This document shows positions 1 through 64,000 of a DNA stretch of 64,000 bases, piece by piece (within the stretch, counting starts at the first letter, position 1; each line of letters opens with the position of its first letter). Position numbers and translations under genes: made by a program. The DNA comes from Hippopus hippopus (lineage: Eukaryota; Mollusca; Bivalvia; Cardiida; Cardiidae): contig OX328105.1 in assembly GCA_946811185.2 (NCBI GenBank), forward strand, positions 43,586,845-43,650,844. The letters run 5' to 3'. A model generated the notes under the pieces. It was not told where the DNA came from, ran no database searches, and saw only the letters and a program-made list of their open reading frames with translations.

Positions 1-21
1 TATTTTCTAAAGAGATAACTG

Positions 22-444
22 CTAAAGAAAAGAACACCAAGTGAGGTAACCTGATGATATGCCAACCTTTCCATACGGAGAAAATCTACGGGATGGTCTG
101 ACATAAGCTGAAAATGTGGGGTCACTTCCAGTCCACCATAGCCACCAGGAGAAAGAGAACCTTCTGTCAAAGAACAGGAACCAGCTAAAGCAGGGACATT
201 CAGGCATTCGATTAAGGTAGAAATTGTACAACCAAAGATTGTTAAGCTCTCTACTATGCCATTGTCGGCAAACTAGCTCACTGTCTATGTCATCTGACTC
301 AGAATCTATATACTCATATTGTCCATAACAATCTGAAAAATATGACATTGATTCACAGTCATCATTTTGACCTCCATAATATGTTTCAGCATCATAAGTA
401 ATACTTGTAGATAATATTGGCTCACGCTTGCACGCACAGCTCAT
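22..444 (-). CDS. AMOP-like exon of mucin-4-like gene
   Basis: An open stretch on the minus strand has an acidic, Cys-containing N-terminal half and then the pattern C-x2-W ... W ... CPC followed by a Trp/Phe-rich tail. This resembles the AMOP domain, an extracellular domain that follows NIDO in MUC4-type proteins. It lies downstream of the NIDO exons of the same strand, as the MUC4 order predicts. The exon borders are not resolved. An in-frame TGA sits two codons before the first ATG, so the true acceptor must lie within a few bases of 438-444. Its phase does not match the end of the 4.7-kb exon, so at least one exon in between is probably missed. The protein continues below position 1. Family call is moderate. 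Confidence 0.5.
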   Translation of the reverse strand: MSCACKREPILSTSITYDAETYYGGQNDDCESMSYFSDCYGQYEYIDSESDDIDSELVCRQWHSRELNNLWLYNFYLNRMPECPCFSWFLFFDRRFSFSWWLWWTGSDPTFSAYVRPSRRFSPYGKVGISSGYLTWCSFL

Positions 445-479
445 ATATCATTTCAAACTGAAAGTAATTTGAGTCCTGT

Positions 480-2640
480 CTAAGTTGGCGCAGAACCCGG
501 TAGTGCAGTCGGAAAAAAAATAATAACAAAGGTCAATTACTCCTTAACTATGCAACCAAGAGTTATAGTTCTTGTGCACTGCACTTTTCCTCTATGCACC
601 TGTAAAGTATCATTTTTACACCTCTAATAGTTTTCCAGTTATGCTACAGATAAAATTCAAGTAAGAAAATATCAAAGGGCAATAACTTCTAAACTATGGG
701 GCAAAAAGTTATGGTTGTTGTACACTGCAATTTTCCTTAATGTCATCTATCAACCTATAAAGTTCCATTTTCATATCTCATGTACTTTTCTGCTCTGGAC
801 AAAATTTAAGTCAGAAAAAATAACAAAGGACAATAACTCCTTAATTATTCAACTAAGAGTTATGGTTCTTATGCACTGCACTTCTCCTCTATGTGATCTA
901 TGCACATGTGAAACATCATGCTTACACCTCTAATAGTTTTTGAGTTATGCTCTGGACAAAATTTAAGTAACTGTATGAAAAATAAAAAAGGGCAATAAAT
1001 CCTAAATTATGGCACTGAAAATTACAGTTATTGTACACTGCACTTCTCCTCAATGTCATCTACCAAACTGTGAAGTTTTATGTTTATATCTCATGTAGTT
1101 GTCAAGTTAATGCTCTGACACAAGTTAGAAAAAATAACATAGGGCAATAACTTCTCCACTTTTCAATCAAGAGTATGGTTCAATAATAAATTGTCAGTAC
1201 AATATTCGGTTTTAAATTATCTATACCCTTATAGATTCAGCACTCGGTGCGTCAAAAGATATCGATACGAGCACTTAAAAGTTACCAGAAACTGCATGTA
1301 ACTTCTTTTTTCATTATTACTACTATTATTCCTATCATTCACTTTTATTCCCCCCCCCCCGAAAGGCGGCGGGGGATATAATAATCGTAGCCGTCCGTCC
1401 ATCTTTCCGTAATTCCATCTGTCTGTCCATCCTTCAGTCCCACTTGTCCGAAGCATAACTCAAAAACTATTAGAGGTGTTAACATGATACTTCACAGGTA
1501 AATAGATCTCACCAAGGAAAAGTGCAATTCATACGAACCATAACTGTTGATTGAAAAGTGGAGAAGTTATTGCCCTTTGTTATTTTTTCTGACTTAATTT
1601 TGTACAGAGCATAACTTGAACACAACATGAGATCTAAACATGATACTTCTCAGGTTGATAGATGAAATTCAAGAGAAGTGCAGTTTACAAGAATCATAAA
1701 TCTTGATTGCTTAATTAAGGAGTTATTGCTCTTTGTTATTTTTGATACTTAATTTTTTTCCGGAGCATAACTAAGTAACTTTTAGAGGTGTAAATATGAT
1801 ACTTTACAGGTGCATAGATCACATAGAGAAGTGCAGTGCACAAGAAACATAACTCTTGGTTACATAATGAAGGAATTATTTTCCTTTGTTATTTTTCTTA
1901 CTTGAATTTGGTCCAAAGCATAACTTAAAAACTGCATGAGATATAAACATGAAACTTAAGAGGTTGATAGATGATATAGAGAAAAAGTGCAGTGCACAAG
2001 AACCAAAACTTTCAGCCCCATAGTTTAGGAGTTATTCCCCTTTGATAATTTTGTTACTTAAATTTTGTCTGGAGCATAACTAGAAAACTATTAGAAGATT
2101 AAACATGATACTTCAGAGCTACATAGATCACATTCAGGAAATGTGCAGTGCACAAGAACCATAACTCTTGATTGCATAGTTAAGGGGTTATTGATCTTTG
2201 TTATTTTTTCTAACTTAAATTTTGTCCAGAGCACTTGAAAATTGCATAAAATATAATCACAAAACTTAAGAGGTTGATGGATGACATTAAGGAGAAGTGC
2301 AGTGTACAAAAACCATAACTTTCAGTGCAATGATTTAGGGGTTATTGCCATTTGTTATTTTTCATACTTAATTTTTTTTCGGAGCATAACTCGAAAATTA
2401 TAAACGGTATCAATGTGAGACTTCAGAGGTAGGCAGATTTTATTGAGAAGTGCAGTACTATGATTTAGGAGTTGTGAAACTTTATCAATTTTTGCGTCTC
2501 AAGGTTTCTTTGGAGCATAACTCGAGGTGTATTAACTTCACAGCTAGATAGTTGTCTCCGAGGAGTAGTGCAGTACACAAGAATAATAACTCTACCTTCC
2601 ATAATTTTTTATTTATCGTTCTTTGTTATTTTTTAGATTT
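480..2640. repeat. Large foldback repeat built of ~150-bp units
   Basis: The block 490-1200 and the block 1445-2640 contain inverted copies of the same short units. Each carries words such as GTGCACTGCACTT, GGGCAATAACT and TTATGCTCTGGACAAA. The centre (about 1340-1450) has a C10 run and CCGTCCGTCCATC-type repeats. A second copy is at 53.87-54.29 kb. The unit structure is directly visible. I take it as a bivalve foldback element in an intron of the mucin-like gene. The small open frames inside it are incidental. Confidence 0.7.
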
Positions 2641-4226
2641 TTTTTCTGTCTAATTTCATGTGTTTACACTTGACTGCTATATGAGAAAAGTTTACCTTGT
2701 TGAAGTTTTTTATTGTACTTTATATTTAGCATTGCCAGAAAATAATTCTTAAAATCAGCTTCTTTAGCCTTAAAACCAACCTACAAGAAGAACACATCTT
2801 CTATTGAAGAAGCATTCGGCGGGAGATGGCCATGTCAATATGGCTCTTGTTTCAAATGACTTTTGTCATTAATATTTGACCATGAGATATGTTTGTCTCA
2901 AAAGCAGTTGAAAGAAAGTGAAGTTAAACCCTTAAAGAATAATTACCCGATTTTGAATAGGAGTCACTAATGTTTAACTTTTTATTGTAGACTCCTTCCA
3001 ATATAAACCATTTGCAGACGACAAGTTTTTTTTTTGTACGATACTGGTAATCGAATATATCTTTGAAAGGGTGGAAAATATTCTGGGAAAAGGGGCAAAT
3101 TGCTGGTTATTGGGATTTTTGTCTAAATTCTTTTTCACAGCTGTCTCCATAAGGGTGTTTAAAACACACTGTCAGAATTGTTATGTAAAGTGTAGAAGTA
3201 TTGTTGTGACATGAGGTCATCATTCTTTAACACTTTACCGAACAGGAAAATTCAAAGCGTTTGCATGCAAAAAATGAAACATAGCTCGAATGAAGCATTT
3301 TTCAATTAAAGGGTAGAAAACAAAGTGGAAAAATGAGAAAATGATATAAATTTTGCAGCATTTTCTCCTTTTCTCACAATGTTTTCGAGAGCCTTCTCCG
3401 CCAGGGTCATTACAACTCCTGATTGTTTGGTAAACGGTTAACGGCTCATCAACTTTGTTCCATCGTTTAAGTACAAGTTTATTGGCTTCTGCGGCCAAGC
3501 CCCTGTAGCTCAGTCGGTAGCGTGTAGGATTCATGACACTCATTGAGGCAGGAATTATTCCTCTTTCACCTCTGACCATTATTTCGGCGATGGTTTTGCG
3601 GAAAAGCAATCAGTGGCTTGGAAAGAATATTGTGCAGAGTACTGGTAAAATAAACTCAGCATGGAAAGGTGCACTGGCCGCCTTGATGTAACCGAAATAA
3701 ATTTAAAAACGGCGTGAAACACCGTATAATCAACCATACTGGCTTCTGTAGATTCTACATATTCGTATCTTAACCTACACACCGATAGGTTTTTGACTTA
3801 TATTGTGGCATGACCAGTCTCGAAAATTTTGTTCTCTGTGAATGTCTCGGTTTCATTTTTATGGTGCTTCAAGAATCTACGTCTAGAACGCCAAATAAAT
3901 AAAATGGACATATCAGCAAGGAAAAACATCCTGGTACATGTAGATTTAATCTTATTTACACTGTAACAAGGTCAGAAATTTGCATGTAGTAGTTACCAGA
4001 CTACATAAGTCGTGCTCTGCCAAAAGGGGGTATATTATATTTCATGTGTCTATTTTTAGAAATGTTATGGGTAAAGAAATGTCTTAATTTAAGCTGGGGG
4101 GAATTATTTCCCCGTCACAGTGAATATTTTCCTCCTGCCGAAAATCTGGAACTACTTTTTTAAGTTTTCTAAGTTTTTAAGTTTTAAAGGTGGCATTCGT
4201 TGACAAAATAATCAGAGGAAATATAA
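2641..4226. other. Intron sequence, degenerate MITEs and a tRNA-like stretch
   Basis: No exon could be supported here. About 3000-3450 holds one or two decayed copies of the 220-bp palindromic TTAA MITE (recognisable words GGGTAGAAAAC, TTTGCAGACGACAA). At about 3497-3530 the words CTGTAGCTCAGTCGGTAG resemble a tRNA A box, but no convincing B box or cloverleaf follows. An undetected exon linking the NIDO and AMOP exons may lie in this region. Confidence 0.4.
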
Positions 4227-4390
4227 TATATAATTTATTTCATCGCTTGTGGTTAATATGGGGAAATATTTGCCTCAAAAGGGAAAGGTCCGCGAAAATA
4301 ACTCGTGCCTTACGGCACTCGTTATTTTCGCATACCTTTCCCTTTTTCGGCAAATATTTCCCCATGTTAACCACAAGCTGATGAAATAAA
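4227..4390. repeat. Long near-perfect hairpin (~160 bp)
   Basis: The two halves are reverse complements: a TTTATTTCATC...GTGGTTAA arm with GGGGAAATATTTGCC on the left, and GGCAAATATTTCCCC...TTAACCACAAG...GATGAAATAAA on the right. The loop is near 4311 (GTGCC TTAC GGCAC). It is probably a MITE of its own family. It lies in the intron between the last NIDO exon and the AMOP exon. Confidence 0.75.
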
Positions 4391-4678
4391 CTCTATTTAT
4401 TGCTTCTCCGTGATGTACCATACCAAGAAAATCATTGTATAATTATGGATTCATAAATTGCTTTTGTTGAATAATCGACTAAATAATAAGGTAGAATGGT
4501 TGGTCCTTTGACATACAGAACATTGACTAATAGCAAAAAGTTTCTACCAAGGTCAGGATCGAAACTTTTTTTGATGATGCATTATACTTCCTTATCAGAG
4601 CTCGGCTCATTTTCGACTGTAAGATCTTGATTAACAATTTCACCTTGTCAACTACTACACACCAAAGGGGAAAAGTAC

Positions 4679-4874
4679 CTCCAGAGAATAAGTTCTTATC
4701 AGGTTGACGCAAAAAGCTGCCATCTCTACTATTCGTGAAACCATTGGCACGCCCATCTTCTATCAAACCAATGAAAACCCTGCCATATTGTATGTTCATA
4801 CTGCCCTCTTCATAGTAATAGAAGGAATATGATCTTGTGCCATCTGTTATGTAGACTACTTGAAACGTCACTGT
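4679..4874 (-). CDS. Exon 7, C-terminal half of NIDO domain
   Basis: This 196-nt exon has a TTTTCAG acceptor and a G|GTACTT donor and enters in phase 0. It encodes the typical NIDO core: a T-x-F-Q-V-V-Y-I-T-DG-T-R-S start, an aromatic strand, then IGLIEDGRANG. NIDO is an extracellular domain of nidogen, MUC4 and related proteins. It joins in frame to the 6.4-kb exon, whose end (ILITTWDQVAHY) is the first half of the same domain. It leaves in phase 1. Nothing in the exon is broken. Confidence 0.85.
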
Positions 4875-6369
4875 CTGAAAACCAAACAATGAAATTCGAG
4901 GTTTTGAAAGGTAACCTTGTAATGGCAGACTACCTAAAATATTGCCGTCTGGAAGGACATGAATTTGAAGTTCTCAGCGGTATCCCCATTATTTATAGAC
5001 GCCTGAAAAACTAAACAGTGGAGTCTGACTTTCTCTAAAAGATACCTATATAAATACAAACTACTGTACCTGAAAATTCAACGTCTGAAAGGCAATCTAT
5101 GGAATCACAGATTCTAATCTGTATCCTTGTGTCTGAGAAGGCAAAAAAAAAAAAAAAATAGAATCGAAGATTCACAAAGGTACCCTTATTTTTCAGGCAT
5201 GCATCACAGAGATGCATTAAACCCCTATTAGCCATATCATTGCTCATTTATCGTCCACCTGAGTGTCGCCTTCTGAACAAAGCAAACAAATAAATCTGAG
5301 GTTTTTACACAAGTCATATTTTATTTCGATTTACTCGCGCTTGCAAGTACCTAGACTTAGAATTCATGTCATATATTTTGAAATTATCTAAAATGGAAAA
5401 CATTTGTCAAACTCTTCACAAACATTTTTATCGAATTAAGCAGTTACAAAAAAGATTTCTTAATTTTCAGTTATACAACTAATACAAATTGGAAGAAAAT
5501 GCTTTTAAAGACATAAACGAATTTCACACATCTGCAGCTAACAGAGTAAGTACTTGACCCTATATGCTTGATACCAATATGTATTTATCATTTACAGGTA
5601 GCGTGTCACATACAGGATCCTCGATGTGTGTGTGTGCGTATGTGCGTGCCTTTCCTTTCAGCGCCATAGGCGAAAACAGAATTTTACCAATACAAAACAG
5701 ATCAGCGGTCTGATCTTGGATCTATACCTTCCGCTCGTCAAGTGAAGCCCGCAAGATAAAATGCTGCCTTATTTTCATTGGAGTGTGCTTCAAGCCGTCG
5801 AAAGAGGTTGAGTTATATACTTGGCGCTGCAAGAGCTTATAAGTAAATTCATTCACAAGCATGTACAACAAAGAATATAAGTAAAAAGGATACGGGCCAT
5901 ACTCTGGCAAAAGGGGTCTTAATGCATCTCATGATGCATTATACCAAGCATGTCATCACGTAATTATGGATCCATAAAATCCATTTTGTCTGAAAACCGA
6001 GTGTATTACGCAGTCCACTGTTGCGTTTAGCTGCAGAAAATTGATCACTAGCCAAAACCTCGGCTGGTGTCAATCTGTGCAGGCTGACATGGACTGGAAC
6101 TTTTTGCAGATGCATTAAGCCCCCTTTTCATAAATCTAGAAATTCCTCTTTAGACAGCTGTGTACACTTCCAATTCCTACAGTGGACACGAAGAGGTGTT
6201 TGAACTTAAGTCTAAAACTTTATTGTTTTTGTGAGATAAACTAGCGGTTCAAACCCTTGAAAAAGAAATACCGCGGTTTTTCCTTCTAAATGAGTAAGAA
6301 CTATTTTATTTGTCTAGTCTTCAAAGCTACGCGAAAGAATTATAAACTGACTCGTACAGAAAAACTTAC
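4875..6369. other. Intron with two MITEs
   Basis: Between NIDO exons 6 and 7. About 5655-5842 is a MITE of the GATC-rich TTAA family (GCGCCATAGGCGAAAAC ... GATCTTGGATCTATACC). About 5893-6134 is a copy of the 260-bp palindromic MITE with BamHI-like GGATCC core words, opposite in orientation to the 6.8-kb copy. A (TG)n stretch lies near 5625. No coding evidence otherwise. Confidence 0.6.
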
Positions 6370-6687
6370 CCCTCTATAACGATAGTAAAAGTTAGAATAA
6401 TAATGTGCAACTTGGTCCCAGGTCGTTATGAGAATGAAGGTAGGTTGAATGTTTAGACCTTGACTTTGTTGAACAATAGCCCTCGCCACGTCAATTTCTG
6501 GTGCTGTGGTATTATCCAGAGCGTCTATGTAGCGGTAGTAGATGTCACCTTCCCAATATGTAGCCAAATCACTGAAGTATGGAGCTAGGCACGAACGCCC
6601 TAAAAAGCTGTATCTGAACTCTCCATTTCGTGGAATGAAATAAGTCTGAAGCTTCTTACCAAAACATACTATTCCATTAGGACAAAC
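6370..6687 (-). CDS. Exon 6, N-terminal half of NIDO domain
   Basis: This 318-nt exon (106 codons) is bounded by a TTGACAG acceptor and a GGG|GTAAGT donor, both in phase 0. It begins V-C-P-N-G-I-V-C-F-G. It then runs through the NIDO hallmark CLAPYFSDLATYWEGDIYYR and ends at FILITTWDQVAHYY. The start continues the phrase K-Y-R-N-I-Y of the preceding exon, which fits the known NIDO lead-in (Y-x-x-I-Y-V-x-x-N-G). Reading frame and splice phases agree on both sides, so this is a well-supported host exon. Confidence 0.88.
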
Positions 6688-6827
6688 CTGTCAAAAATGA
6701 TGTTTACAGTCTTTTAGCAAATTAGATTCAGTTTGTGACAAACACATCGCATAAAATCATAAGAATGCAACCTTATTTTTGTATAACAAAATAGATAAGA
6801 ATTTAATCGTTGGCATCAAACAACTCA

Positions 6828-7090
6828 GTCATGCTCTGTGAAAAGGGGGTTTAATGCATTTGTAAAAAGTATCGACCTATGTCAGCCAGCGCAGTTCGCG
6901 CAGGCTGACCTGGGTCGAAACATTTTGCCATCGGTCAATTTTCTGCGAATCCAAGGACCAGGCAACTTCATGATTCAGTCGGTTGTTAGACAAAATAAAT
7001 TCTATGGAACCATGGTCATGAGATGACTTGCTTATTATAATGCATCACGGAGAAGCATTCAACTCCTTTCTGACAGAGCACGGCTCAAAT
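6828..7090 (+). repeat. Palindromic 260-bp MITE (family R1)
   Basis: A full-length copy runs from CATGCTCTGTGAAAAGGGGG to GACAGAGCACGGCTC. It has a GC-rich palindrome near the left end (CAGCGCAGTTCGCGCAGGCTGAC) and TGATTCAGTCGGTTGTTAGAC in the middle. The two ends are imperfect inverted repeats (CATGCTCTG / CAGAGCATG type). The family recurs at least 15 times in the window. Confidence 0.8.
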
Positions 7091-7483
7091 GAAACAAAAG
7101 TCTTGGTTCGTATACACCACCATATCTAAATACCAGTCTAATTCTTCATTCCAAGGCAAGCAATCTAGTAAGCTGACACGTTAATTTAGATTGAACACGG
7201 CCTCTGGACATTGCAAATTGATGCTTGCTTTGGCCGAATACATTTTATCTCTTAAAATGCCACACAGTATGCATTTTTAGTTGCAGATGATCGCTGATGA
7301 AATTGACCTTTTCAATTACAATAAAGCCGTAGTATCATAACTTTATGACCGGAATAAATCGCAAGGTAGCTGATGGCGTATTTCAAAGATCACACTGCAC
7401 ATTCAGATTCTAGTCCAAAGATCAATAAGAAGTGTACTTTAATTGCTGCTTTGCATCAGAGGCAAAATGAATTATCAACTCAC

Positions 7484-7608
7484 GTAGATGTTTCTGTATT
7501 TTTGTCCTCTAAAAGGAACTCTAAAATTGACGTTGATCGCTCCACGGCACCATTCATCTGCTTTTGGCATCGTAAAATCTGTGCTAGGACCATATGAATA
7601 AGGGAACC
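7484..7608 (-). CDS. Exon 5, linker and NIDO lead-in
   Basis: This 125-nt exon has a TTTTCAG acceptor and a TAC|GTGAGT donor, enters in phase 1 and leaves in phase 0. It encodes GFPYSYGPSTDF, then an acidic stretch with one Cys, then FRVPFRGQKYRNIY. The last part matches the segment that precedes NIDO domains (hydrophobic, PF-x-G-x-x-Y-x-x-I-Y). It joins in frame to the mucin exon before it and the NIDO exon after it. Confidence 0.8.
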
Positions 7609-7749
7609 CTGAAAAGGAAAACTTAATGAATTATGTTAAGACGAGGGTGAGCTCTAAAGAACAAATACTCCTGAATTTCTGCTAAGCAATTGGACTGCAA
7701 GTTAGAAGTAACAATTTGGATTGACTGCTAGTTTGAGAGACATTTGACT

Positions 7750-8401
7750 AGGCTGGTTTTCCATATGTCCGTCAACCGACTGCGCTATCTGTTTGCGACC
7801 GTGCGATTTTTGGACGCAAGTTCGGATCACATTATTTTCAATATAGATTTTTCGATGAATCCGACACGCGCCAATGCGACGGTCCGATTGCGATAAGAAA
7901 AGTTCGCTGCATGCAGTGCTGTTTTTCATCGCGACCGGCCATTGGACGGCATTTCAAGCAGAAATGAAATCAAAAGTCGTTGTTTTGCACTTGGTGAGTC
8001 TCGTGTAGTCCACTTTCTTCTAAACTTGGCTTCAAAGCATTCTAGAACGACGACAAAGTAACATGAACAGTACTTATCACTTTCAAAATTCCAATTCGCC
8101 TACTAAATGATTTTGTGTTCCATAGTCGTTTCTATCCCTTAAAATTGATACCTGTCACCAGACATCTGTGCTTTCGTTTTTGTTTTCTATATCTAAAATA
8201 TAAGGCACCAGTAATCAACAACAAACTGACAACAAACTGTCCTGTTTCATCCGACATGTTTGCTGTTCAGGATCCAATTTCAAAGAACACGTCGCATGGT
8301 CGGATCGTAGATATGGAAAAGGGGAACTGGTTGCGATAAACGGACACACCAATCGCAAATGGACGACGCAGTCGGATGACGGACATACGGAAAACCAAGG
8401 T
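7750..8401. repeat. ~650-bp element with inverted ends
   Basis: The left end GGTTTTCCATATGTCCGTCA is mirrored at the right end by TGACGGACATACGGAAAACC. Further inward, GACTGCG / CGCAGTCGG and GCGACGGTCCGAT / TCGGATCGTAG pairs continue the inverted repeat. No transposase frame is visible, so it is a non-autonomous element. It lies in the intron between exons 4 and 5 of the mucin-like gene. Confidence 0.65.
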
Positions 8402-8408
8402 GATTTAA

Positions 8409-8558
8409 CCCTTAGAGCGCCAAATAAAAACAACAGACATTTTCAGCCCAGAAATAATACCTAAAAAATGCAGTTCAGTAGCTGCTTTAGTCCATAATCT
8501 GATCTTGATCTTCACTGGCCGCAAAGGCAACTATGGTAGTGAAAGGCGCTTTAAGGGT
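8409..8558. repeat. GATC-rich TTAA MITE (family R3)
   Basis: Begins next to TTAA with CCCTTAGAGCGCC and ends GGCGCTTTAAGGG. The interior has TCTGATCTTGATCTTCACTGG. It is a shorter member of the family described at 19.07 kb. Confidence 0.55.
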
Positions 8559-9053
8559 TAGCAATCATTTTAAACTTCAATGTTGTTTTAACCATTTGCT
8601 AGACAACTAAACGTTACACTCAGCCATATTGAAAGTAGTTGCAAACATTGTCGGAAAGAGAGAAAATGTCAACCAGCATTGCTATCCCTGTTCCCCACAC
8701 TGCCCCCTAAGGCGATCTCTCACGGGGTCGTATAAACAAAGACTCGTTTGTGGACGGGGTAATTATTTATCTAATTTATAGGCTAATATCAGACTAACTT
8801 AATTATTCTACCTATACACGCGTTACGAAACAGAAATACATCAAGAAAACGCTGAGAAGAACTGCTGCTGCATTTCTTTCTAAGAAAACTATCAGTCATA
8901 CTCAAGCACATATTGTATCATTTGGCGGACAACTGGAACAAAATGATACGTTGCGACTTTGTTTTAAACAAACAGTATATTGAAAGATGATTATGATAAT
9001 GTACGCAATAGCAGGTTCGTAATGTCAATTCGTGTTTACAATAAGATACTTAC

Positions 9054-11573
9054 CACAGTTTGTTGGGACAGTTGTAATCACTGTACTTGTTGTTGGTAGA
9101 GTGGAAGTGGTTGAAGCAGCAGCAGACGTCGATGAAGTTGAGGTGATAGTAGACGCCGGACTTGAAGTTGAGGTTGGGGTAGACGTCGGACTTGTAGTTG
9201 AAGTGTTAGAAGACGCCGTAGTTAAAGTTGAGGTTGTAGAAGACGCTGGACTTGTAGTTGAGGTTGTAGAAGACGCCGAACTTGTAGTTGAGGTTGTAGA
9301 AGACGCCGGACTTGAAGTTGAGTTTGTAGAAGACGCCGGACTTGTAGTTGAGGTTGTAGAAGACGCCGGACTAGTGGATGAGGTTGTAGAAGACGCCGGA
9401 CTTGTAGTTGAGGTTGTAGAAGACGCCGAACTAGTAGTTGAGGTTGTAGAAGACGCCGGACTAGTAGTTGAGATTGTAGAAGACGCTGGACTAGAAGTTG
9501 AGGTTGTAGAGGGCGCTGGGCTGGTAGTTGAGGTCGTAGTAGACGCCAGATTTGAAGTGGTAGAAGACGCCGTAGTTAGAGTTGATGTCGTAGTAGACGC
9601 CAGACTAGTGGTTGAGATCGTAGGAGACGCCGGACTTGAAGTTGAGGTTGTAGAAGACGTTGGACTGGTAGATGAGGTTGTAGAAGACGCTGGACTTGTA
9701 GTTGAGGATGTAGAAGACGCTTGACTTGTAGTTGAGATCGTAGTGGACGCTGGACTTGTAGTTGAGGTTGTAGAAGACGCCGGACTTGTAGTTGAGGTTG
9801 TAGAAGACGCCGAACTAGTAGTTGAGGTTGTAGAAGACGCCGGACTTGTAGTTGTGGTTGTAGAAGACGCCAGACCTGTAGTTGAGGTTGTAGAAGACGC
9901 AGGACTAGTAGTAGAGGTTGTAGAAGACGCTGGATTTGTAGTTGAGGTTGTAGAAGACCCAGGACTAGTAGTTGAGGATGTAGAAGACGCCAAACTAGTA
10001 GTTGAGGTTGTAGAAGACCACGAACTAGTAGTTGAGGTTGTAGAAGACGCCGAACTTGTAGTTGAGGTTGTAGAAGACGTTGGACTGGTAGAGAAGGTTG
10101 TAGAAGACGCTGGACTTGTAGTTGAGGATGTAGAAGACGCTTGACTTGTAGTTGAGATCATAGTGGACGCCGGACTTGTAGTTGAGGTTGTAGAAGACGC
10201 CGAACTTGTAGTTGAGGTTGTAGAAGACGCTGGACTTGTAGTTGAGGTTGTAGAAGACGCCGAACTAGTAGTTGAGGTTGTAGAAGACGCCGAACCAGTA
10301 GTTGAGGTTGTAGAAGACGCCGCACTAGTAGTTGAGGTTGTAGAAGACGCCGGACTTGTAGTTGAGGTTGTAGAAGACGCTAGACTTGTAGTTGAGGTTG
10401 TAGAAGACTCTGGACTAGTAGTTGAGGTCGTAGAGGGCGCTGGGCTGGTAGTTGAGGTCGTAGTAGACGCCAGATTTGAAGTGGTAGAAGACGCCGGACT
10501 TACAGTTGATGTCGTAGTAGACGCCAGACTAGTGGTAGAGATCGTAGGAGACGCCGGACTTGAAGTTGAGGTTTTAGAAGACGTTGGACTGGTAGATGAG
10601 GTTGTAGAAGACGCTGGACTTGTAGCTGAAGATGTAGAAGACGCTTGAATTGTAGTTGAGATCGTTGTGGACGCTGGACTTGTAGTTGGGGTCGTAGAAG
10701 ACGCTGGACTTGTAGTTGAGGTTGTAGAAGACGCTGGGCTGGTAGTTGAGGTCGTAGAAGACGCTGGGCTTGTAGTTGAGGTCGTAGAAGACGCCAGACT
10801 AGTAGTTAAGGCCGTAGAAGACGCCGGAGTTGTAGTTGATGTAGGAGAAGACGCCTGACTTGTACTTGAGGTCGTAGTAGAAGCGGGACTTGTAGTTGAG
10901 GTGGTAAAAGGTACCTCACTTGTGGTCGAAGAGGTAGAAGGTACCTCAGTTGTGGTCAAGGTAGTAGTAGGTTCCTGACTTGTGGTTGCGGTTGTAGTAG
11001 TTGTGTGGCTTGTGGTTGAAGTTGTAGTAGGTACATCACTTGAAGCTGAGAAGGTAGAGGTCGCCAGACCTGCTGTTGAGGTGGAAGAAGGAACCCTACT
11101 TGTTGTCGAAGAAGAAGAAGGTACCTGACTTGTGGTTGAGTTTGTAGTAGTTTCTTGGCTTGTAGATGTCTGACTTACGATTGTGGTAATTGAAGGTGTC
11201 TGAATTGTGGTTGTGGTTGGAGTAGGCGTCTGATTTGTGGTTGTGGAAGTTGTAGGTGTCTGACTCGTGGTTGTGGTTGAAGTAGGTGTCTGACTTGTGG
11301 TTGTGGATGTTGTAGGTGTCTGACTCGTGGTTGTAGTGTGAGTGGGTGCTTGACTTGTGGTTATGGAAGTTGTAGGTGTCTGACTTGTAGTTGTGGTGTG
11401 AGTAGGTGCTTGACTTGTGGTTGTGGATGTTGTCGTTGGCACAGTAGTACTTGTAGTTGGGTTGTCCATAGTTGTGGTACTTTCAATATCTGTAGCATTC
11501 AGTGGAATGTTGCTGGTAGTTTCCATATCTGTTGTCGGAGGGACAGTGGTGCTGGCAGTTGATGATGACATAC
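9054..11573 (-). CDS. Exon 4, Ser/Thr-rich mucin domain
   Basis: A single 2520-nt exon encodes about 840 residues that are almost entirely Ser, Thr, Pro and Ala, the composition of a heavily O-glycosylated mucin stalk. The C-terminal two thirds (about 9100-10900) is a tandem repeat of a 10-residue unit of the type TTSTTSPASS, a 30-bp DNA period. The N-terminal third is built of looser TTTSQTPT-like repeats. The donor TGTG|GTAAGT is strong. The acceptor chosen (ACCACAG|GT at 11573) has a poor pyrimidine tract but is the one in phase with the exons on both sides. An in-frame extension upstream to about 11640 cannot be excluded. Long antisense open frames in this stretch are artefacts of the repeat. 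Confidence 0.85.
9100..10910. repeat. 30-bp coding minisatellite
   Basis: The plus strand shows GTAGTTGAGGTTGTAGAAGA repeated every 30 bp, with GACGCCGGACTT-type variants. A higher-order repeat of several hundred bases is also visible. The blocks around 9531-9735, 10040-10150 and 10431-10655 share the same unusual variants (GGCGCTGGGCTGGTAG, CAGATTTGAAGTGG, TAGATGAGG). The array probably grew by segmental duplication as well as single-unit slippage. Confidence 0.9.
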
Positions 11574-11963
11574 CTGTGGTTGACGTCGATTTATAACGCA
11601 CATTAGGCACACAAATTAGAAATGGGCAAGATCAATATAAAAAAGATGTAGAGAGAAGTATCTGACTTTGTAAATCGTTGCTTTGCATTGAAAAAACATC
11701 ATCTGCACTTTTTAATATCAATTACAAGAGTACATGGGACTAAACTAATGCCTTGCAGGTTTCACGAGCTATGTTCAAATCAAACGGTAGTCTTGCCGAA
11801 ATACATCGCTATACAAGGAGTTGCAGGTAGTGATTAAAGTGACTTTCATGAGTACCTGACTGACAGTTGAAGTGGAAGTATGTTTCTGATTTGCGGGTGA
11901 GGTAAAGGTAAGTGCCTCTGTTATAGTTGAGGTGATGAAAGTTTTTAAATCAGACATTTTTAC

Positions 11964-12071
11964 CAGAACGGGTAGGTTCAGTGCCAGACCAGTTCCCATC
12001 ATCCATACAAGACCCGGTTTGATGCCCAGTGGATACATAAAAACGAATTTCACATATATTTGTGCTATGCT
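11964..12071 (-). CDS. Exon 3, partial sushi/CCP-like segment
   Basis: This 108-nt exon encodes a segment ending C-M-DD-G-N-W-S-G-T-E-P-T, which resembles the second half of a sushi (CCP) domain. The donor is CTG|GTAAAA. The only acceptor in phase with exon 2 is TTTTGCCAG|AG at 12072. That acceptor lies inside the end of a MITE that starts at the exon border. The missing first half of the sushi domain was not found, so the exon may be a remnant or the domain call may be wrong. Phases 1 in and 1 out fit both neighbours. Confidence 0.6.
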
Positions 12072-12320
12072 CTGGCAAAAGTGGGCTTAATGCATCTCCA
12101 TGATGCATTATACCAAGCAATTCATTACATAATTTAGGATCCATAAAATCCTTTCTTTCTAACAGTCGACTGAATCTTGAGGTAGAATGGTCCTTTGGCC
12201 TGAAGAAAATGAACCAATGGCAAAAAGTTTCGACCTATGCCAGCCTGCGCGGACTGCGCAGGCTGACATGAGTTGATACTTTTTGCAGATGCATCAAGCC
12301 CACTATTCAAAGAGCATAGC
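12060..12320 (-). repeat. Palindromic 260-bp MITE abutting exon 3
   Basis: A nearly complete R1 copy (CTATGCTCTGGCAAAAG ... CAAAGAGCATAGCTC) has the GC-rich palindrome GCCTGCGCGGACTGCGCAGG near 12245. Its left terminus overlaps the first bases of exon 3 and supplies the polypyrimidine-AG used there. Confidence 0.8.
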
Positions 12321-12431
12321 TCATCTGATATGTACATGGCCGAACTAGGTGAGTTGCCTACAATAGTGACCACAAAGCTATTGGTAATGTTAGACAGGAG
12401 GGGACAGGCTGAACACAGAAATGTTCATTGG

Positions 12432-13540
12432 AGCGGCGCTCTGAGAAAAGGGGATATAATGCCTGACCGTGATGCGTTATACCAACCAAGTTATCGTAGT
12501 ATTTCGGAAACATGAAATCATTTTTGTCTTACAACCGAAAAAATCATGAGGTAGAATGCTCCTTGGACATGCAGAAAATTTACAAGTGGCTAAACGTTTC
12601 GACCAAGGTTAGCCTGCGCGGACTGTGCAGGCCGACATGGGTCGATACTTTTTTCAGATGCACTGAAGCTTCTTTTCACAGAGTATGACACATTCGTATC
12701 TGTGGTATATGAATTCCTATACAACGTGAATAACAATATGATTATCTCATAAAAGGTGTTGTTCTTTTACGTAATATATGAGCCATGGTCTATGAAAAAG
12801 AATTTTAATTTCATCTGCAAAAGATATCGATTCATGTGAGCCTGTGCAGTCGGTCCAAGGGTGACCTGTGTCGAAACTTTTTACTTTTGGTAAATTATCA
12901 GCATGACAAAAGACCACTCTACTTTATACAAAATTCAGTCGGTTGTCATACGAAATAATTTTGTTGATCCATGATTGTGCATGGTTCTTATGTAAATAGT
13001 AACGCTTAGTTGGTAAAAGAATCCTATTACCCGTAATTTAGATATAATAAAAGCAGGGTTCTCAAGTTATGTATCCAAATTTTACTTGGTTCAAAGATGT
13101 GGGGAAGAAGTATATGTATCAAAAGCCTTCTTTGCCAGGAAACAACTTTCCAGAACTATTATCACAAAAGCAACAACAGTCAATCAGTCTAGAACATAAA
13201 AGCACCAGTGTATCTTTTCTTTAAATTTTCCGAGCCAATTTTACTCCGATGCAAACAATGAAATGTCCTACATACATGTAGCTGTACATAGCTGTTTTTA
13301 CCTAGTGCATTATTCATTTGTGTCATGCTGTGTGAAAAGGGGGCTTAATGCATCTCCAAAAAGTATGCAGCTGTGTTGACACCGTTTGCTTTTTTAAAAT
13401 TTTCTGTATGTCAATGGGCCAGGATTAAGTTAGGCAAAATGGATTTTATGGATCCATAACTACATGTATGTGAAGACTTGCTTGGTATAATGTGTCACTT
13501 AGATCGCTTTATCCCCTTATGCCAGAACATAGCTCATTTT
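12432..13540. repeat. Three further R1 MITE copies
   Basis: Copies lie at about 12432-12690 (same orientation as the 12.06-kb copy), 12780-13000 (opposite orientation, decayed) and 13317-13540 (opposite orientation, palindrome deleted). They fill most of the intron between the signal-peptide exon and exon 3. The rest of the intron shows nothing recognisable. Confidence 0.65.
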
Positions 13541-13735
13541 TTTTTTAAATTATTTTGTCTCAAAATTTGTATAAAATGGCATAGAAAATATCATGAAAAA
13601 GAATGATCCCTGTCCCAGAGTATTTCCCCTTAAAAAAAAGGTTGCTCTTTCCTAGCATCAATCTTGAACAACGGTAAAAGATGCAATCAATAGATCTCAA
13701 ACAAAATTTTGGTAAGCAAAGGAAATAAACTTTAC

Positions 13736-13798
13736 CTTGTGTTCTACATAGAACAGCATTCTGCATGAAGAAAACTATTCCAAGTAATACGCTGAGGT
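13736..13798 (-). CDS. Exon 2, signal peptide core
   Basis: A 63-nt exon with a strong T8CAG acceptor and an AAG|GTAAAG donor. Read after the start codon exon it gives a hydrophobic core LSVLLGIVFF and then a polar C-terminal region, the shape of a secretory signal peptide. It enters in phase 1 (the split codon becomes Asp) and leaves in phase 1. This marks the mucin-like protein as secreted or type I membrane. Confidence 0.8.
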
Positions 13799-13879
13799 CT
13801 GAAAAAAAAGATGAAAAACGAGAGAAATTTGGGTTGGATTCTTTTTCATGTTCAACATGGTTTTCGAAGGTATTTCCAT

Positions 13880-14100
13880 CTCTTTACCACTTGACAGAAA
13901 TGAACACTTCTACGTAAATTGAAAGCAATTGCAGACGACAATTTAAATGTGGTTCAAATGATGGAATTTGTCTTTTATAGGATAGAAAACGTTATAGGTA
14001 AAGGTGAAAATCCTGGCTCCTTTTCCCTCAATGGTTTCAAAAGCTCTTTTTCTCGGGGTCTTTAAAGTCCGGATTGTGTGGAAAGGGTTATATCAGGGCA
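13880..14100. repeat. Palindromic TTAA MITE, decayed
   Basis: A family R2 copy: CTTTACCACTTGAC at the left, TTGCAGACGACAATTTAAATG, GGTAAAGGTGAAAATCCTGG in place of the usual palindrome, and GTGTGGAAAGGGTTATA at the right. Confidence 0.55.
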
Positions 14101-14159
14101 CCCAGTACATCTTCATACCCATGCATTCCGGTTGTTTCTTTAACTAGTGCCACTTACCA

Positions 14160-15590
14160 CAATGGCAAAGTAAAGTGAAGGAAGAAAAGAGACACAGCAA
14201 GTTTGCCTTCATAAAAATTTGGCAAGGCAAAGATCACAGGTGACGGAAGAAAAGAGACACACCAAGCTTGCTTACATAAAAAAGTGACCAAATTTAGTTT
14301 ACAGACGGAGGAAGAAAGGAAATATAGCAACCTTGCCTTCATAAAAAAATAAAGTTCACAGATGAATGAAGAGAAGTGGCCCAGCAAGCGTGCCTACATG
14401 AAAAAGTGATAGAGTTCACAGAAATAGGAGAAAAGAGGCACAGCAAGCTTGCCTTCAAAACAAAGTGGCAAAGTAAAGTTGACAAATGAAGGAAGAAAAG
14501 AGACAGGGCAAGCTTGTCTGGATAAAAAGGTGGCAAAATGAAGTTAATAGACGAAGGAAGAAAAGAGGCACAGCAAGACTGCCCACATAAGAAAAAAATG
14601 GCAAAATAAAGTTCACAGATGAAGGAAGAAAAATGCACAGTAAGCTTGCTTTTATAAAACAGTGGCAAATAAAGTTTACAGACGGAGGAAGAAAAGAGGC
14701 CTTGCCTAAATAAAAAAAGTGGCAAAAGTAAAGAGGCACAGCAAGCTTTCCTACATAAAGAAGAAGCAAAATAAAGTTCACAGGTGAAGGAAGAAAAGAG
14801 GCACAACAAGCTTATCTACATGAAAAAAGCGGCAAATAAAGTTCAAAGGTGAAGGAGAAATAGAGACACAGCAAGCTTGCCTTCATAAAAAAGTGGTAAT
14901 ATAAAGTTTACAGACGGAGGAAGAAAAATGGTACGGCAAGCTTGCCTACATAAAAAAGATGGCAAAATAAAGCTCTCATGTGAAGGAAGAAAAGAGGCAC
15001 AACAAGCTTGCCTACATAGAATAAGTGGCAAAATAAAGTTCACAGGCGAAAGAAGAAAAGAGACCCAGCAAGCTTGCCTTCATAAAGTTTACATTAAAAG
15101 GAAGAAAAGAGACACAGCAAGCTTGCCTTTATAAAAAAAAGTAGCAAAATAAAGTTCACAGTTGAAGGAAGAGAAGCAGCCCAGCAAGCTTGCCTAGATC
15201 AAAAACAACAACAACAACAACAACAAAGGCTAATTAAAGTTTACAGTCGAGAGAAAAAAAAAGGTCACGGTAAGCTTACCCACATAAAATAGTGGCAAAA
15301 TAAAGCTAACAGATGAAGGAAGAAAAAAAGCACAGCAACTTGGCCGACATGAAATAGTTGCAAAAATAAAGATCACAGATGAGGGAAGAATAGAGACATA
15401 GAGAGCTTGCCTATATGAAAAGGTGACAAAACAAAGTTCACAGGTGAAGGCAGAAAAGAGGTACAGTAAGCTTGTCTACGTAAAAAAGTGGCAAAAATAA
15501 ATTTCACCTGTGAATGAAAAGAAGAGGCATAGAAAGCTTGCCTACATAGAAAAAAAAAAATTGCAAAATTAAGTACACAGGCGAAAGAAG
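14160..15590. repeat. ~65-bp minisatellite, roughly 20 units
   Basis: Consecutive units share CACAGCAAGCTTGCCTACAT, AAAAAGTGGCAAAATAAAGT and ACAGATGAAGGAAGAAAAGA. The units diverge by point changes and small indels. The minus-strand reading frames across the array are Leu/Phe/Cys-rich by-products of the repeat and not a gene. It lies in the first coding intron of the mucin-like gene. Confidence 0.9.
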
Positions 15591-15733
15591 ACAGACCACA
15601 ATCAAAGAATGAATTTGCGAAGAGCTGAAATACGATTGCTTAAGAGTCATTTACGTTACAGACAATGCTGTGTGATTTAAGGTCACGGAAGTCTTAATAC
15701 TTAAACCTGTCGAATATTTTTATTATTATTTCA

Positions 15734-16500
15734 CCCTTTACCAAACTATCCTTAGTTATAACGTCCCTAAAAAGAGGAGTTTTGAAAACATTGTGGAAAA
15801 AAGGAGAAAATGCTGGTAACCAGTATTTTCTCCTTTTCCCAAAATGTTTTCTACCCTTCTAAAAGCAAATTTCACTTTTTCAGTTCAATTTATTTTGTCG
15901 TCTGCAAATACATGTACTTTCATTTTGGACCAGTCTAAAATTTTGTGGTCTGGCACTTAGTTAACCCTTTACCAAGCAACACATTGTTTGACTTGTCCAC
16001 ATTCAAAGTATTAGCAGACAACAAATCAAATGTGGCTCAAATTACAAATTTTGTCTTTGTAAGGGTAGAAAACACTCCGGGAAGAGCAAATGCTGAAAAA
16101 AGCATTTTCTCCTTTCCTATCAAAGTTTTGTACTCTTTCGGGATAAGTCGCTTCATCTGAGTCACATTTACTGTGTTGTCTGCAGTTGCTTTCAGTTCGG
16201 ACTAGTCTAAAACTGTGTTGTCTGTTAGATATGTAAGATTAAGGACTGTTGAAGCGTGTCACATTTCAACCTTTTACTAAACAGCCCCGAGTTTTAACGA
16301 CCCTGAGAAACGAACCTTTCGAAAATGTTGTAGGTAAAGGAGAAAACGCTGGTTACCAGCATTATCTTCTCTTCCAACAATGTTTTCTGCTCTTTTAAAA
16401 GAAAAAATTCATCGTATGCCATACAAATTATTTGTCGTCTGCAAATGCTTCCTATTTGGACAAGTCTGAGATCGACAATGTCGTCTGGGAAATAGACAAA
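15734..16500. repeat. Three adjacent R2 MITEs
   Basis: About 15734-15960 and 16268-16500 share one orientation, and 15967-16160 is inverted between them. The first has a good central palindrome (GAAAATGCTGGTAACCAGTATTTTC). The TTAA at 15961-15965 is shared between the first and second copies. Confidence 0.7.
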
Positions 16501-16590
16501 ATCCTTGACGATATAGACATGCATTAACCATCTTGATGATATTTTATGATTTTGTAAAAATTTGTTTCTACATTCTTCTTTGGTATAATG

Positions 16591-16592
<2 letters not shown>

Positions 16593-16620
<28 letters not shown>
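16593..16620. repeat. (GA)n microsatellite
   Basis: About 13 GA dinucleotides in a row just downstream of the first coding exon, in intron 1. Confidence 0.9.
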
Positions 16621-16621
<1 letters not shown>

Positions 16622-16634
16622 TTTAATTATTTAC

Positions 16635-16714
16635 CTTTAAACTGCCTCATTCTTGAATAGAATGGTTCTTAAATCGGGGGAAAATCCTATACCTATGTCG
16701 TCCTCCTCCTCTGT
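16635..16714 (-). CDS. Exon 1 with start codon of the mucin-4-like gene
   Basis: This exon carries a 5' untranslated stretch and the start ATG at 16650, followed by codons for M-R-Q-F-K and a split codon at the AAAG|GTAAAT donor. The next exon completes the codon and gives a textbook signal peptide: a basic n-region and then a hydrophobic core. The CATTGCAG acceptor at 16714 implies a further non-coding exon upstream, which I did not find. The coding part visible from here to 4679 adds up to about 1115 codons. Confidence 0.75.
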
Positions 16715-19069
16715 CTGCAATGAATAGAGAAAAAATAAGTAACCTGATGTATTGAAAAATCCACGTACTTCTTTCGTTTTAGATAAGTACTGTTAGATCT
16801 CTATATGAACCATGCTCTGTGAAAAGCGGGTTTTATGCAGGCTGACTTGGTTCGGTACTTTTTGGCAAATGCATTAAACCCCCTATTCAAAGAGAATGGC
16901 TCGTATCAGATTCTCCCTCTTTGAAAACGTGACTTTCTTCCTAGAAACCAGGCATTATACCTACCACCAAAATGTTAACTACGAGCTCGTACATGTAGTC
17001 AAATAATAAACTACGTTGACCTTTTCTATCGATGAAAATGATAAATACGGAATATCATGTTGTTTTAAGTCTTCTGGTCCGTGTATTTGATTCGAACAGT
17101 GTGAGAAAATTTGATATCACGCGAGACCGAAGGTCGAGCAAGATGTCAAAAGTTTCTTACGCAGCGAGAAGCAAATACAAGCACCAGGAAAGTTACTAAA
17201 ATATAATATTTCTTTTAATATATACTTTCAACTTTCAACGACAAAATAGTGCAGTTATTGACATTCTATTCGAAAACGGTAACCAAATAAAACCAACGTC
17301 GGATTAGTTGGTAGTAACTTTGTTTTCATGAAAGGCGGATGAATATTTTAAAATTTTGACAAATCAAATTGCAAATCAGTGAATGCAAATTCCGTGTGCG
17401 AGATACCATGTTTGGTCATCATGTGTGTCATCGTATCAGATTAAATTTGGCCTGCAACATATGAAAAGGGGCATTCGGATATTTGCGTAAAGTGTCGTCT
17501 AGGATCAGCCTGCGCAGTCCGCGCAGGCTAATCCGAAACGACACTTTCTGTTTTTATGTAATTCTCTGTTTTGCGCAAGTCTACTCTACTGTAGCACAAA
17601 ATCTAATGTAGTCGTAAGGTGCCATCTCGGATTTGCCTTCGCGGACTGCGCAGGCTAATCCGAAACGACACTTTACGCATATGTCCGAATGCCCCTTTTC
17701 GCGTGTTGCCAGCCATTTGGAATCGTGTTTTACACTATGTAGATTTTTCCCCTGTCTTGTATGATATTATATCCGCGTGCACCGCACGTATTTAAGCCGG
17801 AATTTTTCAGGTATATAATAAATGGCTATATCTGGCTGTGCAATGCTCAAAATATCTGTAAACAGGGGCAATGTAGATCAAAATCGACAACGCGTTTTTC
17901 GTGTCGTCTCATTTTATCCATCTCAACTCTCCGCAAATCAAGTTGTAAAAGTTGCTTTGCGGGTTAAGATGTCAGCCGGAAGTGTAGACCGCATCACTGT
18001 CAACGAGATTTGTTACTTTTATTAAAAGTAAACCTCCTCCGCCATCTCTTCTGAGGACAGCAATTTCTTATCTGAATTATTGGAGAGGTCATCAGACCTC
18101 TCCAATAGTGGTGAGTTTAAAAGGCAGACTGCCACAGAATTTGCTGTCTAAATCCACTTTTCTTACGAAACTGTTCTGATACACAGTCTGTTTCGTCATG
18201 GTTTTGTAAATAAAGCGAAATCAAAAAACCGAAACAGGAAATAGACGGAAATAGTGTGGCTTATTTTTATATGACGAATTTCAGAAAAGATTTGTTATAT
18301 TAACTTGCCATGGCTGCAAATGACCTCTCAAATAATTGTAATTTTTCATTAAGCAAATAAATCTAAGCAGAAGAAAAAATAAGAAGAATTCCGTTAAAAA
18401 AGAGAAAGAAGACCGCTGGACAAGATCATGCGACTTGAAAACGCGGCAAGAAGGTCAAATGACTGTCATATTCTTCTTATGAGCCTGTCTTTAATATCTG
18501 CCTACGAAGACAGATATACTATTTCAACCCTATATTCTTGAAGTATGGAAAATGACATTCAAATGGAATGACCTTGAAAAGCGGGACAGAAATTATTGTT
18601 TGCTATATTTAGCATGCTATATAAACAAAGAAGCTCAGGGAGACTTCCTTCCGTTTAGATAGCACCGTCTCAAGTTGCAGTATACGCCACATATATTCCT
18701 TTCTAAGTTTCAATTCTTAAACAAGCCATTTGATTTGCCTCTACGTTCTTTTTTTACCAATCAGATAGCTAAATTTGAGAATTAAAATTAGAACGAAATG
18801 GTGTTTCCTAAACTTGTCTTGCGATTGCAAATATCAGGCATATAAATCAAGCATGGTTCGATTTGTATTTATACAAATCATATTTTCGAACAAAAGATGC
18901 AGCGATTTAAGATTTATGCTTCTCAGATTATACAATATGAACAAAAAAAACCCAAACCAACAAACAAACAAAAACAAAAAAACAAACAAACAAGCAAGCA
19001 AACACGCAAACAAACAAACACGTGTTTAAAAAAGATAAACCTGTATAAGAATAATCTCGATTATAGTTA
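16715..19069. other. Non-coding, upstream of mucin-like gene
   Basis: A shortened R1 MITE lies at about 16808-16905. At 18077-18109 is a small perfect hairpin (GGAGAGGTC ATCA GACCTCTCC). A (CAAA)n-like simple repeat runs about 18940-19022. The stretch 16950-17440 shows nothing I recognise. The 5' non-coding exon and promoter of the mucin-like gene may lie here. Confidence 0.5.
17462..17703. repeat. MITE with GC-rich inverted ends
   Basis: The left end ATGAAAAGGGGCATTCGGAT is mirrored by ATATGTCCGAATGCCCCTTT. The inner parts GCGTAAAGTGTCGT and ACGACACTTTACGC also pair. Near the left end is a perfect palindrome CAGCCTGCGCAGTCCGCGCAGG. It is distinct from R1 though the core words are related. 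Confidence 0.75.
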
Positions 19070-19073
19070 TTAA

Positions 19074-19264
19074 CCCTTAACCTGCTAAGTTAAATAAAAA
19101 AAACTCTCCAGTAAGTAATAAAAAATCCAAATATTGCATTTTCAAAGATATGGGGGGAGCATATCTCCTGATCGGACATTGCAGATCCAAGATCAGACTG
19201 CGCGTTCTGTGTGGATCTACACTGCCCTCAAAAACGCTTTAAGTAGCGCTTTGCAGCCTAAGGG
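19074..19264. repeat. GATC-rich TTAA MITE (family R3)
   Basis: Flanked by TTAA on both sides. Ends are CCCTTAACCTGCTAAGT and CAGCCTAAGGG. The middle has a palindromic GATC... core (AGATCAGACTGCGCGTTCTG). The right TTAA (19265-19268) is also the left TTAA of the next MITE. Confidence 0.75.
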
Positions 19265-19268
19265 TTAA

Positions 19269-19488
19269 CCCTTTACCACACAATCCCGAGTTTTAACGAC
19301 CCTCAGAAAGAAGCCTTTTGAAAACATTGTGGGAAAAGGAGAAAATGCTGGTAACCAGCATTTTCTCCTTTTCCAACAATGTTTTCTACCCTACTAAGAC
19401 AAATTCCATCATATGAGCCAAATTTAAATTGTCGTCTGCAAATGCTTTCAATTTGGACAAGTATAAATTTTTCTCGTGTGGTAAAGGA
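19269..19488. repeat. Palindromic 220-bp TTAA MITE (family R2)
   Basis: Starts CCCTTTACCACACAATCC after TTAA. The centre is a near-perfect palindrome of about 55 bp (ATTGTGGGAAAAGGAGAAAA to TTTTCTCCTTTTCCAACAAT). The right end CGTGTGGTAAAGGA lacks the final TTAA. Termini and target site are those of piggyBac-type non-autonomous elements. Confidence 0.75.
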
Positions 19489-19639
19489 TAAAGCAGACCT
19501 GTTCTTCCTGTTTTATTGTTGATTATGTTTATCGAAGCAGTTTTAAGGTTTTTACGACCCTGTGGGGAAAAAACTTTGAAAACATTGTGAAAGAAATATG
19601 CATTCAGCATATCATTAATATTGGAACACAAAAGACACC

Positions 19640-22200
19640 TGACAAACATTTTCATCATAGGTATAAATCCCTAATTTTGCAATGTTAATGGTGATCTTGT
19701 CCAGAATACCTCAGCATAGTGGACTGTGCAGATAAAAAAATCAGACCTCACGTTTTGTGAAGTCTAATCTTGATCTTCACAGGCCTCACAGGCAATTCAG
19801 GGTGTGAAAGGCGCAATAAGGGCTAAATATTTACGAAACGGCAAAATTTCAGGTCTGTCCAAATAATGTTACTTGCCGACGACATATCAAGTGTGACTCA
19901 ATTGTTGGAATTTGTCTGTGGAAAGAGAGAAAAGATTTGGCGGGGGGAGGGGGGGTGAAAGGAGAAATTAATGGTAGCTTGCATTTTCCCACAATGTTTC
20001 AAAAGCCTTCTTCCTATGGGTTGTTAAAAGTAGGCTTGTTTGGGAAAGGGCTACATTTTATTCTGGTATTCGGGATCATGCATAGCAGTTTAGGAGATAG
20101 TAGATCAAGATAAGCTTACAGATACCGTCCGATTGTTTAGTCAATCCTGTAAGATAAAATTCTTTCTGAATGTCAGTGGATTGTATTGTCAACCATGAAA
20201 AGAAGTCGGGTTTCTAATAATATGAGCCTTGTTCTGGCAAAAGGGGGCTTCATGCATCTCCGTGATGCATGATACCAAGCAAGTCATCACAGCATTATAG
20301 ATCCCTAGGATCCCTTTTATATAACAACCTACTGAATCATGGTCCTTTGACATACAAAAAATTGACCAATAGCGAAAAGTATAGGCCCATGTCAGCCTGC
20401 GCAAACTGCGCAGGCTGACATGGTCGATACTTTTTGCAAATACTTTTAAGCCCCCCTTTTTTCACAGAGTATGGCTCGTTTTATTCGCTGCTGAAAGAGC
20501 TATATTTTTTAGACGGCCAATTGCAAAAGCAAGGCCTTTTGGGTAATAGCATAGATCAATATCAAACTGCACAAAATACACAAAAAAATTCAGTCCGATC
20601 TTGGATCTATACCTTCTGCTGGTTTAGTCAGGCCTATAAGATACAAATCCTTCTAAGTGTAAGCGGATTGTATTTTTTGAGTTTATATAACCTCTAGTCT
20701 GTGAAAAAGGGGCTTAATGCATCTCCATGATACATTTTACCAAGCAAGTCATCATTTCATCATGGATCCATAAAATCCATTTTGTTCAACAACCGACTGA
20801 ATCGTGAGGTAGAATGGTCTTTTGACATGCAGAAAATTGACAAGTAGCAAAAAGTTTTGACCCAGGTTAGACTGGGCGGACTGTGCTGGCTGACCTGGGT
20901 CGATACTTTTTTGCAGCTGCATTAAGCCCCCTTTTCACAGAGCATGGCTCATAAATTTGTCCCTGAATGAGCTCAGAGCGCTATAAGTTAAACATATCAA
21001 CCTGCAGTTTGATCTTGGATAGATATCTTCTGCTTGCTTCGTCAGGCCTGTTATATATAAATGAGCCATGCTCTGTGAAAAGGGGGCTTAATGCATCTGC
21101 GAAAAGTATCGACTCAGGTCAGTCTGCGCAGTACGCGCAGGCTGACCTGAGTCGATACTTTTGAGCCATTGGTCAATTTTCTGTATGTCAAAAGACCATG
21201 TGACCTCATAATTCAGTCAGTTGTTAGACAGAATGCTTTTCATGGATCCATGATCATGTGATGACTTGCTTTGTAACATGCATAACGGAAATGCATTAAG
21301 CCCCCTTTTGCTAGAGCATGGCTCATTTAATCTGCCTGAGTTGCAGTGGCATGTGATTTTTAAGATCTTTAAAATTATTGATAAAAATCTTTCTGATTTT
21401 CAGAAAATTGTATTGTCAGAAAAGGTCTAGAAAGAGGTACTTCTCATAGAACAAAAAACGCTGACCATAGCGGACATTGTAGACCCAAGATCAGACTGCA
21501 CGATCTATACTGTCCGCAGAAGCAACTCAAGTCTAATACCACGCACTTGAAGAAACTGTTGACACAAGGCAACATACAGTACTTTGCGATCAGTGTAGAA
21601 CAATATCAACTTGCACATGATTGGCAGCCAGGGCCTGTATTCACCAACCCTTCTTAAAAACGTTTTCAGTCTTATTCTCCTAAATTTTCTACATTTGAAA
21701 GTAACACAACTACAGATTTAGTTTGATTTTAGATTTGGTTTAGCTACTGAGAAGTTCTTTTACTTTCAAAGTTTGAATTCTTGGAGAATAAGATAAAGAA
21801 TCTCCTTGACTCTTATCCCGCTAAGTAACTGAAATGAAAGTTTTGAGCCTATAGTAAAACCCCAATTTTGGCTATCTCAGAGGTCTTTTATGATCAGATA
21901 ATATGTCTTTATCGGACAGTGTAGATCAATGATCAGACTGCACGTTCTGTGCAGTCTGATCTTGATCTACAATGTCCGTTAAAGGTTAGTGAGTAGCGCT
22001 TAGCAGGCCTAAGGGTTGAGAATGGTTGGTGAATAGAGATTCCGATCCTGTGCTAACACGTTCCGTTGTTGAAAAGGATTTTATGGCTGATTACCTTGAA
22101 AAAAAAGGACCAAATTTGAAACTAACGGAGCATTAAGATTACACTATTAATGCCGTAGCTTCAAAACAAAAAACAGTCAATCCCATGTATTCAGTCGTAC
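19640..22200. repeat. Cluster of R1, R2 and R3 MITEs
   Basis: R1 copies lie at about 20220-20477, 20690-20953 and 21061-21330, the last in opposite orientation with an exact GC palindrome. An R3 remnant lies near 19660-19830, R3 copies at about 20500-20690 and 21811-22018, and a decayed R2 at 19840-20060. No exon is supported. Confidence 0.65.
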
Positions 22201-22212
22201 ATATGGTAATCT

Positions 22213-22992
22213 TTAACCTGCTAAGTAAGTGAAACGAAACTTTTAAGCCGATAGTAAGAACCCAAAATTTGCTATTTCACATGTATTTTTGGGGAAGAAA
22301 AATATTTCTCTATAGGACAGTGTAGATCTAAGATCAAAATGTACAGTCTGATCTTGATCTACACTGTCTGCGAAAGGCATTTGAGTCGCGCATAGCAGCC
22401 CAAGGGTTAACACATCTCTATATAGTTTATTATTTTACCTACCAAGAACACAAGTTAATCTATTGACATATATCCGATGGTAAGCAATATACCATTCCTA
22501 AACGGTTGGGAAAGCACTGTAAATTAAAGAGCAATTACATTTTTACAAGCAATTGCCCACTTTTTCTATAATGTTTTCCATGACTGTCAATTGCAGAAAC
22601 GTTAAATTTGTACTTAAATATAGTGAAGGGTAAACGCATTCAAATGTGCATAAATAATTTGTTTATTGGATACATTATATGAGCAAACAATGGAGTTAAG
22701 GTTTATTATTCTTTAGAGTTTTTTTGTTATCTGAAGGAGGTTTCGGATAGTTTCCAAATATCAGACAATTCCTAAAATGATTAACCCCTTCGGCGCCATA
22801 GGCGAAAACTGTGACTTTTGCGGACGGCATAGATCAAGATCAGACTGCACAGAACGTGCAGTCTGATCTTTGATCTATACCGTCCGCTTGGTTAGCAAAG
22901 CCTATACAATCAAAATCTTTGTAAGTTTCAACGGATTGTATTTCTAGCCGTCGAAAGAGGTCGAGATTATTTATTTTAGCGCTGAAAGAGTT
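22213..22992. repeat. Two R3 MITEs
   Basis: One runs about 22213-22407. The second, 22785-22992, is bordered by TTAA on both sides (22781-22784 and 22993-22996). It has the inverted pair AGATCAGACTGCACAGAACG / CGTGCAGTCTGATCTTTGAT in its middle. Confidence 0.7.
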
Positions 22993-23159
22993 AAAGGCCT
23001 TCGTTATTTCCACCTCGAGACCTTTTTACCTGTCCTAGGCCTTCATAAATGATAATAAATGATGGCTAAGCGTGGAATCTGATCTTGATCTACACGCTGC
23101 ACACACCACGAGTTGAAATCAGGGCGCCATGAGCTTACTTTTAGTGCCAAATATAGTTA

Positions 23160-23434
23160 TATGAGGCACGCTCTGTGAAAAGGGGGCTTTATGCATCTGT
23201 GAAAAGCATCGACCCAGGTCAGCCTGCGCATTCCGCGCAGGCCGAACTGGATCGATACTTTTTGCTACTGGTCAATTTTCTGCTTCTAAAAGGACCAGTG
23301 TACCTCATGATTAAGTTGATTGTTAAAAATATAGCTATTATGGACGCGTAAGTTCATGTATGTGATTGCTTGCTTTGGTATCATGCATCGCGGACATGCA
23401 TTAAGCCCCCTTTCGCCGGAATATGGTTCATATG
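23160..23434 (+). repeat. Palindromic 260-bp MITE (R1)
   Basis: From ATGAGGCACGCTCTGTG to GCCGGAATATGGTTCAT, with the palindrome GCCTGCGCATTCCGCGCAGG. It stands directly next to another R1 copy (from 23434) in the same orientation. Confidence 0.75.
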
Positions 23435-23898
23435 TTAGCCATGCTCTGTGGAAAGGCGGCTTAATGACTTTGCGAAATGTATCGACCCACGTATCGACAT
23501 GGGCCAAAACTTTTTCGCTATTTTTAAATTTTCTGCTTGTCAAAGGATAGTTCTACTTCACGATTCAGTCGGTTGATGGACGAAATGGATTTTATGGATC
23601 CATAAGTAGGTGCATGCCTTGCTTGGTATACTACGTGGGTTGTTCGGAAAGTTCGTAGAATTTTGTTATAAATCACACAATATTCTCAATATTACAAAAA
23701 AATTTATACCTACTTAAACTTCAACATCTCTTCTATAAATTCTATGAAAACCAAAACGGTGATCTACATCACACGAAAATTATGTCTATTTAAAATGACT
23801 ATGTTACAGGTACCCGGAGAACGCCGAAGTCAATATGACGTCGCGTAATCATCAAGAGTCGTTTACATCAAGCGATCGTCGCACTTTCTCAACACAGT

Positions 23899-23904
23899 CA
23901 CCAG
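23899..23904. repeat. Polinton target-site duplication, left
   Basis: CACCAG directly before the left terminus AGTAGTATAGGG. It is identical to 38765-38770. Six-bp duplications are the rule for Polinton integration. Confidence 0.92.
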
Positions 23905-23913
23905 AGTAGTATA

Positions 23914-23962
23914 GGGTAGTCACTTGGGGCAAAATAGGCGATTTTGCCCCATGTGACTACCC
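23914..23962. other. Terminal hairpin of the inverted repeat
   Basis: GGGTAGTCACTTGGGGCAAA... pairs with ATTTTGCCCCATGTGACTAC over 22 bp with one mismatch around a 5-nt loop. The same structure is present at the other end of the element (about 38707-38755). It may be a binding site for integrase or replication proteins (inference). Confidence 0.8.
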
Positions 23963-25045
23963 CTGAGTGCCCCATTCTGCTATCCTGACAGTAAATGGGG
24001 CACCTGGGATAGCAAATGGGGCACTTTTGGAGCATTTTTGGGCGATAGTTGGCCTTTTATTGCAAATATCCTACCCCCATGTTCTATTTATAGTAACATT
24101 TTCATGCGGATTCTCGGATTTTATCGCTTACTCGGTCCCCTTGTGAGCTGTTGCAGAGATTGGCCAGTCCCTATCTGACTTCCCCTGAGCCCCTATTCTG
24201 CTTACCCTGAGTGGGGGTTGTACCCATTTTGCTATAGTAAGACTATATAGGATCGCTATGCTAAGAAGGATTGTCACATAGTTTGTAGTTTAGTCAGCTG
24301 TTGGTTGAGACCGTGATATGGAATAAGGTTAGGACTGCTTTATTGTTTACTTTTAACCACTACTTGGGGCTTTAAGTGGGGTTAGGGCAAAAAAAAAGAT
24401 CAGGGTTTGACCTTGATTTGATATAGAAGACAACCCGATCTTTAATCCTTACCACGCATCAGAGTAGAGATCAATGGGACTGTGTTGTACTTAGGTTGCT
24501 TTATTGTTTACTTTTAACCACTACTTGGGCTTTAAGTGGGGTTAAGGTAAAAAAAAGATCAGGGCTTGACTTAGACTTTTTTCATTGATTTGATATGGAA
24601 GGCAACCCGATCTTTAATCCTTACCACGCATCAGAGTAGAGATCAATGGGACTGTGTTGTACTTAGACTGCTTTATTGTTTACTTTTAACCACTACTTGG
24701 GCTTTAAGTGGGATTAGGGCAAAAAAAAGATCAGGGTTTGACTTAGACTTTTTTCATTGATTTGATATAGAAGACCTGATCTTTAGTCCTTACCACACGT
24801 CAGAGTAGAGATCAATGGGACTGTGTTGTACTTAGACTGCTTTATTGTTTACTTTTATCCACTACTTGGGCTTTAATGGACTTTAGGATTGATATGGAAT
24901 ACAGTTTGATCTTGATCTCGCTGTACCAGGCTGAGGCTAGGAGAATGGTTGCCCTTAGGCTTTTTTGAGTGTAAGTCTTTGACTGAAAGTCTTTTGACTG
25001 AAAATTGACAAATTTGAAAAGAAAGATCTTTTCGTAGTGTTGAGT

Positions 25046-25061
25046 AGCCCTGAAAAGGGCT
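25046..25061 (-). terminator. Histone-type 3' stem-loop, inner end of left TIR
   Basis: On the minus strand AGCCCTTTTCAGGGCT forms a 6-bp stem with a TTTC loop, preceded by AAAACA. A purine-rich GAAAAGATC follows 12-15 nt downstream. It lies 52 bp after the stop of the coiled-coil gene, in sense orientation. Shape, stem length and loop match the histone mRNA 3' signal; only the first base pair (A-T) differs from the G-C consensus. Confidence 0.7.
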
Positions 25062-25112
25062 GTTTTTGAGTATTGATTTATCTACCAAGTCTACTGGTCT
25101 TTTGGAATGATT

Positions 25113-25622
25113 TTACACCCACAATGTTCGCAGCATACTGTTTTTTGGCTCTTGATTTTCCTTTGATTGTTTTTCTTCCCTTACAACAGTCACGATAGAG
25201 TCTGCTAGTTTATAAAGACTGCTTTTATCAAAGTCATTCTCCACTGGAGGCTTCACAGCAACAACGGAAATACGCTTTCTCTGTTGGCATAATGTCTCAA
25301 TGTTTTTGCTCAGTTGTTCGGTGTCTGCGTTCAAAGTCTTTTTTTCCTCCATTTGTTTGTTGAAAGTCTTCAGTTCTTCTAAAATCTGAGTCAATATAGA
25401 ATCTTGCTTTGAATTCAACTGTCTTACTTCTTCAAAAATGCTGTCCATTACCGTCGATGGATTGATGAGTGTTGAATTCATTGCTGTCGATAGAATATCC
25501 CCATTGTTTTCTTTCAGTAGGAATTCGTCTATGTCGAAACCATCCAAGTTAATTCCGTCCAAGTTGAAATCCATTTTCTCCGTTAGCGTTTTTATTCGAG
25601 AACTGAGAGACGAATGATTCAT
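25113..25622 (-). CDS. Coiled-coil protein of unknown function (169 aa)
   Basis: I do not recognise this protein. Residues 20-45 are acidic and Asp-rich. Residues about 55-115 are predicted helical with heptad-like spacing and many Gln, Lys and Glu (coiled coil). The C-terminus is mixed charge. It is the outermost gene on the left and faces the terminal repeat. It has a TATAAAAG box at 25643-25650, only about 20 bp before the ATG, a shared palindromic module further upstream and a histone-type stem-loop after its stop. An early regulatory or a virion accessory role are both possible. Confidence 0.7.
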   Translation of the reverse strand: MNHSSLSSRIKTLTEKMDFNLDGINLDGFDIDEFLLKENNGDILSTAMNSTLINPSTVMDSIFEEVRQLNSKQDSILTQILEELKTFNKQMEEKKTLNADTEQLSKNIETLCQQRKRISVVAVKPPVENDFDKSSLYKLADSIVTVVREEKQSKENQEPKNSMLRTLWV

Positions 25623-25642
25623 TATTTGGAAAATATCGTTGG

Positions 25643-25650
25643 CTTTTATA
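25643..25650 (-). promoter_or_regulatory. TATA box of the coiled-coil gene
   Basis: TATAAAAG on the minus strand, 21-28 bp upstream of the ATG at 25622. The transcript would have almost no 5' untranslated region. Confidence 0.6.
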
Positions 25651-25660
25651 AGCTGGTGGG

Positions 25661-25814
25661 AGGATTGACCTACTTTGGCTCAGAATTAACGGTGACCGAT
25701 CAAAATGTGTAATGATATAACGAACGAATCGATTGGACAACGTTAATTCTGTGTCAAAGTAGGTCAATCCTCTCGTCAGAACTAGGAATTGACCTACTTT
25801 GACTCAGAATTAAG
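25661..25814. promoter_or_regulatory. Palindromic regulatory module, left copy
   Basis: Two inverted 31-bp arms (25661-25691, 25741-25771) read GGATTGACCTACTTTG then a CAGAATTAACG tail. A third direct arm lies at 25786-25814. The spacer between the arms matches 37197-37252 in reverse. The arms contain TGACCT and, in the third arm, TGACTCA, resembling nuclear-receptor half-site and AP-1 words. It lies upstream of the gene at 25622. Function as promoter, enhancer or origin is inference. Confidence 0.65.
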
Positions 25815-25971
25815 AGGTAACTTCGGGAAAAAAGAATGAAGAACTCCGTTGTTTTTAAACAGTAGAACTTTTATTTGAACAGAACTAAACAATGAACATA
25901 TTTACAACAAGACACATAAATAAAGAACTGTTAACAATAAGAACATTGAAAATGTTTTTTATGTCTTTTTT

Positions 25972-26472
25972 TCACTGTTTTTGGGAAGTCTCTGAGAGTT
26001 TGTTGTATAGATTTCCGTAGTGGTGATAAAACCATGATGATACAGCTCGATCGTTTCGGTGATGTTCCGTTGAGAGGAATTTTTGTTGAAGATATTTTTG
26101 TATATTGTATCCTCTAGCAGCAGCACCCAATGCGAAGATACAGTAAAATCCGCAAACTTTCTCCTGTAGACTCTGAAGAGTTTGACGAATGTATCTCCAC
26201 GATAAAGAATGATTGTCTAAAAAGTTTATGATTTCAGGCTCAAGTGGTGGTAGTCCGTAGGAATCAAAGTATAGTACATCGCCACTATTGTTGAATATCA
26301 CTGCCACCCAGTGTTCTCCTGGCATATTTGATCTCTCTGTATTCACAATATAAGCTTTCACATGATTGGGTTTTTGTCGAGGTAACTGGTCTTTTGCACA
26401 CACTTTTGCCTGTAGATTTTTTATCCATATTCCATGATCCAATATATTTTGAATTTCAGAAGTATACATCAC
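25972..26472 (-). CDS. PRO: Adenain-like cysteine protease
   Basis: This 166-residue protein has the adenovirus protease (family C5) motifs in order: GEHWVAV with catalytic His54, YFDS with Asp70, and a Gln-rich stretch (oxyanion Gln100 or 103) before CGFYC with nucleophile Cys107. In Polintons and adenoviruses this enzyme matures capsid proteins inside the particle. Length and spacing are normal and no lesion is seen. The first of two adjacent Met codons is taken as start. It ends 350 bp before the coiled-coil gene's start. A conventional AATAAA lies on the minus strand near 25869, in contrast to the stem-loop genes. Confidence 0.93.
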   Translation of the reverse strand: MMYTSEIQNILDHGIWIKNLQAKVCAKDQLPRQKPNHVKAYIVNTERSNMPGEHWVAVIFNNSGDVLYFDSYGLPPLEPEIINFLDNHSLSWRYIRQTLQSLQEKVCGFYCIFALGAAARGYNIQKYLQQKFLSTEHHRNDRAVSSWFYHHYGNLYNKLSETSQKQ

Positions 26473-26481
26473 GTTTTTTTC

Positions 26482-26946
26482 TTAGTCACTTTCTTCCCAG
26501 GATTGTTTTACTTTGTAACACCAGTGATGTAGCCAAGACGAATCCACAAATTCAGATAAAATGTTTTCTTTTAAATCCTTCCACAATCTGTAGGCTTCCA
26601 TATATCCACTTTCATCGAGTTTCATTTCCATTAATTCAGGATACCATTGTTCCATGATTTTGTATGGATTTAATTCCATCATAGCTTTTTCTATGAACAT
26701 ATCTGTTTGTTCTTGTCTGTTCTTGAATAAACACATAAAGTGCTGTATTTGACTGGGGTGATCCACTTGACATCCGTAACACTGGTTGCGAGCTTCACTG
26801 GTAATAAGATTTTGTAAATCTTCAATCATATTTTTTTCGAAGCTATTGTGAATGTCATTTTTCCGAGTAGAGATGCACTTTGAAGTAGAATATTTCACTT
26901 CTTCTGCTTCTTCTCTCAGGGACATAGCAAATCTGAGTCCAAGCAT
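26482..26946 (-). CDS. Conserved Cys/His protein (CYGCQ..HPSQ motif)
   Basis: A 154-residue protein with a helical N-terminus and, at about residues 50-72, C-x2-C-x3-DHPSQ-x2-H-x2-C, which could bind one zinc ion. The rest is Glu- and Trp-rich. The motif recurs in Polinton/adintovirus-type loci of invertebrates to my recollection, but I know of no assigned function. It ends 9 bp before the protease start, so the two are probably co-transcribed. A TATATAG word lies about 10 bp upstream of the start. Confidence 0.75.
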   Translation of the reverse strand: MLGLRFAMSLREEAEEVKYSTSKCISTRKNDIHNSFEKNMIEDLQNLITSEARNQCYGCQVDHPSQIQHFMCLFKNRQEQTDMFIEKAMMELNPYKIMEQWYPELMEMKLDESGYMEAYRLWKDLKENILSEFVDSSWLHHWCYKVKQSWEESD

Positions 26947-26969
26947 TGTTTTTTCTATATATGCTCTTT

Positions 26970-27100
26970 AGTCCTGAAAAGGACTGTTTTTGATATATAT
27001 ATATACTCCTTAGCCCTGAAAAGGACTGTTTTTTTGTGAAAGCTGTCTTTTTGTTCCGGGGTAATGAATAAGAGATCTGTTCAGAGTCCTGAAAAGGACT
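26970..27100 (-). terminator. Three tandem histone-type stem-loops after the capsid gene
   Basis: Stem-loops at 27085-27100, 27012-27027 and 26970-26985 each read AGTCCTTTTCAGGACT or a one-base variant (AGGGCT arm with a G-T pair) on the minus strand. Each is preceded by an A-rich run ending in ACA. The first is 22 bp after the capsid stop codon. The last is followed directly by AAAGAGC. Three in a row is unusual, and the compensated stem changes argue for selected structure. Confidence 0.7.
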
Positions 27101-27122
27101 GTTTTTTCTGTTGATTACAAGA

Positions 27123-28448
27123 TTAGTAATCTGTGATGATTTCTCTCAAACTGTTGATTTCAACCTGATTGTCAAATTCAGCAAAGACAATAACGTTGAT
27201 AACTGCTGCTAGAGCTTGAGCGAACTGAAGTTCAATTCGAAGACTTCCAGTTTTTATAGGATGAAACTGTCCTTCTTCACTGCCTTGATCAGCTGTCAAA
27301 TCGTATCCCCACAAACAGTATCCACCAATATAGTCTTCTTTGGCAATATCAAATGATTAATTGAGTCCAAAGGCTGAGATAGCCTGATACATTGACAAAT
27401 ATGATTTCAAATACAGTCCTCCTTCAAAGTTAGGCTCAAAGAGTCTGTTATGAATACTGTGACCATTACATAATACATCTATTTTTGACAGATTAAAATG
27501 TTGAAAGAAAAATGGGTTGGTGCCATAACTCCCATTATAAGCAGCATTTGTTACCATTGCAATGAAAATACGTTTTGGAAGCTGTCCTTGAAACAAATGA
27601 TCTTCAACTTTAGAGTGAAGTCCGGTGCCAATGGTAAAAGTTTTTACTTCTACTCTACGAATAGGAATTTTCATGTTTTGCTAAGCATTAACATGATTAA
27701 GATCATTTGCAATAACAGGCAACAATTCAACATTTCGCACATGAAGACTGACTGTTTCCAGTACAATTTTTGTAGCTGGTGCACCAGTACCTCCTGTGAG
27801 ACAAAAGTTTTCCGAAGTCCTGTTTAATCTAAGTCTGATTTCAATTCCGTTCGGTAAATATTTTTCTTGTTGAAATAGATCAAGATGCAATCGTCCGAAA
27901 AGTTCTGCATTTTTGCTTTGTGCAATTACACCTATTCTTGTTTTTAAACCCTCATTATCAGCATCATGGTTGAGTGAATTGAAATGACCAGTGGTGTCTT
28001 CAGCCCAAAGTACGCTATCTTTCAAATGCGTAGACTTGCTATCGGCATTATATGACAGAAGATTTTCGATATACGCTCTGTATGGATAGGTGTCTGAATT
28101 ACTGCTGATTAATTTATTATTTAGATACAAATCGACGCTGCTAAACATACTATGCAGGAAATTGTTTACAGGTGCCACATTTGAACCGGCCTCTAAATCA
28201 TTACCGTCTGCTTTAATGATTTTGAATTTGATATACAAATACGATTGTGCCAAATCTGTCCAATGTTCGGTTTGAGGTGGTATGATAAATTCTATCGGTG
28301 CATTGTTTGACAAAGATGATATTGGAAAATGTTCAACCCATTGACTTTCTTGCATAGTTGTCATTGTAGGTGGTACAGAAAGAACATTGAGTTCTGATTT
28401 ACTGCATTCACAAGACCCGTTTTGCATCATTTTCAAATTGTTTTTCAA
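27123..28448 (-). pseudogene. MCP: Major capsid protein (double jelly-roll), two in-frame stops
   Basis: One continuous minus-strand frame of 442 codons carries the Polinton/adintovirus hexon-like capsid protein. The N-terminal CECSKSELNVLSVPPT region, the SQWVEHFPISSL segment and a C-terminal INVIVFAEFDNQVEI strand are recognisable. It is interrupted by TAG at 27681-27683 and TAA at 27357-27359, with no frameshift. Each lesion is a single codon. They may be old nonsense mutations, or the first (TAG followed by CAA, a leaky context) could be read through. As it stands, full-length product is not expected. Related database entries are often labelled F54H12.2-like. Confidence 0.88.
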
Positions 28449-28470
28449 TCAAATATATTAATCAAACATA

Positions 28471-28860
28471 TTAATCAAATATATCAAGAGGTCTAGGTCT
28501 ACTGTAATGATTTCTTTGTTTCTTATTGATGATCTTACCGTTGCGAGATCGAGAAGATAACTGACGTGTTTCTCGCGATTTTCTTTTATCTATCCCTGTC
28601 ATTACCTCTAACTTTTGTGCTAAATCATGAATAGATTGTTTTCCCCGTGAAACTGCAACTTTTTTTGGACTTTTGCCTCGTAAGAGGATATCTTCTGCTG
28701 CACGTAATCCTTGTTTGATTCCTTCTTTTTTAATAGCATTAAACCCAGATTTGACTAGAGGTTTTATCAATGGAGTTACTGTTTTAAGTGCTGATTTAAA
28801 TAGGGAACCTAATCCATAGCCATACTGATGTTTTACACCGCGATAAACTGGTAACTTTTT
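28471..28860 (-). CDS. Putative minor capsid protein, no ATG
   Basis: The frame is open from a stop at 28861-28863 to the stop at 28471. Its start reads KKLPVYRG, then a Tyr/Gly-rich GYGLGSLF, a Pro/Lys segment, amphipathic helices and a very basic tail. This layout resembles the short basic minor capsid proteins (pVI or pX-like) of adintoviruses. No ATG occurs in the conserved N-terminal part. The only late candidate is a TTG near 28770, which would delete it. Either the start codon was lost, a non-ATG start is used, or a spliced leader supplies it. Confidence 0.6.
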   Translation of the reverse strand, partial: KKLPVYRGVKHQYGYGLGSLFKSALKTVTPLIKPLVKSGFNAIKKEGIKQGLRAAEDILLRGKSPKKVAVSRGKQSIHDLAQKLEVMTGIDKRKSRETRQLSSRSRNGKIINKKQRNHYSRPRPLDIFD

Positions 28861-28864
28861 TTAA

Positions 28865-29770
28865 TTATTTTTCAGTTGAACGTTGTCTGAAATGCAACTT
28901 AACGATTGTCTTACCAGTAATGAAGTGAACTGGTATACCAGAATCCCCCGTTATTTGAATGTGAATCATATCGAAATCGGATTTCGAAACGGGAATGTAA
29001 TGCGGTATTGTAATTTCATGATTGATATGCTGACAACCATTATTATTTTCAATTGCATCGGATGTTTTGAAAGGCAGAACACGAAGTATGGGAGCAAGTC
29101 TATCACCCACTATATTGTGTTCAGCAATATCTGAATAAACGTACAGATGATTGTAGCCAGCATCAATGTTAGCAGTGTATTTAAAGTAATCGAAAATATT
29201 TTTACCCTGAAAAAATGTCTCATTTTTGTATTCTGGTGATCCACCCAGTTTTAAAAACAGTGATGAATGTAATTTGAGTCCCGTTTTTATAATATTTTCG
29301 AAAATAATTTTCGGACGTTTGGATAAAGTTGAATATTTAATGTACAGAGTCGCCGATCTCTTATGAAGGGCAACGCCTATGTTATCTTGAATCAACTCAT
29401 TGATTACCTCTATAAGATGCTGTGGTGAAGTGTAACTCCCAGATGGAAAGATAAATCGAATTGACCATTTTATCGGTTTATTTGCACTATTTCGTCTTAT
29501 TGGAGACACCTGCATATTATCTCTTTTTCTGTCTAGATCTGATACTAATTTGGTAAAATCGGCATCTGTTGTTATAATTTCGAACTGCGCTTCTTCTTCA
29601 CTTATGTTTAAGAACTGAGAGGGAGTAATAAGTTGACCTAACGCAACTTCCCAATTTTCCTTGTCAATATGAACTGTCTTTGGTAAATGAACCTTAAAAC
29701 AACATTGTGTGTTGTTCGGATAAAAGTTTATGGAACTATCGCTAGGTAGAGTTAGATAAAACGAATTCAT
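28865..29770 (-). CDS. Penton / minor capsid protein (single jelly roll)
   Basis: An intact 301-residue protein starts M-x-x-F-Y-L-T-L-P-S and has a YPNNT motif near residue 20 and WEVALGQL near 40. It ends with a DSGIPVHFITGK-x4-LHF strand. This order is that of the Polinton penton protein, which fills the five-fold vertices of the capsid. The start overlaps the end of the next upstream gene (2-TM protein) by 29 bp. It stops 2 bp before the stop that bounds the minor capsid frame, fitting a compact late virion operon. No lesion. Confidence 0.85.
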   Translation of the reverse strand: MNSFYLTLPSDSSINFYPNNTQCCFKVHLPKTVHIDKENWEVALGQLITPSQFLNISEEEAQFEIITTDADFTKLVSDLDRKRDNMQVSPIRRNSANKPIKWSIRFIFPSGSYTSPQHLIEVINELIQDNIGVALHKRSATLYIKYSTLSKRPKIIFENIIKTGLKLHSSLFLKLGGSPEYKNETFFQGKNIFDYFKYTANIDAGYNHLYVYSDIAEHNIVGDRLAPILRVLPFKTSDAIENNNGCQHINHEITIPHYIPVSKSDFDMIHIQITGDSGIPVHFITGKTIVKLHFRQRSTEK

Positions 29771-30071
29771 TTTTTACTGTCAACGATATAACAACACCCG
29801 GTTGTTTTTGTCCTGATTTGGTGAATTTTAACCCTGGAGATGGAAGAATATACCCAAGTGAACTACTTAACAATATCAACCACAATTCACGATCTTGACT
29901 TTGAATACTTAAATGTACTATCGAGGTTGCAATAATTGCGTAAATGACTATAATCTGTGTAATATATGTAAACTGATTCTTAGGAACACGATTTCCACAG
30001 CAATTGTAATTTTTACTACTACTACTATCCACACTTTCTGTTCCAGTCTCAATGTTCGACTGTGAATTCAT
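29742..30071 (-). CDS. Two-helix membrane protein
   Basis: A 109-residue protein has an N-terminal Ser/Asn-rich tail, a CCGNRVPKNQ motif and two hydrophobic segments (about residues 36-56 and 66-82, the second ending GYILPSPGLK). Small 2-TM proteins of this pattern occur next to the capsid genes of Polinton/adintovirus elements as I remember them. A membrane or inner-virion role is likely but unproven. It overlaps the penton gene start by 29 bp in another frame. Confidence 0.75.
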   Translation of the reverse strand: MNSQSNIETGTESVDSSSSKNYNCCGNRVPKNQFTYITQIIVIYAIIATSIVHLSIQSQDRELWLILLSSSLGYILPSPGLKFTKSGQKQPGVVISLTVKNEFVLSNST

Positions 30072-30113
30072 AACGAATGCAGTGACTTTTTATCTAAAAG
30101 TTTTTTTTACTGT

Positions 30114-31226
30114 TCAAGACACCAAATAGGATTCTGGTATCCAACTTTGAAATCTTTTTGGATAACCTTTCCAATTGACTTTTATTTCTTTGATTAATTT
30201 TTTACCCTCACGTCTTGTACGTTTATCAAGAACTGAATCAATTTCATAAATTTCATCATCTTTTATTAATTGAAGTTCATGTTCATAATAGGTTCCCAAA
30301 ATTTGTTCACCCTGTAAATCTTTTATTTTATATGTGATAGGCGAAAATGTTTTGTTGACATGAGTGATTTCAAATATTTCTTGTGTCCAATTTGGTAAAT
30401 ATCCCTTATCAAATGTATGTTTTGTTTTATTGATTCGAACATGATCTCCAATTTTGAATTTTGGCTTCTTTGTCAATACAATTGACGATAATTGCCGATA
30501 CAGATTTTTCGAAATCTCTGCCTCATTCGATTTTGTTACCAGTACAGGAGATGTTTTTATACTTCTGTGAAAAGTATGATTGTAATTTTTAACTAAAGAA
30601 TTCAAAATGTCAATGTAACGCCTTGTTTTCTTGTACGTAAAGTATTTCCACATTCTCGTTTTTAAAGTTCGTTGAAATCTTTCAACGATACTTGCTTTTG
30701 TCTCTGGATTTTCAGTGGTGAAAAAATGAATCTGATTCTTTTTCAAGTATTGTTGAAACAGTTTGTTTTTGAATTCCGAACCTTTATCTGTTTAAAGTGA
30801 CAAAGGTTTTCTTTTTGATTTCTGAACAATAGATTGAAATGCTTTAATCAAAGTTTTTCCCGTTTTATTTGGAATAGGGACAACCCATGAAAATCTTGAA
30901 AACACATCAATCACACAAAGTAAATATTTCTTGCTATCATTTTGTCTTGCTAAATGTTGCATGTTAGCCAAATCAGCTTGCCATTGATAATCTATACCAC
31001 CTACAATAGTTTTTCGTCTTTTGAATCGACGACGGATCAGTTTGTGCAAGGTATAGGTGGATTCACCCTGCAACCACTCTTGAACATCTCTGTATCTTAT
31101 TCCTTTTAAAACAGATTTCGCAGCGTGATACAATTGATTTATTCCAGTAAATGCGACAGTACTGTTAGGATCATAAAACAACTTTTTTAACACGTAATCA
31201 AGTTTAGGCTTTACCATGGCTCCCAT
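30114..31226 (-). pseudogene. INT: Chromodomain integrase, one in-frame stop
   Basis: A 371-codon frame encodes a retroviral-type (rve) integrase of Polinton kind. The catalytic DDE is visible: Asp in W-Q-A-D-L, Asp in T-D-K-G-S-E-F and Glu in A-S-I-V-E-R-F. It is followed by an SH3-like segment (FKIGDHVRI ... NWTQEIFEI) and a C-terminal chromodomain-like module (VNWKGYPKRFQSWIP). TAA at 30792-30794 lies directly before the second catalytic Asp. The enzyme integrates the element with a 6-bp duplication. The copy is otherwise undamaged. Its start overlaps the next gene by 16 bp. Confidence 0.9.
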
Positions 31227-32080
31227 GACTGAAGTGTTTGACGAGACGGGGTCTTTTTTATAGACTTTGGTGGAGTTAACAGTTCTTTAACATAGAATTG
31301 CTTCAATCGTTCTCTTTCTTCAGGCCTCATGTATGGCGATTTTTCTTTGATCCTTTCCATACTTTTTTTAGCACTTTTTGTAGGGGACTTCCTTGCACTT
31401 TTTCGTACGCTTTTTGGCGTGTGAAATAAGTGATCAGATTCTCCATAGGATTCTTCATCTTCACTCAGTGATTTATCATGAGCTTTTTGCATCCATCTCC
31501 ATCGGCTCGAATTGCCAATAACTTCTTGAGGTATATTGCTTTCATGTAATGCCTTCGAAAAAGTTTTCCATCCTCTGGGTTCAACACCTTTTCTTTGACG
31601 TATTGCATCATTGATAAGATCAATAATATTGGAACCATGAATGCGTGTACCTTTGTATGACACGACTCCTTGTTCGTTCCAAGTTAAATTATTGTTATCT
31701 TTTATCATACTCAAAAGTAACTCAGCTTTTCTTTTCATGGTTTTTGGTACACTTTGCAAAATTTGATCATGCAAGGCAACAGATGCTGATTTCTGTACAC
31801 GATCATCAGTTTTTGCCATTGGAAGAGAATTGATCAAGGATGGTTTTGCTTTTTGAAGCGAATTTTGTAACTTAAACAAAGTTTCACCATACCTTCGAGC
31901 TTTTTCTGTTTCTGACAAATCGGTACTTTGTAAAATCTGACTCATGTCTTTTTGAAGATGTGATACATCTACAACTTGTGGGTCGGGTGGTAAACGAGGT
32001 TTTTGAGATTGTTCGGCTTTCCATCGTTTCATATTTTCTAAGGCTTGGTAAGGCACAATAACCATTTTTCTAACAGACAT
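31211..32080 (-). CDS. Conserved Polinton-type protein with basic SP-repeat tail
   Basis: A 289-residue protein with a helical N-terminal half (starts VPYQALENMKRWKAEQ; later DLSETEKARRY) and a central segment GTRIHGSNIIDLINDAI. The tail has repeated K-S-x-R-K-S-P and TPPKS motifs. It occurs beside capsid genes in related elements and is probably a virion-internal protein, but I cannot name a function. The frame is intact. It overlaps the integrase start by 16 bp, suggesting one transcription unit. Confidence 0.7.
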   Translation of the reverse strand: MSVRKMVIVPYQALENMKRWKAEQSQKPRLPPDPQVVDVSHLQKDMSQILQSTDLSETEKARRYGETLFKLQNSLQKAKPSLINSLPMAKTDDRVQKSASVALHDQILQSVPKTMKRKAELLLSMIKDNNNLTWNEQGVVSYKGTRIHGSNIIDLINDAIRQRKGVEPRGWKTFSKALHESNIPQEVIGNSSRWRWMQKAHDKSLSEDEESYGESDHLFHTPKSVRKSARKSPTKSAKKSMERIKEKSPYMRPEERERLKQFYVKELLTPPKSIKKTPSRQTLQSWEPW

Positions 32081-32113
32081 GGTGTGATTTTTTTTTAAAA
32101 ATAATAAAAATAA

Positions 32114-32530
32114 TTACAAGGCTTTTAGAGCCCCTCCTATTCCACCGATCACGGCTTTTCCTAACAAAGGTAATAATGGAGGTGCAAGCAATGGAAGAAA
32201 TCCACCTTTTTGATTTAAAATTTGTTTTTTATTTTTTTCAGAGACCGATTTCGAAGCTAAACGTCTGAGATGTTGTCGGCTTGAATACAACTGCTTCTTC
32301 TGAGCTGATGATAAATGTACATTGCCTTTTAAAACATTATGACAGCATTCCGATATACATTTTATCACTTCTGATGGCGAATCCTTCACAAGTCTTTTAC
32401 ATATTTTTGGTGTAGCCTGCATCATGGCCATAACCATCGAACCGTGTTTTTTAATCAGAGGTGTTTTCTTCATGTTGACTTTATCTCTATCTCGAATTAA
32501 ATGATGATGTAAGATCCATATCACTATCAT
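32114..32530 (-). CDS. Small basic core-like protein (KGNVHLS..., Gly tail)
   Basis: A 138-residue protein. Its core reads VIKCISECCHNVLKGNVHLS, then a Lys/Arg-rich helix (HLRRLASKSVSEK) and a hydrophobic, Gly-rich end (GGFLPLL ... GGIGGAL). This motif set is frequent in Polinton/adintovirus loci; role unknown, perhaps a core or membrane-active minor virion protein. The start is uncertain: the later Met at residue 20 (MKKTPL) looks better than the first. The next gene upstream has the same layout and is probably a diverged paralogue. Confidence 0.7.
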   Translation of the reverse strand: MIVIWILHHHLIRDRDKVNMKKTPLIKKHGSMVMAMMQATPKICKRLVKDSPSEVIKCISECCHNVLKGNVHLSSAQKKQLYSSRQHLRRLASKSVSEKNKKQILNQKGGFLPLLAPPLLPLLGKAVIGGIGGALKAL

Positions 32531-32575
32531 TTATACCTGTTGTAACATCCTATCTTTTACAGTCAGAATTCTTTT

Positions 32576-33737
32576 TTAAGAAAAGTATGATTCAAGATCG
32601 CTGAGTAATCTAAACTTGCTTCCTAGGCCTGCGTTCATGGGGATGATTTTTCCTTCGCCAAGGTGCATCATCCTATTGGGGTAGTCAATTTTGTATCTTC
32701 CTGTGTCAAAGTTATATTGAGTCATATCATCCACCAACCGATTTTTTTTTTTTTTTTTTTTTTGTGTGTTTACCTCTTTTGTATTTAGCTAATGTATATG
32801 GAGACCATGAGGCGGATGGGATGGGTTCAAACTGCAATGCTCTACCTGGTACCAGAAATTGTGAATACTTTGTTTTCAGTTTCCGCAATCTTTCACTTAA
32901 CAGTTCCTTTCTGGACTTCGGATACTGTTGATGTTCTGAAATGCTACTTTCTCCAGTTTATCGTTTTCGGGTAGTGACAAATCTTTCATTAATCGTATGG
33001 GGTCTTTGAGAATCAACAATTACAAATTGAGTTGAACCATTTTCTCCATCCCAGTCTATCGTGGTTGGGTCTGCTATTGATTCCCTATGCGGAGTGATCT
33101 TTTTTGGAGATGATGTGCTTGGGGCTGGTATTAGCTCCCAGCGCGGAGTTGATGTGCTTGTGCCTGGCATTGGTTCCCAGCGCTGAGTGATCTTTTTTGG
33201 AGTTGATGTGCTTGGGTCTGGTATTGGCTCTCTGCGCGGAGTGATCTTTTTTGGAGATGATTTCTTCTTCAGGGATTTTTTCTTTCGTGGAGCACGCTTT
33301 CTTGGAGATTTCTTCTTTTTTGGAGATTTCTTCTTTTCTGGAGATTTCTTCTTTCGTGGAGCACGTTTTCGAGGTTGTCTTTCAGCCCCAAAGTTTCTAA
33401 CGGTTTTTGTTCCATCCCATCTCAGTAAACTTCTGATAATAACACCACCCAGAAATCCACCTCCTCCAGGTTTTAAAATAATTTTACGTTTACTTTCATC
33501 ATCTGTGGACGGATCTGCTAACCTCTCAATATCTTCTCTATGTTTTGTTATGTACGTAGTGGTTTGCTTTGGTAATTTGATTTTATTGTCAATGATGTAT
33601 CTTGCTGCCAGCGTAAACCATTTTAAAATTTCTTTTAATCCTGCCTTTAACAGAACTTCTTTTTCATATCTATCGGTTTGTTGACTTAAATTTCGCAAAG
33701 CAGCTAAAACCGAAGTTGGTGTGTGTGGTATAGCCAT
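32576..33737 (-). pseudogene. Core-like protein with SPKK repeats, broken
   Basis: The intact N-terminal part (33737 to 32958, 259 codons) has a helix-rich segment and GGGGFLGG. This is followed by a tail of KKKSP, SPKK and SPRK repeats like those of sperm histones, which bind the DNA minor groove. After TAA at 32958-32960 the same frame stays open and codes for a further 60-odd residues. It then enters a 22-nt A run (32742-32763 on the plus strand as T), where a one-base shift is needed to reach a last open segment ending at 32576. I infer one longer gene with a nonsense codon and a homopolymer frameshift. The shift could be a sequencing error. Confidence 0.65.
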
Positions 33738-33854
33738 GTTTATTCATTGACGTGAAACATGAAAATGATTTATATTTAAAATGTAATTCTCTTTTAAAAC
33801 AAGAACTTCAAATAAGGACTTTTAAATATGAACTTTTTTTGAAAAAACCTATTT

Positions 33855-34532
33855 TTAAGCTGGAGAATAAACAATTGGTCCTCTTTTATCTCCTTGTGTA
33901 TACCAACGATAGAATATATCTGTTCTCAGTCTTAATTCTTTGTTTGTTCGTGAATGAAAATCTATGACTAGATATCCATGGTCCAGCGATTTAGCGTCTT
34001 CATAAGCGGGTAACAAATGTGGGGCTTGCATTTGGTGAGCCATTGTTTTAATTTGATTCTTATCTCGTTCATTTCGAAATAAAATCATGTATCTGGAATT
34101 AAGACTAATGGTTCGACTCGATTTCGACTGCTGAAACATATTTTGTGTGATATAAATCACACTTGCATTACGATGATGGCCTTTTCTTGTAAACCAAAGT
34201 TTAATTTTTTCCTCGTCTTTTTCACCCAACATGTCATCAAAGACGATTAAATGTGGAATGGATACATCACTGACAATTTCGTTTTCATCGTCAGGAATTC
34301 CCTCCACGAAATTTATGAATTCAAACTGTGAATTAAATTTTTCCTGCATAAGATTGTATGCATACTGCCATTCTTTGTAACACCAGACAACTCTTTCAGG
34401 AAAGATGTTGAACAAGTCTTCTCGATAGTCAATTAATTTATGAACGAACTCTGTTTTTCCACACCCGCTCGGTCCTGTGATGAAAATATTACAAGGGTGT
34501 TGAAATAAAATAGATTGTACATCCACCTCCAT
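33855..34532 (-). CDS. ATPase: FtsK/HerA-type genome-packaging ATPase
   Basis: A 225-residue P-loop protein: Walker A GPSGCGKT (residues 20-27), Walker B LIVFDD (about 95-100), and a sensor-like YITQN near residue 128. This is the A32-like packaging ATPase of Polintons and large DNA viruses, which pumps DNA into preformed capsids. Length is typical and the frame is intact. It lies upstream of the SPKK gene on the same strand. Confidence 0.92.
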   Translation of the reverse strand: MEVDVQSILFQHPCNIFITGPSGCGKTEFVHKLIDYREDLFNIFPERVVWCYKEWQYAYNLMQEKFNSQFEFINFVEGIPDDENEIVSDVSIPHLIVFDDMLGEKDEEKIKLWFTRKGHHRNASVIYITQNMFQQSKSSRTISLNSRYMILFRNERDKNQIKTMAHQMQAPHLLPAYEDAKSLDHGYLVIDFHSRTNKELRLRTDIFYRWYTQGDKRGPIVYSPA

Positions 34533-34745
34533 GTTTTTTTACTTTTCTCTTTAAGGTCTAATGATAAAATGACAACATAAATAAAATGAAAGCGTTTTTA
34601 TTCACAAAAAACATTTTATTCAGAGTTGACAACGAAATATTGACAATAAATTATTTTTACAATGAATTATTTCTTACAATATGGCATAAAACATTTTTTT
34701 AACAAATATAACATTTTACAATATAACATTTTAAAATATAACATT

Positions 34746-35380
34746 TTACAATGCAAATTCACAAATCCCTCGAGTTCTCCATTTGTCTTCATGTTCCGTA
34801 ATGTCTTTGTGCAATTGGTCATCACCCAAATAAAATGGATATACACTGTCCATTTCACTGAATTCACGTGTTCCACTAAATGGATAAACATGTTTTAAAA
34901 CGTCTTTCGTTGAAAGAGATGAATATACAATTTTCTCTGTAACATCTCTATCAAATAAGATATAGCCTTCCATAGTATCCACTATTTCCTCAGAGTCTCG
35001 AATAGATCCTTTTTTGTAGCGTAAGTAAAAGTTAAATAAAACTGATTTCATTTTCAGAACGTTCAGAAAACTTTCTTCGGTTCTTCCTATGATCACGAAA
35101 CACCATCGACTTGTGGATCGCATTTGTTTACCATTAGCACCGCCTTTCCACCAGTAAGTTGCTAAATAAGTTTTGATGATGTGTTTCAAATCCCAATAAA
35201 GTGCTGTATACCATACAATTTGCAGGACGATTCTCCTTTTGCAAACCCTCTGTGCAATTTATCTATCCAAAGTTCCACACAGCGGAGTTTAATGTTAAGC
35301 TGCATTCGTTCATCGAGCGTATGCTGTTAAACGAATTCTCCATAAATCTTTTCACTTAGTTCTATTGGTAAAGGCAGCAT
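34746..35380 (-). pseudogene. Unknown gene, stop plus frameshift
   Basis: An ATG at 35380 opens a frame beginning MLPLPIELSEKIYG. It meets TAA at 35327-35329, then stays open as a coding-looking stretch (VELWIDKLHRGF) to about 35170. Around 35170-35230 the coding signal moves to the neighbouring frame, which continues as the 147-codon open segment ending at 34746 (motifs WWKGGANGK, EGYILFDRD). I read this as one decayed gene of about 210 codons. I do not recognise the family. AATAAA words lie downstream on the minus strand near 34597. Confidence 0.55.
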
Positions 35381-35601
35381 AATTTTTCAGCGATATTTTG
35401 TGTCTTACTCGGACCGTTCAGTTCAAAACAATGTAACATGGAATTATTTCCTTAAACTTTTATAACCATAATCGTCACTTTCACTGTCTGAATAGGATAC
35501 TATTCTTTTTTCTTTTAGCCATCGTTTATGTCTGATTGTAAGACAATGACACGGTAAGTCAGAAAACTTGGCATTTTATAGAGTCTTTCACCCAAATAGT
35601 G

Positions 35602-35609
35602 TATAAATA
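35602..35609 (+). promoter_or_regulatory. TATA box of the zinc-knuckle gene
   Basis: TATAAATA lies 69 bp before the ATG at 35678. A TCATTC word near 35634 is a plausible initiator about 30 bp downstream of it. Confidence 0.65.
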
Positions 35610-35677
35610 GAGACGATAGCTACGAAATCTATATCATTCCTCTGATCGACTTCAGACAGTACAGCTGACAAAAAATA

Positions 35678-36544
35678 ATGAGCGAGTTTAAGCTACAAAG
35701 TACACCACTGCTAGGAAAGTTGATGTATCTGTATGTTAACCCATACACCCACGATTACGAGATCAGCAATGTTCCGTTAAAGTATCAAGTTCAACATAAC
35801 GGGAATTACGTGGGATCATTTTTATCCCATCAACATGTAACAGAAAAAGACGTTTACCGTATTACCAGTTACAGAGTTTTGAATCAAGCAACGATCGATA
35901 GACGATATGGGATGGATGGAAAGAGAAAAGATATTTGTTTTACATGCAACAAACAAGGACACTGGGCTAGAAATTGTCCAGAAAAAGAAAATCAGACAGA
36001 AACAGTCGTTTTTGTCTATGTGAACCCACGCAGTCACGATATCAAAATTTCACCAACAATGAATCTGGGTGGTGAATTTCACTACATGAAATTCGTTGGT
36101 GTTCTGAAATCATTCTGTAACGAAAATAAATGGAAAACATTCACACCACAGACTACAACATCATCGACTGAAAATCAGATCGAAAATATGCAGATCGACA
36201 ACACGACTATCAGCGATACAGAGATCTGTAAAATAACAGAACAGATAGAGAAAAAAATATCTACAAACGATAATCTAAGAAAACAACCAACTTTGGAACT
36301 AAAAAACAACGAACTTTCTTCTGAGGAGACTCGTTCACCAAAAGAGGAGAAAAAGCAAAACAACGAAAAAAGAGAAAGCGAGAAAAAAAAGAAGTGTTTC
36401 TTTTGCAAATCAAAAAAAAAAAAAAAACATGGGGATAAAATCTGGATCTGTCCAGATATGGTATTAAAAAATAATGAAAGGGGAAGAAAACGAAAGAATG
36501 AATGTGAATCTGACATTCCAAAGAAAAAAAGAAAAACACAGTGA
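35678..36544 (+). CDS. CCHC zinc-knuckle protein (288 aa)
   Basis: The main plus-strand gene of the element. Residues 1-75 are a globular domain of unknown type. A single retroviral-type zinc knuckle C-x2-C-x4-H-x4-C (CFTCNKQGHWARNC) lies at about 87-100. A second Tyr/Phe-rich segment echoes the first (VNPYTHDYEIS versus VNPRSHDIKIS), suggesting an internal duplication. The C-terminal third is Lys/Glu-rich with a CFFCKSKK pair and a nuclear-signal-like KKKRK. Nucleic-acid binding is likely. A replication or RNA-handling role in place of the missing polymerase is speculation. AATAAA follows at 36646. Confidence 0.75.
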   Translation: MSEFKLQSTPLLGKLMYLYVNPYTHDYEISNVPLKYQVQHNGNYVGSFLSHQHVTEKDVYRITSYRVLNQATIDRRYGMDGKRKDICFTCNKQGHWARNCPEKENQTETVVFVYVNPRSHDIKISPTMNLGGEFHYMKFVGVLKSFCNENKWKTFTPQTTTSSTENQIENMQIDNTTISDTEICKITEQIEKKISTNDNLRKQPTLELKNNELSSEETRSPKEEKKQNNEKRESEKKKKCFFCKSKKKKKHGDKIWICPDMVLKNNERGRKRKNECESDIPKKKRKTQ

Positions 36545-36752
36545 AAAACAATTTCAATTGTTTTAACAAAAAAGACTGACTTGTTTAAATGTTTTCATTC
36601 CACTGTTTTTACAGTTCCTGACTTGTTTCACTGTACAAATGATTGAATAAAAAACATATGAAATAATTCTGGGGCTTGACTTTTTTTCTTCTGACTGTAA
36701 GCCTTTTGACTGTAAGACTTTTGAGAGAAAAAAATTGACAATTCGAAAGAAA

Positions 36753-36789
36753 AGCTCTTTCTTGGGGAATGGTAGCCCTGAAAAGGGCT
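36753..36789 (-). terminator. Histone-type 3' end: stem-loop, ACCA and CAAGAAAGA element
   Basis: On the minus strand the stem-loop AGCCCTTTTCAGGGCT (36774-36789) is followed at once by ACCA. Nine bases after the stem comes CAAGAAAGAGCT (36753-36764). This is the full layout of an animal histone 3' processing signal: 6-bp stem, UUUC loop, cleavage at ACCA, and a purine downstream element that pairs with U7 RNA. It lies 75 bp after the stop of the 84-residue gene, in sense orientation. Confidence 0.75.
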
Positions 36790-36863
36790 GTTTTTTCTCC
36801 ATTCACTGGCTGGATAAATTAATTCCATACCAGTGAAGGATACAGCTTCATCAGCTTCTTCTA

Positions 36864-37118
36864 TCATCCACGATGCTCGGTGGGTGGCATGAAATCCCTC
36901 AGATCGGGGTAAATATTCCCCATCTTGATCTTCGGCGTACGAGTATAAAACTCGTACCCCCTCCTCTCAAAAAAAGCACACAGGGCTTTGAACTTTAGTC
37001 TCTTTCTTTCTTCTTCTCTTTTCTTCTCCATCTCTATCTTCTCCTCCATCTCTTTCTTTTTCTCCTCCTCAACCTTTGGCTTTCCAAATACCCCACAGAA
37101 AAAGCTGCTGCCTTTCAT
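36864..37118 (-). CDS. Small charged-helix protein (84 aa)
   Basis: Starts MKGSSFFCGVFGKPK and continues as a long Glu/Lys-rich helix (about residues 16-42). It ends with a Tyr/Pro-rich segment (NIYPDLRDFMPP). I do not recognise it. A TATAAAAA box (37149-37156) lies about 31 bp upstream of the ATG, beyond it the shared palindromic module, and a histone-type 3' end lies downstream. It diverges from the 46-residue gene on the plus strand. The complete set of expression signals makes it a credible gene despite its size. Confidence 0.65.
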   Translation of the reverse strand: MKGSSFFCGVFGKPKVEEEKKKEMEEKIEMEKKREEERKRLKFKALCAFFERRGYEFYTRTPKIKMGNIYPDLRDFMPPTEHRG

Positions 37119-37148
37119 TGTGAAATAACCCGATAATAAAAAAGTTCG

Positions 37149-37348
37149 TTTTTATACGTTTGCAGGGGGATTGACCTACTTTGACTCAGAATTAACGTTG
37201 TCCAATCGAATCGTCCGTTATATCATTACACATTTTGATTGGTCGACGTTAACCCAACTGTATTTTCCTCTATACAAAACACTATTCTCAGTGATCATAG
37301 TTAAAATACTTTGTAGTCACTACTTTATAGCTCTGTAGACTATAAAAG
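37149..37348. promoter_or_regulatory. Divergent promoter with shared module
   Basis: TATAAAAA for the minus-strand gene (37149-37156) and TATAAAAG for the plus-strand gene (37341-37348) flank the module at 37167-37252 (GATTGACCTACTTTGACTCA onward). The module is the near-identical counterpart of the one at 25.66-25.81 kb. A CATTCATTC word about 22 bp after the right TATA could be the initiator. Confidence 0.65.
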
Positions 37349-37410
37349 ACAATCGCAAAACACATTCATTCGGAACTCAGCTGCTGTAGAGTTAAAACCA
37401 AATCAGCACA

Positions 37411-37551
37411 ATGTTTGGACTGACAATTTTACTTACATTACTGTACTGGATAGAAGAAAGAGAACGCCTTAGACGTATAAGGCGTGAAGTTGAGCATCTA
37501 TTCCAAGTAAAAAATGCGATGGAAAATAGGAGAATAAAGAGAAGAGGTTAA
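37411..37551 (+). CDS. 46-residue membrane-anchor peptide
   Basis: ATG at 37411, TAA at 37549-37551. The N-terminus MFGLTILLTLLYWIE is hydrophobic, followed by a very basic helix (RERLRRIRREVEH ... RRIKRRG). A TATA box 63-70 bp upstream and a histone-type stem-loop 20 bp after the stop support expression. It is the outermost gene on the right and faces the terminal repeat, mirroring the coiled-coil gene on the left. Function unknown; a small membrane or fusion-accessory peptide is one option. Confidence 0.6.
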   Translation: MFGLTILLTLLYWIEERERLRRIRREVEHLFQVKNAMENRRIKRRG

Positions 37552-37567
37552 AAAAGTGAACCTGTAC

Positions 37568-38764
37568 AAACAGCCCTTTTCCGGGCTATCCCAACACCAC
37601 GAAAAGATCTATCTTTCCTCAAATTTTGTCAATTTTCAGTCAAAAGACTTTCAGTCAAAGACTTAACTCAAAAAAGCCTAAGGGTAACCATTCCCCTAGA
37701 CTCAGCCTGGTACAGCGTGATCAAGATCAAACTGTATTCCATATCAATCCTAAAGTCCATTAAAGCCCAAGTAGTGGTTAAAAGTAAACAATAAAGCAGT
37801 CTAAGTACAACACAATCCCATTGATCTCCACTCTGATGCGTGGTAAGGATTAAAGATCGGGTTGTCTTCTATATCAAATCAATGAAAAAAGTCTAAGTCA
37901 AACCCTGGTCAAACCCTGATCTTTTTTTTTGCCCTAACCCCACTTAAAGTAAACAATAAAGCAGTCTAAGTACAACACAGTCCCATTGATCTCTACTCTG
38001 ACGTGTGGTAAGGACTAAAGATCAGGTTGTCTTCTATATCAAATCAATGAAAAAAAGTCTAAGTCAAACAAGGTCAAACCCTGATTTTTTTTTTGCCCTA
38101 ACCCCACTTAAAGCCCCAAGTAGTGGTTAAAAGTAAACAATAAAGCAGTCTAAGTACAACACAGTCCCATTGATCTCTACTCTGACGTGTGGTAAGGACT
38201 AAAGATCAGGTTGTCTTCTATATCAAATCAATGAAAAAAAGTCTAATTCAAACAAGGTCAAACCCTGATCTTTTTTTTTTAACCTAACCCCACTTAAAGC
38301 CCCAAGTAGTGGTTAAAAGTAAACAATAAAGCAGTCCTAACCCTATTCCATATCACGGTCTCAACCAACAGCTGACTAAACTACAAACTATGTGACAATC
38401 CTTCTTAGCATAGCGATCCTATATAGTCTTACTATAGCAAAATGGGTACAACCCCCACTCAGGGTAAGCAGAATAGGGGCTCAGGGGAAGTCAGATAGGG
38501 ACTGGCCAATCTCTGCAACAGCTCACAAGGGGACCGAGTAAGCGATAAAATCCGAGAATCCGCATGAAAATGTTACTATAAATAGAACATGGGGGTAGGA
38601 TATTTGCAATAAAAGGCCAACTATCGCCCAAAAATGCTCCAAAAGTGCCCCATTTGCTATCCCAGGTGCCCCATTTACTGTCAGGATAGCAGAATGGGGC
38701 ACTCAGGGGTAGTCACATGGGGCAAAATCGCCTATTTTGCCCCAAGTGACTACCCTATACTACT
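37568..38764. repeat. Right terminal inverted repeat
   Basis: Inverted copy of 23905-25066, slightly longer because of different lengths in its tandem units (one unit lacks about 20 bp near 37946). The inner end carries its own copy of the histone-like stem-loop. Confidence 0.92.
37572..37587 (+). terminator. Histone-type stem-loop, inner end of right TIR
   Basis: AGCCCTTTTCCGGGCT on the plus strand, the TIR copy of the signal at 25046 with one base change that breaks the closing pair. GAAAAGATCT follows at 37601. It serves the 46-residue gene. Confidence 0.6.
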
Positions 38765-39470
38765 CACCAGCAATATCTATGCATTTCTTATGTCTGGTCA
38801 TCCATTTGTTGTAAGTTTCAATGTACCAGTCTTCAGTTAATGACGATACAACAATTTGAGTCTGTTTTGTAAGTTCCTCTGCTGAATTGAATGGCTTTCC
38901 ACGCAAACTCGCCTTCAACTCAGGAAAAACCCGGAAATCCATAGAAGACATATCTTTGGTCTCTGGATCAAAGTGGTGTAACCAGGTCTCATCCGTCGTG
39001 AGGATCCGATCAAGAAAATCCTCGCCGTCAGATTCGTAGCGGTGAAGAAACTTCTGTGAACGGTGTACGCGGCGCTCCTTTTCATTTTCCTTGAGTAATC
39101 GTGGTGCCCACCGAGCACTCACTTTCGACATGCCAAGTTCCTCAGTTAGTATACCATGTACTGTTGAGCACGAAACACCGAGTTCATTAGCAATAGTTCT
39201 GACGGTGGTTCTTCTGTCGGTCTGAACCATATCCTTTACCAACTTCTTAATCGAACAAGTTACGACTGCCGGTCGACCGCTCCTGGAATCGTCGTTAATA
39301 GATTCTCTTCCACTCCTAAAACGCAAATGCCATTTGTAGACAAAAGCTGGACTGCATTTATCATATGCTCCTGTTGATTTTATCATTCGCAGTGTTTCTG
39401 TTGGCGATTTATTAAGTGTAACGCAGAATTTCACCACACTCCGCAACTCAACGCCACAGTTCGAAGTCAT
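38760..39470 (-). pseudogene. Mariner transposase, internally deleted and interrupted
   Basis: The start at 39470 leads into a helix-turn-helix N-terminus (residues 1-115, with SGRPAVVT linker). Then comes the first catalytic Asp in TTDETWLHHFDPETK. Immediately after this the frame jumps to FRVFPELKASLRG, which belongs well past the third acidic residue. About 100 residues with the other catalytic Asp residues are gone. The last dozen codons lie beyond the Polinton, at 23.87-23.90 kb on the minus strand. The enzyme cannot be active. The deletion predates or accompanied the element's death, independent of the Polinton insertion. Confidence 0.9.
38765..38770. repeat. Polinton target-site duplication, right
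   Basis: CACCAG directly after the terminal CCCTATACTACT; identical to 23899-23904. Confidence 0.92.
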
Positions 39471-40980
39471 GATTTTTCCGTAACAACTTCCGCAGATAGA
39501 TTACGAAAACACTACAATTTTGTTTCGGAACAACGAATTGTTTTGAAATTTTCAGGAAATGACGTAACGTTGTCGAATTATCGCTTGACGTTTCCGCGCT
39601 TTTTTGACGTTGAGCAAACATACGGAAATTAAGCTTATTTCTTCAACGACATAATCCAAAAATAGGTATTTTACGGACTGCTCCGGGTACTCATGATGAC
39701 GTTGCTACGACAACCCATATATCTGGTTTCTGTTGTCGATTTTCTATTATTTTTTTAAAAATTGCTTTAGGATAAGTCAAGGTTCATGCATATCAAATTT
39801 CATGTATATTTGATGAACAATTCTAGAGATACAACAAAATTCTACGAACTTTCCGAACAACCCTCGTACATATCAGTGTATAATGCATCACGGAGATGCA
39901 TTAAGTCTCCATTTCCCAGAGCATGGCCCATATACACGTTACCTCTTTCAATGGCCGATAACACAGTTTACTAATCTTCACGATGATTTTAATCCAATAA
40001 TAAGGCATGACTGAACAAGTGAGAGGTATGGATCCAAGATTAGACGGCACATTCTGTGCAGTCTGATCTTGATGTTTGCCGTCCCCAAAAGCCCCTGTTT
40101 TTGCCTATGGTACTAATAGGGATATTTGTTTGTGATGGAGTCTAACGCCTTTTTAACAGCTAAGGTCAGTCACGGTGGTCAGTGAACCAACACATGTGTT
40201 TCCTGGCTTTCTCACACCAGCACTGGCACAAAAATATTAATGACTACTTTTCTCACAAGCATCACAGGTGAGAGGCAAAAAATCTCTGGAAAGAAAGTTT
40301 GCCTAAACAAGGAATCGAACCTGCAACCACTACGTCACGATTCAGATACGCTAACCACCGAGCTACCCGGCCGGGCTTGAAAAAGATAAAGGCTTTTCGA
40401 AGCAATAGGTACTACAGTATCAGCAAAGGGTTTTATTTATGAATGGCACTTTGTACTAGTTAAACCCTTTTTGGCTCTAGATCTAGGAGAAATCGTAGCT
40501 TACGAATATTTTTTGCTTTTTTCACATTATTTCCATATGCGTTTTTGCTGCGAGACGAAACAAGAAACAACGAATATCTTTAAAAGGAGATAGACTGCGT
40601 AAGAGATGCAGGAATATGATTATTGAAACTCTTTCGTGACTCAATATGAAGTGAAATAATGAAAAACAACCTCGCGAGGAACTGCCTCTTTTTCCTCACC
40701 ATTTTTCATTTTGCTGAAAAGTAATACTGGATTATTGGGTGACGCTTAGGAAAATACCAAATTTCCAAATAGAATAAGAAAAGGATCAATCTCTATGATA
40801 TATTAATTTGCTATGGTTTGAATCAAGGCTCCAGGGTATCGATTAGCGGTAGCAACGCTTGTAAATAGTGGTTTCATAAACGTGCGGGCAAATATGGCAG
40901 CAGGGGCCCCCGAATAAACATGTGCACATTTTGACCAATTGCAAATTACCGTCTATTCATTCTTTATCAGTAACCTTACG
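39471..40980. other. Mariner end, MITE remains, tRNA-derived repeat
   Basis: Up to 39866 this is the 5' flank of the mariner transposase. About 40020-40130 has an R3 MITE remnant. At 40311-40376 is a tRNA-like head. The stretch 40380-40980 shows nothing I recognise. Confidence 0.5.
40311..40376 (-). repeat. tRNA-derived SINE head
   Basis: On the minus strand an A box (TAGCTCGGTGGTTAG) and a B box (GGTTCGATTCC) are 30-odd bases apart, inside GCCCGGCCGGG ... GGC. The acceptor arms pair for only three bases, so it is a tRNA-derived repeat and not a working tRNA gene. Confidence 0.6.
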
Positions 40981-40982
40981 TT

Positions 40983-41525
40983 TACATCATGTTCCCGGCT
41001 ACCACGGCAGCCCAGTTTCTGACAACCATGGACAATACTGGATTGACGTAATACAACCCAGAGGAACGGGATAAACAAATTTGATCGCATCAGAACTTAC
41101 CAGCACGTAACAAGCCGTAGCAAGACTTAGAGACGGTCCGTGTTTGGACGTCGAAGCCTTTTTTTTTTCACCGGTATCGATCAACCCGTTCCGCTACGGT
41201 CTCTTAGGTTTCTTATCAGCACCGGGACCTCCGTGGCAAATTTTTTGACGGTCAAAAAATTTGGCACGGCAACCCCGGCGATCACGGTCTGACAAGTTTG
41301 CTAATCCCGTTCCTCTGCGTTGTATTACGTCAATCCCGTTTTGTCCACGGTTGTCAGAAACGTGACTGCCGTGGCTGCCGGGAACATGGTGTAACGGATA
41401 CCGTGAGGTACCGTAAAAAGACTTAACTAAACTTGGTAAATGGGGAAAAAAAACGAACAAAATCTCAGGCACACCACGTTTCGGACAAACGGGGCTGCCG
41501 TGGCTGCCGGGAACATGGTGTTAAC
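40983..41525. repeat. Foldback element around 41.0-41.5 kb
   Basis: ATGTTCCCGGCTACCACGGC ... GACGTAATACAACCCAGAGG (40988-41070) is mirrored by CCTCTGCGTTGTATTACGTC ... GCTGCCGGGAACATGGTG (about 41305-41393). A third partial copy of the end (GGCTGCCGTGGCTGCCGGGA) lies at 41490-41520. No coding capacity. Confidence 0.65.
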
Positions 41526-41649
41526 GTAGTGTAACAATAGGTAGGTCAAAACCATAGCATGCTCCCAAATTTGTTCGATTTGTTAGCAAAGCCGGTACCA
41601 ATAATCAAAGGGTCACAGGATCAGCTGAATAAAGGACATGATGAAATGA

Positions 41650-41870
41650 CACAACCCCGATATTTAACGACACTGAAAAAGAAAGCTTTTGAAAACATTG
41701 TGGGAAAGGGAGAAAATGCTGGTAACCAGCATTTTTTCCGTTTCCCATAATGCTTTCTTCACTTTCATAGCCAAAAAATCATTTGGCCAGCTACATTAAA
41801 ATTGTCGTCTGCAAATATCTTCGATTTGGATGTCTCCACAGTTTGTCGTTTGACACAGAGATAAGGGAAG
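41650..41870. repeat. R2 MITE
   Basis: A copy with a good palindrome (GAAAATGCTGGTAACCAGCA near 41711) and the words GTCGTCTGCAAAT on the right. Terminal TTAA sites are not clear. Confidence 0.6.
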
Positions 41871-42681
41871 GGAAGAACTTTTTTTTGTAAATTTTGTGAA
41901 AACATGAAATGACGACAGTTAACGAATAAATTACAAAACCAGATTCCTTGTTACTGAGTCAGCGCCACTTTCCAACGAAATAAACTATGACTTTGACTTT
42001 TGTGACCTCCATAAATGGGGTTCTTTCTTTGGCGATGAGCAAAATCTGAGTAAATTTTCATTGTCTTTATCAAACTAGCTTTGAGCTAGAGGACTGAAAA
42101 CAATCTTGTACAAAGTGCTGTTGTGACCTTTACTTATGACCTTTAGGACCAAAAAGCAATAGGTCATAGTAACACTTGCGTGTAACTCTGTTGCCCCTGG
42201 TCAAACGGCTGTCGAGTAGGAGCACTGAAACAGTTTTTAACAAAGATTTATAACGAGCTTGACCTTTGTGACCTAAAAAACATTTGGGTTCCTCCTTTAG
42301 TCAGCAACTCCTCATAAATTTGCATTGTTCTATGTCAGAGACTGACTTAGATCTTTGAAATAACTTGATGGGAATTGCAAAATGCAATTACTTCGAGAGA
42401 AGTAATTAATTGAGAAAATGCTGTAATGCATGGTTCCTCTCAATCTACGAGCAGAGTTGTCGTTCGTTACTCTCACCATACATCTCTGCAATGGGCTAAA
42501 TGACAAGAATCTTGTCAAACCGAGGAAAACATGTTTTGTTACTGTCTAACTGTTTCATGTGTAACATAATAAAGTAGACAAAGGAAATATGATTCTGGAT
42601 ACATTATAGGTGCATTCAATCTGATGAATTTACCTGTATACAATGGAACTATTTTTTCAAGCTTCTTTACTGATCAGAATC

Positions 42682-42939
42682 TTACGCCAATTGTAAAAAA
42701 AATGGCTGCGCCCATGAATGATGACAACAACTTCGACACACCGATGGAGCTAAGTTTGTAATATTAAAAAACAAGTTATCGTCCTTTAAAAGACATTTAA
42801 GCTTTTCAGAAAACCCCTCTTTTTCACATTTCCTACCACTAAGTCCGATTGACCATATGCTGTTTGAACAGCACACAAAATAATCGATATTGGTCTTTCT
42901 TTCACCGGCGTTTGTGTCGCCATTTTGAGTTGTGGTCAT
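42682..42939 (-). pseudogene. Possible orphan coding exon with Cys pairs
   Basis: A minus-strand frame starts M-T-T-T-Q-N-G-D-T and contains YFVCCSNS, GLSGRKCEKEGF and SVCRSCC. It looks like a coding first exon with a Cys2-Cys2 finger, better than a random frame. No donor site or continuation was found, and the sequence after CRSCC looks non-coding. It may be a gene fragment or retro-copy remnant. Confidence 0.3.
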
Positions 42940-43639
42940 GTGACGAAAATATCGCGTGATGACGGACTACTTTCTGAGCCAAGTACAGAGGTGAATGGGA
43001 ATGATCCTTAGTGCAAGAGAGTGGGTTCCTCTCGATAGATGAGCTTCCGTTGATTTTTCTAGAGTGATTGCTGAAAAACAGCGCAGGAACGAAAATGTAT
43101 TATGTGATGCTTTATGTTAGAAAACTCAAAGGGACATTATTATGTATTTCAGTGCCATAGGCTAAATAAGTGTGGGGTGGCTCGGACAGACGGCAAAGAT
43201 CAAGATCAGGCTGCAAAACATGCAAGAAAACATGCAAAAGTTCTCTGTACTTTTAGTGCTTTGATTATAACCTGTTGTCCGGTGCCAGTAAGATAACGAT
43301 AGATTTAGCAGACAGCCTGTGTGAAATAAACAAGATTATTAGTAGTGATTATTGGTTTTTATCTTCCTTAAAACATGGAAAAGGGTGCACTAAGGGATCT
43401 TGTCGAGGTTATTCTCCCCAAGTGACGTACTTATGTTGGTAGACAAGCCTATTAATCAAGTTTTTATCTGATTGAGGTGTCAAATTTAATGATCGATTTT
43501 CGCACCTCAAAGGGGCACATGGCTAATGCATCAGTCTGCCACTGTCTCTGACATAGTCACAGACTTTCAGGAATCCAGTTCTAATCGGGTATAGCAAAGT
43601 TTCGACCTTTTGTAAGATAAAACCAGTAATAATTGCTAT

Positions 43640-44395
43640 TGTCAATTAAACGTTAAAGTGCCGTTCACAAGTATAGTTGCCTTTGCGGCCGAACTAAATC
43701 AAGATCAGGCTGCACAAGACGTGCAATCTGATCTCTGATCTACACTGTCCGCTTAATTTCGACATTCTGCTTTGAAACAACCATGATATTTCAGCTACTT
43801 GGGTTCATTTCTTGATTTAAAATTTCTGTCGTGTTTAATTCTATAAGAAAAAAGCTTAGACTTGTCGAAATTGAGAGCATTTGCAGACGATGAATTTAAG
43901 ATGGCTCCAAAAGCAAAGTTTGTCCCTACTAAGATAGAAAAAATTGTGGGAAAAGAAGAAAATGCTGGTAACCAGCATTTTCTACTTTTCCTACAATGTT
44001 TTCTAAACGCTTCTTTCTCAGGGTCGTTAAAACTCGGGATTCTTTGGTAAAGATTTAACCTTTGCTATACAATCCTCGGTTTTATCAACCCTGACAGAGA
44101 GGCCTTTGGTAAAGGGGAAAATTCTGGTAAACAGCAATTTCTTCATTTACCAAAATGTTTTCCACCCCTTGACTCTTTATCAAACGACAAATACATGTAT
44201 TTAGCCTTGTTCAAATTGTAAGCATTTTCAGACAGCAAATTTAAACTTTGCTAAATTGATGGTATTTGTCTCAAAAAGGGCTAAAAAATGTGGGAAAGGG
44301 AGAACACGCCGATGAACTTGCATTTTCTCCCTTTTTCCAAAATGTTTTCAAAAGCCTTCTTTCACAAGGTCGTTAAAACTCGGGATTAACCCTTT
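43640..44395. repeat. R3 and R2 MITE cluster
   Basis: An R3 remnant lies at about 43660-43760 (an earlier one is near 43130-43230). An R2 copy lies at about 43850-44055 in reverse orientation with an exact palindrome. Another decayed R2 follows at 44055-44395. Confidence 0.6.
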
Positions 44396-44399
44396 ACCA

Positions 44400-44610
44400 C
44401 ACAATGACGCCTTTTAACGCCCCTGAAGAAGAGGCCTTTTGAAAACATTGTGGGAAAAGGAGAAAATGCTGGTAACCAGCATTTTCTCCTTTTCCCACAA
44501 AGTTTTCTACCCCATCAAAGAAAAGTTGTGTCATTTGAGCCACTATGAAATTGTCGTCTGCAAATGCTTTCAATTTGGATAGGTCTTAAATTTTGCCGTG
44601 TGGTAAAGGA
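44400..44610. repeat. R2 MITE with both TTAA sites
   Basis: TTAA at 44396-44399 and 44611-44614. Ends are CCCTTTACCACACAATGACG and GCCGTGTGGTAAAGGA. The central palindrome is perfect over more than 50 bp. It is nearly identical to the copy at 57666, so the two are recent relatives. Confidence 0.85.
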
Positions 44611-44651
44611 TTAAGTGGTCAAGGGTTAAAGAACAACTCCCATTATTTTAA

Positions 44652-44857
44652 CCCTAAACCTGCTGAATAAGTGAAATGAATTTTCAGGCCCGGATGGTTA
44701 GAAGCCAAATTTTGCCCTATCTAAGCTTGTTTTTGTGGGAAAAATGTCTCCTTATTAGACAGTGTAGATCTAAGATCAAACTACACGTTCTGTGCAGTCT
44801 GATCTTGGTCTACAATGTTCGCAAAAAGTCTTTGAGTAGCGCTTAGCAGCTTAAGGA
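44652..44857. repeat. R3 MITE with both TTAA sites
   Basis: TTAA at 44648-44651 and 44858-44861. The interior has the inverted pair AGATCAAACTACACGTTCTG / CAGTCTGATCTTGGTCTACA. Confidence 0.75.
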
Positions 44858-44921
44858 TTAACTTTATTGCATTTGTCTTCTGCAGGTGCTTTCAATTGGG
44901 ACGAGTTTAATTGTTAAACAT

Positions 44922-47450
44922 ATGAACTATGCTCTGGCAAAAGGGGGTTTAATGCATCTCCGTGATGCATGATACAAAGCAGGTCATCATGTAATTATGG
45001 ATAAATCCATTCTGTTTAACAACCATTATGTCTAACATTATGTAGCATGGTCCTTTGACATACAGAAAATTTACAAATAGCCAAAAGTTTCGACCCAGGT
45101 CAACCTTGGCCGACTGCACAGGCTAACATGGGTCAATACTTTTTGCAGATACATTACCCTCTTTTCACAGACCATGGTTCATATATAATATGTCATTTGA
45201 TGAAGGATTGATAAATATCAGAAATAAATTTAGTGACTTTGTCAAACAATGAGCTAACTACAACAAGATATGCACCTGTTATTATTTTTTTATTAAATAT
45301 AAAAATACATATTTAATTGTAACAGAAACTATAATTTGAATATCTTAACACAGTCATATAATCAAAACATCTTTTGAAATTTCTGCACAATACTAAATGA
45401 GCATTATACAATGATCTTTTACTTGCAATATATTTAGATCCATTCAAAATGTCTACAAACTACAGATTTTGGCAAACAATACATCATAGTCACAATATCT
45501 CTCAACTCTTTACCAAGTAACAAATACATGGTCTTGTCCAAATTGAAAGCATTTGCAGACAACAATTTAAATGTGGCTCAAACACCGGAATTTGTCTATG
45601 ACAGCATAGAAAACATTTTTTTGATTAGGCCAAATTGGCAGCATTTGCAGACAGCAAGTTAAAGGTTGCTCAAATGATGAAATTCGTCTCTAAAACTTTA
45701 AAAACATTGTGGGAACAGAATATTTCAAAAGCCTCTTCCATCAGGGCCATTAACCCCTCAACCTGTTAAATAAGTGAAGTGAAACTTTCAAACAAATAAA
45801 GCCCCCAAAAGTTTGCTTTTTCAAAGGTATTTTCTTGGCAAAATTATCTCCTTACCAGACAATGTAGATTCAAGATCAGACTGCATATTCTATGCACTTT
45901 GATCTTGATCTGTAATTGATCTACACTGTCCACAAAGGGTCCTTGATTTGCCTCAGCAGCCAAAGAGTTAAAGCTCTGGACTGTGTTAGGTAAAGGATTA
46001 ATATCAATTGTTGTCTTTGACTCTTTAGCAAACGACAACATTTTAGACGGGTCCAAATTGAAAGCCTAAGCAGACAACAACGTAACCCATTACCAAACAA
46101 TCCCTGGTTTTTACGACCCAGAGGAAGATACCTTCTGAAAACATTGTGGAAAAAGGAGAAAATGCTGGTAACCAGCATTTTCTCCTTTTCCCACAATGTT
46201 TTTTACTCTTCTGAAGTTTCATTTTTTTGAGTCACGTTTCTTTTATCATCTGCAAGTGCTTTCAATTCGGACAAGTCTAAAATTTTGTTATTTGGTAAAG
46301 AGTTAAATTTTGCACAAATTATGAAATTTGCCTTTGAAAGGATAGAAAACATTGTGGTAAAAGGAGAAAAAGCTGGTTACCAGCATTTTCTTCTTTTCCC
46401 ACAATGTTTTCAAAAGTCCTTTTTCTTGGGGTCGTTAAATCTCGAGATTGTGTGGTAAAGGGTTAAACTCATTACTAAATGTCAAAAATTCAAAAACCTC
46501 CATATTAAAAAAAAGCTAATTACAAACGACATATCAGATGTAGCTCATGTGATGGATTATGTCTGTGATGTATTAGAAAACATTGTGGGCAAAGGACAAA
46601 AAAACCTGTTGGTTTCTAAAAAAGGCCCTATAAGGTGAACTGTTTAATTATGGGCTAATAAATTAATGGTGTTGCAGAAGCAAGTACATAACCTTCCATG
46701 ATGAAACATTCACAGTCTATAAACAAAATGTACAAAAGAAAACAATAATTAACTATTACTGGCATATTAAAACTTATTATCATTAAATCATTACAATTTT
46801 TGACTCTTTACAAACAACAAAATTTTTGACTCATCCATACTGAAAGCATCTGCAGACAACAAATTAGATAATGGGTCCAATCATTCAAATAATTTGAGCC
46901 ATGCTCTGGCAAAAAGGGGCCTAATGCATCTTTGTAATGTATGATACTAAGCAAGACATTATATAATAATACATCAATAAAATCCAGTTTGTTTAACAAC
47001 CGACTGAATCCTGTGGCAGATTGGTCATTAGACATGCAGAAAATTGACCAAAAGCAAAAAGTTTTGGCCCAGGTCAGCGTTGCGGACTGTGCAGGCTGAC
47101 CTGGGTCGGTATTTTTTCAGATGCAATAGGTCCCATTTTCAAAGAGCACAGCTCATTTATTTCTCACTTTTACCATATGGCAAAATTTAAGACTAGGTCA
47201 TATTTAAAAGGGTCAATGATTTACTCTTGAGCATTTAACTATATTTTGGGCCAGTCAGAAATTAAAGCATTTGCAGACAACAAAATGAATGTGACTCAAA
47301 ACTTTAATTTTGAGTATGGAAGGGTAGAAAACATTGTGAAAAAAGAAGAAAACAGTAGTCACCAGTATTTTCTTCTTTTCTCATAATGTTTTCAAAAGGG
47401 TTTTTTTCACAGGGTCATTAAAACTCAAGAGTGTGTGGTAAAGTGTTAAA
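44922..47450. repeat. MITE cluster (R1, R2, R3)
   Basis: R1 at about 44922-45183 and 46893-47158; R3 at about 45750-45970; R2 at about 46085-46306 (exact palindrome), 46310-46466 and 47170-47447. The stretch 45190-45500 is AT-rich with nothing recognisable. Confidence 0.65.
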
Positions 47451-50400
47451 AACTCAAACAAATGAAATTGACATTTTTAGACAATAGGAAATACCCTGCT
47501 ATACCAATGCCAAGGCTGACCACAAAAGCATATTTAGTTAGTTTTTGCACTTTAAAGGTTTAAAATTAGCCAAACTTAGTTGTGTAGGAAACCAATTTTT
47601 ATAAACTTAAAGGCGTTTCAGCGAGTTATTTCTAGCGCAGAGAATTTCGTGAAATTTGACACAGAAACACTTCAAAGTATGTTCTTTCAATATGCAAAGA
47701 GATAATCAGACGTTGCCTGATGAACCAAAAAGTTCTGAGCCCACGAAGAACATAACCCTTTTTTCAAATTACACAAAAACCCAATTATTGCAGCATAGGT
47801 CAGAATTTTGTGATTAAAATCTGTAATTTCAGTCAAATCATGTTCTCTGTGTTTTAAATTCATAGTGAAACAATGGATCCTCTGACTTTGATGAGAAATT
47901 AACAGATATTTCAAATTAATGATACGCTATCTATGTTTCAATAAAACCCTTAGTCCACAAAATTGCTTATTTTATCACAGAAAATCAGGACATTATTTGA
48001 CCCTTAAAAAAATCTAGCGCAAAGATTTTTCTCATTTTTCTCAGAAATATACATGATTATATCCTTTATCAAAAAATGCAAAAAAAAAGATAGGTTGCCA
48101 GGCTACTTTTCCCAATGTTCGAACTCAATTACCTCCCTTGGAACAAAGAAAGTGACACAAAACACCCAAGATTTCAAATTACTTAGTAAGATGTATTATT
48201 TCTAGCACTAAATCATGTTTTTTTCACAATGAAGATTGTACTCTGTCAACCCTTTCCTTGATATAGTCTCGATTTAACATCGGTATGGGACGGCTTTGGA
48301 AAACATTTTGGTAAAAGGGGTAATTGTTCATTACAAGCAATTGTTCCTTTCCCCGCAACCTTTTCTGCACAAACGGTTCTTTTAATCTCATTTAAACCTT
48401 GTTTAATTTGTCGTCTGCAGCTTCTTTCAATTTTGAAGTTCCAATTTAATTCATATAGGAAATATCAAATACATGTAGTATATTTTAATAGATGGGAGAA
48501 TGGAAGAACAATACAAGTAGAACTGTCCAGAATTACTCAAAGGCATAGATTACTTACGAACCTTATAGCAAAATGAATCAAACGATCCTGATTTCTATCA
48601 ATACCCAGGAAAGAGGGTTAGAAAACGTTGAAACAGAGAAAATACTTGTAATTTTCTCTTTTTACCACACTATACTTACTATCCGGATAAGTAATGTCCG
48701 ACAAATGTACGTTCCGTTTTCGCTGTTTAGGAATGATTTACACCTTCATAAACTGATCTTTAAAAAAAAAATGTATCTACCACTACTTTCTCCACGTCTC
48801 ACAGCAAAAATCCGTAGTCCAATAATAGTACTACAATCAGACAAAGTTACGCCCTAAAAAACAGAGAAGCGAAGAGACATGCGCAAAAATGTTGCGCACT
48901 GACAACCCGACGAAACGTCGTTAAGCCATGACTGTGGAAAATGGAACAGAAAAAGTCTAAAAACATCAATCAAAGAATCTTTATAATTATGATTCCATTC
49001 AAATTTCCATATGCATTTAAAGAGTTAAACAAGAACATACATTGCACAACAAAAAATATCATAATTTCTTTACAGACAGGTTAAATATTATAATTGGCAT
49101 GTGAACAATTGAAAAATTTATGAACAAGTATCTTTTTATACAATTAAAAAATCATTTTGATTTTTTTGTCATAATAAAGCCATATACAATTACTTATACT
49201 TTAGAACACATAAACATCATTAAAGATATTCTTTCAAATAGATATATCTTTTTTTATTAACTCTTTACCACATGACAAAATTTCAGCCTCTTCCAAATAT
49301 AACTAAAAGTGTTTGCAGACCATATCAAATGTTACTAAAAACATGAAATTTGTCTTTGAAAGGGTAGAAAACATTGTAGGAAAAGAAGAAAATGCTGGTT
49401 ACCAGCATTTTCTCCTTTTTCCACAATATTTACAGAAGGCTTCTTTCTCAGGTTCATGTATAGTTAGGTGGTAAAGGGTTAAATCACAAAAATGTTATAC
49501 AGCTATCTGCCGATTGGCCAATTCAATGCAGCCATTGCTCTTATGATCTTCCAAAAGTCTTCCTTAGCAGGATAAGCAATCACTGTTTGTTTCAGCCAAT
49601 CAACAAACTTGTCTCTAACTGAATGACTATGGATGGTAAATGATGATTTTTGATTACTTTATGAAATATATAAAACAGATGAATAATGATAAAATGCCTT
49701 AATCCTTCTCCAAACAATTCGGTTTTAATGACCCCTGCAATAAAGCTTGTAAAAACATTGTGGGAGAAGGATAAAATGCTGGTAACCAGCATTTTCTATT
49801 TTTCTCATATGTTTTCTACCCTTTTAAAGATGAATCTGATTACTTATAATTGCCATAATAATTATAATAATAATAATTTGTCCTCTGTAAATGCTTTCAA
49901 TTGGATAAGTTGACCCTTAAAAAGCCTGTACATTCTCAGGATAGAATGATACCCAGATAATTGCAATTTCAGTGCTTGTGGTTGCCTTTGTCTTTAGAGT
50001 ATCAGCAAAGCAGACAGTGTAGATCAGGAATCAGACTGCACGTTTTGTGAAGTCTGATCTTGACTTACACTGGCTTGAAAGGCAACTAGTGTTGTGAATC
50101 AGGTATATTTGGCACTTTAAGAGTTAAAAAGTTGTTGTTTGGTAAAGCCATAATCACATCTCTCTAGTCCCCCTTCTTCATATAAATTATTTTTACATGT
50201 CTGCACACAGAAAGCTTTTCAGAACCATGTGGCAAACAGAGAAATTAGTCTTGCTAATGATATTTTATATTGGCTACATATTTGTGACCCTTCACGCAAA
50301 AAGGGACCTTCTGGGAACTGCGAAAAGTATCAACCCTGGTCAGACTGCGCGAATTGCGCAGTCTGACCAGGGTCGACACTTTTCGCTTTTATGATATTTT

Positions 50401-50580
50401 CTGTATGAAAAGTGGTCATTCTACTTTGTTAAACAATTATTTTTGAACTATCAACTTAAATTGACCTGCACTATCGTTGATCTGTTTTCATCTAATTGAT
50501 GCACGGAATTCCCAGATGGTCCCTTTTTCCTTCATGGCATATACAGATTTTTCATGGCATATACAGATTTTTTTTCTTTT
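47451..50580. other. Non-coding with scattered MITEs
   Basis: R2 copies lie at about 48250-48460 (decayed), 49259-49483 and 49700-49900; an R3 at 49975-50125; an R1-related copy with an exact palindrome (CAGACTGCGCGAATTGCGCA) at about 50275-50530. The stretch 47470-48240 shows nothing I recognise. Confidence 0.5.
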
Positions 50581-50584
50581 TTAA

Positions 50585-50806
50585 CTCTACCAAACAACAA
50601 AAATTTGGATTGTACCAAATTGAAAGCATTTGTAGATGACAAATTAAATGAAGCTAAAATGATGATGTGTCTTTATGATACGGTAGAAAACATTGTGGGA
50701 AAAGGAGAAAATGCTGGTTACCAGCATTTTCTCCTTTTCCCGCAATGTTTTCAAAAGTCTTCTTTGTCAGGGTCATTAAAATTCAGGATTGTGTAGTAAA
50801 GAGTTC
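50585..50806. repeat. R2 MITE, reverse orientation
   Basis: The palindrome GGAGAAAATGCTGGTTACCA at about 50704 is perfect. The right end is GTGTAGTAAAGAGTT. Confidence 0.7.
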
Positions 50807-51030
50807 AGTTATATAAACAAGCTTTTGCCATTTGTATTTTTAGTTAATGAATCAAATCAAAGCAATCCTTTGAAGTAAAACATTTCATTGTGGAGGTGAC
50901 AAGAAATATACATTACATCTTTGGTCCTTTGTCAAACAAAACAAAACAGTGCAATTTGTAAATTCTCTGACAGTACTTTCTATATTGGCCATAATTATCT
51001 CAGAGACAATCTATGGCTGATGTGCCTAAA

Positions 51031-51187
51031 TATGACTTCATAAACTTAATTACGTCTAAGTAAATAAAAGTCAATGGTTCAAACACTTAGGTGCACTCAC
51101 ATGGCATATATGACTTCATAAACTTAATTACGTCTAAGTAAATAAAAGTCAATGGTTCAAACACTTAGGTGCACTCACATGGCAACA
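51031..51187. repeat. 78-bp tandem duplication
   Basis: The segment TATGACTTCATAAACTTAAT ... CACTCACATGGCA occurs twice in direct succession (starts 51031 and 51109) without a difference I can see. Confidence 0.9.
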
Positions 51188-51499
51188 AGAACTTGTACTT
51201 CAAAGACTTTTATCAACTATCTAAAGGTGCCTGTACAAGATGGAAAGAAATTGTGTTACACACAATGGCACCTTGAGCATTGTTCATAAATAAAACACAC
51301 TTGAAAAAGCAGCATCTAATAATGTCATTCATTCCTAAGCTCGATCACATTTTGTATGTCTGTCTGTCTACTACTGGGACTCTTTTTGGCATCTTAGGTG
51401 ATTTACATGTTACTACTATTTATGACGAATAGACTACATCTTCTGAAAATAGAAATATAAAAAACAATATTTTTATTTTTGTATGTGAAAACATGAAAG

Positions 51500-53090
51500 A
51501 TTATTCCCATATCAAGTTAAAACCCTTTTACTTAACTATAAAAGGTTTTTGAAAACATTTTAGAAAAGAAGAAAAGGCTACTTAGCAGTATTTTCTACTT
51601 TTCCTTAAATATTTTCTACAATTTTGAAGAATAGTCCTATCACTTGATTCACACTGTATTTTATAAATGCAAGCAAAATATGAGTGATCCCTTGGCAAAA
51701 AGGGCTTCAAAGCATCCCTGTGATGCATTGTAACAAACTAGTCATCAAATTATGATGGATCCATAAAATAGATTTTGTCCAACAACCCACTAAATAATGA
51801 GGCAGAATGGTCCTTGAACATGAGGAAATTTTACCAAAAGCAAATTAGAAGGACTTGTAGACAACAGAGTAAATGTGACTAAAAACCTGAAATTGGTCTT
51901 TGAAAGTGTTGAAAACAATGTGGTTACTAGCCTTTTCTCCTTTTCCAACATTGTTTTCAATAATCCCTTTTGGGACTGAGTATTAACCAGGTCAAAGCAA
52001 AGAACTCTGACAAAATTTCCTCAAAGAATATGGACAGTAAAAACACGAATTAATGTTAGAAAATGAGTACACATGAAAACAGAATAAACACAAGAAACAG
52101 TTACTGTAGTAAACTATGAAAATATCTAGAAGTTCTAAAAAAGCACTAGTGTTCTAGTATCAAAATCACAAATAGTTTTTAAGAAAAAATGAAGAAAAAT
52201 ATAAAAAAAAAAGTAAGTTGTAGGAAGCATCTATCAGGTTTTACTTCTAATAAGGAGGCAACAAAGTGTTAAAACTGTCCCTATGGAAAGGATTGGCAGT
52301 GAAGAAACACAACATGGCTCAAAAGATATGGTTTCCATTTGAAGGGAGAAATATCATGGAAGAATGAGAAAAAGTTTGTTTTCTCCTTTTCTTATGTTTT
52401 TTTCAGAAGCTTTCTTTGCAGGATTTGTGAAAACTCAGGATTGTTTGTTGAGGATAAAAAAAGAAATATAAAATATGAATTCTGGAAAATGTAAGAATAT
52501 ACATGTAGGAATGAGTCGACAATCTGTTAGCTTACTAGTCTCAAAGCTAAAATCTGCAAACAAGTTTTAGGATACTAGCTCCTGCTTGACTTTTTACTAA
52601 ACAATTCATGTTTAAACAACCAGGGGTGGGTGGGGTTAAGGCTTCAAAAAACATTATGGGTTATGGGAAAAGGAGAAATGCTGGTAACTAGCATATTCTC
52701 TTTTTCCAACAATGGTTTCAACCCTTTTTAAGATAACCCCCAGTATTTGAGCCAGATTTAATTTGTTGTCAGCAAATGCTTTTAACATGGACCAGTCTAA
52801 AATCTTACCATCAGACTTGAAATACAACTGCCATCATTTGAGTCACATTTAACCCTTTACCACACAATCCTGAGTTTTAAACGACCCTGGGAAATAAGAC
52901 ACATGAAAACATTCTGGGAAAAGGAGAAAATGCTGGTAACCAGCATTTTCTCCTTTTCCCACAATGTTTTCTAGACTTTCAAGAACAAACCCAATCATTT
53001 GGGGCACATAGAAATTGTCGTCTGCAAATACTTTCAGTTTTGACTAGCCTAAAATTTTGTTGTGTGGTAAAGAGTTAATTTGTAGTAAGC
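51500..53090. repeat. R1/R2 MITE remnants
   Basis: Decayed R2 at 51530-51660 and 52585-52800, a truncated R1 at 51680-51850, and a well-preserved R2 at 52852-53076 with palindrome GAAAATGCTGGTAACCAGCA. Between 52000 and 52560 nothing is recognisable. Confidence 0.6.
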
Positions 53091-53866
53091 AAATGCTTTA
53101 ATATGAGCAAGTCTAAAACTTTGTCGTTTGGTAAAAAGTTAACTAAATGAGCAATGAAATATGAAATGGAGTTTGGAAGAAGCTTGTTAACAAATAAAGA
53201 AAGCCCAATCAAAAACAAAAATGCAAAGCATTCCAACTAAAAAATATATACCATTTGTGTTCATAAATTTTCCTGTTCAAAGATAAATAACAAAAGTAAT
53301 GCAATTTTACTTTAGCCTTTTCTGAACAACATAAATACATGTATATATAGCATTTAGATTAATTTTTCTGCCAGTGGCTGGAACTTTGATCTATACCATC
53401 CAATTTTTAAGTAAAACCTATGAAACAAAAATCTTCTGGGCTTTCAGTATATTGACTTTTTACAGTCATCGAATAAGGTCAAGTTTATATATATTTAGTG
53501 CTGAGAGTTGACATGCTTTACTTTCATTTACATTATATTTGAGTTTTGAAGTACAAAAAGATTTTTTGATATATCATGTATGAATACAGAACATAATATA
53601 TGTTACTAATCTAAATGACAAAAGATAAAGTAACTAATTAGAATCACACACAGCTATTTTGGGTTTTATTACATGTCTGTAGCAATTTGATAATGAATAG
53701 CATAGTACACAGAATCACAAGAGGTTTGTTTTTTACAAGTAGACTCAAAATTTACATCAAATTTTTGGAAGATGTAAGGAAATTTTATGCCCCCACCTGA
53801 AGGATTTCTCTTTCTATATATATGTATTTTCACTATTACAGTTCAGGGGATGTGTTTGGGGGAAAT

Positions 53867-54290
53867 GTTAAACAAGAGCGGCAAATTGTCGCAAGATACG
53901 CCCGTCCCACCGCAAAGGGCAATAACTCAAAAATTAAGGAAGCAAGAGTTATGATTCCTGTGCACTGCACTCCCCCTTGATGAGATCTATCCACCCATGA
54001 AGTTTCATAACCGTAGCTAGTATAGTTTTGGAGATATGCTCCGGACAAAATTCAAGTATGAAAAACAACAAAGGGCAATAACTCAAAAATTAAGGAAGCA
54101 AGAGTTATGATTCCTGTGCACTGCACTCCGCCTTGATGAGATCTATCCACCCATGAAATTTCATAACCGTAGCTAGCATAGTTTTGGAGATATGCTCCGG
54201 ACAAAGAATGGGGATGCCGCCCGCCCGTCCACCCGCCCGCCACGGGTGATCCCATAATACGTCCCGTCTTCGACGGGCGTATAAAAAGAT
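53867..54290. repeat. Second copy of the foldback repeat
   Basis: Starts ACAAGAGCGGCAAATTGTCG, contains two direct units (GCAAGAGTTATGATTCCTGT ... ATGCTCCGGACAAA) and ends with CCGCCCGTCCACCCGCC and ACGTCCCGTCTTCGACGGGC. It is GC-richer and better preserved than the 0.5-2.6 kb copy. Confidence 0.7.
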
Positions 54291-55101
54291 AACTGGGAAG
54301 AAAATATTACCTGGCCAGCTGGTAAATATTTTTCTCATTGCTGTTGATAACAAAATGGGTACATGTCAAAATCTTATTTGATGTCTTTGTCACTCAACCC
54401 TTTACCAAACAATCTCACCTTCAAATGACTTCTATAGGGAAGGCTTTAGAAAATATTTGTGGCTAAAGAAGCTTTCTCTCCTTTTCCCAAAATGCTATCG
54501 TTTCAAAGGGCAACCCAATCATTAACAGCCCATTTGATTAGTTTTCTATAATTGTTTTCAAAAGTCTTAAGTTTTGTCATCTGAAAAGACTTAAAGCTTA
54601 TAATGTTGGAGAGGACTGCATGCCTATTAATTAGTCTTGTCAAATTGATACAGTTTTAATGAGTACATACAGTTTGTAGACTATGTGAATATAAAATATA
54701 CAAGCAATACTCTGTGAAAAGGGTGTTTATTGCATCTGATAAAGAGTATCAACCAAGGTTGAAACTTTTGCTACATGGTCAATTTTCTGCATGTCAAAGG
54801 AGCAGTCTACCACATGATTTAGTCTATTGTCAGACAAAATGGGTTTTATGGAACCATAATTATCATGATGACTTGCTTCGTATAATGCATCAAGGAAATG
54901 CAGTAAAATCCGTTTGCTAGCACACCGCTCATATGTTTATAACAAGACAGCCCTCACTCATAAACATGTCAGTGCAACTGAAATTTCAGTGACCTTCAAA
55001 ATGTGATATGTTTAATATTGAAGTGAGATGCAACCTACATACTGTTAAGTGTTATCTTTTCCATGCATTTAACCAAAATCTAGAGACAAGAAAAAACTTA
55101 C
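54291..55101. other. Non-coding, R1 copy
   Basis: An R1 MITE lies at about 54706-54934 with its palindrome deleted. A decayed R2 lies near 54395-54540. The 3' end of the downstream membrane-protein gene was not found here. Confidence 0.45.
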
Positions 55102-55152
55102 CGTATACATTGGATGTGGATCTAAATCAGTGCGAGGTCTTTGTATTTCATA
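55102..55152 (-). CDS. Cytoplasmic-tail exon (fifth) of membrane-protein gene
   Basis: A 51-nt exon with a CTTGCAG acceptor and an ACG|GTAAGT donor, phase 0 on both sides. It encodes Y-E-I-Q-R-P-R-T-D-L-D-P-H-P-M-Y-T. The Tyr-containing pattern fits a signalling or sorting tail. The next exon was not identified. A candidate with an immediate stop near 51440 is only a guess. Confidence 0.7.
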
Positions 55153-55359
55153 CTGCAAGAGAACAAAAAGTTAATTAATCTTTAGGCTGCTAAGCGACTC
55201 ACTAACCTGTTGCGGACAGTGTACATCAAGATCAGACTACACAGAATGTGCAGTCTGATCTTGGCTCTAAACTGTCCAATAAGAACTTTTATTTTCTAAA
55301 AAAAAAAAATAAGTTTGAAGTAGCAATATTTGGGTTTTTACAATCAGCTTGACATTTAT

Positions 55360-55580
55360 TTTACCAAACGACAAAAAATTCGACTGGTCCAAATTGAAAG
55401 GATTTGCAAGCGACAAATCAAATGTAACTGAAATGATGATTTTTGTTTTGGATGGGGAAGAAAACATTGTGGGAAAAGGAGAAAATGCTGGTTACCAGCA
55501 TTTTCTCCTTTTTCCCTCAATGTTTTCAAAAGCCTTCTCCTACAGGGGCGTCAAAACTCGGGATTGTGTGGTAATGGGTT
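55360..55580. repeat. R2 MITE, reverse orientation
   Basis: Perfect palindrome (GAAAATGCTGGTTACCAGCA) and right end GTGTGGTAATGGGTTAA. It lies in an intron of the membrane-protein gene, next to an R3 remnant at 55180-55300. Confidence 0.7.
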
Positions 55581-56065
55581 AACTTAATTAACAGTAGCAG
55601 GAAAAGAATTAATCATCAACTGCCAAGCCATAAATTTATCATCTTCCTGACTCTATCATATTCTTATGTGTATTACGTTTTACCAATATAGATGTGTGGA
55701 CATAAAATTCTACTTTATTTAGGACTTGCTCCATTCTTCATTCTCTTTTAAATCTTATTAAACTGAATAATTTCATGCTTTTAAAGCTCTGAGACAAAAA
55801 GGCTTTTTGAAACATTGTGTGAATGGAAGAAAATGGTGGTAACCTTATTTTCTGCAGTCACTGGATGAGTGGCTTACAAAAAAGAGTTCATTTTGTTTAT
55901 CTCAGACAATGCATAGCTGTTGGTGACATGCAAACAAAAGTGACTAAAAAAGAAAAGACCCTATTCAATGCTAAATGATGTGGCAGAAGTACAGAAAAGA
56001 ACTGTTTTTGTCAAGTTTGTAATAGCTTTCTTTAAATATGCTCAGGTAAAGTGAAAAACACTTAC

Positions 56066-56136
56066 TCTTTCATGAGGGTTTATATAGTTGTATAAAAAGT
56101 CCCACGAAAAGTTTGACATCATACCATTGTCATATG
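56066..56136 (-). CDS. Cytoplasmic-tail exon (fourth)
   Basis: 71 nt, acceptor TTTACAG, donor AGA|GTAAGT, phase 1 in and 0 out. It encodes A-Y-D-N-G-M-M-S-N-F-S-W-D-F-L-Y-N-Y-I-N. Both splice phases match the neighbours. Confidence 0.75.
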
Positions 56137-56713
56137 CTGTAAAAAACAGAAAACGAAACATTTTATTCATATTTTGAGCCTGCAGCGTTTGAGTCAGACA
56201 ATGAGCAAAACTAAGAGAAAAGAATTATCTAAAATTGAAAAAAAAAAATTTGAAAAAATATAGTTTGAAAATAAGCCTTTCTTTGTGTGAGTTCTTGTTA
56301 GAATTCAAAACAGCATTAAATAGGACTAATCATTCACTGCTTTGACGTTAAATCAATTGGTTTCAAAGTAAAACTGATTTAAAAAAAAAATAGTTCAAAG
56401 AGTAATAACACATTACTAGACAACAAAATTTCAGAATTGTTTTAAACTGAAAGCAAAAAAACAATTAAATTGAATAAAATGAAGGGTATTGCCTTTGACA
56501 TGGTGGCAAATATTTTTGAAAGAGAAGAAAATTCTGGATACCTGCATTTTCTCCTTTTTCCAAAATGTTTCCAAAAGCTGTCATTCTCAAGGTTGTTTAA
56601 ACTCTGGATTGTAAGTTGAAGGGTTAATCAAAGAAACTCAACCATAAGACAAGTAACCCATTAGTAAGTCATAGTTTTTTATACAGTCTAGTTAGTTTAA
56701 GAGAATGACTTAC

Positions 56714-56892
56714 CATACATTTCAGGTTCTCTATCATTATCTCTATGTCTATGTCTACGATATTTGTCGTCTGTAGACGTTGAAGAGGAATCATCCTCCC
56801 AGACTTGAGGACCATATACCGGATCTCCTCGGCCCCATGTGTTAATTTTAGTTGGCATACCCGTTGGGAAGAAACCATTATTAAATGTTTCC
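56714..56892 (-). CDS. Cytoplasmic-tail exon (third)
   Basis: 179 nt, acceptor TTAACAG, donor TATG|GTAAGT, phase 2 in and 1 out. It encodes FFPTGMPTKINTWGRGDPVY, then an acidic Ser/Thr run and an Arg/His/Asp-rich segment. No domain is recognised. The hydrophilic composition suits an intracellular tail after the transmembrane exon. Confidence 0.78.
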
Positions 56893-57429
56893 CTGTTAAC
56901 AAAGAAAACAAATGCTTGAGACTAACCCTTACTTCTTGCCGGTTGATAAGAGGGATATAAATCAATCCAAAACATTATAGCATGGAGAAAAGTTTCAAAA
57001 AATGCTCTGTTGCATATAATAGTTTAGTATGGCATAACCTGTGGAAGGAAACACTACTGAATGTTTTCCTTATAACAAAGAAAACAAAATGGTTGTGACT
57101 ACACCATACTTTTTATTGTTTGGTTAGTGGAGACATCAATCAAACCAAACGTTATCACATGGAGAGAAACTTTAAAAAATGCTCTGACTCGCATGTAACA
57201 GTCTTCCCTGGTATAACATCTGGAAGGAAACATTATTAAATTCCTTCAGCTGTTATGTTTTTTAACTGTCATTGTCCTTGTATAGTCTTTTAGCCTAAAT
57301 TTTTCAATAATAAGAAATAACAATTTGAATATATTCATAAACATCCATTTTGTCCATTTTCTTAGCTGTTTGAGTAGTGTTTCACATCACTTTTAAAGTT
57401 TTTAAAGCATGCATATAGTATTTCAAATA

Positions 57430-57922
57430 TATGAACCATACTTTGGCAAAAGGGGGTTTAATGCATCTCTTTGATGCATGATACCAAGCAGGTCTTCACA
57501 CAATGGATCCATAAAAATCCATTTTGTATAACAACCCACTGAATCATGAAGTACACAGGATCTTTGACATGCAAAAAATGACTAATAACAAAAGGTTTTG
57601 ATCCAGGTCAGCCTGCATGGACTGTGTAGGCTGACCTGGGTTAATACTTTTTGTAGATACATTAACCCTTTACCACACAATGACGCCTTTTGACGCCCCT
57701 AAAAAAGAGGCCTTTTGAAAACATTGTGGGAAAAGGAGAAAATGCTGGTAACCAGCATTTTCTCCTTTTCCCACAAAGTTTTCTACCCTATCAAAGAAAA
57801 GTTGCGTCATTTGAGCCACTATGAAATTGTCGTCTGCAAATGCTTTCAATTTGGATAGGTCTAAAATTTTGCCGTGTGGTAAAGGGTTAAGCCTCCTTTT
57901 ACAGAACATGACTCATATGAGT
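57430..57922 (-). repeat. R1 MITE interrupted by an R2 MITE
   Basis: R1 runs 57430-57661 and resumes at 57891-57922 (GCCTCCTTTTACAGAACATG). The break is exactly at TTAA. Confidence 0.85.
57666..57886. mobile_element. R2 MITE nested in R1, with TTAA duplication
   Basis: This 221-bp element is flanked by TTAA (57662-57665, 57887-57890) inside a recognisable R1 copy, which proves its ends. The termini CCCTTTACCACAC / GTGTGGTAAAGGG are inverted repeats and the centre is a palindrome over 50 bp long. TTAA target and CCC end are those of piggyBac-type elements. Confidence 0.9.
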
Positions 57923-58184
57923 ATGCTACTCTATTACTATGTTTCTTAGGTTTTAACAGTAGTACCCTTTATAAAGCTTTGAAGCCTGGGTCCAGGCGAC
58001 AATATATATTAATAAGTCTGTATCACCCTCTCCTAACCATGGTCTGCTTATGATTTTTGGCAGCTGGTCTGTTATCGTTTCTGTCATAAAGCAACATCCA
58101 AATAATAGAATAGGTAAAAATGAATGGATTGGAACCCAGGCTAAAAGCTTTGTAACAAAAACAGTAAAGAATCATCAGATTTAC

Positions 58185-58337
58185 CTATCTATTTCATCTG
58201 CTGAATATCTTCTTCTCTTTCTCATTTTAATTGTATATATGATTATAATGGTGATAATTAAAGCTGCTATGAAAAACAATGGTATTCCTACACCCAGGCC
58301 CACAACCAGCCCAAAATTGTCTGACGTCTCAACAGGC
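58185..58337 (-). CDS. Transmembrane exon of membrane-protein gene
   Basis: 153 nt, acceptor TTTCAG, donor AG|GTAAAT, phase 2 on both sides. It encodes a short extracellular stretch, a hydrophobic segment of about 25 residues (LVVGLGVGIPLFF onward) and a stop-transfer KMRKRRR. The positive-inside rule makes the following exons cytoplasmic, a type I membrane protein. Confidence 0.85.
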
Positions 58338-58451
58338 CTGAAAGAAAATGATGACAGAGTCATGTAATTTGATGAAACATACAATGGATCAGAACTACCT
58401 AAACTAGGCTGAATCAGATGATTTTGATATTATCCTTGTAAAATATGTATA

Positions 58452-58680
58452 ATCAACTCTACCACACAACTAAAAGATAGACTTGTCCAAATTGACAGAA
58501 TTCATGCAGACGCCAACTTGAATGTAGCTCAAATGATTATTTCTGTCTTTGCTGGAGTAGGAACATTGTGCGGAAAAGAGAAAATGCTGGTTACCAGCAT
58601 TTTCTCCTTCTCCAACAATGTTTTCAAAGGCTTCTTTTTCAGGAGTTGTCAAACCTTGGGATTGTGTAGTAAACGGTTAA
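58452..58680. repeat. R2 MITE, reverse orientation
   Basis: Palindrome GAAAATGCTGGTTACCAGCA near 58580; right end GTGTAGTAAACGGTTAA. Intronic. Confidence 0.65.
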
Positions 58681-59412
58681 AGGGCCTCAGATGATTTTTG
58701 AAAAAAATAAAAAATCCTTGTGAAATATGTATAATGAACATGAATTGAGTTGCAATAGATGAACACACAATAAGCAAACAGAGTAGCAAAAGATAAAAGC
58801 CTTGTATAAGGAGCAATTCTTCTCTATACCACAATGCTTGCAGGTAGAAAACAACTTGCAACATGTTTTATTGGCGTAATTTGTAGATATTTGTCAGTAG
58901 AGACAATCATGAACTGAACACCTTTTTTCTGAATACTGGTACATGATCATGTATAGAATGTGCCACCATGGCTGACAAAGGGGGTCCAATTCTGTTTGAA
59001 AATAAACTTTTGCCTCAAAATGATGTCTCATTTTACCAAACTCATTTACCTTAGTCTTTCACTCAAATATCTGGTCTTAAAAACTGATCCACAGCACTGG
59101 GTTCTTTATACAGAAGAAGCATATCTTATTTCAATCAAATTTTTGAAGGGGTGATAATGTGGCACGGAAGACAAAAAACTCAATCTCTCTGCATACTAAA
59201 CAGATAAATGGACTCATCCATAAATTAAACTAGATAACTTAATGATACAAAATTCTAAGGGAACAGATCTGTATGTAAAAAATGTAAATTTTTCAAGAAA
59301 AAGCAAAATGTGCAGGTTCAAGATCAGACTGCATATTCTATGCAGTCTGATCTAAATCTTTACACAAAAGTGTCTAAATTTCCCATCAGATTTCAAAGAG
59401 TAAAATACTTAC

Positions 59413-59517
59413 TGGCATACAGCTGCTCCTGCTATGATCTTACACTCCTGTTTGGAAGGACAAGGCCCGACAGTCGAAAATAGAACGGCACATTTTATGT
59501 CTGTTTCTGACAGTGTG
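59413..59517 (-). CDS. EGF-like exon of membrane-protein gene
   Basis: 105 nt with a TTTAAG acceptor (moderate) and a strong CA|GTAAGT donor. The frame gives C-x10-CPSKQEC-x8-C, the end of an EGF-like or SEA-adjacent Cys module. It joins in frame to the transmembrane exon. Upstream exons lie above 59520 but were not recognised before the second Polinton begins at about 60.4 kb. Confidence 0.65.
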
Positions 59518-60434
59518 CTTAAATCAGCTAGATTTGTATGAAAAAGAAATATAATAAAGATGAATTATTTTGCCTAAAATATAATGCCGTGGAAAGGAAA
59601 ACTGTAATATCTGGTGTTTATTTTAGTATTACCCTTCGATCTGTACAAAATCACAAAATTTTTAACAGGTCCAGTTTGAAACCGTTTGCAGACAACAAGA
59701 CAGTTTTGACACAAATGATGGTTTTAGTTTAAGAAATATAGATTAACTATTTCCCAGTTTACAAAATTTTAAATTTACCCAAATTAAAAACATTTGCAGA
59801 TGAAAAATTAAATGAGGCTCAGATGATAGAATTTACCTTTGAAAAGGTCAAAAAGATAATGGGAAAAGGAAAATATGCTGTCTCTCAGCATTTTTTACCT
59901 TATCCCAGAAAGTTTCCCAAAAGGCTTCTACCTCAGGGTGATTAAAACCTTGAATTGTGTGCTAAAGGAATGAGTTTGAATGACAAAGCATTTATCCCTG
60001 TTTTCACCTGTGATGCTGACAGGGTTAACGTTTAAGTACAGAGTATATACTGATTATAAAAAAAAAGAATATTTAGCAATTTCAACTATAATTCATACCA
60101 TTCAGAGGTATCTACAGACATTGAAAATTAGAAAACTTATAATGTAACAGAAAGTATCTTTATCTGCTTTTAAAGATACATCTATGCTCATTTTCAGTTA
60201 GTTTCAGCCACTTTTTAACTCATTTCATCCATATTTCATCAAACTATAATCATTCTTGTATCTTCATGCCAAATGTTGCCCCTGATGGCTGTAAGATTGC
60301 AGATTACGATGGACAAAAAAAGGCATTTCATGCTTTGGAGGCCAGTAGATATAAAACTGAGAGAGCTGAGACAAGCACTATTTTAACCACACAACGACAC
60401 TTTTACAAGGTCAAAAAATCAACCATAACTCTTG
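59518..60434. other. Non-coding stretch before second Polinton
   Basis: Holds a decayed R2 at 59740-59970. The part 60240-60420 has an open plus-strand frame that I do not recognise and could not connect to splice sites. Nothing else is supported. Confidence 0.4.
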
Positions 60435-60840
60435 AGTGCGACAACCGCGACTCCGTCGGGGTCGTCGCATATTTTCCCCATATACCTATATGAGCAACAT
60501 CCCGTCTCCCCCAAAGGGTCGGGATCAAAATCTAGGACGAAACCCGAAAATCAAAATTTCCCTGACCGGAATACACGTCAACTCTCAAGCTAACCGCGAC
60601 GAACCGCGACTCCGTCCCAGCTCGCGCGTATCATATACCTATACGTACGAAACGACCACGATTCCGTCGTACGAAACGACCGCGACTCCGTCGTAGGTCG
60701 TGTCGCATATTTTCCCTCATATACCTATATGAACATTCCCTCACATCACCTCCGAACCTCGGTGAGGAGTCGCCATCGCCCCTCGTCTAGTGCTCGTCGT
60801 ATCATATTTTCCTCATATACCTATATGGACGAAAATCTCA
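60435..60840. repeat. CpG-rich terminal region with repeated palindrome
   Basis: CATATACCTATATG occurs at 60479-60492, 60718-60731 and 60814-60827, with a variant at 60632-60645. Each is preceded by a CGCATATTTTCC-like or CGTATCAT word. CGACTCCGTC and ACGAAACGACC repeats lie between. Probably the inner or outer part of the terminal inverted repeat. The motif could bind a terminal protein or regulator (inference). Confidence 0.6.
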
Positions 60841-60879
60841 ATCGTCGTCGTATCTTATTTTTCCGTGCGATGTCGCTCC

Positions 60880-60916
60880 AAAATATATCTTCAATATTAC
60901 TGGGAAGATATATTTT
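60880..60916 (-). terminator. 13-bp stem hairpin at the fiber stop codon
   Basis: AAAATATATCTTC and GAAGATATATTTT pair perfectly around an 11-nt loop. The hairpin begins at the stop codon. It differs from the histone-like signals of the first element. Confidence 0.55.
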
Positions 60917-62654
60917 ATATATCCAATTCTATTACAAACGTGATTGCTCCTATGACGACATACTTATTATCCAAAATCACACGATCCGGTGTGTTAGCAG
61001 GTGGTTTTGCATTTGTGGTAACCTTCGAAGTAACACCTATATTATCACGTGCGCTAAGTTTTATCGGGTCCCCTGGTGAAGTAGGTGGAAATGAAAATGG
61101 GTGAATTTCTTTCTCATTTATAGTAAGTTCAAAATTAAGTTGATCTTTTAAACTATCATCTCCTGGTTTTCCAAGTAAATGATAATAAAGACTAACAAAT
61201 TTCGGTATTATTTTTATTATTTTACCATCTAACGGCATTGTAAAAATTTCATTACCATCATAAAATTTAAGTTTTTCATCAACAGTAAGGCTGCCTGTAT
61301 GATTACACCATATGGTTATATGATGTTTAGAAAAATATCCTCTTTCATCTATAAGTTTTACAGTTTCTTCTATAACTTTTTTTACATTTTTTTCGACTAG
61401 ATCATCCACATACTTTCTATTCACCGCATCATTTTTACTAACAAATTTTTCTTGATACAAACCAATTCTATTCGCTGTTGTCAATTCACCTTTCGCTACG
61501 TAGTTAGGATTACCACTTATTAATATAGCTACTTCGTTTCCCGCTAAATCAGTTACAATATTCGAACGGGTAAACGCTTCGTCTCTTTCTACTTCATCGT
61601 CTACGTATTTTTTAGTAGCGGCTTCATTAGGTTCTGTAGGTTCCTTAACGTTTCTAATCTCATTAAAATTCATGTTTAAATATCCTCTAACGTTATATCC
61701 CCCGTTTTCATTGAGCAAAGCTTCTTCCGCTGTAACTCCTTTAATCAATTTATCCACATATTCTTTGTTCACTGGGTGATACTGAGTAGTAGGTTCGGGT
61801 ATATTATCGACTTCATTAAAATCCATATCGATTTTAGCGGAAGCTCTATAATAACCATTTTGTTTTAAAAATACTCCTTCCTTAGAAACTGCAATATCTC
61901 CTCCGGTAATACCTCTGATAGCTTCATCTACGTAATTTTAAGTAGCTGTGTCTTTAGGTCTAAATAGATCCTTTTCCTCTTCTATTTTTTTAGCTATAGT
62001 TTCGTCTACGTATTTTTTATTAGCCGCTTCCTTCTCATTTTCGGGGTCGCGTAAACCGAATAACCTCCTTCTACGTAAAAATATTTCGCCTTTCGCTTTG
62101 TAACTGGATGATTTTCTCGGAAAAAAAGCGACGTTCGTATCCACATAATCTTTATTGACCGCGTCACCAGGGTCTTCAGGAGAGCCAATGTTTTTTACAC
62201 GAAATTTTCTCATTTGAAGAGAATTTTTAGCGTAAAACTCTCCAGATCGAAACGTAAAAGCATTGTTACCTTCTAGTTTCCTTTCTAAATCTTTGTCAGC
62301 CGTATCAACATATACACGATTTGTAGCATCACCAGCTTCTATAGGAGGAGGAAGATTTTCTAACTTATGAATGTTGGCAAAATCTAAAGAACCTTTGATC
62401 GGAAAGTTTCCATTTTGTTTTGGACCTATCACTCCTATACCTTTGGTATTATCAATATAATCCTTCGTAGAAACGTCATGAGGATTTACCGGATTACTAA
62501 CCCTCGTTAACATATTACCGTTCATATTTATAGAACCAGTAACAACGGTAGTACCGTCCTTACGTAAAAAATTATTATTTATATAAGCGAGCGACACACC
62601 GTCATCGCTCGTTTTATCAATATTTTCCATTCGTCCGAATTTATCGACAGGCAT
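60915..62654 (-). pseudogene. Fiber-like protein with tail-fibre repeats, one in-frame stop
   Basis: A single frame of 580 codons is interrupted by TAA at 61938-61940. It contains about eight repeats of 30-60 residues. Each ends in a motif like NKKYVDETI or ATKKYVDDE after a turn of the type PTEPNEAA, as in phage tail fibres. The last 130 residues form a different, strand-rich domain that could be the receptor-binding head. The stop lies in one of the repeat motifs, in a poly-A context, and no frameshift is needed. A virion attachment fibre is the likely role. Confidence 0.7.
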
Positions 62655-62664
62655 ATTTTATATA

Positions 62665-63084
62665 CTAAAAAAATTTATTTAAAACGTCTTGGAACTTTTT
62701 TCCCAAGCCTAACTCTTTTAGAACGTATAAACATAGATGACCGCAAAATACTTGCCCAGCTCGTTGTATTTGATCGGTATTATAGTATATCGGGGTTTTT
62801 AGATACTCTCGAATTTCGATAGGCGGCTGTATTCCGTTACTATCGAAATAAATTTTAGTTTTACCGTTTTTATACCAAGCGACCCAATGGGTGCCGGGTC
62901 CACCGCTTTTATTGAAGTTTACTATACCGCATTCTTTTTTACTCGGTTTTCTCGGTAATGTATCTAGTAAAAAAACTCCTCTAAAAGAAAGAATCTTTAA
63001 TCTTTTCGCAGCATCTTCTAACTCAAAATTATTCAACGGTTTATTCGGTAAAATTACGTTTTTCGTAATCTCGATATCCGTCAT
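62665..63084 (-). CDS. PRO: Adenain-like cysteine protease (second element)
   Basis: 139 residues with GTHWVAW (His66), YFDSNG (Asp81), Gln107 and FCGHLC (Cys114), the C5-family catalytic order and spacing. It is intact and shorter than the protease of the first element. Its start overlaps the integrase end by 4 bp, and the fiber gene starts 10 bp downstream, a compact operon-like arrangement. Confidence 0.9.
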   Translation of the reverse strand: MTDIEITKNVILPNKPLNNFELEDAAKRLKILSFRGVFLLDTLPRKPSKKECGIVNFNKSGGPGTHWVAWYKNGKTKIYFDSNGIQPPIEIREYLKTPIYYNTDQIQRAGQVFCGHLCLYVLKELGLGKKFQDVLNKFF

Positions 63085-63986
63085 TTTATATTCATAATAT
63101 TCTTATTATCGACCCACGAATTAAATTCGTTGGAATAGCCTTTCCACTTTACTAGAGATTTCTTTTTTAATTTTCTAATAACCTTTTCTATCTTATACAC
63201 CTCTTGACTGGTTTTCTGCAGTTCAGGTTTGTAAAAAGAACCTTCTATTTTTTCTCCGTTAAGATCCTTAATTTTATATGTTATCGGCGATGTATGTATT
63301 ACCTCGGAAACCGTAAAAACCTCTTCAGTCCATCTCGTTGTATAACCTTTCTCGAAAGTCTTTTTTTTTTTAGCTAACCTTACTCTATCTCCGACGGAAA
63401 ACTTAGGCTCTTTTATTTCGGGATGATGATGAGGATAAAGATTTCTCCAAACTTTGGTTTCGTTTTCTTTTTTACTAGTGTTTATCGGAGTCATCTTAAT
63501 GGATGAATGCCTCATATTATTATATTCTTTAACGAGATCCGGTAGTACGTCGATGTAAACGTTTGTAGAGTTAGCGGAAAAATACTTCCACATCTTTTCT
63601 TTCATCGTTCTAATCCATCTCTCAACTACGCTAGATTTTTCTTCGTTTTGGGTAGAATATAATTCAACCAGCGCTTTTACGTCTTTGTTATAAAACTCTC
63701 TACCCTCATCTACCCATATTTTTTCGGGTTTCCTCTCCTTAAAAATATTTTCTAACGCTATAGCGGTAGATTGCACCGTTTTATTTTTTAACGGTACCAA
63801 CCATCCGTATTTAGAAAAGATGTCGATGACAGCGAGAAGGTATTTTACGTCGTCATTATATTTAGAAAAAGGACGCATGTCTACTAAATCCGCAGCCCAT
63901 ATCTTATCTATACCATTTACTATAACCCTCCTCTTCTTAAATTTCCTTCTTACGGGCTTATGTAATTCTTCCGCTAATTTCAGCAT
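63081..63986 (-). CDS. INT: Chromodomain integrase (second element), 5' end uncertain
   Basis: Catalytic residues are visible: Asp in W-A-A-D-L, Asp in V-D-E-G-R-E-F and Glu in S-V-V-E-R-W. A SH3-like segment (FSVGDRVRL ... RWTEEVFTV) and a chromodomain-like end (VKWKGYSNEFNSW) follow. Compared with the first element's integrase, the N-terminal 60 or so residues are missing here because the window ends, so the ATG at 63986 is probably internal. Within the visible part the frame is unbroken. Confidence 0.88.
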   Translation of the reverse strand: MLKLAEELHKPVRRKFKKRRVIVNGIDKIWAADLVDMRPFSKYNDDVKYLLAVIDIFSKYGWLVPLKNKTVQSTAIALENIFKERKPEKIWVDEGREFYNKDVKALVELYSTQNEEKSSVVERWIRTMKEKMWKYFSANSTNVYIDVLPDLVKEYNNMRHSSIKMTPINTSKKENETKVWRNLYPHHHPEIKEPKFSVGDRVRLAKKKKTFEKGYTTRWTEEVFTVSEVIHTSPITYKIKDLNGEKIEGSFYKPELQKTSQEVYKIEKVIRKLKKKSLVKWKGYSNEFNSWVDNKNIMNIK

Positions 63987-64000
63987 ATCGGAATTTTTTT

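What the first reader, a model, noticed from the sequence alone, without database searches (positions are those of the whole stretch)
36753..36789. Virus-like element uses a histone-mRNA-type 3' processing signal
After the 84-residue gene, the sense strand has a 6-bp stem with a TTTC loop, then ACCA, then CAAGAAAGAGCT nine bases after the stem. That is the layout of replication-dependent histone 3' ends (stem-loop bound by SLBP, U7-paired downstream element; CAAGAAAGA is the sea urchin form). If functional, mRNAs of this element would lack poly(A) and be made or stable mainly in S phase, coupling the element to host DNA replication. I know of no such description for Polintons.
Basis: partly seen in the sequence, partly recalled or inferred. 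Interest (0 to 1): 0.9.

Follow-up and report, generated by a model that had tools for sequence, protein, structure and literature searches.

The report
Virus-like elements with histone-style mRNA ends
A family of virus-like mobile elements in an animal genome ends many of its short genes with the hairpin signal that animals otherwise use for histone messages, which suggests that it borrows the host's histone machinery to time those genes with DNA copying.

Summary
The 15-kb Polinton-like element holds six histone-type stem-loops (five exact, one with one mismatch; 0.03 expected). Its genome (1.07 Gb) holds 10,528 exact copies of the 19-nt motif (reversed control 0) and 5,270 of the stem-loop with TTGTCA 25-40 nt downstream (control 0). 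The host's own histone genes have the same layout, with TTGTCA at +30 to +33 in 5 of 6. In the window and 11 sampled stretches, stem-loops follow short ORFs on the sense strand (40 of 72; antisense 1 of 72). ORFs with a stem-loop usually have a TATA box (29 of 36, others 23 of 129) and no AATAAA within 200 nt (0 of 36, others 25 of 129). So the elements seem to have a histone-type and a poly(A)-type gene class. The Rfam cut-off is not reached, but 4 of 6 host histone stem-loops miss it too. No RNA data exist here, host U7 was not found, the SLBP search did not complete, and other species could not be tested. Processing and S-phase timing are inferred.

The parts
36774..36789 (-). Histone-type stem-loop of the finding (AGCCCT-TTTC-AGGGCT), 74 nt after the stop of the 84-aa ORF; TTGTCA follows at offset 32
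36753..36764 (-). Purine-rich CAAGAAAGAGCT, beginning nine bases after the stem
36864..37118 (-). 84-aa ORF before this stem-loop, TATA motif 38 nt before the ATG; no Pfam family above cut-off
25046..25061 (-). Second complete signal: stem-loop, purine core (offset 12), TTGTCA (offset 34); 51 nt after the stop of the 169-aa ORF; best Histone3 score found in the window (32.1 bits)
25113..25622 (-). 169-aa ORF before the stem-loop at 25046-25061, TATA motif 28 nt before the ATG; no Pfam family, no homologue at E <= 0.001
37572..37587 (+). Third complete signal, one mismatch (A to C at the loop-closing pair); purine core offset 13, TTGTCA offset 38; 20 nt after the stop of the 46-aa ORF
37411..37551 (+). 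46-aa ORF with a TATAAAA motif upstream and the stem-loop 20 nt downstream
26970..27100 (-). Three stem-loops (27100-27085, 27027-27012, 26985-26970) after the putative capsid gene; no purine core and no TTGTCA downstream
23904..24970 (.). Left terminal inverted repeat region (494-nt arm 99% complementary to the right end; internal ~172-nt repeats)
37666..38765 (.). Right terminal inverted repeat region
33855..34532 (-). Packaging ATPase (Pfam Pox_A32, above cut-off); AATAAA or ATTAAA within 200 nt downstream
30114..31226 (-). Integrase in two ORFs (rve match below its cut-off; chromodomain above)
25972..26469 (-). Adenovirus-type protease (PF00770 match below cut-off); AATAAA or ATTAAA within 200 nt downstream
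35678..36544 (+). CCHC zinc-knuckle protein (above cut-off); AATAAA or ATTAAA within 200 nt downstream

Best explanation
A lineage of Polinton-like (adintovirus-type) elements in this animal genome carries the host's replication-dependent histone 3'-end signal on a class of its own short genes: stem-loop, short spacer, purine core, TTGTCA box. Most likely, transcripts of these TATA-driven genes are bound by host SLBP, cut by the U7/CPSF73 machinery between hairpin and purine core, and end after the hairpin without poly(A); they would then be made, translated and stable mainly in S phase or in the germ line. Other genes (polymerase, zinc-knuckle, protease, ATPase) carry ordinary poly(A) signals. 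Shown: sequence anatomy, copy number, gene-end position, sense orientation, avoidance of AATAAA, and likeness to host histone genes. Inferred: processing, lack of poly(A), timing, and origin by capture of a host histone 3' end.
For: Six stem-loops in the element against 0.03 expected. 10,528 exact motifs genome-wide against 0 reversed controls; 5,270 with TTGTCA 25-40 nt downstream against 0. Of 72 stem-loops in the window element and 11 sampled stretches, 40 follow a sense ORF stop within 150 nt and 1 an antisense stop; random positions 222 of 1,440. TTGTCA at +24..+44 in 47 of 72 against 109 of 3,600 random positions, first of 120 permutations of its letters. Purine core (GAAAG, GAAAAG or GGAAG) at +10..+22 in 52 of 72 against 225 of 3,600. 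Host stem-loops (unit L037, solo H2A L026): TTGTCA at +30 to +33 in 5 of 6, AGTGTCAAT in the sixth, H2B. ORFs with and without a stem-loop: TATA 29 of 36 against 23 of 129; AATAAA 0 of 36 against 25 of 129. Pairs change on both sides in 8 cells against 2.2 shuffled, 0 of 500 as high. 20 of 72 stem-loops have mutually unrelated upstream flanks; 14 of the 20 keep TTGTCA. The second base pair, which SLBP reads (G7-Arg181, passages of PMC10388802), is G-C in 67 of 72.
Against: No match reaches the Rfam gathering score. The first stem pair is A-U in the element (72 of 72, partly by selection, but no G-C-closed stem was found in the same stretches) and G-C in all six host stem-loops. The exact purine-core strings that I counted occur in only 2 of 6 host stem-loops (solo H2A and H2B, by eye; the other four have none). 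Three of the window's six stem-loops lack the downstream parts; in the sample 25 of 72 lack TTGTCA and 20 of 72 the purine core in the expected range. 32 of 72 have no sense ORF of 60 aa or more ending within 150 nt. If ATTAAA is counted with AATAAA, 1 of 36 stem-loop ORFs has such a signal within 200 nt (others 35 of 129). The number of pairs with a two-sided change is not unusual (99 of 500 shuffles). Host U7 was not found. No RNA evidence; the window copy is degraded.
Confidence: 0.8

Rival explanations
1. The hairpins are relics: a host histone 3' end was captured once and spread passively by duplication of element segments, without present function in 3'-end formation.
For: Tandem stem-loop arrays exist (L010-L014), many copies are related, the window copy is degraded, and three window stem-loops lack the downstream parts.
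Against: Sense position after gene ends (40 against 1 of 72), avoidance of AATAAA (0 of 36), two-sided pair changes and constancy behind unrelated flanks (14 of 20) point to selection while the elements were active.
Confidence: 0.12
2. The hairpin is a virus-type termination or RNA-stability hairpin that resembles the histone one by convergence and does not use SLBP/U7.
For: Score below the Rfam cut-off; first stem pair A-U; no U7 found.
Against: The solo host H2A stem-loop differs from the commonest element form only in the first stem pair, and TTGTCA stands at matching offsets in host histone genes. A generic terminator hairpin would not share these.
Confidence: 0.06
3. Chance or composition artefact of AT-rich, repeat-rich DNA.
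For: The single low-scoring Rfam match as first seen.
Against: 0 reversed-pattern controls in 1.07 Gb; no Histone3 match at E <= 0.1 in 60 kb of the same genome (6 of the 10 stretches fetched).
Confidence: 0.01

Closest known systems
Replication-dependent histone mRNA 3' end (Rfam RF00032 stem-loop, HDE, SLBP, U7 snRNP, CPSF73)
   Same: Six-pair stem, four-base loop, AAC before the stem, short spacer, purine-rich stretch near +12; in this genome also TTGTCA near +31. Short TATA-driven genes.
   Different: Attached to non-histone genes of a mobile element, first stem pair A-U instead of G-C, often repeated in tandem. Metazoan histone mRNAs are described as unique in lacking poly(A) (abstract of PMC12775136).
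Polintons (Mavericks) and adintoviruses
   Same: Terminal inverted repeats, rve-type integrase with chromodomain, adenovirus-type protease, Pox_A32-type ATPase; PolB in related copies.
   Different: No histone-type 3' ends for this group turned up in the searches made (listings only, the last two capped at 20 of 58 and 20 of 63). The main text of the adintovirus paper PMC11071296 has 0 occurrences of 'stem-loop' and 'polyadenyl'. PolB was not found in the window copy.
Xeno-class adomavirus 'Histoid' genes (PMC11071296, passages)
   Same: Animal DNA virus group with a histone connection.
   Different: There it is a histone-like protein; here it is the RNA signal.

Membership tests
Histone 3' stem-loop RF00032 | Score at or above the Rfam gathering score 34 | tested here: not met
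   0 matches; best in the window 32.1 bits. Host histone stem-loops: 2 of 6 reach it, so the test is weak in this genome.
Histone 3' stem-loop RF00032 | Six-pair stem with four-base loop, second pair G-C, pairing kept through changes | tested here: met
   (sequences were preselected for at least five pairs)
Histone 3' processing signal | Purine-rich downstream element at fixed distance | tested here: met
   52 of 72 against 225 of 3,600; 3 of 6 in the window
Histone 3' processing signal | Downstream element pairs with host U7 snRNA | tested here: inconclusive
   No U7 above cut-off; pattern search at background (60 against 74 reversed controls); 12 of the 60 fetched, none U7-like
Histone 3' processing signal | Stem-loop bound by SLBP | not testable with these tools
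   Binding cannot be tested; the search for the SLBP gene did not complete
Histone 3' processing signal | mRNA ends after the hairpin without poly(A) | not testable with these tools
   No RNA data; sequence proxy only: AATAAA 0 of 36, AATAAA or ATTAAA 1 of 36
Polinton / adintovirus | TIRs, integrase, protease, packaging ATPase | tested here: met
   protease and rve matches are below their Pfam cut-offs, ATPase and chromodomain above
Polinton / adintovirus | Protein-primed family B DNA polymerase | tested here: not met
   Block absent from the window copy; PolB domain present in related copies L013 and L015
Polinton / adintovirus | Double jelly-roll major capsid protein | tested here: inconclusive
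   ORFs 27357-27674 and 27681-28430 have no Pfam match; the capsid label is inferred

The most novel reading that the evidence does not exclude
A lineage of animal Polinton-like viruses divides its genes into two 3'-end classes and drives one class, short TATA genes, through the host's histone SLBP/U7 pathway, so that these genes are expressed without poly(A) tails and in step with host DNA replication. This would be a natural set of non-histone genes with histone-type mRNA ends, run by a virus.
Probability: 0.6. Interest if true: 0.93.

Novelty: new variant of a known kind. Interest (0 to 1): 0.87.

Why it matters
Histone mRNAs are described as the one class of metazoan mRNA without poly(A) (abstract of PMC12775136; passage of PMC1924863). 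Thousands of virus-like genes with the same signal would widen that class and show how a DNA virus could tie its genes to S phase without encoding a regulator. They would also offer thousands of natural variants for studying which stem-loop and downstream features the histone machinery accepts. Poly(A)-selected RNA sequencing would miss such transcripts, which may be one reason the genes have gone unnoticed.

Tried and rejected
Relatives in other collections: the ATPase alone and as an alignment gave none in viral contigs and one 25-residue match in genome contigs (L009, not pursued). A PolB alignment gave one distant locus (L025, not pursued). The exact element motif is absent from viral contigs. 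The canonical histone motif gave 4 matches there; two lie in open frames of over 200 codons and none has TTGTCA in the stretch shown, so I take them as chance. Conservation of the signal in other species is therefore untested.

Host U7: the Rfam model gave three candidates below cut-off, none U7-like by eye. A recalled Sm-site pattern gave 60 matches against 74 reversed controls; 12 of the 60 were fetched and none has a U7-like layout.

Permuted-box genome control: asked once, unanswered; replaced by a local permutation test on the 72 stem-loops.

The microRNA and sRNA matches lie below their cut-offs, are probably palindromic repeats, and were set aside.

The idea that host histone genes carry the element's A-U-closed stem was rejected for the unit read. 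The six host stem-loops are GGCCCT-TTTA-AGGGCC (three), GGCCCT-TTTC-AGGGCC, GGTCCT-TTTC-AGGACC and GGCCCT-TATC-AGGGCC.

The label H1 for the stem-loop at L037:5448 and my notes is an assumption; one search lists no sense ORF of 90 aa or more between the H2A gene and it.

Full report
The element. The window holds a TIR-bounded element at about 23,904-38,765; one pair of repeat arms is 99% complementary over 494 nt. Pfam finds a Pox_A32-type ATPase, a chromodomain and a CCHC zinc knuckle above their cut-offs, and rve integrase and adenovirus-protease matches below theirs. The ATPase has 252 relatives in public protein sets. PolB of a related copy has named relatives in Mercenaria, Saccostrea, Crassostrea and Ostrea, and also in corals and echinoderms. 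A bivalve host is likely but was not tested.

The observation. The hairpin and the downstream sequence are as described. It is one of six: 25046, 26970, 27012, 27085 and 36774 on the minus strand are exact to AACAGYCCTTTTCAGGRCT, and 37569 on the plus strand has one mismatch; 0.03 matches are expected with 3 mismatches allowed. Three of the six (36789, 25061, 37572) have a purine core at offset 12-13 and TTGTCA at offset 32-38. The three after the putative capsid gene have neither.

The genome. The window's own assembly has 1.07 Gb. The motif occurs 5,243 + 5,285 times, the reversed control 0 times. With TTGTCA 25-40 nt downstream the commonest stem form still occurs 2,590 + 2,680 times, control 0. 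Only the first places, on contig C1, were listed. I fetched 11 stretches there around listed matches. They were chosen because they hold the motif, so they say nothing about how many elements lack it. Each has blastn matches to the window element. A PolB domain was found in L013 and L015; the ORFs of L010 and the small ORFs given in the same call had none, and the long ORFs of L018 and L020 were not given.

Position. The window element and these 11 stretches hold 72 stem-loops (at most one mismatch, at least five pairs). A sense stop of an ORF of 60 aa or more lies within 150 nt upstream of 40, an antisense one of 1, and at random positions of 222 of 1,440. Of 165 ORFs tested, 36 have a stem-loop within 120 nt. 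Of these, 29 have a TATA box and none has AATAAA within 200 nt; of the other 129, 23 and 25 do. With ATTAAA counted too, the figures are 1 of 36 and 35 of 129. The ORFs are not independent, because copies are related and many of the 129 are probably not genes, so the Fisher p-values printed are only a guide.

Stem. Pairs 3 and 4 are C-G, U-A or U-G. In 43 distinct sequences two-sided changes occur in 8 cells against 2.2 shuffled, and 97.3% of cells pair. The number of pairs with a two-sided change (2) is not unusual (99 of 500 shuffles), and the sequences were preselected for pairing, so this is supporting evidence only. All 72 are closed by A-U; no stem closed by two G-C pairs was found in the same 12 sources.

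Host yardstick. The core-histone search scored 150 of 256 candidates; nearly all matches lie in one cluster on contig C15. One unit (L037) and a solo H2A (L026) were read, a small part of that cluster. Their six stem-loops are closed by G-C. Five have TTGTCA at +30 to +33 and the sixth, of H2B, has AGTGTCAAT at about that place. Near +12 they read CGAAAG (solo H2A), TAGAAAG (H2B), CGAAAAAC (H4), CGAGAG (H3), TGAGAG (L037:5448) and CGAATT (H2A); the exact core strings counted in the elements occur in the first two only. So TTGTCA is the firmer common part, and the purine core is shared loosely. The element's GAAAGTTCTATCTTTCTTCAAATTGTCAA and the host H2B's GAAAGTTCTTTTCCTCAGTGTCAATC show the closest likeness. 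The canonical GGCYCTTTTCAGRGCCAC occurs once in the genome, at the solo H2A. TTGTCA is found at +24..+44 in 47 of 72 element stem-loops against 109 of 3,600 random positions, and is first among the 120 permutations of its letters.

Rfam. No match reaches 34 bits in the window or the 11 stretches. In the more sensitive mode, six of the 11 stretches (L011, L015, L017-L020) give 23 Histone3 matches at E <= 0.1, 22.9-31.3 bits, where one search counts 31 stem-loops. The six host stem-loops score 30.0-37.9, two of them at or above 34. Sixty kilobases of the same genome, 6 of the 10 stretches fetched around the solo H2A, gave none at E <= 0.1. The cut-off therefore does not separate real from false well here.

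Mechanism. SLBP binding, cleavage by U7 snRNP between hairpin and downstream element, and an mRNA ending a few bases after the hairpin are established for histones (passages of PMC7026596 and PMC1924863). The minimum SLBP site and the G7-Arg181 contact are described in PMC10388802 (passages). The elements keep the second-pair G-C in 67 of 72. I infer that they use this pathway for a class of short genes. Ten products of such genes give no Pfam match above cut-off, and the 169-aa one has no homologue at E <= 0.001. What these proteins do is unknown.

Literature. No paper in the library holds 'histone stem-loop' with 'polinton' or with 'virus' and 'Maverick'. One holds histone, stem-loop and adintovirus, each once (listing only). 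The broader searches listed no description of this by title and start of abstract; two searches listed 20 of 58 and 20 of 63 papers. The library is limited to open-licence papers, and the first adintovirus paper is not held, so an earlier report elsewhere is possible.

Noticed in passing
window 35470|35471 and 25904-34702; L013, L015, L017-L020: In related copies a block lies exactly where window positions 35470 and 35471 are adjacent: about 4 kb in L013, L015, L020 and between L017 and L018, about 2.8 kb in L019; it holds PolB in L013 and L015. The window's block 25,904-34,702 (ATPase, integrase, protease, putative capsid) has no blastn match in the 11 fetched stretches, though only L017 plus L018 span a copy from end to end. 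PolB-bearing and capsid-bearing copies may be complementary.
   Followed up: partly
L010, L011, L012, L013, L014: Stem-loops in tandem, 24 nt apart, and ~148-nt repeat arrays behind some ORFs.
   Followed up: no
window 25686-25770 and 37168-37252: 85-nt inverted repeat, 93% complementary, upstream of stem-loop genes and recurring in several fetched copies; looks like a shared promoter module.
   Followed up: no
window 27357-28430 and 30114-31226: Putative capsid gene and integrase gene are each split into separate ORFs: this copy is degraded.
   Followed up: no
window 38760-39470: 236-aa ORF at the right end of the element that resembles a mariner-type transposase (recalled, not tested).
   Followed up: no
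L037 454-498, 1485-1530, 3218-3261, 4273-4318: In the one host histone unit read, H3, H4 and H2A have a TTTA loop and H2B a TATC loop, where TTTC is the recalled usual form. TTGTCA about 31 nt after the stem may be an undescribed part of the host signal (not searched for in print).
   Followed up: partly
L019 4221-4427 and relatives: Recurrent 68-aa cysteine-rich protein (MVQILLCPMCGSRC...) before a stem-loop; weak FYDLN_acid match below cut-off.
   Followed up: no
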